The notes under the pieces are model-generated. The model ran no database searches. It had not been told where the DNA came from and saw only the letters and a program-made list of their open reading frames with translations. From Candidatus Falkowbacteria bacterium CG10_big_fil_rev_8_21_14_0_10_37_14 (GTDB lineage: Bacteria > Patescibacteriota > Patescibacteriia > Patescibacteriales > Patescibacteriaceae): a stretch of 34,155 nucleotides of DNA. Shown one piece after another: positions 1 to 34,155 of the stretch; within the stretch, counting starts at the first letter, position 1, and each line of letters starts with the position of its first letter. Both the position numbers and the translations under genes were made by a program. The stretch covers positions 1 through 34,155 of the forward strand of contig PFAM01000017.1 of assembly GCA_002778705.1 (NCBI GenBank). Direction: 5' to 3'.

Positions 1-1517
1 TGATCATAAGGGATAGTGTCTTCACCTAGTGAAGTAAAGCCAAAAGGTTGATCACCAATAAGCCAGCCTTTATTAACAGCGTCGATGACGGTTAACTTGG
101 AGTTGATAGCATCACCAAAACGGGTGCTGATAACGCACTCGGTTGGACCTGGATTTTTAGGATTAGAGCAAGTGCTTAAATCTGATAAAACATTAAGGCG
201 ACCGGGCTCAGAAAAAACCGGCTCGGTCATTCGGCTGATTTTAGCTTCAATGGCCTGGCGGTTACTACCATGACCACGATAATCAGCTAAATTAACAAAT
301 TCGCTTTCGTTAATCCCTCCCATTAAAGTCTGCCAACCGACCAAAGCAGCTTGATTTAAAAAGATATTAGCTGCATCGACTAAAATATCACCAGTTACGG
401 TGCCTAAATTATCCCAGAGTTTTTGATCGGTTAGTTGTTTTCTAGCCTCGGCCTCGCCAGGTGTACCAGTTAAATCGCCAGCGAAATTACGAACATCCAG
501 CCAACCTTTATTAGCAATGGTTTCCTTTTCTGAAACCAGAACCTGACTATTTTTATATTGTACTAAACGCTGACTAACTTCTAAAGCGACTGACAAATCA
601 TTAGCTAACGGATTAAAATTAGTCGATAGTTTTTTCAAATAATCTTTAGCTGATAGACTGCGGATACGATCAACCTCTGTTTGCCAATTACTAACCATTT
701 CACTAAAACTACAATCCGGCTGATATTCTTGATTATACTGGGTTAATCCGAGGCCAATAGCAATGGCAACATCAACATCAAAGCTAGGATTACACATGTT
801 TATGCCGACCAAAGGCGAACCTTTAGCGTTTTTACCTAACATTGGTGATTTACGATTTTTACCGCAACTATCACCAAGTGCCTGGCAATTATCATAACAA
901 TTAAAATCCCCTTCTTTATTAGCGCATCCTATTTGACAACGATTAACTAGATCATTACAATCAACTTCACTAAAACTATCGCTAGCATTACTTAAACACT
1001 TAACGTGTCGATCATTACATTCTTGTTGTGTGGCTGTTTCACTAATCAGACACTTTTGCCACTCAGCATCACAATTAGCTCTAGCCTCATTACTTGTAGA
1101 ACGACCACTAATATCATTAACTACAGTGTTAGCAAAGGTTTCAATAAAATCACCGACTGCTTTATCGCCGACATTTTGCCAAAAATTACCCCATTTTTCA
1201 GTAACCATTAAAGCTGTTTGCCCTTGCCCCCCAGAACCAACATAAGTGCCAGCGTCTTTAGCTAAATCATTAATAATATTACGAATAGTATTTTGAAACA
1301 AAATGGTGGCTGTTTTATTTTTCAAATAATCCCAAGATTTTTTTAGCCAATTCCTAGTATCTACCACCTCAGCAGTAACATCGTTTACAACTATAACAGG
1401 CTGAGGAACACCAGGCAATTGTGCTTGAGTATGATTAATTGCAAAAGCATTAAAAATAGTTAACACTATCAAAAAAAACATTAGATAACGCAAGGGCTTT
1501 TTAATAAAATTAGACAT
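1..1517 (-). CDS. Large secreted protein, C-terminus cut by window edge
   Basis: The minus strand reads open from an ATG at 1517 to the window edge, about 505 codons without a stop. The N-terminus (MSNFIKKPLRYLMFFLIVLT, then a hydrophobic stretch ending near AFA and HTQAQ) looks like a signal peptide, so the protein is probably exported. A central segment around residues 140-210 is rich in cysteine (CDAEWQKC, CNDRHVKC, CQIGC, CYDNC), suggesting disulfides in an extracellular domain. The rest is Asn/Ser-rich with helical stretches. It begins 5 bases after the stop of the thrombospondin-type-3 membrane protein, so the two are probably co-transcribed. It resembles long uncharacterised surface or secretion-associated proteins of Patescibacteria, but I cannot assign a function. 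The 3' end lies outside the window. Confidence 0.8.
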   Translation of the reverse strand, partial: MSNFIKKPLRYLMFFLIVLTIFNAFAINHTQAQLPGVPQPVIVVNDVTAEVVDTRNWLKKSWDYLKNKTATILFQNTIRNIINDLAKDAGTYVGSGGQGQTALMVTEKWGNFWQNVGDKAVGDFIETFANTVVNDISGRSTSNEARANCDAEWQKCLISETATQQECNDRHVKCLSNASDSFSEVDCNDLVNRCQIGCANKEGDFNCYDNCQALGDSCGKNRKSPMLGKNAKGSPLVGINMCNPSFDVDVAIAIGLGLTQYNQEYQPDCSFSEMVSNWQTEVDRIRSLSAKDYLKKLSTNFNPLANDLSVALEVSQRLVQYKNSQVLVSEKETIANKGWLDVRNFAGDLTGTPGEAEARKQLTDQKLWDNLGTVTGDILVDAANIFLNQAALVGWQTLMGGINESEFVNLADYRGHGSNRQAIEAKISRMTEPVFSEPGRLNVLSDLSTCSNPKNPGPTECVISTRFGDAINSKLTVIDAVNKGWLIGDQPFGFTSLGEDTIPYD

Positions 1518-1522
1518 AAAGA

Positions 1523-2188
1523 CTATTGGGCAGCTGGATCGCTTTGGCCATTAATCATTTGATTATAAAGTTGTAACAATTGAGCATCGCTTAAACTATT
1601 TAACACGGCTTTATCTTCGTCAGTAGCGCCCAATAATAAAGTCTGACGTAAAACTGCCACATCAGGGGTAGCTCCAAAAGCTTGTTGTAAGACAGCAGCT
1701 TGAGTGGAAGGCAAGCTAGGAGATGTTATATTGGTTGGGATAGTGGCACTGGTAATTGTTTGGGGCTCGGTAGTGGCGGAACTGGAATTATAAATACCAG
1801 TCTGGATACAATCTTGACCTTCGGGACAATTAGGGTTGGTTTTATTGTTAACTTCGGTGCGGTCGTCAAAACCATCACCATCAGAATCGCTTAAATAGGG
1901 AGAAGTTTTATAAACCGTCATTTCTTCAATGTCGGTGAGACCATCTTTATCAGTGTCTAGGGTTAAGTTAGCACTATTATTAACTACAGGGACTTGATTT
2001 AATTGCTTAATAGCAATGTCTCCATAGGGGGCATAAAGAATGTTTTGGCGAAGCTGAATAAACCAAAAAACTATAATCAGTAAACTAAACAACAACAAAA
2101 TAACCACACCAATTTTTTGTTGTCGGCTAAGGTCGGTAAAAAAACCCTTGTTTAAATTATTTGGTGGCATCTTCGCAGCTTGAGCCAT
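1523..2188 (-). CDS. Single-pass membrane protein with thrombospondin type 3 calcium-binding repeats
   Basis: This 221-residue protein has a charged N-terminus and one strong membrane segment at about residues 26-46 (IGVVILLLFSLLIIVFWFI). From about residue 77 come two acidic motifs, DTDKDGLTDIEE and DSDGDGFDDRTE, typical of thrombospondin type 3 / dockerin-like calcium-binding loops. A CPEGQDC pair and a Ser/Thr/Pro-rich linker follow, then a helical C-terminal region (residues 165-220). The expected topology is an N-terminal anchor with the calcium-binding part outside. It is the first gene of a probable two-gene unit with the secreted protein downstream, and it follows the terminator behind rsmA. 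The domain call is firm; the biological role (cell-envelope or surface appendage) is inference. Confidence 0.85.
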   Translation of the reverse strand: MAQAAKMPPNNLNKGFFTDLSRQQKIGVVILLLFSLLIIVFWFIQLRQNILYAPYGDIAIKQLNQVPVVNNSANLTLDTDKDGLTDIEEMTVYKTSPYLSDSDGDGFDDRTEVNNKTNPNCPEGQDCIQTGIYNSSSATTEPQTITSATIPTNITSPSLPSTQAAVLQQAFGATPDVAVLRQTLLLGATDEDKAVLNSLSDAQLLQLYNQMINGQSDPAAQ

Positions 2189-2238
2189 AGAAACATTGGG
2201 CAGAATTTTTAATTTTAAATTTTTAAAATAAATAAAAT

Positions 2239-2265
2239 AAAACTCAGCTAGAGTAGCTGAGTTTA
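2239..2265 (-). terminator. Rho-independent terminator after rsmA
   Basis: A perfect 11-bp inverted repeat (AACTCAGCTA, GAG loop, TAGCTGAGTT plus one flanking A:T pair) starts directly at the rsmA stop. Reading the minus strand, it is followed by a T-rich run (TTTATTTTATTT), the layout of an intrinsic terminator for rsmA. Confidence 0.8.
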
Positions 2266-3132
2266 TTATAGCACACCATGCTCTAGTAGAGCAAATAGTT
2301 TAAGCCAGTTGTCAAGCGACAATTCTTGAGCCCGAGCCTCGGGGTTTATCTTAATTTGCACTAAGATTTTAGCAAAATCTTCGGTGTCTAAATCAAGAGC
2401 AGCGGCCAAATTCTTCTTTAACATCTTGCGTTTAGCCGAAAAACCAATATGCACCAAACGCCAAAAGCTTTTTAAAGATTTTTCTGGCAACGGCAATTTG
2501 TTTTTAACCACCAAATGCACCACCCCGCTTTGAACTTGAGGCTTCGGCCAAAACTTAGTTTTATCCACAGCAAAGCAGTATTTAGCCTCGGCAAAAAATT
2601 GGACCGACAAGGCTAACAAGCTCATTTGGCCCGGGCGATCGCAAATTCTCTGGGCCACTTCTTTTTGTAATAATAAAGTTAGAGATACTGGCTTGTGCTC
2701 GCTTTCTAAAAACTTACGCAAAAAAACACTGGTGATATTATAAGGTAAATTAGCGACAACTTTGTAAGGCTTATCAAAAAAATCTTCCAAACCAGTAATC
2801 CGAGGAAAATCCAAAATATTAGCCTGGTGAACATGCGTATTATTATAACCAAATAATTGTAAGCGCTCTGGCAACACTTTAGCTAATTTTCTATCCAACT
2901 CCACAGCCGCCACCTCCGCTACTCTTTCGGCTAAACTCATAGTTAAAAAGCCAAGACCTGGACCCACTTCCAAAACTCGATCAGACTTGTCTAAATCAGC
3001 TGATTCAATAATATCAATATAGGTTAAATCGTCGATTAAAAAATTCTGACCGAACTTTTTTTGCGGTTTAATGCCGTAAAGTTCGGCTAAGTCTTTACTT
3101 TCTTTTAATAATGAGGATTCGCGACGAGACAT
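2266..3132 (-). CDS. rsmA: 16S rRNA dimethyladenosine transferase RsmA/KsgA
   Basis: This 288-residue SAM-dependent enzyme dimethylates two adjacent adenines near the 3' end of 16S rRNA during 30S subunit maturation. Visible motifs are GQNFLIDD (28-35), the SAM-binding LEVGPGLGF (54-62), the acidic end of strand 2 in VELD (77-80), and the catalytic NLPYNI (128-133), characteristic of the KsgA/Erm N6-adenine methyltransferases. A C-terminal helical domain contains FSAKRKMLKKNL. Length and motif order fit RsmA rather than an Erm resistance enzyme. The ATG at 3132 gives the normal short N-terminal extension. It lies downstream of leuS across a 95-base AT-rich spacer and ends in a strong hairpin terminator. 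Confidence 0.96.
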   Translation of the reverse strand: MSRRESSLLKESKDLAELYGIKPQKKFGQNFLIDDLTYIDIIESADLDKSDRVLEVGPGLGFLTMSLAERVAEVAAVELDRKLAKVLPERLQLFGYNNTHVHQANILDFPRITGLEDFFDKPYKVVANLPYNITSVFLRKFLESEHKPVSLTLLLQKEVAQRICDRPGQMSLLALSVQFFAEAKYCFAVDKTKFWPKPQVQSGVVHLVVKNKLPLPEKSLKSFWRLVHIGFSAKRKMLKKNLAAALDLDTEDFAKILVQIKINPEARAQELSLDNWLKLFALLEHGVL

Positions 3133-3227
3133 AGGGGAAAAATAATTTTTAATTTTTAATTTTGTAATTTTTAAACATTAAGAAATTATTTAGAAATTTG
3201 AAATTAAAAATTTGATATTTTATATTG

Positions 3228-5669
3228 CTATACGACTACAAAGTTAACTAAACGATTAGGGATGACAACGACTTTAACAATCTGCTTGTCCGCTAACCAG
3301 GGTTGGATTTTCTCGCTGCTCTTGGCGGCGGCTTCAACTTCTTCATTAGATAAATCTGCGGGTAAACTTAATTGGTCACGCACTTTGCCATTGATTTGAA
3401 CGGTAATGGTAACGGTTTCGTCACGAGCAAGCTCTGGGTTACTTGTCGGCCAAATACTTTTAAAAATAGAAGTGTCGTTATTTAAAGATTGCCACAATTC
3501 TTCAGCTAGGTGTGGAGCAAAGGGGGCGACCAGCTGAAGCACAATAGACAGCTCGTGGCGACCAATAGCAGGCGCTTCAGTAAGATTGTTAACTAAAATC
3601 ATCAAAGCGCTGATTGCGGTGTTAAACTTAAAATTATCAATATCAGAAGTGATTTTGGCGATGGTTTTGTGCAACAAAGAAAGGCTGGCCGGGTTCAGAG
3701 CTGGCTCATTGGTAACTTTATCAGCTAGAGCTGAAATTTTAAGCAAAAACTTGCGCGCGCCAATAACGCCGTTAGTGTTCCAAGCGACCGCCTGATCAAA
3801 GGGGCCCATAAACATTTCATAAACACGCATAGCATCAGCGCCAAAATCGGCCACCACCGCATCAGGGTTAACCACATTATTCCAGCGCTTGCTCATCTTG
3901 CGACCGTCTTCAGCTAAAACCAGTCCAACATGACGCAATTTTTTAAAAGGCTCAGAGGAACTAACAACACCAATGTCTTGTAAAAACTTGTGCCAAAAAC
4001 GAGCATAAATTAAATGACGAGTAGCGTGTTCGGCGCCACCGACATATAAATCCACAGGATTCCAATATTTTTCTAAATCTTTACTGATTAATTCTTGACT
4101 ATTGTGCGGATCTGCGTAGCGCAAATAGTACCAACTAGAGCCAGCCCACTGGGGCATGGTATTGGTTTCACGCTTAGCTGTACCACCACAACGCGGACAA
4201 GTGGTGTCCACCCAAGAATCGATGTTAGCTAAAGGCGATTCACCGGTGCCGGTTGGTTCGTAATGATCCACTTTAGGCAGAGTAACTGGCAAGTTTTCGT
4301 CAATTATCCAACCTGGGTTCAGCTCTTCACCTTTATTACTCGGATTACTTTTACAATGTTCGCAGAAAATTAGCGGGATCGGCTCACCCCAATAACGTTG
4401 GCGCGAAAATACCCAATCTTTCAAACGCCAGTTGGTTTGCTTCTGACCGATATTTTTTTCTTCCAACCAAGCAATCATCTTGGTCTTAGCTTCAACGGTC
4501 GAGAGCCCGGTGATAAAATCGGAATCACAAGCTAGACCATAATCAGTAAAACAGCCATCAACACTGGCGTTATCAAGCGGAGCTACTACTTGTTTAATCG
4601 GCAAATTATATTTAGTAGCGAATTCAAAATCTCTTTCATCGTGGGCTGGTACCGCCATAATAGCGCCAGTACCGTAACTTGCTAAAACATAATCAGCCAC
4701 AAAAATCGGCAACTCCTCGTTATTAACTGGATTAATAGCTTTAATCCCCTGTAATTCCACACCAGACTTATCTTTATTTAAATCGGTACGATCTAAATCT
4801 GATTTATTTTTAACGGCTTTGATATAGCTTTCGACTTCTGAAAAATTGCTAATCAAATTTTGATTATCATTAACAAAATTATGTTCCGGAGCAATTACCA
4901 AATAAGTTGCGCCAAATAAAGTGTCGGGGCGAGTAGTAAAAACCTCTATCGATTTATCACCCACAGCAAACTTAACTAAAGAGCCTTCAGATTTACCTAA
5001 CCAATTCTTTTGCATCTCCTTGATGGAATCTTCCCAATCTGGCAAAGTTTCCAAGTCGGCGAGCAAGCTTTCGGCATAATCAGTAATTCGAATCACCCAT
5101 TGGCGAAGTGGTTTCTTTTCCACTGGCGTGCCACAACGTTCGCACTTACCATCTTCTAAATCTTCATTAGCGAGCCCTGTCTGGCAAGTTGGGCACCAGT
5201 TAATCGGTTCGTGTGATTCATAAACCAAACCTCGCTTAAACATTTCGGCAAAGGCCCACTGGGTCCATTTATAGTATTCGGGGTCAGTGGTGTTAATCTC
5301 GCGTGACCAATCAAAAGCTAGGCCAAGTATTTCTAACTGCCGTTTATAAACTTCAATATTTTTAGCGACCGCAACAGAGGGATGAGTTTTGTTTTTAATG
5401 GCATAATTCTCGGCCGGCAAGCCAAAAGCGTCCCAACCCATGGGATGTAAAACATTAAAACCCTGCATCATTTTAGAACGAGCCACGATATCCGTAGCAA
5501 TATAACCTTTAGGATGGCCGACGTGTAAACCAGTTCCGGAAGGATATGGAAACATATCCAAGCAGTAAAACTTAGGTTTCTGGCTTATGTTAGTGGTTTT
5601 ATACAAAGACGACTCTTGCCAGAGCGCCTGCCATTTTTTTTCTATAGACTCGTGATTATAATCGGGCAT
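3228..5669 (-). CDS. leuS: Leucyl-tRNA synthetase
   Basis: This 813-residue class I aminoacyl-tRNA synthetase charges tRNA-Leu. The HIGH signature appears as HVGH (49-52) after PYPSGTGL, and the KMSKS loop is KMSKR near residue 592. The CP1 editing domain is present, with the T-rich motif VFTTRPDTLFGATYLV and the downstream GTGAIMAVPAHDERD. Two zinc-binding cysteine clusters are visible (CPTC...CERC at about 160-180, CEHC...CPRC in the 430-500 region). The leucine-specific insertion and C-terminal tRNA-binding domain are present, ending in VQINGKVRDQLSLP and a short tail. Length is close to the bacterial norm. A promoter candidate and an 11-bp inverted repeat lie just upstream. Confidence 0.98.
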   Translation of the reverse strand: MPDYNHESIEKKWQALWQESSLYKTTNISQKPKFYCLDMFPYPSGTGLHVGHPKGYIATDIVARSKMMQGFNVLHPMGWDAFGLPAENYAIKNKTHPSVAVAKNIEVYKRQLEILGLAFDWSREINTTDPEYYKWTQWAFAEMFKRGLVYESHEPINWCPTCQTGLANEDLEDGKCERCGTPVEKKPLRQWVIRITDYAESLLADLETLPDWEDSIKEMQKNWLGKSEGSLVKFAVGDKSIEVFTTRPDTLFGATYLVIAPEHNFVNDNQNLISNFSEVESYIKAVKNKSDLDRTDLNKDKSGVELQGIKAINPVNNEELPIFVADYVLASYGTGAIMAVPAHDERDFEFATKYNLPIKQVVAPLDNASVDGCFTDYGLACDSDFITGLSTVEAKTKMIAWLEEKNIGQKQTNWRLKDWVFSRQRYWGEPIPLIFCEHCKSNPSNKGEELNPGWIIDENLPVTLPKVDHYEPTGTGESPLANIDSWVDTTCPRCGGTAKRETNTMPQWAGSSWYYLRYADPHNSQELISKDLEKYWNPVDLYVGGAEHATRHLIYARFWHKFLQDIGVVSSSEPFKKLRHVGLVLAEDGRKMSKRWNNVVNPDAVVADFGADAMRVYEMFMGPFDQAVAWNTNGVIGARKFLLKISALADKVTNEPALNPASLSLLHKTIAKITSDIDNFKFNTAISALMILVNNLTEAPAIGRHELSIVLQLVAPFAPHLAEELWQSLNNDTSIFKSIWPTSNPELARDETVTITVQINGKVRDQLSLPADLSNEEVEAAAKSSEKIQPWLADKQIVKVVVIPNRLVNFVVV

Positions 5670-5690
5670 AGAAGATTTTGATTATTATAT

Positions 5691-5717
5691 TAGCCTAAAT
5701 ATGGACTATTTAGGCTA
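5691..5717. repeat. 11-bp perfect inverted repeat upstream of leuS
   Basis: TAGCCTAAATA at 5691-5701 and its exact complement TATTTAGGCTA at 5707-5717 surround a 5-base loop. There is no T tract on the minus side, so it is a poor intrinsic terminator. It lies 22 bases before the leuS start and overlaps the spacer and -10 of the promoter candidate, so it may be an operator or a 5'-leader hairpin. Confidence 0.7.
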
Positions 5718-5726
5718 GTAAGTCAA
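5698..5726 (-). promoter_or_regulatory. Candidate sigma-70-type promoter for leuS
   Basis: On the minus strand, TTGACT (5721-5726) is followed by a 17-base spacer and CATATT (5698-5703, four of six matches to TATAAT). The predicted start lies a short distance upstream of the leuS ATG at 5669. The 11-bp inverted repeat sits inside this promoter. Confidence 0.4.
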
Positions 5727-5750
5727 GATTGCGAAAATTGCTTATTTTAT

Positions 5751-6474
5751 CTAGGGTCTGGTGGCGTTATGAAGATTTAAAACGTCGGTATTATTTAACT
5801 GTTTATTGTATACGCGGACATTACTAACAGAACCATTCAACTTAGCAGCCCAATTATAAGTATAAGCTATATAATCGAAATAAAAAGCTAGAGACCCTAA
5901 ACTAGCACAAGAGCCAATTTGAGCACCGTTTACATACCACAGACCAACGCCATCTTTTATTGTAAACGTGTAATGATAAAAATTGGCAGAGGGATCTATG
6001 TTATGAGTCTTATAACAAGTCGTCCATAGAGCCGGAATATTAGACAGCATTCCGACTTGGCTACTGCTAACAAAAATTCTTGTTTTATTTGGAGATCTTG
6101 CACCAAAAATATCTCCAGCGCCTTTACTCCACCAATCAATTGTGAACTCACTGACTAAATCTAAGGAGGCGTTAGTTCCTAAATCAACGTAATCGTCAAC
6201 GCCGTCAAAAACATAAACACCATCAGCCTAACTAAAACGTCCTGTACTAGTTACAGTATTAACTGTAGCCCCAATAAGCGTGCCATTGTTGTTGTTATTA
6301 CCACTTACGCCGGGCATCGCGGGCTTTACCTCGAGCCGAAGACAGGGCCACGGTCGCTAAAGTGGCCAAGACGCCAATAATGACGATGACGACTAATAAT
6401 TCAATGAGAGTAAAAGCTGAAAATTTTGAGTGAGTAGCTTTGTGAGGCGTATAAAATAAGTATAGCGCAAACAA
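5751..6474 (-). pseudogene. Broken type IV pilin-like gene with LamG/concanavalin-like domain
   Basis: Two pieces of one probable gene are visible. The first (TTG at 6474 to the stop at 6298) encodes a prepilin N-terminus with FTLIELLVVIVIIGVLATLA and ALSSARGKARDARRK, then ends at a premature TAA. The second, in a shifted frame, continues as an Asn-rich linker and a LamG-like jelly roll: GRFS, a TAG stop at 6228-6230, then ADGVYVFDGVDDYVDLG, and a C-terminal half (5751-6050) ending NVRVYNKQLNNTDVLNLHN. So there is one frame change near 6300 and one nonsense codon. Intact relatives are prepilins or surface proteins with a carbohydrate-binding-like domain. The latest fragment could still be translated from an internal start at 6050, but it lacks an export signal. 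Sequencing error is possible but would need two independent events. Confidence 0.75.
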
Positions 6475-6501
6475 AAAAAATAAACACTTTAATTAACAAC
6501 T

Positions 6502-8490
6502 TTATTGAGGGGTACTAGTTGCTGTACTGGTAACGGACAGGCGATCGCCAAAATACCAGCGTAAAAACTTATCAGCCACCGCCGTCGCTGAACTACTACC
6601 CTCGATACCCTCTTCAATTAAAATAGTAATTGCCACTTCAGGATTGTCATAAGGCGCAAAACCAGTAAACCAGGCGTGTGGTTTTTTAACTGTGGAAAAT
6701 TGCGCCGTACCAGTTTTACCGCCGGCGGTTACCGGTAAAGTCGATAAGCGCTTGGCACTGCCCGAAGTAACGGCCTGACGCATGCCCTCACGGACAACCT
6801 TAATAGCATTTTCTGATACCGGCGAAGGAGCTACAACTGGCGACTCCACTACCTTAATTACATTATTATTTTCGTCTGACAAAGCATGAACTAAATGCGG
6901 GTGATAAAAACTACCACCATTAGCAAAAAACATCGTGTAGTAATTAACTTGCAAGGGCGTGACAATTAAATCGCCCTGACCGATAGCGATGTGGTAAGTG
7001 TCACCAACATACCAGCGTTCGTTTTTGGTAGCAAGCTTCCATTCATTAGACGGAACAAGACCGTTGGCTTCATTTGGTAAATCAATGCCTGTTTCTTGGC
7101 CTAAGCCAAAAAGTTTGTAGTATTTAGTGAGTCGCTCCACGCCCAGACCTTGAAAATCTTGAAAGCCTCCGCCGATATAATACATATAGGTATTGACCGA
7201 ATCGGCAATGGCTTTACGGGCATTAGTCAGCCCGTGTCCACCGGCTTTCCAGTCAGGGAAAAACCACTCCCCAACCCTTAAGCCACCATTGCTTAAAACC
7301 GTTTGGTTTTCGTCTATCACTCCCTCGTTTAAAGCGGCTGAAACGCCGACAATTTTAATAGTCGAGCCAGACGGATACTCCCCGGTCACCGAACGATTAA
7401 AGAAGGGTTGATCAGGATCATCTAAAAGAGCCTTATACTCCGCAGAACTAATACCTCTAGCAAAAACATTGTTATCATAAGCTGGCCAACTAATAAGCGA
7501 GATAATCTCGCCATTATTAGGATTACTAACAATAGCAGAAGCCTTCTTAAAGCCGCCTTTAAACAATTCTTCTTTTAGAAATTCTTCTAATTTGGCTTGG
7601 GCTGTAGCATCAACAGATAATTGTAAATTGAAACCATCTACTACTTTACTTTGACTAATAACTCTTTTTTCTTTACCTAAAGCATCTACTTCTACCTGCC
7701 TTAAACCGACCGTGCCTCGTAAATCAGACTCCCAAAAACTTTCTAAGCCGTTTTTACCTATGTAATCCAAAACTGAATAACGCCCATCTAATTTTTTGAA
7801 TTCTTCAGCATTTATTTTTCCAGTATAACCTAAAATATGTGATAAACTGATAGCGTTTAAGCTGTATTCACGACGATTTTTAGAATCTAAAAAGACACCA
7901 GGCATTTTAGCTGATTCTAAATAAATTAACATAGCTTTGTCATACGGCAAATTATCTGCTACAAACAAAGGCTGAAAAGCCTCGTAAGAACGAGGCTGAA
8001 TAACATCTAAACCCTTAGTGACTTCCGATAAGTCAGAATCGAGTAAATCTGCTAAACGACTAAGAATGGCTTGACGATCTTCAGGTGTAACTGGTAAATC
8101 AGCCGGAATAAGATAAAGCATAAAATTGGCCACATTACGTACTAAAGGAATGTTATTTCTATCATAAATAATACCCCGCCTAGCCTCTACTCGTTTAACG
8201 CGTAGACGATTACCATCGGCTAGCTGACGATATTCAACGCCCTTAGCTAATTGCAACCAAGCAGCTCGACCAATTAAAATACCCAAGAATATAGTTAAAA
8301 AAATCTTTAAATAAAGACTAATTTTAAAGTTAAAATTACGACCTAATCGTTCATTAGTGGCTTGTAGAAATTTAGCACCCTCACCTATTTCTATCATATA
8401 CTTGCGGTCGGCTGGTTGATGAAGACGTTCGCCAAGAGGCCTTGGACCAAAGACGTTGCTACTATCTTTTTTAAAAATATTTTTAGCCAT
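6502..8490 (-). CDS. mrdA: Penicillin-binding protein 2, peptidoglycan transpeptidase of the elongasome
   Basis: This 662-residue class B PBP cross-links peptidoglycan during lateral growth. After a cytoplasmic N-terminus there is one membrane segment at about residues 57-76 (ISLYLKIFLTIFLGILIGRA), then the pedestal domain with RGIIYDRNNIPLVRN. The transpeptidase domain has the three active-site motifs: STIK near residue 375 (nucleophilic serine), SVN near 430, and KTGT near 590 (GGKTGTAQF). It is the last gene of the mreBCD cluster and starts 1 base after mreD ends. Context and domain order favour PBP2/RodA-partner function over the divisome enzyme FtsI. The C-terminus is Ser/Thr-rich and short. 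Confidence 0.95.
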   Translation of the reverse strand: MAKNIFKKDSSNVFGPRPLGERLHQPADRKYMIEIGEGAKFLQATNERLGRNFNFKISLYLKIFLTIFLGILIGRAAWLQLAKGVEYRQLADGNRLRVKRVEARRGIIYDRNNIPLVRNVANFMLYLIPADLPVTPEDRQAILSRLADLLDSDLSEVTKGLDVIQPRSYEAFQPLFVADNLPYDKAMLIYLESAKMPGVFLDSKNRREYSLNAISLSHILGYTGKINAEEFKKLDGRYSVLDYIGKNGLESFWESDLRGTVGLRQVEVDALGKEKRVISQSKVVDGFNLQLSVDATAQAKLEEFLKEELFKGGFKKASAIVSNPNNGEIISLISWPAYDNNVFARGISSAEYKALLDDPDQPFFNRSVTGEYPSGSTIKIVGVSAALNEGVIDENQTVLSNGGLRVGEWFFPDWKAGGHGLTNARKAIADSVNTYMYYIGGGFQDFQGLGVERLTKYYKLFGLGQETGIDLPNEANGLVPSNEWKLATKNERWYVGDTYHIAIGQGDLIVTPLQVNYYTMFFANGGSFYHPHLVHALSDENNNVIKVVESPVVAPSPVSENAIKVVREGMRQAVTSGSAKRLSTLPVTAGGKTGTAQFSTVKKPHAWFTGFAPYDNPEVAITILIEEGIEGSSSATAVADKFLRWYFGDRLSVTSTATSTPQ

Positions 8491-8491
8491 A

Positions 8492-9007
8492 TTAAAATCG
8501 CTTAAAATCCTTTAGGAAAACCGGACGAACTCTTTTGCTAACGGCGCCAAAAAAATAAAATAAAACAGTGGCTAAAAGTAAATTGGCAATCAAGCGCCAC
8601 AACTCACCGTGCACTGAAGCAAAAATAGACCAATCATTAAAACGCCAAGCAGTAAACAATCCTAAGACGCCATCATAAATAAAAGTGGCCACGACTGTTA
8701 AAAGCCAAATTGAATATAATGAACGATTGGTAATAAAATTAGACAATAGAAAAAAAACTATTCCAAAACATAAACCTAGAGCTAAAAGATTGGCCCCAAA
8801 AACATTAAATTGAAAAATATCTAAAAACCAACCAAAAGCCAAAAACCACCAAGCAGCACGATGTGGGCCAAAAATCACTAAAATATAAATCAAAATAACC
8901 AAAACAATATTTAAAAAATTAAAACCGGCCGGCAAAGACCAAACTGCAGTTTGAGCTAAAAGCACCAGCCAAATTAAAATAGCGTTAATAAGAATTACTA
9001 ACCACAT
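8492..9007 (-). CDS. mreD: Rod shape-determining protein MreD
   Basis: A small, very hydrophobic protein of about 171 residues from the ATG at 9007, chosen because it begins just after the mreC stop (9009). An upstream in-frame start would overlap mreC. Several membrane segments are visible: WLVILINAILIWLVLLAQTA, FLNIVLVILIYILVIFG, WWFLAFGWFLDIFQFNVFG, LLALGLCFGIVFFLLSNF, SIWLLTVVATFIYDGVLGLF and LIANLLLATVLFYFFGAV. MreD is an integral membrane partner of MreC in the elongation complex. Sequence conservation is low in this family, so the call rests on size, topology and the mreC-mreD-mrdA order. Confidence 0.85.
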   Translation of the reverse strand: MWLVILINAILIWLVLLAQTAVWSLPAGFNFLNIVLVILIYILVIFGPHRAAWWFLAFGWFLDIFQFNVFGANLLALGLCFGIVFFLLSNFITNRSLYSIWLLTVVATFIYDGVLGLFTAWRFNDWSIFASVHGELWRLIANLLLATVLFYFFGAVSKRVRPVFLKDFKRF

Positions 9008-9008
9008 A

Positions 9009-9842
9009 TTAATGATTATCCGAAGCCGGTAATAAAATTGAAACAATCCGCAAGACATCCAGTGCAGCCGAAGGCTCTACAACCGCCGATTGCCAAATTT
9101 TATTATCTAATCTATCTACTCTAGTAACTCTACCAATAGCCAAGCCAGCTGGAATATCTGGCTCTAGACCAGAGGTAACCAAGAGCTCCCCGGCTTCTAT
9201 TTTTTCGGTCTGTGGTATAAAACTAACACCCACTGTTAGGCCAGAAATGCCCTCAGCAATACCGATGGTTTTTTGGCTAGAATTAGCGGCCACCGACAAG
9301 CGACAATCACGACTGGTTAATAAAGCTACTTCAGACAGTGAATCTTTAACACTAACTATCCTACCGACAACTAAGCCCTCCTCATTAATAACTAAAAGAC
9401 CAGGAATAATCTTTTGTTTACTGCCCTGATCAATAACTAAACGATCGTTTTCCCAAGCCTTGTTTTGAGGAGCTAAACGAGAAACGACACGAGCTAAAAC
9501 GTATTTATGACTAATCTCGTCAAACAAATTAACATATTTACGCAAAACTCGATTTTCTTCACGCAGATATTGTAAACCAGCGTTTTCCATAACTAGTCGG
9601 CGACGATCAGCTTCAGCAGTGGATAATAATTCAGGATAATTATTAATTCCTGAATCAGAATAAGATTTATGAAACACCGAACTAAGATCGGTAACTGAAC
9701 GCATAACCGGAGTCAAGACTCTGGCCAACAAACTTTCTACAGGCCTTAAGATACCAAAACTATGTCCAAACAACAAAACAACCCCCACCACTAAGAGCCA
9801 GATTAAACGAGTATTCTTGAAACGACGGAAAGGGAAGGCCAT
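9009..9842 (-). CDS. mreC: Rod shape-determining protein MreC
   Basis: This 277-residue protein has an N-terminal anchor (LIWLLVVGVVLLFGHSFGIL, about residues 13-32), a helical coiled-coil segment around residues 70-105 (TAEADRRRLVMENAGLQYLREENRVLR), then two beta-rich domains with typical MreC features: LVIDQGSKQKIIPGLLVINEEGLVVGRI, VALLTSRDCRLSV, and GELLVTSGLEPDIPAGLAIGRV. MreC sits on the outer face of the membrane and links MreB filaments to PBP2. It follows mreB after a 98-base palindromic spacer and abuts mreD. Confidence 0.95.
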   Translation of the reverse strand: MAFPFRRFKNTRLIWLLVVGVVLLFGHSFGILRPVESLLARVLTPVMRSVTDLSSVFHKSYSDSGINNYPELLSTAEADRRRLVMENAGLQYLREENRVLRKYVNLFDEISHKYVLARVVSRLAPQNKAWENDRLVIDQGSKQKIIPGLLVINEEGLVVGRIVSVKDSLSEVALLTSRDCRLSVAANSSQKTIGIAEGISGLTVGVSFIPQTEKIEAGELLVTSGLEPDIPAGLAIGRVTRVDRLDNKIWQSAVVEPSAALDVLRIVSILLPASDNH

Positions 9843-9940
9843 AAAATATCAAAATCCAAATTTCCAATGTCAAATCAATGGGACAAAATCCAAATGTCAA
9901 AATTGGATATTGGAAATTGGAAATTTAACATTGTATTTAA
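9843..9940. repeat. AT-rich intergenic palindrome between mreB and mreC
   Basis: The spacer is built from near-copies of AAATCCAAAT, TTCCAATGTCAAAT and their complements ATTGGATATTGGAAATTGGA, so it can fold back along most of its length. It looks like a dispersed intergenic palindromic repeat rather than a coding or promoter sequence. The spacer at 3133-3227 has a similar but poorer AAATTTTTAATTTTT / GAAATTAAAAATTT pattern. Confidence 0.6.
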
Positions 9941-10984
9941 TTAGAGTTCTTTCGTGCTAGGAACAGCCACTTTTAACAATAGTTCATTGTCGGCTAAGAG
10001 AATACCGGTACCACGCACGACACAGGTTAAAGGATCGTCAGCTACCCGAACAGGAATACGGGTAGCAGTGGCAATTTCTTTATCCAAACCACGAAGCAAA
10101 GAGCCACCACCCGTTAGAACGATGCCTGATTCACAAATATCCGAGACCAGTTCAGGCGGAGTGGTTTCTAAAATTAATTTGATATTATCAATAATACGAT
10201 GAATACTACGGGAAATAGCCTCACGCACCTGACCATCGGTGACGCGAATTTCTTTAGGCAAACCAGAAATTAAATCACGACCACGGACAACCATTTCTAA
10301 CATTTCTTTTTGCGGAGTGACAGAACCAATATTTATTTTAATCTTTTCGGCTAATTGTTCACCGATTAAAACATTAAACTCTTCACGAATATAATCAATA
10401 ATATCTTGAGTGAGTGTGTTACCAGCGATACGCAGACTTTTCCAGTTGACACAACCAGACAAAGCAATAATCGCGATGTCGGTAGTTCCGCCGCCGATGT
10501 CAATAATCATTGTAGCCTCGGCCTCGGTAACCGGCAAACGAACGCCAATGGCTGCGGCCATCGCCTCTTCTATTAAAAAAACTTGGCGAGCGCCAGCTGA
10601 TTTCGCAGCATCTTCCACAGCTTTTTTCTCTACCTCGGTAATATCTAGAGGGATACCAATAACCACCCTAGGCATCGGAACCAAGGTAAAGTTTTCACTG
10701 TGTACTTTATCAATAAAATATTTAAGCATTTTTTCAGCCACTTCAAAATCAGATACCACGCCGTCAGCAAGCGGTTTAATAGCTTGAATATAGGCCGGGG
10801 TTTTCCCGAGCATTTTTTTAGCTTCCTCTCCAACGGCTAACACTTCATCAGTACGAGTATCAATAGCCACTACACTTGGCTCATTAATCACAATACCTTT
10901 ATCAAGCGTGCACACTAAAGTATTGGCCGTGCCCAGGTCAATGCCGAGATCTTTACTGAATTTACCGAAAAACTTAGAAAACAT
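9941..10984 (-). CDS. mreB: Actin-like cell-shape protein MreB
   Basis: This 347-residue actin-fold ATPase forms membrane-associated filaments that organise lateral wall synthesis. Phosphate-binding motif 1 is IDLGTANTLV (15-24), motif 2 is DIGGGTTDIAII, and the adenosine motif is GIVLTGGGSLLRGLD near residue 290. The N-terminal FSKFFGKFSKDLG is the short membrane-binding/helical lead typical of MreB. Length is normal. It follows proS after 3 bases, so proS-mreB-mreC-mreD-mrdA are probably transcribed together. Confidence 0.98.
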   Translation of the reverse strand: MFSKFFGKFSKDLGIDLGTANTLVCTLDKGIVINEPSVVAIDTRTDEVLAVGEEAKKMLGKTPAYIQAIKPLADGVVSDFEVAEKMLKYFIDKVHSENFTLVPMPRVVIGIPLDITEVEKKAVEDAAKSAGARQVFLIEEAMAAAIGVRLPVTEAEATMIIDIGGGTTDIAIIALSGCVNWKSLRIAGNTLTQDIIDYIREEFNVLIGEQLAEKIKINIGSVTPQKEMLEMVVRGRDLISGLPKEIRVTDGQVREAISRSIHRIIDNIKLILETTPPELVSDICESGIVLTGGGSLLRGLDKEIATATRIPVRVADDPLTCVVRGTGILLADNELLLKVAVPSTKEL

Positions 10985-10987
10985 AAG

Positions 10988-12217
10988 TTATTTAGTCCAA
11001 TAATTTATCAATTCTCCTAATTTGACTAACTCCACCTCTTGACTGGTGCGTTTTTTAATCTCAACAGAACCTTCGGCTAAGGTTTTAGCGCTAACAACAA
11101 CACGATAAGGACAGCCCATTAAATCGGCAGATACCAATTTTTCTCCAGCCCCTAAATCACGGTCATCATAAATTACTTCGATCTTAGCTTTCTGTAATCT
11201 GTCATAGAGCAAATCGGTGGCTTCGTTTTGTCGTAAGCTAACTAAATGAACTTTAAATGGAGCTACTTCTTCCGGCCAAATTAAACCGCCATCATCGTGG
11301 CTGATTTCTACGATAGTGCCCATAATACGACTTGGACCCATACCATAACAACCCATGATAACCGGTTTTTCTGTGCCCGATTCGTCTAAATAATTAAAAC
11401 CAAACGGTTCACTGAAGCGTGTGCCTAGTTTAAAAATATTGCCAACCTCAATAGCTTTTTCAGCTCGAAGCTCGACATTACCACATAAAGGACAAGCTGA
11501 CTGTTCTTCGATAATTTCTTGGTTTACAGCTACCTTACATTTATCGCAAATGTGAATAGTGTCTTCGCCGGCATCACAAACTGTTTGAAATTCATGGCTG
11601 TATTTTGAAAAGGCCCCACCAGAAGCGTAGGTTAAAAAAGTAATATCCAATAAACCTAAACGTTCATAAATCTTAAAATAAGCTTTCTGCGCAATTTCGT
11701 AATAGGCGTCTAAAGTTTTTTGATCAGTATGAAAAGAATATAAATCTTTCATGGAAAACTCGCGCCCACGAAGTAGCCCAGCTTTAGATCTTAGCTCGTT
11801 TCTAAACTTGGTTTGTATTTGATAGACAGCGGTCGATAAATCTTTATAAGAAAAAACATGGCGTTGAACAGTTGGCGTGACAATTTCTTCATGTGTAGCA
11901 CCCAAAGCGTAATCACGATTATCTCCACCTTTTAATCTAAAGAGCGCATCAAAGTTTTCCCAGCGTCCAGTAATTTGCCAGTATTCTTTTGGAGTGAGTG
12001 CAGGCATTAAAATCTCTTGACCGCCAATGGCGTCAATTTCTTCACGGATAACTCGACAAATATTGTTGTGGACACGCAAGCCCAGAGGCAAAAAAGTGTA
12101 AATACCAGCGCCAATTTTATCAATAAAACCAGCTCGCATCAATATTTGAGCATTTAAGCTGGTTTCGTCTTTTGGATTTTCTTTGAGTGTTCTCGTAAAC
12201 AATTGACTTAGGCGCAT
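10988..12217 (-). CDS. proS: Prolyl-tRNA synthetase, short form without the large editing insertion
   Basis: This 409-residue class II synthetase charges tRNA-Pro. The N-terminal MRLSQLFTRTLKENP and IGAGIYTFLPLGLRVHN are bacterial ProS hallmarks. Motif 2 is FRNELRSKAGLLRGREFSMKD, followed by LYSFH, and motif 3 is GMGPSRIMGTIVE. The anticodon-binding domain (FKVHLVSL...VIYDDRDLGAGEKL) forms the C-terminus. Standard bacterial-type ProS is about 570 residues because a roughly 180-residue INS editing domain lies between motifs 2 and 3. Here that position holds only about 60 residues, including a four-cysteine knuckle (CDKC...CPLC). Loss of INS is also known in alphaproteobacterial ProS. It heads the mre operon. 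Confidence 0.95.
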   Translation of the reverse strand: MRLSQLFTRTLKENPKDETSLNAQILMRAGFIDKIGAGIYTFLPLGLRVHNNICRVIREEIDAIGGQEILMPALTPKEYWQITGRWENFDALFRLKGGDNRDYALGATHEEIVTPTVQRHVFSYKDLSTAVYQIQTKFRNELRSKAGLLRGREFSMKDLYSFHTDQKTLDAYYEIAQKAYFKIYERLGLLDITFLTYASGGAFSKYSHEFQTVCDAGEDTIHICDKCKVAVNQEIIEEQSACPLCGNVELRAEKAIEVGNIFKLGTRFSEPFGFNYLDESGTEKPVIMGCYGMGPSRIMGTIVEISHDDGGLIWPEEVAPFKVHLVSLRQNEATDLLYDRLQKAKIEVIYDDRDLGAGEKLVSADLMGCPYRVVVSAKTLAEGSVEIKKRTSQEVELVKLGELINYWTK

Positions 12218-12269
12218 AGTTTTATAAATGGTAAATAAAATAGTTTTTAACTCATGGCTATCCTACCCC

Positions 12270-12291
12270 AAAAATAGGCTTTTGTCAAAGA
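12270..12291. repeat. Direct repeat copy 1 flanking the nucleotidyltransferase module
   Basis: A 22-base sequence (AAAAATAGGCTTTTGTCAAA plus GA) recurs exactly at 13227-13248. The copies lie on either side of the two-gene module at 12344-13217, 957 bases apart, like target-site or recombination footprints of an acquired cassette. Confidence 0.75.
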
Positions 12292-12308
12292 GATAAATAT
12301 AAACAAAA

Positions 12309-12333
12309 CGGCTCAGACGTAATGTCGGAGCTG
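12309..12333 (-). terminator. Hairpin terminator downstream of the AbiEii-like gene
   Basis: CGGCTC-A-GAC, loop GTAAT, GTC-G-GAGCTG form a stem with one G:T pair and one internal mismatch. On the minus strand it is followed by TTTTGTTTATA; on the plus strand by TTTTTG. It lies just past the end of the 12344-12970 gene and could work in both directions. Confidence 0.65.
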
Positions 12334-12343
12334 TTTTTGAGAG

Positions 12344-12970
12344 CTATTTGATAGTGGTTATGGCTAATTTCTGTAAAGACTTTTTTACCAATAAATCACT
12401 TAAAGCTTGACCTGGTAAATATTCAATTTCTTCGCTGTAATCAATATCTTTGAAATAAGCTAATTGCTCACGAAAAATCTTTTCGTTAAACTCACTGGCA
12501 AAGATTTTTTTAGCTGCTTTAACAATCGGCAACAAGCCGTCAAAATGATTAGCAATAAATAAAATGTCTACGTAGTCTTTCCACTTAGCTCGCCGACCCA
12601 AAGCATAGGCTTTCATCGCGGCTAAAGTTTCCAAATCCGCTAAGGGCAAACCTTGATAAGTAATGGTAAATTTAATAGAAAAAGGATAATGTAAAAAAGT
12701 TAGCTTAACGCCATTAACTATAGTAGTATATTCTTCTGGGGTATCAACCAAGACTTGTTCAATCTTAAAACCCAAGCTAACAATATGTCGCCGAATCATC
12801 GCTCGATCTATTTTTTTGACAGAAAACAAATCAAAATCTATAGACCTACGATGCTGTAGTTGTAAGGCGATAGCTGTCCCACCTACTAAACCGTAGCCAT
12901 TCTTAAACTTTAAAAGCAATGGCCAAAGTGCTTGCTGTTTTTTATTTAGAACGTTTGTCATATTGAGCAA
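12344..12970 (-). CDS. AbiEii/AbiGii-like nucleotidyltransferase
   Basis: This protein of about 208 residues has the DNA polymerase beta-like nucleotidyltransferase signature of the AbiEii family (DUF1814): GGTAIALQLQHRRSIDFDLFS near residues 30-50, with the GG motif and the DFD acidic pair. It also has the family's second conserved block, LADLETLAAMKAYALGRRAKWKDYVDI (about 130-156). Family members act as toxins of type IV-like abortive-infection systems or as stand-alone nucleotidyltransferases that modify tRNA or other targets. The upstream 91-residue gene overlaps it by 29 bases, so the two are translationally linked. The full-length AbiEi antitoxin is absent, so an actual toxin-antitoxin role is inferred from arrangement only. 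Confidence 0.85.
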   Translation of the reverse strand: MLNMTNVLNKKQQALWPLLLKFKNGYGLVGGTAIALQLQHRRSIDFDLFSVKKIDRAMIRRHIVSLGFKIEQVLVDTPEEYTTIVNGVKLTFLHYPFSIKFTITYQGLPLADLETLAAMKAYALGRRAKWKDYVDILFIANHFDGLLPIVKAAKKIFASEFNEKIFREQLAYFKDIDYSEEIEYLPGQALSDLLVKKSLQKLAITTIK

Positions 12971-13217
12971 AATATAATTTGAAATAATTTTTAGTCTGGG
13001 GCCGTAAGTTTTGCCGTTTAGCCTTGGCTAAACTGGCAAATAATTTAGAGCTTTTATTCATACCCAGCAATTTAATGAGCGACTGAACATCGCTCATGGT
13101 GCCGTAATTTAGAGTGTGCTCCAAAACCGACTTGTCAGATAACTTAGACAAGTCTTTAACATACCAACACAAATAAGGCCGTTTTTTGATAAAAGTTTGA
13201 GTGGTCATATAAGGCAT
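12942..13217 (-). CDS. Small partner protein of the AbiEii-like nucleotidyltransferase
   Basis: This 91-residue basic protein contains YLCWYVKDLSKLSDKSVLEHTLNYGTMSDVQSLIKLLG, a pattern seen in small proteins encoded just before AbiEii-type nucleotidyltransferases (it resembles the DUF6922 type; this is from memory, not a search). The C-terminal third is Lys/Arg-rich (KAKRQNLRPQTKNYFK), which could bind nucleic acid. Its 3' end overlaps the nucleotidyltransferase start by 29 bases. By position it is a candidate antitoxin or specificity partner, but no catalytic motif is visible. Confidence 0.75.
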   Translation of the reverse strand: MPYMTTQTFIKKRPYLCWYVKDLSKLSDKSVLEHTLNYGTMSDVQSLIKLLGMNKSSKLFASLAKAKRQNLRPQTKNYFKLYFAQYDKRSK

Positions 13218-13226
13218 TATATCACA

Positions 13227-13248
13227 AAAAATAGGCTTTTGTCAAAGA
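13227..13248. repeat. Direct repeat copy 2 flanking the nucleotidyltransferase module
   Basis: Exact 22-base match to 12270-12291 in the same orientation, located 9 bases upstream of the start of the 91-residue gene, so it may overlap that gene's promoter region as well. Confidence 0.75.
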
Positions 13249-13451
13249 CTAAAACAAAAACCCAATAGGCTTATTGAGAAATATTATGGCACTATTTTTC
13301 AAATATCCCAGTTTTCCTCCAAATTCCTCCCACGCCCTCACCCAACTTTTCTACCCAACTTTTCAGTCAACTGAAGTTGGTGTTGATATTTAGATGGACT
13401 AATGATTTTTATCGACTTAAACATAATATAAATTTTCTTACCTCACCCAAC

Positions 13452-13497
13452 CCTCTCCTTCAGACATAGTTCGATGAACTCACTACAAGCGGAGAGG
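13452..13497. repeat. Nested inverted repeat in the spacer before the FISUMP gene end
   Basis: CCTCTCC (13452-13458) pairs with GGAGAGG (13491-13497), and an inner AGTTC-GAT-GAACT hairpin sits at 13468-13480. The surrounding spacer 13249-13503 also has CCCTCACCCAACTTTT and CTCACCCAACCCTCTCCTTC, the look of a dispersed non-coding palindromic element. There is no T tract. I see no gene in this spacer. Confidence 0.55.
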
Positions 13498-13503
13498 AAA
13501 TAT

Positions 13504-15102
13504 TTAGTCAGCGAGGCAACGGACAGAATACCCGGTCAATCGAGGGGAAGTACTGTAAGTGTTAATTCCCTGAAACTCAGTAGTTGTGTATCCCAAAAAC
13601 ACAATCCTAAAAACAGTGCTTGCAAAAAGCGTAGTTGTTATAAAAAACGTATTAGTATTTTTATCTACAAACATATTAGAAACAGAATCTTGCGCTCGAC
13701 CGCCAGCCAAAGCTGTAAAACCAGATGAATTATCAGCTCCAGTATTAGGAGCATTCCAAAGATTTAAAGATTTTATATGCCCACCGGCGACAGTATAACC
13801 ACCCAAGAAATTAGCTAGCGTTATGAATTCAGTGTGACTGGGAACATGCCAACCACTAGGACAAATACCGCGTATATTACCAGGTCCAACAGGTGTGTTA
13901 CTAGTTAAAGTTACCCCATTGACATACTGAACAGCTTCTGGCCATTGATACAAGCCACCATAAATATTACAATTGCTAACACCAGTTGCTATTTGTGCTG
14001 CATCATCTTGTTTTTTATAAGCGTAACACCATTTTTCAATGACGCCATTATCAGTTTGATCTTGTCTAGTAGTATTATCAGCCAAAGCTCCGCTAATCAT
14101 TGTGCCGACATTTAAGTTATCCTTAAACCAGCATTGATTACCGATGAGCACGGTGCGGTAATAACCACCAGTTGTTTGCGTTGTGCCATTAGCATCATAA
14201 GGACCGCCCTCTCCGGCCACCGTGTCTACGCCACAATTAAAACAAATACTTCCAATTCCAAGACAGGCACCGCCGGAACATTCCACGCCAGTTGAGCATG
14301 TGGCGCCACTCGGCTTAAGCATGGTTACTTTACCTCCAGAGCTATAAGCATTGGTGGTGGTGCCGGATTGAAAATCGGCATCTAAAGTATCCGTGGTAGA
14401 GGTTGAAGCACCAACAGCCGTTAGACTGGTGCCTGTAGTTAAATTAGCGCTTTTAGAATAGTAATTAGTCCAGGTAGTTTTATCATCCGGATGTAGCGCT
14501 ATTAAAAGTGGTGAAGCCAATCCGCTCCAATCAGTTTGTGTCCAGCCAAAAGTCATAGCGTTTAGGCGTTGAAACGAAGGTAAAGCCACGACTATTAAAA
14601 TAATTCCTATGGTTAAGGCTGTGGAAGTACCTAGTGACCAGATGGCTACTTTCTTCTTATAAGTTTTGTGAAAGTCTAAAAATTCTTGCTCATAGCTTTG
14701 TTTAACTTTTTTAGTCTTAATCGCTAAGGTTTGTTTATTAGCGTCAAACTTAATGCCAATAAATAGATCAAAACTCCGCTGGGAACTGAGAAAAAGAAGC
14801 AAAAGATATTTCAAAATATCTTTATAGATTTGTCCTGTGATTAATCTTAAAGATTTACTAATAGTTAGCCAAAACTTGCTCTTAGAAGTTGTCCACAGGG
14901 ACAGAGAGATTAAATGCTCTTTAACTCGTAAATATTCTTTAGCTAAAACAGCTTCAGCAAATGGTAAGCTAATATCTTTGTGATAGGCTAAAAGAGCCCA
15001 AAAATTAAGTAAACTTAAAAATAATAAAACAAAAGTCCAACCATGGACCAAACGCCATAATAGTAAAAAATATAAAAAAAACAGCACTAAAATCAGCGCC
15101 AA
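13504..15102 (-). CDS. Membrane-anchored surface protein with FISUMP (major paralogous) domain
   Basis: This protein of about 532 residues has hydrophobic N-terminal segments (ALILVLFFLYFLLLW and FVLLFLSLLNFWALLAY), a basic, probably cytoplasmic stretch (about 45-150), a membrane segment at about 155-178 (LGTSTALTIGIILIVVALP), then a Ser/Thr/Gly-rich outer region. From about residue 300 there is a Fibrobacter-paralogous (FISUMP) domain: YRTVLIGNQCWFKDNLNVG, YGGLYQWPEAVQYV, GICPSGWHVPSHTEF, SSGFTALAGGR and the terminal TGYSVRCLAD. This fold is related to the C-type lectin/FGE group and is common on surface proteins. The TTG start at 15102 is the longest uninterrupted frame. The same frame runs on upstream to a better-looking ATG at 15153, but a TAA intervenes. 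Confidence 0.85.
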   Translation of the reverse strand: MALILVLFFLYFLLLWRLVHGWTFVLLFLSLLNFWALLAYHKDISLPFAEAVLAKEYLRVKEHLISLSLWTTSKSKFWLTISKSLRLITGQIYKDILKYLLLLFLSSQRSFDLFIGIKFDANKQTLAIKTKKVKQSYEQEFLDFHKTYKKKVAIWSLGTSTALTIGIILIVVALPSFQRLNAMTFGWTQTDWSGLASPLLIALHPDDKTTWTNYYSKSANLTTGTSLTAVGASTSTTDTLDADFQSGTTTNAYSSGGKVTMLKPSGATCSTGVECSGGACLGIGSICFNCGVDTVAGEGGPYDANGTTQTTGGYYRTVLIGNQCWFKDNLNVGTMISGALADNTTRQDQTDNGVIEKWCYAYKKQDDAAQIATGVSNCNIYGGLYQWPEAVQYVNGVTLTSNTPVGPGNIRGICPSGWHVPSHTEFITLANFLGGYTVAGGHIKSLNLWNAPNTGADNSSGFTALAGGRAQDSVSNMFVDKNTNTFFITTTLFASTVFRIVFLGYTTTEFQGINTYSTSPRLTGYSVRCLAD

Positions 15103-15410
15103 TGAAAATTTGCTATGAGATTGCTGTCTTTTATTAATTTATAGTTGTGCCATAATCTCCTGAAAAAACGTCCTTAATAGTTAGATATATAGGGGGCCTT
15201 CCAGCGTAACGCACTTCACAAAAAACCAAAGCAGAAGTTGACCTTGCTTAAACTTATCTATATCATACTCCTGATTAAACAATTTGCCAACCCCCCTACC
15301 CTGGTGTGAAAATTAGACAAAAACTACCGGGGATTAGATTCCCTTCCCCTCCGCTTTGCTCCGGCCGGGAATGACAGTGAAGAAAAACGCTAGACCTAAG
15401 AATGACAGTG
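15103..15410. other. Non-coding spacer with blocked upstream start and short repeats
   Basis: On the minus strand an AGGAG (15157-15161) precedes ATG at 15151-15153, which reads ATG GCA CAA CTA TAA and then stays in frame with the FISUMP gene. So the best start signal is separated from the gene by one TAA at codon 5. Further left-to-right, a 12-base direct repeat GAATGACAGTGA occurs twice (around 15369 and 15400), next to a CCGGCCGGG palindrome. No other gene is supported. Confidence 0.55.
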
Positions 15411-15442
15411 AAAAAAAACATCCCGACTTTTAAGCTGGGACG
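15411..15442 (-). terminator. Intrinsic terminator after secF
   Basis: The minus strand reads CGTCCC-AGCTTAAAAGTC-GGGATG, a hairpin with G:T pairs and one mismatch, followed by eight T (the A run at 15411-15418). It lies 25 bases past the secF stop. Confidence 0.8.
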
Positions 15443-15466
15443 TTTTAAAAGATTTTTTAGCCATTT

Positions 15467-16366
15467 TTAAGCTTTTTTCTTGAGCTTTTCAAACCAAAGC
15501 AATAACGGTGAGGCTAAGAAAATCGAACTGTAAGTTCCAAAGAAAATACCGATAAACAAAGCCAAGGCAAAGTAACGAATCGATTCACCGCCATAAATAA
15601 TAATGGCTAGCAAAGCAAACAATACCGTTAACGAGGTGTTAATAGAACGGACAATAGTTTGATTTAAACTAGTATTGATGGTCCCCTCAAAATTCTCTGT
15701 AGATTTTGGCAAACGCTCACGAACACGATCAAAAACTACGATAGTGTCGTTAACCGAATAACCTAAAACAGTAAGCAAAGCAGCCACAAAAGCACTATTT
15801 ACTTCAATGCCATAAAAGTGTCCAAGAACAGAAAAGACACCAATTACAATAATTACATCATGCACCAAAGCAATAACAGCCGCTAGGCCGTATTTCCAAG
15901 AAGCCACAGGGCGAGAAACATGTCTAAAAGCCCAAGCGACATAAGCAATAATAGATAAGATAACAATAATAATGGAAGTGCGAGCATTATTGGCCAACTC
16001 CTTACCAATCGATGGTCCAACCGCTTCAAAACGTAACTCTTCCACAGTGCTATCTGTGCCAGCTAAATCTGTCAACTTAGTGACAATCTCCTGATGTTTA
16101 GCTTCGTCAGTGTTTTGAAAACGCAACACCAAGCTATTATCACCAGCCGGTTGAACTGATAAACTTTTAACATCTAGTTTAACTAATTCAGTCTGTACTT
16201 CACCGACAGCCGGTACAGTTTTGGAAAAACTAACCTCCAATAAACTACCACCAGTGAAATCAATGCTTAGATTTAATCCCCAAGCAATATAAGCCACGAT
16301 AGACAAACCCACTAAAACAGCGGAGATGCTATACCAAATTTTTCTTTTTTGTATAATTCTTAACAT
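15467..16366 (-). CDS. secF: Protein translocase subunit SecF
   Basis: This 299-residue membrane protein works with SecD to drive preprotein export using the proton-motive force. Six membrane segments fit the RND-type fold: the first at about 12-30 (IWYSISAVLVGLSIVAYIA), then a periplasmic-type loop beginning with the SecF signature LSIDFTGGSLLEVSF. The other five follow residue 130, and include AFVAALLTVLGYSVNDTIVVFDRVRE, the conserved TM4 block. The C-terminus is Lys-rich. It follows secD by 11 bases and ends in a terminator. Confidence 0.97.
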   Translation of the reverse strand: MLRIIQKRKIWYSISAVLVGLSIVAYIAWGLNLSIDFTGGSLLEVSFSKTVPAVGEVQTELVKLDVKSLSVQPAGDNSLVLRFQNTDEAKHQEIVTKLTDLAGTDSTVEELRFEAVGPSIGKELANNARTSIIIVILSIIAYVAWAFRHVSRPVASWKYGLAAVIALVHDVIIVIGVFSVLGHFYGIEVNSAFVAALLTVLGYSVNDTIVVFDRVRERLPKSTENFEGTINTSLNQTIVRSINTSLTVLFALLAIIIYGGESIRYFALALFIGIFFGTYSSIFLASPLLLWFEKLKKKA

Positions 16367-16377
16367 ATCTTTGGTAA

Positions 16378-18420
16378 TTATTTCTTAAAGCTAGCAATCA
16401 GCCAGCGATGTTTTTCTAAAACCCGTTCATTAACCAACTTTAAGAAAGTGCGGGTAACCATAATAGCGGTAAACAAAGACACTGTGACACCTAACAATAA
16501 AGTGATAGCAAAGCCTTTGATAATACTGGTAGAGAATATAAACAAGACCACACAGGTAATAATCGTAGTGATATTACCATCACGAATGGATGGCCAAGCT
16601 CTGCTAAAACCGTCATCAATAGATTTAGTTAAAGTCTTACCAGAACGCAGTTCTTCTTTCATTCTCTCAAAAATTAAGATATTAGCATCAACCGCAACAC
16701 CAATGGACATGATAAAACCAGCAATACCTGGCAAAGTTAAGGTAACCTGCCACTTAAAGACAGCCAAAACTAAAAGTCCGTAAACAATCAAGCTACTTAC
16801 CGCTAACAAACCAGGTAAGCGATAATATAAAATCATGAATAAAGCAATAATCAACAAAGCGATAAGACCAGCTACTAAAGAGTTATTGACCGCAACCTTA
16901 CCCAGAGAAGCTCCAATGGTCTGCTGATTGATTAATTCTATTGGCACTGGTAAGGCGCCGGCGTTTAATCTTTTAACCAAGTCTTTAACTTCTGTGACAG
17001 TAAAGCGTCCGTTGATCACCGCTTGTCCACCAGTAATTTTTTCATTAACATTAGGAGTGCTGATAGGTTCACTATCTAAGAAGATGGCCACGGGTTTACC
17101 AACATTGCGTCCAGTAATTTCCTCAAATAATTTACCGCCCTCTTCATTAAACTGTAAACTGACTTCAGGTAAATTTCCATTAGGATTAAACTGCATGCTG
17201 GCACGCTTTAGTTGGCTACCAGTCAACTTGGTATTCTTCCATTCTGATTGCGGGCCCAGAATGTCATCAATGGTTTTAATTTTAACGGCGATACGACTAA
17301 TATTGTATTCCTCCACTTTGCGCTCAGCTTCTTTTAAGATTAAGTGATAGCCAAAATCAGTTTCCACGACATCGGAAATAGTGCCGACAGCTTGAGGGAA
17401 AATGGTTTTTTCAAACGAAGCAACCATAGCACCTTTACCAAACCAACCAAGCTCACCTAAAGAATCTTTAGCTCCAGGTTCTGTGGAATTAGCTTTAACT
17501 AAATCTTTAAAATTATCTTTAGTGGCGTCTTGTTTTAATTTGTTAATTTTTGTTAAAGCGGCTTCTTTATTTAAACCACTTTCACAACCTTGAGCACCGG
17601 TATAACAGATCAACAAATGACGAGCCTGAACTTCCATAGCATTGGCACCGTCTTCCTGACGAACACGCTTATCATTTAAACGAATAATCTCATAGTCAAA
17701 AGGAGTAGTGACTAAATCTTTAGTCATTTCACCTTTAGCTAGCTTAGCAGCGATACGAACTTGATCGCCAGCTTCAGACATAGTCACCCAGCCCATCTCA
17801 CCACCTTTTTCAGCTGTCGCCTTGTCTTCAGAAACTGCTTTGGCAATAGCGACAAAATCACCTCCTTTAATTAATTTGCCTAAAGCGTCGGCCGCTTTAT
17901 TTTGAGCTATTTTGTTATCAGCATCTAATTTTTTTTGTTCATCGGCAGTTAATTCCCGCTTGTCGGTATTTTGTTCTTTGAATTCCAAAAGTGGAGTTTC
18001 GCCGATTTTCTGGATGGCGGTTTTGATATCTACACCAGCTAATTCTACAATAATGCGCCACTCACCATCACTGCCACGATTAACTTGTACAAGTGGCTCA
18101 GACACACCCAAAGCATTAGCGCGACGTTCGATAACGTCACGAGCTCCTTCTACAGCCTGACCTCTATCAGCAGGAGCAACAGCTGAAACATCAGCGCGGT
18201 AGATTAATTGAGCCCCACCCTTTAAATCTAAACCTAAACGAAAGCCATTGTCTTGAATTTTAGGTAAAGTTAGACCTAAAGCATCAACGGCTTTGTTATA
18301 AACAGGGCTAAAACTAAAAACTGCCGCAGCTAAGGTTAAAGCTATTACTCCGGCAAACACCCACCACAATTTACCTTTACCTTGTGGTTGAAAGATTCTT
18401 TTAAAGATTGTGTCTGGCAT
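16378..18420 (-). CDS. secD: Protein translocase subunit SecD with two internal parvulin-like PPIase domains
   Basis: About 680 residues from the ATG at 18420; an in-frame TTG at 18450 is less likely. Membrane segment 1 is at about 18-37, then the SecD signature RLGLDLKGGAQLIYR (61-75) and ARDVIERRANALGVSEP. Two rotamase-like segments interrupt the large external domain. The first, about 165-250, holds GGDFVAIAKAVSEDKATAEKGG and ends FDYEIIRLNDK. The second, about 265-368, starts ARHLLICYTGA and holds LGELGWFGKGAMVASFEKTIF and ETDFGYHLILKEAE. The normal P1 base (PVAIFLDSEPISTPNV, GGQAVINGRFT) and five C-terminal membrane segments with SIGVAVDANILIFERMKEEL follow. Ordinary SecD is roughly 450-620 residues. 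The insert suggests substrate folding is coupled to export. Confidence 0.95.
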   Translation of the reverse strand: MPDTIFKRIFQPQGKGKLWWVFAGVIALTLAAAVFSFSPVYNKAVDALGLTLPKIQDNGFRLGLDLKGGAQLIYRADVSAVAPADRGQAVEGARDVIERRANALGVSEPLVQVNRGSDGEWRIIVELAGVDIKTAIQKIGETPLLEFKEQNTDKRELTADEQKKLDADNKIAQNKAADALGKLIKGGDFVAIAKAVSEDKATAEKGGEMGWVTMSEAGDQVRIAAKLAKGEMTKDLVTTPFDYEIIRLNDKRVRQEDGANAMEVQARHLLICYTGAQGCESGLNKEAALTKINKLKQDATKDNFKDLVKANSTEPGAKDSLGELGWFGKGAMVASFEKTIFPQAVGTISDVVETDFGYHLILKEAERKVEEYNISRIAVKIKTIDDILGPQSEWKNTKLTGSQLKRASMQFNPNGNLPEVSLQFNEEGGKLFEEITGRNVGKPVAIFLDSEPISTPNVNEKITGGQAVINGRFTVTEVKDLVKRLNAGALPVPIELINQQTIGASLGKVAVNNSLVAGLIALLIIALFMILYYRLPGLLAVSSLIVYGLLVLAVFKWQVTLTLPGIAGFIMSIGVAVDANILIFERMKEELRSGKTLTKSIDDGFSRAWPSIRDGNITTIITCVVLFIFSTSIIKGFAITLLLGVTVSLFTAIMVTRTFLKLVNERVLEKHRWLIASFKK

Positions 18421-18530
18421 AGTCAGTATCAAGCCTTTCGGTAACAGCAAACAAGCCGGCCGCTAGAGGCTTTTACATTTAGTTATTTACCGTTTAAGTT
18501 TACGGCAAAACCCTATAATAAATCAAGACC

Positions 18531-18559
18531 TTTACATAGTATAATGTTTGTGTTATATA
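18531..18559 (+). promoter_or_regulatory. Candidate promoter for the small plus-strand ORF
   Basis: TTTACA (18531-18536), a 17-base spacer and TATATA (18554-18559). A perfect TATAAT also occurs at 18540-18545 but without a good -35 box. An SD-like GGAGGG follows at about 18595-18600. Confidence 0.4.
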
Positions 18560-18603
18560 TATTTTCGATCAGTTCTTTTAATTTTAAATGATCGGAGGGA
18601 ATC

Positions 18604-18867
18604 TTGTAAAAAATTAAACCTGACATAATTAGCAATCAAATCGCTAATATTAAAGAAAAAACATCAATTATTAAGGCACATTTTATAGACAGGAGTATTG
18701 CTGATAAACCATGGATTAATGAAAAAATATCCAGTTTAGATTTTGATTGTCAAGTTGTAGATTGGCTATTTGAGGCTTGTCCTTGTAGAGGCCGTCATTA
18801 TCGTGAAGATGTTAATAACATTAGAAGCAAGAAAAGAAAAATTATGAATTTCAATTTCACACCTTAA
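18604..18867 (+). pseudogene. Small ORF blocked by a stop at codon 2
   Basis: GGAGGG (about 18595-18600) is followed by TTG at 18604 and then directly by TAA. The same frame then stays open for 85 codons to the stop at 18865-18867, reading KIKPDIISNQIANIKEKTS... DFDCQVVDWLFEACPCRGRHY ... SKKRKIMNFNFTP. A promoter candidate upstream and a strong terminator downstream (18870-18890) frame it as a single-gene unit. A single-base change would make TAA into AAA. Translation might start at the ATT at 18613, but that is rare. I do not recognise the product; the CPCRGRH cluster may bind metal or nucleic acid. Confidence 0.45.
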
Positions 18868-18869
18868 AG

Positions 18870-18890
18870 CCGACTTATGTCGGTTTTTTT
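18870..18890 (+). terminator. Rho-independent terminator
   Basis: CCGAC-TTAT-GTCGG followed by seven T on the plus strand, immediately after the small ORF. Confidence 0.9.
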
Positions 18891-18897
18891 ATAAACA

Positions 18898-18926
18898 TTG
18901 ACATTTTTAATAATTTATGATATAAT
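18898..18926 (+). promoter_or_regulatory. Perfect-consensus sigma-70 promoter
   Basis: TTGACA (18898-18903), exactly 17 bases, TATAAT (18921-18926). It lies 67 bases before the ATG of the membrane/coiled-coil gene, which has a GGGAGG ribosome-binding site at about 18983-18988. A 24-codon reading frame from ATG 18936 overlaps the gene start and may be chance. Confidence 0.85.
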
Positions 18927-18993
18927 AATGATATTATGAAGATAATAATTGGATATCTCGTTTTTTTAAAATTTATATTTTTGGGAGGTTTTA

Positions 18994-19830
18994 ATGATTT
19001 TCATCAATAGTCTAAAAGACAAATTCTCGAATTCTATAAAAAGTAAGGCTAAGGGCACCGCTTTTAATCTTAATGATTATGAGCAAATACCGATAGGCCG
19101 AGGATTAGAATTCTTTTTACTAACCACATTGGTAAGCGTAGTCATAGCGGCTTTAACCTTGCTAATCAGTTGGCTCGTGGCCTACTGTATTACAGATTTA
19201 GCAGCCACTAACTCTATCACCATGCTAGATCGCTATGCGGAAGCATACGCATCAAGAATGAGCATTGCTCTTATACCTTACGTGGTATTAGGCTTGGCGG
19301 CGACAGCCTTAACTTGTTATGTCTTTAAATTTGTTAATATGGCAATATTTAAAAGTCGTAACAAAGATGGTGTACCAAACAACAACAAACTGCGAATTTG
19401 GGAATGGTTGTTATTTCAAACAATTTTAATAACAACAATACTGCTGTTTTACGTGCTGTTTGAATTTGCGATAAATAAGTTTGTAGCAACAATTTTCATA
19501 TCTAATGATATGAATGAGAGAAAGCTGTTTATCAGTGCTTTTACCAACGGCTATTTCAAATGGATGCTAAATCCAGGCATGTTATTTGGCAGTATCAGTA
19601 TTATTTCAGCTTTAATTGTTGGCGCCAGATTAAACAGCGTGCGTGATCAACTCATTGCCATACAAGAAGCTGAAGAAACCGAGGAAAACGAAAGATTCTT
19701 AACAGAAGCTGAACAACAGGCACAAACGATGATTATTGATGCACAAGAAGAAGCGCAAAAAATTATTACCAAATCCTTACAAGAAGCTGAAGAGCTAAAA
19801 GCACCAAAAGTTAATAAAAAAACCAACTAA
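18994..19830 (+). CDS. Membrane protein with C-terminal coiled coil, function unknown
   Basis: This 278-residue protein has four likely membrane segments: about 40-62 (FFLLTTLVSVVIAALTLLISW), 92-112 (IALIPYVVLGLAATALTCYVF), 136-158 (WLLFQTILITTILLFYVLFEF) and 196-213 (GMLFGSISIISALIVGA). The last 60 residues are charged and helical (QEAEETEENERFLTEAEQQAQTMIIDAQEEAQKII), a coiled coil ending in a Lys-rich tail. It is one of the few plus-strand genes here and has its own consensus promoter, strong SD and terminator, so it is an independent and probably well-expressed unit. I do not recognise the family; the tail recalls F0 b-subunit-like or scaffold helices but this is weak. Confidence 0.85.
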   Translation: MIFINSLKDKFSNSIKSKAKGTAFNLNDYEQIPIGRGLEFFLLTTLVSVVIAALTLLISWLVAYCITDLAATNSITMLDRYAEAYASRMSIALIPYVVLGLAATALTCYVFKFVNMAIFKSRNKDGVPNNNKLRIWEWLLFQTILITTILLFYVLFEFAINKFVATIFISNDMNERKLFISAFTNGYFKWMLNPGMLFGSISIISALIVGARLNSVRDQLIAIQEAEETEENERFLTEAEQQAQTMIIDAQEEAQKIITKSLQEAEELKAPKVNKKTN

Positions 19831-19834
19831 CAAA

Positions 19835-19865
19835 ATAGCCGCCCCAATAAAATTGGGATGGCTAT
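19835..19865. terminator. Bidirectional terminator between convergent genes
   Basis: ATAGCC-G-CCCCAAT, loop AAA, ATTGGGATGGCTAT form a long stem with one G:T-type mismatch. It is followed by ATTTTTT on the plus strand and TTTTG on the minus strand, between the plus-strand membrane gene and the minus-strand stomatin-like gene. Confidence 0.85.
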
Positions 19866-19883
19866 ATTTTTTATCCAAGAATT

Positions 19884-20627
19884 TTAATCTTTTTTAGCAA
19901 AGCCTTCTAAGGCTTTAAGAAGCTCCACTGGCACGACATAGACAATGGTATTGGATTGATCAGAAGACATATCATTAATGGATTGCAAGGTGCGTAAATG
20001 TAAAGCCCCAGGAATGGCCGACAACTTAGCAGCAGCGGCGGCCATATTTTCAGAAGCGGCCAATTCACCTTCAGAATTAATAATTACTGCTCGCTTCTCA
20101 CGCTCAGCTTCAGCTTGTTTACCAATAGTGCGCTCCATATCAGCAGGCAAGCTAACATCTTTTAATTCTACATTGTTAACTTTCAAGCCCCATTCATCAG
20201 TTTCTTTGTCAACGATTTCTCGAATGCGATCGGCGATCTTATCACGCTGGGCTAATAACTCATCTAAAGTAACCTCACCCACAATATTACGCATAGTAGT
20301 TTGAGCGTATTGAGAAATAGCGTAACGAAAATCTTCCACTTCAATAATAGCTTTTTCCGCTGCCGCTACTTTATAATAAATAACCGCATTAACAGTCACG
20401 GAAACATTGTCGCGAGTGATCGCTTTTTGGTCTGGCACATCAACCGCTTTGACGCGCATATCCACTTTTTTCATCTCTTGAAAAACTGGAACAATTAAAC
20501 GCCAACCCGGATCGACAATACCGGTATAACGACCCATAGTAAACTTCACACCTCGTTCGTATTGATTAATTTGTCTCAAGCTGGCTAGTGCCAACACTAC
20601 CAGCACACTTAAGATTGTTAGATACAT
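19884..20627 (-). CDS. Slipin/stomatin-like SPFH (band 7) protein
   Basis: This 247-residue protein has one N-terminal membrane segment (YLTILSVLVVLALASL, residues 2-17) followed directly by the SPFH domain: INQYERGVKFTMGRYTGIVDPGWRLIVPVFQEMKKVDMR, then VPDQKAITRDNVSVTVNAVIYYKV and YAQTTMRNIVGEVTLDELLAQRD. A helical segment with KQAEAEREKRAVIINSEGE (about 170-188) is the typical oligomerisation coiled coil. Slipins form large membrane-bound rings linked to membrane organisation and often to a NfeD or protease partner, but no such partner is adjacent. It follows secA after 30 bases, so it may be co-transcribed with it. Confidence 0.93.
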   Translation of the reverse strand: MYLTILSVLVVLALASLRQINQYERGVKFTMGRYTGIVDPGWRLIVPVFQEMKKVDMRVKAVDVPDQKAITRDNVSVTVNAVIYYKVAAAEKAIIEVEDFRYAISQYAQTTMRNIVGEVTLDELLAQRDKIADRIREIVDKETDEWGLKVNNVELKDVSLPADMERTIGKQAEAEREKRAVIINSEGELAASENMAAAAAKLSAIPGALHLRTLQSINDMSSDQSNTIVYVVPVELLKALEGFAKKD

Positions 20628-20657
20628 ATATTTGTCGGGCGGCTAATCCGCCTGTTT

Positions 20658-23438
20658 TTATTTTCCGTGACACTTCTTGTATTTCTTGCCTGATCCGCAA
20701 GGGCAGAGATCATTTCTGCCCACTTTATTACCCTCTTCATCGCGGTCTTTAGACTTCGGCTCAGCTATCATCATCCCAGCTCCCGAAAGAGCTGAAGCGA
20801 AAGCATTATTGGAAGTAGTTGGCATTGCTGTTTTAGCTGGAGCGCTGAAGACTTTAGCTTGGTCTAATAAATTATGAGCTAAGACTTCTTGAATACCGCC
20901 AACTTTGTAAATAGCATAGGTGACCTGCTTTTGAATCAATTCATTTAATTCATTGTAGAGCCTAAAAGATTCTTTTTTATATTCAACTAAAGGATCGCGC
21001 TGACCATAGCCCCGAAGACCAATGCCTTTGCGTAAATAATCCATGGTTTCTAAGTGTTCAATCCATAAATCATCTACGGCGCGAAGTAAAATAGCTTTTT
21101 CAATTTGAACCCAAGGCATGCCCTGGCCATCAGAAAACTTAGCCACTACTTCATAATTTTCTAGTGCTAGAGCAGTTAGACGATCCACAATAGCATTGCG
21201 AGCGCGCACCTTATCCAACTTGTCGTTTTCTCCGGCTAATTTTTTTAAGTCGGCTGACAAATCTCCAACTTTAAAAATAGTGTTAACAACTTCGCTAATT
21301 TCTTTAAAATTCCAGTCAGCTGTTTCCTCAGCGGCGGTATGAAAACTAACGACAGTCTCAATTTCGTTATTAACCATATCTAAAATAATTTCTTTCAAGC
21401 TTCGTGGTTCATTATCACCTAAAACTTGGCCTTCACTAATTTTTAAAATCTGTAAACGCTTACGATAAATAGATTCACGATGTTTATTGATAACATCATC
21501 GTATTCTACTAAATGTTTACGGGTATCAAAGTTGTCACCTTCAACACGCTTCTGAGCCTGTTCAATAGAACGACTAATCATTTTATTTTCAATTGGCATG
21601 TCTTCTGGTAATTTTAAGGTTTTCATCATACCCTTCAAACGTTCGCCACCAAAGATGCGTAATAAATCATCTTCCATTGAAAGATAAAAACGAGAAGAGC
21701 CTGGATCGCCCTGACGACCAGCGCGACCCCTAAGTTGATTATCAATACGGCGAGATTCGTGTCTCTCGGTACCAATAACATGTAAGCCACCAGCATTCAC
21801 AACCTTTTCATATTCCGCCTTATCAAACGGCGAACCGCCTAAAATAATATCTACGCCACGACCAGCCATGTTTGTAGCAATCGTGACGCTACCAGACTTA
21901 CCAGCCTGAGCGATAATCGGTGCTTCTTGTTCGTGCTGTTTAGCATTCAAAACTTGAGCTGGCACGCCCTCTAACTCTAAGAGGTGCGCCAGTTCTTCAT
22001 TTTTAGAAATAGAGATAGTACCGATTAATACTGGCTGGCCATTAGCGTGACGTTCTTTGACATCAGTAATCAAGGCCTGATATTTACCTTTTTCGCCAGC
22101 ATAAATCAAATCGTTTAAATCTGAGCGCAACACAGGCTTATTGGTTGGAATAGAAGAAACTTCTAAATTATAAATCTTGTGGAATTCTTCCGCTTCGGTC
22201 ATAGCAGTACCAGTCATACCGGCTAATTTGTAATACATGCGGAAATAGTTTTGAAAAGTGACCGTGGCCAGAGTCTGAGATTCTTTTTGTACCGCCACGC
22301 CTTCTTTAGCTTCGATGGCTTGATGTAAGCCTTCGCTGTAGCGACGACCTTGCATCATACGGCCAGTGAATTCGTCAACAATGACCACCTCGCCATCTTT
22401 GACAACATAATCACGATCAATCTTAAACAAAGCATGAGCTTTCAAAGCTTGTTCAATATGATGAATGTCTTTGATACCGCCGGTGACATAAATATTTTCG
22501 ACGCCTAAGTATTTTTCCATCTTAGCAACACCCTCTTCGGTTAAAGTGGCACTGCGCATTTTTTCATCAACATTATAATCAACATCCAACTCTAAACGGC
22601 GAACCTGTTCGGCAAACTTATAATATTTTTCGCTGGACTCTTCCATGGAGCCACTGATAATCAGCGGAGTACGAGCTTCATCAATTAAAATAGAGTCAAC
22701 TTCATCGACGATAGCATAATGTAAATCACGCTGAACTCTAGCCTCTAAAGTTGGCACCATATTATCACGCAAATAGTCAAAACCAAATTCATTATTAGTG
22801 CCATAAGTAATGTCAGCCAAATAAGCTTCTTTACGACCAACTCTTTTAAAATGGGCTAAGCGTGGATCATACTGAGTATCATCTATATATTCAGGATCGT
22901 AGAGATAAGCAGTGTCATGGATAATAACCGAAGTGGAAAGACCTAAAGTATAAAACAAGGGGGCCATCCAACCCGCACCAACACGGGATAAATAATCATT
23001 AACAGTCACAAGATGCACACCTCTGGCAGTTAAAGAATTTAAATATAAAGCCAAAGTGGCAACTAAAGTTTTACCTTCACCAGTTTTCATTTCCGCAATT
23101 TGACCGCGATGCAAAACAACACCACCAACCAACTGAACATCAAAATGTCTTTGTTTAATAGTGCGTTTGCCAGCTTCACGAGCAACAGCAAAAGCTTCTG
23201 GCAACATATCCAGTAAAAGTTGCTCTTCCTCTTCAACTGTTTTAGAATTAGTTAATTTTCCGTCAACCAACTCCACGCCTAAACGAGCGCGAAATTCGGT
23301 AGTTTTAGCTTTTAACTCTTCGTCGCTTAAAGCAGAAATAGCAGAATCAAAGTCATTAATTTTAGTTATGTAAGATTCGCGTATTTCCTTGATTACTTTT
23401 TCGTTCGGATCGCCTAATAATTTGGTTAAAAAACTCAT
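20658..23438 (-). CDS. secA: Preprotein translocase ATPase SecA
   Basis: This 926-residue motor pushes preproteins through SecYEG. Walker A is MKTGEGKT (117-124), the DEAD-like Walker B is VDEVDSILIDEARTP, the nucleotide-binding fold 2 motifs are TIATNMAGRGVDIILGG and RGRAGRQGDPGSSRFYLSMEDDL, and the helical scaffold/wing domain carries LWIEHLETMDYLRKGIGLRGYGQRDP. The C-terminus ends in a zinc-binding SEC-C motif, GRNDLCPCGSGKKYKKCHG. The protein is full length with no lesions. The secD-secF pair lies elsewhere in the window. Confidence 0.99.
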   Translation of the reverse strand: MSFLTKLLGDPNEKVIKEIRESYITKINDFDSAISALSDEELKAKTTEFRARLGVELVDGKLTNSKTVEEEEQLLLDMLPEAFAVAREAGKRTIKQRHFDVQLVGGVVLHRGQIAEMKTGEGKTLVATLALYLNSLTARGVHLVTVNDYLSRVGAGWMAPLFYTLGLSTSVIIHDTAYLYDPEYIDDTQYDPRLAHFKRVGRKEAYLADITYGTNNEFGFDYLRDNMVPTLEARVQRDLHYAIVDEVDSILIDEARTPLIISGSMEESSEKYYKFAEQVRRLELDVDYNVDEKMRSATLTEEGVAKMEKYLGVENIYVTGGIKDIHHIEQALKAHALFKIDRDYVVKDGEVVIVDEFTGRMMQGRRYSEGLHQAIEAKEGVAVQKESQTLATVTFQNYFRMYYKLAGMTGTAMTEAEEFHKIYNLEVSSIPTNKPVLRSDLNDLIYAGEKGKYQALITDVKERHANGQPVLIGTISISKNEELAHLLELEGVPAQVLNAKQHEQEAPIIAQAGKSGSVTIATNMAGRGVDIILGGSPFDKAEYEKVVNAGGLHVIGTERHESRRIDNQLRGRAGRQGDPGSSRFYLSMEDDLLRIFGGERLKGMMKTLKLPEDMPIENKMISRSIEQAQKRVEGDNFDTRKHLVEYDDVINKHRESIYRKRLQILKISEGQVLGDNEPRSLKEIILDMVNNEIETVVSFHTAAEETADWNFKEISEVVNTIFKVGDLSADLKKLAGENDKLDKVRARNAIVDRLTALALENYEVVAKFSDGQGMPWVQIEKAILLRAVDDLWIEHLETMDYLRKGIGLRGYGQRDPLVEYKKESFRLYNELNELIQKQVTYAIYKVGGIQEVLAHNLLDQAKVFSAPAKTAMPTTSNNAFASALSGAGMMIAEPKSKDRDEEGNKVGRNDLCPCGSGKKYKKCHGK

Positions 23439-23480
23439 ATTTTTGGTTAATTTATCTCTAAACCATAGTATAAAACGATA

Positions 23481-23506
23481 AAAAAAGCAAGTTTACCTGC
23501 TTTTTT
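23481..23506 (-). terminator. Intrinsic terminator after lexA
   Basis: AAAAAAGCAAGTTTACCTGCTTTTTT forms a hairpin with GCA/TGC plus the A/T arms, between lexA and secA. On the minus strand it ends in a T run, about 20 bases past the lexA stop. Confidence 0.65.
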
Positions 23507-23526
23507 AAAAATATCCTTATTTAATT

Positions 23527-24141
23527 TTATGACCATTGACGAATTAGTCCACAGACAATACCCTGCACTGCTACCACCGCTGGATACAGAGGTTGATATT
23601 GGCTGTTAGCTGGCTGTAAGCGAATACGACCAGCTTCTCTGTAGAATCGTTTAAGAGTAGCGTATTGGTTGTCGATTAAAGCTACTACTACATCGCCATT
23701 ACTAGCATCTTCGGTGCGACGGCAAACTACTAAATCACCGTCTAAAATACCATCGTCGACCATAGAATCACCTTTAACTTTTAAAACAAAACTATTAGCT
23801 GGATCGCTAACTAAATTACCTGGCACTGTAACCGTATCGTGCTCTTCCACAGCTTCAATCGGTTCGCCAGCGGTAATGAGACCAGCTAAAGACAGCTCAA
23901 AAGCCTGTGCCCAATTGGTCTTAAAACGAATTAATTCAATGGAACGCGCTTCGTTGTGACCAGATTTAATAAAGCCTTTTTCCTCTAAACCCTTGATATG
24001 CTCATGAATGGTAGATGGACTGACTATACCAATATGTGCAGCGATTTCTCGATAACTCGGAGAGTAGCCATTGGCGCCTTCAAAATCACCTAAAAAATCT
24101 AAAATTTGGCGTTGGCGCTTGGTTAGTTTTTGATCCCCCAT
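23527..24141 (-). CDS. lexA: SOS-response repressor LexA
   Basis: This 204-residue repressor has an N-terminal winged helix-turn-helix (LTKRQRQILDFLGDF, YSPSYREIAAHIGIVSPSTIHEHIKGLEEKGFI) and a C-terminal S24 self-cleavage domain. The predicted cleavage bond is Ala91-Gly92 in LITAGEP, the nucleophile is Ser126 in KGDSMVDDGI, and the general base is Lys164 in ATLKRF. DNA damage triggers RecA-stimulated autocleavage, which derepresses repair genes. No clear LexA box (CTGT-N8-ACAG or GAAC-N4-GTTC type) is visible before its own start. It stands alone between a terminator and the four-helix-bundle fragment. Confidence 0.97.
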   Translation of the reverse strand: MGDQKLTKRQRQILDFLGDFEGANGYSPSYREIAAHIGIVSPSTIHEHIKGLEEKGFIKSGHNEARSIELIRFKTNWAQAFELSLAGLITAGEPIEAVEEHDTVTVPGNLVSDPANSFVLKVKGDSMVDDGILDGDLVVCRRTEDASNGDVVVALIDNQYATLKRFYREAGRIRLQPANSQYQPLYPAVVAVQGIVCGLIRQWS

Positions 24142-24149
24142 AGAATTAA

Positions 24150-24185
24150 GTTAAAAGTTTATAAATTTATTAAAGTTTGTAAAGT
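24150..24185. repeat. Left arm of imperfect inverted repeat around the four-helix-bundle gene
   Basis: The complement of this arm begins ACTTTACAAACTTTA and continues ATAAATTTATAAACTT. The right arm at 24555-24585 begins with the same 15 bases and continues TAGACCTTATGAACTT. The two arms bracket the 24192-24425 gene. Confidence 0.6.
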
Positions 24186-24191
24186 CATTTA

Positions 24192-24425
24192 TTAGAATAC
24201 TTTTATAAAACCTGATAACATTTTGGATGTTTCCATGGTTAATACAAAAATATCTTTAATATCTTGTTCGCTCCAACATTTTAATTTTAAACCAAAGTGC
24301 ATCATCGATCTAACTTCTCCATAAAAGCCTTTGGATATAAAAAGAAAATTTTTAAAATCCTTATAAGACATTCTTTCAAAACCCTCAGTTATATTATTTG
24401 ATACAGAAACAACAACTCTCTCCAT
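24192..24425 (-). CDS. Truncated four-helix-bundle (S23/IVS-type) protein
   Basis: This 77-residue protein contains VVSVSNNITEGFERMSYKDFKNFLFISKGFYGEVRSMM, the second half of the 23S-rRNA-intervening-sequence (S23) four-helix-bundle family, in which SNIAEG and a Glu-rich helix are conserved. Full family members are about 115-130 residues and begin with a roughly 40-residue FP..E.YGL helix pair. Here a TAA stop lies directly before the ATG, so the N-terminal helices are missing. It may be a fragment, or a short form that still folds as an oligomer. Imperfect inverted repeats flank it. This family is structurally related to the Avd protein of the DGR at 30461. Confidence 0.7.
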   Translation of the reverse strand: MERVVVSVSNNITEGFERMSYKDFKNFLFISKGFYGEVRSMMHFGLKLKCWSEQDIKDIFVLTMETSKMLSGFIKVF

Positions 24426-24554
24426 TTAATTTTTAAAACTAAAACTCCTAAATCCACAGCATTTTGCCGTACCAATATGTCCTAAAACTTATTAAATTTC
24501 ATAAACCTTAAGCAAGTATAATATCCGCGAAGTGGTACACAAAGAACTTAATTA

Positions 24555-24585
24555 ACTTTACAAACTTTATAGACCTTATGAACTT
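24555..24585. repeat. Right arm of imperfect inverted repeat around the four-helix-bundle gene
   Basis: Begins ACTTTACAAACTTTA, matching the complement of 24150-24185. The stretch between the gene and this arm (24426-24554) holds no supported gene. Confidence 0.6.
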
Positions 24586-24621
24586 ATTGTATCAGAACAG
24601 AAAACGAAAGTCAAATATAAA

Positions 24622-24650
24622 CATAAGCCCCTAAAAATAAGGGGGTTATG
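24622..24650 (-). terminator. Hairpin terminator after the pseudopilin gene
   Basis: CATAA-G-CCCCT, loop AAAAAT, A-AGGGGG-TTATG pairs over most of its length, followed on the minus strand by a U-rich stretch (TTTATATTTG). It closes the holB-to-pseudopilin gene run. Confidence 0.6.
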
Positions 24651-24657
24651 AAAGTTA

Positions 24658-25197
24658 TTAAGGTAGACAAGTGGAACCAACCGCACAATAGCCACAGCAA
24701 GGTTTTAAGTTGTCTTCACAAGAGCAAATATCGTTTTGAACACATAGTAAACCGGGCAAAGCTACGCAATTATCAGCAACTAAATCTGCAAAGCCTTGAA
24801 TTAAGCAGTAGTTAATATTATAAGTCTTACCCTCTGTGCCTTGGCGGTAAACATATTCTTTGTCAGGGCAACCGCCACCAGATCGAGACTTAGGATTCAT
24901 TGGCACCTTAGCCATATAAGTTTTGAAGCCATCAGAAGACAAAAATGGCTGACCAGGTATTATCTGATTATCAGTTGGGTAAAAATCGTATTCATTTAGG
25001 TAGCGATCAAGAGCATTTTGTAATTGGCGAATCTCTGATAAACGTTTAATGTCCAGGGCTCGACCCCGGGCGCTAGATAAAGAAACTGTAGCTAAAGACG
25101 CTAGAACACCGACGACCACCACAATAACTAAGGTCTCTAAAAGCGTGAACCCTAAAAAAATTTGCTTTGTGGTAAGCCCCCTCCTATTAATGTTCAT
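24658..25197 (-). CDS. Type IV pilin-like (pseudopilin) protein, cysteine-rich C-terminus
   Basis: This 179-residue protein has a prepilin signal: a basic leader (MNINRRGLTTKQIFLG) with cleavage expected between G and FTLLETLVIVVVVGVLASLA, including Glu at position 5 of the mature protein. The remainder follows the pilin pattern ATVSLSSARGRALDIKRLSEIRQLQNALDRYLNEYDFYPTD. The last 60 residues hold nine cysteines (CVALPGLLCVQNDICSCEDNLKPCCGYCAVGSTC), suggesting a disulfide-stabilised tip. It starts 2 bases after hpf, so it ends a long operon. The assembly machinery is not in this window. Confidence 0.9.
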   Translation of the reverse strand: MNINRRGLTTKQIFLGFTLLETLVIVVVVGVLASLATVSLSSARGRALDIKRLSEIRQLQNALDRYLNEYDFYPTDNQIIPGQPFLSSDGFKTYMAKVPMNPKSRSGGGCPDKEYVYRQGTEGKTYNINYCLIQGFADLVADNCVALPGLLCVQNDICSCEDNLKPCCGYCAVGSTCLP

Positions 25198-25199
25198 AA

Positions 25200-25520
25200 T
25201 TATTGACGCTTTAAATTTAAAATCTTCTCTTTATTTTTTATAATCATATCCTGTAAGTGATCTTTAACCTTATCAATGGCCTTGTATAAATCCTTTTCGG
25301 TTTTTTCTATACGTAACAAATCTCCAGGAACTGATAAATTAGCTTCGGCACGAAAAATTTCACCTTTTAAATGGTGCTTAGTGGTTAACTCTACTTCAAA
25401 ATCAGCTTGAATAACCTTTAGGTCACCGAGATATTTATCCAACATACTCATCTTTTCTTGAATGTAATCGCTAATCGCTGGCGTTAATTCTAAACCGCTA
25501 GCTTTAATGTTTAGCTTCAT
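25200..25520 (-). CDS. hpf: Short ribosome hibernation-promoting factor (HPF/RaiA family)
   Basis: This 106-residue protein has the S30AE/sigma-54-modulation fold: MKLNIKASGLELTPAISDYIQEKMSMLDKYLGD, then VELTTKHHLKGEIFRAEANLSVPG and EKTEKDLYKAIDKVKDHLQDMI. It binds the decoding centre and silences ribosomes in low-growth states. It is the short form, lacking the C-terminal dimerisation domain of long HPF. Position in a run with frr and rseP fits a translation and envelope operon. Confidence 0.93.
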   Translation of the reverse strand: MKLNIKASGLELTPAISDYIQEKMSMLDKYLGDLKVIQADFEVELTTKHHLKGEIFRAEANLSVPGDLLRIEKTEKDLYKAIDKVKDHLQDMIIKNKEKILNLKRQ

Positions 25521-25537
25521 ATAATTACTTAAGTTAA

Positions 25538-26707
25538 TTAATTAAACCAACTGGAAATACGACAAGTTAAACAACCTAGTCTAGAAATATCGCCCCAAGT
25601 AACAGCGGCAATCAAAAGCATCAACAAGATGAAGAAAGAATTATGTATCATAGCTTCTGTAGTTTCTTTGATTGGCTTGCCACGCAATTTTTCTATCAAT
25701 AAAAATAATAAACGACCACCGTCTAGAGCCGGAATAGGCAAAATGTTAATGACGGCCAAATTTACAGACAACATTGCGGTAAAATTAATTAAATAAGCCC
25801 AACCTAAGGTTGCCATTTGTCCAGTTAAAGAAGCTATACCAACTGGCCCAGCCACTCCGCCCTCCACCATCTTACCTCTAAATAGCCCTGACAACAAATC
25901 CCAAAAACCCAACAAGACGGAAATTAATAGAATGCCAGCCGACTTAATACCATAAATAATAGCCAAATACCAAGGATATTTAACAATGGATACTTCCCCA
26001 ATACCAATACCAATACCAGCCGTAGAAGTGCCAGTCAAAGCCTGTGGTGTAATACCTTTAGTTATTAAATCCTGACCTCGACGAAATTGATAATATAAGA
26101 CTTGACTATTTTTATCGCCGACATATTTTTGAATTTCTGGAACAGTGCCAAAAACATTACCATCAATAGACATAATAACATCTCCGGGCTTAACATCAGA
26201 CCTGTCGGCTGGAGATTTACTATTAACCGACATTACTTGAATAAATCTTGGAGAACTAATAGTACCGGCCGGAGCAGCGTCTTCAGACATTTGTGGCACA
26301 CCAATAGCAAAGGCAATAATTAATAAAACGACAGCCAAAACCATATTCATTACCACACCAGCTACTAAAATTAAAGCTCTTTGCCAGACCGGGCGACCAA
26401 CAAAACTGGTTTTATCATGACCATCACCGCCAGATTCACCTTTAATTTTTACAAAGCCACCAAGTGGAATCCAATTTAAAGAATAGACTGTGCCATGCTT
26501 AGTGTCAGCTTCGGTCAATTCACGTGCACCCCAAACCCAGCGCCAGCCACCACCCACTTTTCTCTGAACACCAAGAAAACGAGGAGGAAAACCAAAGCCA
26601 AATTCATCACAAGTTACACCACACTTTCTGGCGGTAATAAAATGACCCAGTTCATGAACTAAAACCAATAAACCTAAAATTATTACAAAAGCTATAATCG
26701 CTAACAT
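25538..26707 (-). CDS. rseP: Site-2 zinc metalloprotease RseP
   Basis: This 389-residue intramembrane M50 protease has the HExxH zinc site HELGH at residues 18-22 in the first membrane segment. A PDZ domain spans about residues 150-220 (VMSVNSKSPADRSDVKPGDVIMSIDG). The third conserved block is NILPIPALDGGRLLF, which supplies the Asp zinc ligand. RseP cleaves membrane-spanning anti-sigma factors and signal-peptide remnants. It lies between frr and hpf with short spacers. No RseA-like substrate is adjacent, so its targets are unknown. Confidence 0.97.
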   Translation of the reverse strand: MLAIIAFVIILGLLVLVHELGHFITARKCGVTCDEFGFGFPPRFLGVQRKVGGGWRWVWGARELTEADTKHGTVYSLNWIPLGGFVKIKGESGGDGHDKTSFVGRPVWQRALILVAGVVMNMVLAVVLLIIAFAIGVPQMSEDAAPAGTISSPRFIQVMSVNSKSPADRSDVKPGDVIMSIDGNVFGTVPEIQKYVGDKNSQVLYYQFRRGQDLITKGITPQALTGTSTAGIGIGIGEVSIVKYPWYLAIIYGIKSAGILLISVLLGFWDLLSGLFRGKMVEGGVAGPVGIASLTGQMATLGWAYLINFTAMLSVNLAVINILPIPALDGGRLLFLLIEKLRGKPIKETTEAMIHNSFFILLMLLIAAVTWGDISRLGCLTCRISSWFN

Positions 26708-26739
26708 AAATTATTATTATTTTCTTAAACCACCCAGCA

Positions 26740-27294
26740 CTAAATAGTCATAATGTCTTTTTCTTTTTTATCACGCAAATCTTTAACAGTTTCATTTTGT
26801 TTAACAACATATTCATCCAATTCTTTCAAAAAACGGAATCTATCATCTTCAGTAATAGTTTTATCTTTTTCACCAACTTCAATAGCTGATTTAACCTCGT
26901 CACGACAATTACGAATTTCTACACGAGCTGATTCCATTTTGACATTTAATTTCTTAACCAAATCTTTGCGATTTTCTTCGGTTAATTGTGGAACTGATAA
27001 ACGTAATCGATCGCCTTCATTTACCACGCTAAGTCCTAAATCAGCTGTCATGATGGCCTTTTCAATATCCTTAGAAACACTCTTGTCCCAGGGAACAACA
27101 ATTAAACTACTAGCATCAGACACATTAATATTAGCCAAAGCATTAAGTGGTGTTCTAACACCATAAGCTTCGACGAACACGTTGTCTAAAATAGCTGGAT
27201 TAGCTCGCCCCGTACGCAAAGTAGCAGTGTCACGCTGAAAAAAATCTAGCACGGCTCGGAAATCAGCCTCCTTAAGAGAGATAAACTGGTTCAT
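26740..27294 (-). CDS. frr: Ribosome recycling factor
   Basis: This 184-residue protein splits post-termination ribosomes with EF-G. Hallmarks are the triple-helix start FQRDTATLRTGRANPAILDNVFVEAYG, TPLNALANINVSDASSLIVVPWDK, and the C-terminal helices VKKLNVKMESARVEIRNCRDEVKS and EKDKTITEDDRFRFLKELDEYV. Length and order match the family. Confidence 0.98.
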   Translation of the reverse strand: MNQFISLKEADFRAVLDFFQRDTATLRTGRANPAILDNVFVEAYGVRTPLNALANINVSDASSLIVVPWDKSVSKDIEKAIMTADLGLSVVNEGDRLRLSVPQLTEENRKDLVKKLNVKMESARVEIRNCRDEVKSAIEVGEKDKTITEDDRFRFLKELDEYVVKQNETVKDLRDKKEKDIMTI

Positions 27295-27314
27295 ATATTT
27301 TGTTAAATTAACTT

Positions 27315-28376
27315 TTATTTATCCCAACGCCTGGTAGCTAAATAAATTCGGCCATCTTGGGTGACATCAGTTTCCAGACGCCAACCTCGACGGGCTGTTG
27401 GCAAACGTAAACTTTGCCAAGTGCGGCCACCATCCACAGTACTGTAAAAAACATAATCTGTCACATAGTATATTTTGTTCACATCTTGTTGACTAATTAC
27501 TACGTCATTAATCTGGGCTTTCTTTTCTGGAGTGATTAAATCAATAGCAGTCCAATCATCACCATCGTTAACAGTTTTTAACAAACCATAACTAGTGGCC
27601 ATAATCCAAAGACCTTGCTGACGATTGGAAGTGGTAATGGTACTAATTTTATTTAGCAAACTAAAGGACTTAAACTTATCTTTAAGATCGGTCCATGTTT
27701 CTCCACCATCTATGGTTCTAAATATTTTATTATCTGTTTGAGCAAATAAGATCCGACTATCAAAATGACTCATAACTAAGGACTTAACAGACCTTTCAAA
27801 ACGACCAACGGTGCGCCAATTTACACCACTATCTTCACTTTTTAAAATCTCGCCTTTGGCGTTAGACATATACAGCGTGGATGGTGCGTAATTATCAACG
27901 ACAACACTATACATTAAAATATCAGATCGAGCATCAGCATAAACACGATCCCAAAAACGACCACAATCAGTTGACCTCCATAGACTAGGACCAGACACAG
28001 CATACCAAGTACAACGATTTTGGAAGTCAACAGCTAGACTAGCAATGGGTCGATTGCCTAAACGTTCAGCTTTCTGCCAAGAATCGCCATAATTATAGCT
28101 ATAATATAGACCGTTAGACAAGGAACCAAAAAATAAACCTTGTTTATCAGTAGGATCACTACGCAACTCAACGACATCCAAATCAGCGATGGATATTGGT
28201 TGATCCGCAGGACTTAACACAGTAGCAGTCTGTTTCCAGCTACGACCAAAATCATCAGAACGAAAAACACCACCAGCCATACTTTCACTAACACTACCAC
28301 CACCTAAATTGATTGTACAAGCCGACAAACTTAAGATCAAAATGACCAAGACTGCCAACATCGTCCCCTTGAACAT
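27315..28376 (-). CDS. Lipoprotein with BNR/sortilin-type beta-propeller repeats
   Basis: This 353-residue protein starts with a lipoprotein signal peptide (MFKGTMLAVLVILILSLSAC), with lipobox LSAC and lipidation expected at Cys20. Repeated Asp-box motifs (SxDxGxxW) follow: SDDFGRSWKQ, SYNYGDSWQK, STDCGRFWDR, SEDSGVNWRT, TIDGGETWTD, VNDGDDWTAI and STVDGGRTWQS, consistent with a seven-bladed propeller. Such photosystem-II-assembly or sortilin-like propellers bind proteins or sugars on the cell surface. It lies 10 bases downstream of holB and 20 bases before frr. Confidence 0.9.
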   Translation of the reverse strand: MFKGTMLAVLVILILSLSACTINLGGGSVSESMAGGVFRSDDFGRSWKQTATVLSPADQPISIADLDVVELRSDPTDKQGLFFGSLSNGLYYSYNYGDSWQKAERLGNRPIASLAVDFQNRCTWYAVSGPSLWRSTDCGRFWDRVYADARSDILMYSVVVDNYAPSTLYMSNAKGEILKSEDSGVNWRTVGRFERSVKSLVMSHFDSRILFAQTDNKIFRTIDGGETWTDLKDKFKSFSLLNKISTITTSNRQQGLWIMATSYGLLKTVNDGDDWTAIDLITPEKKAQINDVVISQQDVNKIYYVTDYVFYSTVDGGRTWQSLRLPTARRGWRLETDVTQDGRIYLATRRWDK

Positions 28377-28386
28377 ATATTTTTGA

Positions 28387-29394
28387 TTATAAATTGATAA
28401 CTAGATTTTCTAAAACGGCTTTAGGGCTAACATTAGCCTTTAATTGCCAATCGGCTTCAACCAGAGCTCGATTAAAATTTAAAATTCTTTGACGACCTAA
28501 ACGACTAACTAAAGCGTTATAGCTATCTAAACCTCGACGATAAACTACTAAATCATCAGCTTGAGCCGAAACTAACAACCAGTCACGAGCAATAATTTTC
28601 CAGCTATCAATAGTTTCTGTAGCACTCTCGGAATCTGCGCCATATTTTAATTTATCGAGAGCTGACAAGCGATCGCTTAGTGGTTGGTCGGCAATTTGTA
28701 AAAGATAATCCAAGCGTGCTAATTGACTTTGCCGAAGCTTATCATTATTAAGCCAGTCCAAGGCCAGTGCGGGACGACCACCAGAAATAGCTACCGCCTC
28801 GTGGATAGCTGATCTTTCAAAAGATTTTTCTAATAAATATTCACTTAATACCTTAGACGAGGCTGGACGCAAACGAAAAACCTGACTACGAGAGACAACC
28901 GTTTTTGGCAAAGCTTCCAGATTATCAGCCAGAAGAACAATGATTGCGCGCCTAGACGGCTCCTCTAAAGTTTTTAAAAGAGCGTTGGCGGAAGCTTCGT
29001 TTAACAAAGAAGCTTCGTTAATTAAACCAAAACAATAAGAATCGCTATCAACACTGCGATTTAAGTGGCTGATAAAATCTCTGGTCGGCTCTATGCCAAC
29101 TAATTTAGAATCTTCCTCGCGATCTAAAGTGACCAAATTAGGGTGATTACCAATAGCCAGCTGATGGCAAGAAGCACATTGCAAACAGGGGTGGCCATCA
29201 CGACTAGATAGGCACAGTAAACCTTGAGCCCAATACATAGCAGTTTGCTTCTTACCGACAGCACTAGGACCACTAAAAATATAGCTTCCTGACAAATTAA
29301 GACCTGATAATCTGGACTGATGTGCCAAAGAAGCCAACTGGTTAACCACGGCTTGATTGCCTAAATTATTCATTTTTAAGGCCTCTGATATCAT
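28387..29394 (-). CDS. holB: DNA polymerase III delta-prime clamp-loader subunit
   Basis: This 335-residue AAA+ protein has an atypical P-loop GPSAVGKKQT (42-51), a four-cysteine zinc module (C61, C70, C73, C76), the Walker-B-like NEASLLNEASANALLKTLEEP and the sensor-1 SRSQVFRLR in place of the usual SRCQ. A C-terminal helical domain (DWLLVSAQADDLVVYRRGL) follows. The P-loop, with the extra K in GKKQT, fits a subunit that need not hydrolyse ATP. Its length and lack of a long C-terminal tau region favour HolB over DnaX. Start at 29394 or the in-frame Met at residue 8. Confidence 0.9.
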   Translation of the reverse strand: MISEALKMNNLGNQAVVNQLASLAHQSRLSGLNLSGSYIFSGPSAVGKKQTAMYWAQGLLCLSSRDGHPCLQCASCHQLAIGNHPNLVTLDREEDSKLVGIEPTRDFISHLNRSVDSDSYCFGLINEASLLNEASANALLKTLEEPSRRAIIVLLADNLEALPKTVVSRSQVFRLRPASSKVLSEYLLEKSFERSAIHEAVAISGGRPALALDWLNNDKLRQSQLARLDYLLQIADQPLSDRLSALDKLKYGADSESATETIDSWKIIARDWLLVSAQADDLVVYRRGLDSYNALVSRLGRQRILNFNRALVEADWQLKANVSPKAVLENLVINL

Positions 29395-29450
29395 AATGTC
29401 ATTTTAACACAGAGGACTAAAAAACTCAACTTATCACTTAATTAAATATT

Positions 29451-30290
29451 TCATACAAGTTCTAGTCGTTTTCTGATTTTATAAGTATCCCCATGGCTTA
29501 ATAATCCTCGATAAGAGCTGATGGTTTCTGGCTTGGGATTATTTTGCAGTTTTCTGATAACTCGCAGCTTGGTAACGGCTCTAAGTTGTCTGTGATGTGG
29601 AAAATGCACCCAGCCCAAGAAATCTACACCCGAAGAATAAGTCTTAATAAATAGTTTATCAGGATGTAATTCCAGTTTTAATTGTTTGGCTAAAAAATCT
29701 CTAATCAATGGAATGCAGTTTAATAATTCTTGCTTAGTGTCCGCTAAAATCACAAAATCATCAGCATAACGGATATAATATTTTAGTTTTAATTCTTGTT
29801 TAATATATCGATCAAATTCATTGAGATAGATATTGGAAAATAACTGCGAGGTTAAATTACCTAAAGGCAAGCCAACACCTACTTGCTTGCTATGAAAACT
29901 TGCCAAGATGGTTTCAATCAACCACAATACATCGGTATCTACAATTTGTCGTTTTAAGATATTCCGTAAAACAGCTTGATCAATACTGGCAAAAAATTTC
30001 CTGATATCACCTTTCAAAACATAACAAGTTTTAGTGTGATTCTTGGAAACCTTGCCGGCAAAATACTTAAAACGGTCTAAAGCTTTATGGACGCCTTTAC
30101 CGACACGGCAAGAATAACTGTCATAAATAAAGCGGCTATCAAAATAATCATAAAGCGCTTGATGCAACAGATGATGGACGAGGCGATCACGAACCGTGGC
30201 TTTATGAATGATACGGGGCTTGGGGTCGGAGATGTTAAAGACATGATAGTCATCATGACAATAAGTTTTGTTTAATAAGCTACTGTGCAA
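29451..30290 (-). CDS. DGR reverse transcriptase
   Basis: A 279-residue RT read from a TTG at 30290. Motifs in order: HKATVRDRLVHHLLH (29-43), the first catalytic aspartate in KGDIRKFFASID (D95), GVGLPLGNLTSQLFSNIYLN (138-157), YIRYADDFVIL with YADD at 175-178, HPDKLFIK and VDFLGWVHF. Most RTs read QGxxxSP in motif 4; DGR RTs read [LIV]GxxxSQ, and this one has LGNLTSQ, the diagnostic swap. Upstream to 30419 the minus strand still encodes family-like N-terminal sequence, but in broken frames (separate entry), so the track here lacks about 40 residues. Function, if active, is error-prone copying of template-repeat RNA at adenines into cDNA. It lies downstream of the template repeat and ends 56 bases before holB starts. 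Confidence 0.92.
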   Translation of the reverse strand: MHSSLLNKTYCHDDYHVFNISDPKPRIIHKATVRDRLVHHLLHQALYDYFDSRFIYDSYSCRVGKGVHKALDRFKYFAGKVSKNHTKTCYVLKGDIRKFFASIDQAVLRNILKRQIVDTDVLWLIETILASFHSKQVGVGLPLGNLTSQLFSNIYLNEFDRYIKQELKLKYYIRYADDFVILADTKQELLNCIPLIRDFLAKQLKLELHPDKLFIKTYSSGVDFLGWVHFPHHRQLRAVTKLRVIRKLQNNPKPETISSYRGLLSHGDTYKIRKRLELV

Positions 30291-30419
30291 GTTTACTAAA
30301 TTATCGGCAAGCTGTAATTAAAAATCTAAAACATCCTGCTTTCTTCGTTTGCCACACAAAAATTTTTCCCAAGTAATCAATAAATTATTTAACGCAATAA
30401 TTTTATCAAAAGTATGCAA
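30291..30419 (-). pseudogene. Frame-disrupted 5' end of the DGR reverse transcriptase gene
   Basis: In the RT frame, TTG at 30417-30419 starts HTFDKIIALNNLLITWEKF, which looks like the normal DGR-RT N-terminus. After a four-T run near 30361-30364 (five would keep frame) the conserved GKRRKQDVLDF continues in a shifted frame, meets TAA, then LQLADN. An extra T at 30299-30302 returns to the RT frame at LVNLHSSLLNKTY. In the RT frame itself a TAG at 30327-30329 blocks readthrough. So two compensating indels plus a stop separate the N-terminus from the RT domain. Confidence 0.65.
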
Positions 30420-30460
30420 CAAAACTCTTTTAGTGGACCCCCCCCCCAACGCAATTTCCT
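30414..30460 (+). other. Out-of-frame avd leader with a 10-C tract
   Basis: ATG at 30414 reads MQQNSFSGPPP, entering ten consecutive C at 30438-30447. With eleven (or eight) C the frame would join THE avd frame exactly (PPPPTQFPLVIIKTKEAYLLW). With ten it runs to a stop. This looks like the real avd start held out of frame by the homopolymer. Confidence 0.6.
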
Positions 30461-30808
30461 TTGGTTATTATTAAAACTAAAGAGGCTTATTTGCTCTGGC
30501 ATAATTTTTTAGTTAATTTAAAACGGATAGATCGATACACTGTTGGGCAACGGATTGATGACACTTTTCTTACTTTATTAGAACTGTTATTTCGCGCCAG
30601 CTTTGCTTACGACAAATTTGAGAAACTAGCTTTAATATCACAAGCCATCGGCAAGCGAGACTTACTGAATTTTTTCTTACAACTTGGCTGGGAGCATAAA
30701 ATCATTCCTCACAAAATGTATAGCGATTTAATCATTCGTTTGGATGAAATCGGGCGGATGCTCGGAGGCTGGAAAAAAAGCTTGGCAGAAAAAACTCCCG
30801 CCAAATAG
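30461..30808 (+). CDS. avd: Avd-like DGR accessory protein (four-helix bundle)
   Basis: A 115-residue, mostly helical, basic protein: VIIKTKEAYLLWHNFLVNLKRIDRYTVGQRIDDTFLTLLELLFRASFAYDKFEKLALISQAIGK, then RDLLNFFLQLGWEHKIIPHKMYSDLIIRLDEIGRMLGGWKK. The KTKEAYLLWH...YTVGQRIDDTF and L..IGRMLGGW pattern is that of the Avd/S23-related accessory proteins that form a pentameric barrel and bind the DGR RT and RNA. The TTG at 30461 is the longest open frame but has no SD; a likelier start at ATG 30414 is out of frame because of a 10-C tract. It is encoded on the strand opposite to RT, template and target, and its stop lies 20 bases before the template repeat's 3' edge. Confidence 0.82.
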   Translation: MVIIKTKEAYLLWHNFLVNLKRIDRYTVGQRIDDTFLTLLELLFRASFAYDKFEKLALISQAIGKRDLLNFFLQLGWEHKIIPHKMYSDLIIRLDEIGRMLGGWKKSLAEKTPAK

Positions 30809-30828
30809 TAGGAGAAATCAAATGAGTG

Positions 30829-30946
30829 GCGGAGACCGAACACACAGTAGTTGTCATTCCAGTCGTTCTCGAAATAGTTGAGATTGAAGTTGTAATCGTC
30901 ATCCGAATTCCGATTGATGTAGGGCACGTGATGGTTGCCATCGGCA
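30829..30946 (-). repeat. DGR template repeat (TR)
   Basis: This 118-base sequence (118 positions aligned at a constant offset of 447) matches the variable repeat at 31276-31393 with 11 differences: 30851, 30852, 30854, 30867, 30878, 30879, 30896, 30909, 30920, 30921 and 30936. All but 30921 are T on the plus strand, that is A in the minus-sense template. The template has 32 A by my count, many in AAC/AAT codons. Its 3' edge (TACTGTGTGTTCGGTCTCCGC plus one) has a single A and no mismatch, as expected of the initiation-of-mutagenic-homology segment. The ORF reading through it is not supported as a gene. Confidence 0.94.
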
Positions 30947-30950
30947 GATA

Positions 30951-31034
30951 TGCGATAAACTATCTTGGACACTGCAAGCAACGCCGGTCGCTTGTTGTAT
31001 TTTATCCGAAGCCCGGGCTCCTTAGTTTATCGCA
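30951..31034 (-). ncRNA. Structured element abutting the 5' edge of the template repeat
   Basis: Perfect 12-bp complementary arms TGCGATAAACTA (31023-31034 on the minus strand) and TAGTTTATCGCA (30951-30962) enclose 60 bases. Inside lies an 8-bp hairpin CAAGCGAC-CGGC-GTTGCTTG (30975-30994, one G:U pair) and a self-complementary AGCCCGGGCT (31010-31019). The outer stem ends 4 bases before the template repeat. This is the place where the DGR RNA is expected to carry structure. It is not a tRNA: there is no T-arm, anticodon arm or CCA pattern. Confidence 0.65.
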
Positions 31035-31184
31035 CCGACTAATCTGATTTTTTTACCAAAAGTCGCTCTCACTTGTTAAGCGTTACCTAACAAATAACTG
31101 GCTGATATTTTTAGCAAAGGCAGGACGGCATTGAGCCTTAGCCCAATATCTTAACCACTGCCTAAAATTATTTTATACAAAAAT
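31035..31184. other. Spacer between template-repeat leader and variable repeat
   Basis: No gene is supported. A small inverted repeat TTGTTA...TAACAA occurs at about 31074-31092. No convincing -35/-10 pair for the template transcript is visible on the minus strand. Confidence 0.4.
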
Positions 31185-31210
31185 AGAGCATTTGTAAATA
31201 CAAATGCTCT
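31185..31210 (-). terminator. Perfect 12-bp hairpin downstream of the DGR target gene
   Basis: AGAGCATTTGTA, two-base centre, TACAAATGCTCT. On the minus strand it is followed by ATTTTTG, so it probably terminates the target-gene transcript. It is also 65 bases beyond the variable repeat, and could act as a cruciform like those reported near DGR target sites. Confidence 0.8.
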
Positions 31211-31260
31211 AAAAAAATTCAAAGGAACTAAAGAATTAATTAGCAAAGAAGCTAAGTGTC

Positions 31261-31935
31261 TCAGGACTGTAAGTCGCGGAGACCGAACACACAGTAGACG
31301 CCATTCCAGTCGTACTCGAAATAGCCGAGATTGAAGTTGTAAGCGTCATCCGAATCCCGATTGATGCCGGGCACGTGATGGTCGCCATCGGCATACCACA
31401 AATTATCTTTCTCATCGAAAGATACCGTATATTTGTTTTTAGGAAATTCTTCCGGCTTTTGTTCAAAGACAACAGAGAGACCTTGAGCTCCAGTTAACAG
31501 AATTCTGTTTTCTGCTAATAATTGCAAAATTTCTTCAGATGATGGTGTTTCGTTTTTATTAATGAACCACATCATAGCTTCATAGGTTTTACCCGATTCT
31601 GGCTGATGGCTAACTTTATTAAAGTTAGCATCGTTTATCTTATCGTTGTAATAACCAAACTTTTGTTTATTATTCTTGGCAAATTTGGACAGTTGATTGT
31701 CGTGCTGATAATCCGCCGGCACGGTAATGTTAAAACTTTTGAAAAAAGTAAATTTCTTTGACGCCTTAACGTCTTTTAATTTCAAACCGAAAATTGCTTG
31801 AAGATTTTCTTGATACGGATTGAGAAATTGTTCAAATCCCTCAAGTGTAATGCTACCATTACGCAATTTTTGTAAAAAATCAATTTGCAAACCAGCTAAT
31901 TTAGCCGTTTCTGCTTCGATGTTTGAACTCTTCAT
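31261..31935 (-). CDS. DGR target protein with C-terminal variable repeat
   Basis: A 224-residue protein from the ATG at 31935, chosen because AGGAA lies about 9 bases upstream and the promoter at 31995-32023 would start transcription inside the longer frame from 32004. Residues 1-60 are helical (IEAETAKLAGLQIDFLQKLRNGSITLEGFEQFL), 60-180 mixed (NDANFNKV, LTGAQGLSVVFEQKPEEFPKNKYTVSFDEKDNLW). The C-terminus 182-220 is the variable repeat, in the style of C-type-lectin DGR targets ending YCVFGLR. No signal peptide or membrane segment is visible, so it is predicted cytoplasmic or dependent on another route. Variable positions by comparison with the template: 185, 190, 194, 198, 204, 208, 212 and 213. 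The fold call is inference. Confidence 0.88.
   Translation of the reverse strand: MKSSNIEAETAKLAGLQIDFLQKLRNGSITLEGFEQFLNPYQENLQAIFGLKLKDVKASKKFTFFKSFNITVPADYQHDNQLSKFAKNNKQKFGYYNDKINDANFNKVSHQPESGKTYEAMMWFINKNETPSSEEILQLLAENRILLTGAQGLSVVFEQKPEEFPKNKYTVSFDEKDNLWYADGDHHVPGINRDSDDAYNFNLGYFEYDWNGVYCVFGLRDLQS
31276..31393 (-). repeat. DGR variable repeat (VR)
   Basis: Aligns to the template repeat at offset 447 and encodes residues 182-220 of the target. Relative to the template the codons change N to D, Y to G, N to D, D to A, N to G, N to Y, D to G and N to V; none is silent. Only the T-to-G in the Y-to-G codon is not at a template adenine. Confidence 0.94.
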
Positions 31936-31994
31936 CGTTCTAATTCCTATATTGTTAAAAAACTGTTTTATATACCACTTTAGTATAAGTCCAT

Positions 31995-32023
31995 AGTATA
32001 GCACACTTTATCTTTTTTGTCAA
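31995..32023 (-). promoter_or_regulatory. Near-consensus promoter for the DGR target gene
   Basis: On the minus strand TTGACA (32018-32023), a 17-base spacer and TATACT (31995-32000). Start of transcription is expected near 31988, giving a leader of about 50 bases before ATG 31935. Confidence 0.75.
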
Positions 32024-32116
32024 TAGCACTGCCAAAATTAGTCCTAAAAGCACAAAAAATAGCCAATAATAGCTATTTTAATAAAAAGTTTAATTCACAT
32101 CTTTTTGGCTGATATT

Positions 32117-32581
32117 CTACGTTTTGTGCTTCAGCTCCGCTAAGGCTTTAGGTAGATTAGTCGCTGTTTTAGTCACCAAATGAAAAGTGACGGTTTTATT
32201 AAAAAGAAAGCTTAAAATACCCAAAAGAGCGCCCGAGAAAAATTGCGCCAGCAAATAATTAAGCCTTAAAAGTTCAACAAGCCAATACATCAAGCCGATA
32301 TTAAAAGCGATATTAATCACTAAAATAAAAGAATACCAACCAAACTGCTTAAAAGTATCATGCCAATCATCATTTTTAAAAACCCAAAGTTTACGCAAGA
32401 AAAAAGAAGCTAAAAGCCCAAGACCAAAAGACAGGGCTGAGGCCGGCAAATAAAACCATTTGGAAATATCTACTAAGAAATATAATAAATAAAGCTCACA
32501 GGACGTCACTAAAGCGCCAGTAAGTGAGTATTTAACAAACAAAATAAATGGTCGAGATCGATCTCGCTTTAATATTGACAT
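32117..32581 (-). CDS. GtrA-family membrane protein
   Basis: About 154 residues from the ATG at 32581, preferred over a start at 32620 that would overlap the upstream gene. Four membrane segments fit GtrA: FVKYSLTGALVTSCELYLLYFLV, YLPASALSFGLGLLASFFLRKLWVF, GWYSFILVINIAFNIGLMYWLVEL and YLLAQFFSGALLGILSFLFNKTVTF. The family's R/K-x-W-VF and FNKTVTF blocks are present. GtrA-like proteins are thought to help move polyprenyl-linked sugars across the membrane for surface polysaccharide or glycosylation. It follows the cysteine-rich secreted protein by 4 bases. Confidence 0.9.
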   Translation of the reverse strand: MSILKRDRSRPFILFVKYSLTGALVTSCELYLLYFLVDISKWFYLPASALSFGLGLLASFFLRKLWVFKNDDWHDTFKQFGWYSFILVINIAFNIGLMYWLVELLRLNYLLAQFFSGALLGILSFLFNKTVTFHLVTKTATNLPKALAELKHKT

Positions 32582-32585
32582 AAAA

Positions 32586-34019
32586 TTATTGGCACTGATT
32601 ATTGATACAGGTGTGACCATTTAAACAATCACCGCACATTAAAGTCCCGCCGCAGTTATCATTAATTTTGCCACATTCCACCGCAGAACAGTCTCGTGGC
32701 TGACAAACTCGAATTGTTCCGTCTTTTATAGCACAGCTGTTGTGATTATCGCAAGCCGTCAAACTGAATTTAAAATATTGAAAAGCTTTGCCATCTTTTA
32801 AAATAACTTTAGTAGCAGTTAATTTTTTCTGATTGGCCACGGCAGTATCACTCCATCGCAGGCCGGCAGTCGCACCTCCTTCAAAGACCCAACCGGCATC
32901 TCTCCAAGCAGCCCAAGAATCAGGATCCAGCGGAGCTATGGAAACTTTAGTCAAATCTATTGGAAAACGACTGTCTACTGCAAAATAACCAGTAAAAGGG
33001 CCGGCCGGCGAAACTAAAGAACCTAAAGTAAACTGAGGTTTATCGACAGGAACACTGTCCACATAACCGTCACAACGCCACATCGCTGGCAAGTTTGCGT
33101 AAGGTGTTTCAAAATTAGCGCACAAACGATATTCATCAGTACCTTTGTCCCACATATAAACAAAGGCATAACTACCAGGCGGCAAAACCGGGTCGGAAAA
33201 ATTAGTGGCAAAAGTTTTAGTCGATTCACTCCAACAAGTAACCGAGTCAAAATTTTCGCAAGCACCTAAACGATTTAAAGGGTCTTTTGGTAACGCAAAG
33301 CCAACAGTCTTGCTAAGATTTTCTGACCAACTCGGCCAGACAGAAATGGTTTTTCCTGGTAAATAGCTACCAGAAGTCAGCTCGGGATATAGATTTTTTT
33401 GTCCTCGATAATAATCAATAGCCACCGAGGTTTCGCGCAAATCAGCTAAGCGTTTAACATCGCGAATAATCTGGGCCTTACGGCTATCACAATAACTATT
33501 GTTAGCGCAGTCGGATGACAACCAACAAGAACTAACGCAAGCACCACCACGGCAGATTTGGTTGGTGCCACTCTTAGCGCAATCTGCATCAAGTGAACAC
33601 AGAGCACCGGACAGAGGTTTGCAATAACCCTGCCCGTATTCCTCTATAATATTGATATTAAACTTCCAGTATTTTAAAAATTGACCAAAAATATCAGTAG
33701 TAGCGGACTCTGATTCTTGATTATAAGAAATAATATAAATATTAGTGTATAAGTTACTATTGTCAATGTTGGCGGCCGAGATATATACAGTACGACCATC
33801 ACGCACACCAGAATAACCATCAACTACAACAGACTGAAGTGAGCCAGGAGTGTCAACGTTTTTTTTATACCAGGTTAGTGGTGATAGATGATAGAGATTA
33901 GGCATGACGCGAATAGCCAAAGCATCTAGAGGATTATCATCGACGGCATGCGCAGCTAAAAGACCAACATTAAACAATGTCGACATCAACAAACTAAAAA
34001 TTAAAAAACCTCTAAACAT
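32586..34019 (-). CDS. Secreted cysteine-rich protein, function unknown
   Basis: This 477-residue protein has a signal peptide (MFRGFLIFSLLMSTLFNVGLLAAHA, cleavage near AHA). The mature part starts RVMPNLYHLSPLTWYKKN and VVVDGYSGVRDGRTVYISAANI, a conserved-looking block I have seen in Patescibacteria surface proteins. Residues 135-185 hold clustered cysteines in C..DADC...C...C pattern, followed by RKAQIIRDVKRLADLRE, which resembles the pilin-type region after the N-terminal helix. The C-terminus has a second cysteine knot (CQPRDCSAVECGKINDNCGGTLMCGDC). It starts 1 base after mutM ends. No catalytic motif is visible. Confidence 0.85.
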   Translation of the reverse strand: MFRGFLIFSLLMSTLFNVGLLAAHAVDDNPLDALAIRVMPNLYHLSPLTWYKKNVDTPGSLQSVVVDGYSGVRDGRTVYISAANIDNSNLYTNIYIISYNQESESATTDIFGQFLKYWKFNINIIEEYGQGYCKPLSGALCSLDADCAKSGTNQICRGGACVSSCWLSSDCANNSYCDSRKAQIIRDVKRLADLRETSVAIDYYRGQKNLYPELTSGSYLPGKTISVWPSWSENLSKTVGFALPKDPLNRLGACENFDSVTCWSESTKTFATNFSDPVLPPGSYAFVYMWDKGTDEYRLCANFETPYANLPAMWRCDGYVDSVPVDKPQFTLGSLVSPAGPFTGYFAVDSRFPIDLTKVSIAPLDPDSWAAWRDAGWVFEGGATAGLRWSDTAVANQKKLTATKVILKDGKAFQYFKFSLTACDNHNSCAIKDGTIRVCQPRDCSAVECGKINDNCGGTLMCGDCLNGHTCINNQCQ

Positions 34020-34020
34020 A

Positions 34021-34155
34021 TTATGATTGACAATTTTTACACCAATGAGTGCCTCGCCCGGCTATGCGTTGTTTTTCTAAGTTTTTTCCACAAGCTAAGC
34101 AAGGTTGCCCTCCCCGACCGTAAACTTTCAAATATTTTAAATAATTACCTTTACT
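34021..34155 (-). CDS. mutM: C-terminus of formamidopyrimidine-DNA glycosylase (MutM/Fpg), cut by window edge
   Basis: The last 44 residues contain the Fpg zinc finger, VYGRGGQPCLACGKNLEKQRIAGRGTHWCKNCQ, with CxxC...CxxC and the conserved RxTH-type GRGTHWC loop that contacts damaged DNA. MutM removes 8-oxoguanine. The rest of the gene lies to the right of the window. Stop TAA at 34021-34023, one base before the next gene's start. Confidence 0.92.
   Translation of the reverse strand, partial: SKGNYLKYLKVYGRGGQPCLACGKNLEKQRIAGRGTHWCKNCQS

Follow-up and report, generated by a model that had tools for sequence, protein, structure and literature searches.

A repeat prone to slippage in the inverted avd of Patescibacteria retroelements as a candidate switch for hypermutation

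A diversity-generating retroelement (DGR) of Candidatus Falkowbacteria bacterium CG10_big_fil_rev_8_21_14_0_10_37_14 carries a run of ten cytosines inside avd, and comparison with its relatives makes it quite likely that this gene is phase-variable, i.e. that slippage in the repeat flips Avd, and hence the whole of DGR diversification, between ON and OFF. Somewhat more guardedly, a large Patescibacteria lineage probably keeps DGR hypermutation under stochastic on/off control in this way, via a slippage-prone repeat in an inverted avd. The analysis started from contig PFAM01000017.1 (assembly GCA_002778705.1), whose 34,155 nucleotides are referred to here as the window, and from its following features:

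29451..30422, minus strand: DGR reverse transcriptase (RT), interrupted by a nonsense codon; start probably TTG 30422 or 30419
30318-30320, minus strand: in-frame TAA in the RT; Gln at the same place in the relative G006
30414..30808, plus strand: avd gene including its leader; ATG 30414; bAvd PF22296 (4.5e-13), phrog_3206 Avd
30414..30437, plus strand: avd leader MQQNSFSG, eight codons, open into the C tract
30438-30447, plus strand: C10 tract, putative phase-variation repeat in avd; longest G/C tract of the genome
30789..30814, minus strand: terminator-like hairpin with T run, just after the template repeat and overlapping the 3' end of the antisense avd; exact stem ambiguous
30829-30946, minus strand: template repeat (TR); 10 of its 11 differences from the variable repeat at template A, the eleventh probably a later TR mutation
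31261..31935, minus strand: DGR target gene, 224 aa, with the variable repeat at its C-terminus
31276-31393, minus strand: variable repeat (VR), in the C-terminus of the target gene

Identity and state of the retroelement

The window element is a real DGR, and a cellular one, of a Patescibacteria (CPR) bacterium. TR and VR form one repeat family of 122 nt with 90% identity, and on the minus strand, which encodes both target and RT, there are 11 mismatches in 118 positions, ten of them at template adenines (hypergeometric P = 5.9e-6, with A at 32 of the 118 positions). The coordinates and counts that an initial annotation had given for the pair from the letters alone were reproduced, as were the eight altered residues that it had reported: eight codons change from TR to VR, all of them non-synonymously (N-D, Y-G, N-D, D-A, N-G, N-Y, D-G, N-V). 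A search for further template copies, proposed there as a check, returned two matches in the 910-kb genome, the TR and the VR, and no third. Within the RT family of the window, TR/VR pairs occur in 129 of 151 loci, and 2183 of 2343 mismatches (93%) lie at template adenines against an A content of 25%, which together with the window mismatches supports the earlier call of a DGR with past adenine-specific retrohoming.

That annotation had left the single non-adenine difference without explanation. It lies at TR position 26 (T to G), where the TR codon TAC faces GGC in the VR. In two relatives that carry the same target family (G006, locus L316, and G046, locus L315), the homologous TR has AAC where the window TR has TAC, and the simplest reading is hence an A-to-T change in the window TR after the last transfer. 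If position 26 is counted as a former A, all 11 differences fall at template adenines (P = 2e-7). The change has not been copied into the VR since, which suits an element without movement from then on and agrees with dormancy.

Dormancy is also suggested by the RT. The motif LGNLTSQ, the DGR form of motif 4 noted earlier, is present here and in 134 of the 151 RTs of the family, and DGR-carrying phages are among the phage matches. The best match among solved structures is the 8ub7 group (E 1e-36), which we take to be the Bordetella phage DGR RT, as compared with 2e-14 for group II intron RTs, and this speaks against a placement in group II intron or retron clades. The open reading frame 29451-30290 that had been assigned to the enzyme does belong to a DGR-type RT, but represents only the part after the in-frame TAA; DGR-type N-terminal sequence can be read upstream of this stop (read-through: LLHTFDKIIALNNLLITWEKFLCGKRRKQDVLDF*LQLADNL). 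As the closest relatives G006, G009 and G046 have an intact RT of 344-345 aa, the window copy is probably inactive or dormant, or a strain polymorphism was sampled. The nonsense codon bears on the activity of this copy, not on its family membership. A second RT remnant with an internal TAG is found elsewhere in the same genome (G000:C19:75-239, L049). Single nonsense codons or truncation likewise occur in several RT loci of the same lineage (G005, G001, G387, G080), and loss of RT function thus recurs.

The target gene had no family match in Pfam, NCBIfam, PHROG or PDB, and its AlphaFold model (pLDDT 52.5) is too weak for judging a C-type-lectin fold. Target homologues with a DGR TR of their own occur in G006 and G046. 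A target paralogue of the window genome (G000:C2:24187-24756, L320; 39% identity over residues 4-198) lacks a TR copy, and no TR/VR pair was found around it. Furthermore, a 532-aa open reading frame at window positions 13504-15102 has an end with a FISUMP- or lectin-like appearance on visual inspection, with the TR repeat absent there; this type is sometimes related to DGR target folds.

An inverted avd and a hairpin behind the template

The initial annotation was right about the DGR and its past retrohoming but overlooked, besides the RT nonsense codon, the antisense avd and its C10 tract. The gene lies between TR and RT, antisense to TR, target and RT, and also matches NF033474 (DivGenRetAVD) at 1.4e-15, under the NCBI cut-off. 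Among loci of the RT family in the same phylum with a full avd, 151 of 153 have it on the opposite strand. In IMG/VR DGRs, avd shares the strand in 71 of 73, and the two exceptions (L210, L211) belong to the lineage of the window. The median distance from the 3' end of the TR to the avd stop codon is 16 nt in family loci. In this RT lineage, avd is hence inverted such that its 3' end overlaps the post-TR hairpin, while its 5' end overlaps or abuts the RT start. In the window itself, the start codons of RT and avd overlap on opposite strands at 30414-30422, and in relatives the first seven codons of RT (MKIQLTH) and avd (MSQLNFH) are antisense to each other.

The hairpin directly behind the TR recurs in the family. 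Of 129 loci, 92 have on the TR strand an unbroken stem of 7 bp or more with T behind it, compared with 7.7 when dinucleotides are shuffled and 5 for the avd strand; a looser scan proved too permissive, with 77 of 129 in shuffles, and the stricter one was used instead. With its T run on the TR strand, the hairpin presumably marks the end of the TR RNA, which would then be transcribed apart from the RT. A role as avd terminator was rejected, since the T run lies on the TR strand (92 versus 5).

This arrangement departs from that of the Bordetella phage BPP-1 DGR (mtd-avd-TR-brt), with which the window element shares an RT with DGR motif 4, a TR/VR pair, adenine mutagenesis, an Avd-family protein and a VR at the target C-terminus. 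In BPP-1, avd, TR and brt lie on the same strand as a single operon, TR and brt being set apart by a structured spacer (PMC12875486), whereas the window element has an antisense avd between TR and RT, a terminator-like hairpin directly after the TR, and a repeat of the phase-variation type in avd. DGR clade 2 of Roux et al. 2021 is restricted to Patescibacteria (PMC8144416). The lineage of the window resembles it in host phylum, in consisting of cellular DGRs and in having targets without recognisable domains; judged by host and features, it is very likely the same clade. Neither the terms Avd, strand and orientation nor any repeat are found in the text of that study (PMC8144416).

A repeat between leader and body of avd

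At the assembled length of C10, leader and body of the window avd are out of frame: the product started at the ATG stops after 32 aa, and the in-frame avd open reading frame (30461-30808, plus strand) begins at a TTG. As assembled, the gene thus reads OFF. Among the ten or so G/C tracts of 8 nt or more in the window genome, this is the longest. The nine others, of 8-9 nt, lie on contigs C3, C10, C11, C12, C15, C16, C18, C22 and C24 (L191-L199). Several are intergenic or near gene starts, some of them upstream of pilin-like genes, and the neighbouring genes are possibly further phase-variable ones.

Among the Patescibacteria relatives, a repeat occupies the junction of leader and avd body in 118 of 151 loci: poly-C in 99, a dinucleotide, (CT)n or (GA)n, in 18, and (CAAT)7 in one. 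The poly-C tracts range from C6 to C15 with a mode of 10. A further locus (L034) has G10 and was kept out of the count by its partial avd. G/C runs of at least 7 nt are about 158-fold denser at the junction than elsewhere in these loci (98 in ~26 kb versus 19 in ~784 kb). An assembly artefact of the window was ruled out as the origin of the tract, since more than 100 relatives have it at the corresponding site. The kind of repeat can be exchanged at one site, as in L126 with (CAAT)7 and L103 with C12, whose avd bodies are 88% identical, and its length differs between close relatives, with C15 in L039 and C7 in L060 next to an identical 150-nt flank on the leader side. In contrast, none of 71 canonical DGRs (IMG/VR) has a repeat in avd, and 70 of the 71 have an in-frame start.

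For 95 loci in which the leader was chosen by a profile blind to frame, the body follows in frame 0, 1 or 2 in 32, 36 and 27 cases (P = 0.53 versus uniform), with one genome taken per species and assembled homopolymer lengths that may err by one. The 18 loci with a leader and a non-homopolymer repeat are distributed as 5/5/8. An in-frame ATG exists in 31 of 33 loci without a repeat, compared with 42 of 118 with one (Fisher P = 8e-10). Some of the former share the leader (L079, MRQLNFSHNTNSTPPP...; L098, MNKFNFSHTYNSTPP...), fused in frame, which shows that leader and body make up the real N-terminus in those loci. Conservation of the leader was not used as proof of translation, since the argument is weakened by the antisense position of the leader relative to the RT start. 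As the 5' ends of RT and avd overlap, MSQLNFH comes close to a reverse complement of MKIQLTH at the start of the RT. On the RT tree, the kind of repeat requires 26 changes versus 46.8 +/- 1.9 after shuffling and is hence inherited, whereas the avd frame requires 49 versus 45.0 +/- 2.7 and has no phylogenetic signal. The bodies of OFF genes are open and intact, under purifying selection like that of ON genes (median dN/dS 0.43 versus 0.41, a rough estimate as dS is high), and the OFF state therefore looks recent or reversible. With a 5' repeat beyond chance and both ON and OFF frames present, the avd locus bears, in its sequence, the marks of a contingency gene. In having a repeat near the 5' end of the coding sequence, several unit types per site and mixed frames, it resembles simple-repeat contingency loci such as H. 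pylori sabA and the phase-variable loci of Moraxella (PMC2715451, PMC7302503). It differs in that the putatively switched gene encodes a subunit of a hypermutation machine instead of a surface antigen or methylase, and in that reversible length change is, here, predicted from assembled sequences.

Random frames across species would likewise be expected if RNA polymerase stuttered on the C tract, since a constant fraction of in-frame avd mRNA would then supply a low, fixed dose of Avd with no switching and no selection on the DNA frame. Such transcriptional slippage is improbable, although it is the strongest of the competing explanations: frames are equally mixed in the 18 dinucleotide loci and the one with (CAAT)7, and dinucleotide or (CAAT)n repeats are poor substrates for it. 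Alternatively, the repeat might act on the RT, its length tuning RT transcription or translation while avd uses another start. All loci do have it shortly before the RT start, within the 5' region of that gene, and purines predominate in most of the repeats when read on the RT strand. Yet, lengths spanning 6 to 40 nt do not resemble those of a promoter-spacer switch, the avd strand carries GA in three loci, and loci without a repeat retain the in-frame fusion of leader and avd body, which leaves this option with little probability.

A still less likely scenario has Avd starting at a TTG or GTG downstream of the tract, which would be a neutral mutational hotspot whose frame is without effect. 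Many loci offer such an in-frame codon, including TTG 30461 of the window, and Avd could start there in some of them. However, the TTG/GTG positions are not conserved, a downstream ATG is limited to 5 of 83 loci, persistence of the tract at a single site in 118 of 151 loci would not be expected under neutrality, and loci without a tract have a normal upstream ATG start. Finally, an ordinary DGR without a switch, in which the random frames are homopolymer assembly errors, is highly improbable: tracts of ~10 nt are error-prone in some sequencing technologies, but relatives differ as widely as C7 and C15, the same repeat site recurs in more than 100 species, and dinucleotide repeats also stand in the OFF frame, the mixed frames of the 18 non-homopolymer loci being beyond explanation by homopolymer sequencing error.

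A probable phase variation of avd and its consequences

A phase-variable avd would operate as follows. By the mechanism known from BPP-1 and in line with the TR/VR pattern observed here, RT and Avd would copy the TR RNA with errors at adenines, and the cDNA would overwrite the C-terminal VR of the target. Translation of Avd would begin upstream of the simple repeat and read through it, such that slipped-strand mispairing, by altering the repeat length, places Avd in frame (ON) or out of frame (OFF), presumably in a reversible manner. OFF cells would then retain their present target variant, while ON cells would make new ones. Since loss of Avd abolishes DGR activity and retrohoming in BPP-1 (PMC12875486), a switch in avd would control hypermutation as such. 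The window copy, with both an OFF repeat and the RT nonsense codon, is probably dormant; the latter would keep the element off whatever the frame of avd.

No description of an avd switch was found in the literature on DGRs in connection with phase variation, homopolymeric tracts or slipped-strand mispairing. Two surveys (10.1093/nar/gkx1150, 10.1038/nmicrobiol.2017.45) lay beyond the scope of this search, and the inverted avd may thus have been noticed earlier.

If the proposed switch is real, these bacteria possess two nested random generators, one for when to mutate and one for what. The state of the switch could be read from metagenome reads by setting repeat length against VR diversity, and a natural system in which TR RNA, RT and avd are transcribed separately may be useful for engineered diversifiers. 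For the Patescibacteria, which are among the groups richest in DGRs, a heritable and reversible Avd switch would answer the question of how DGRs protect good target variants from further mutation.
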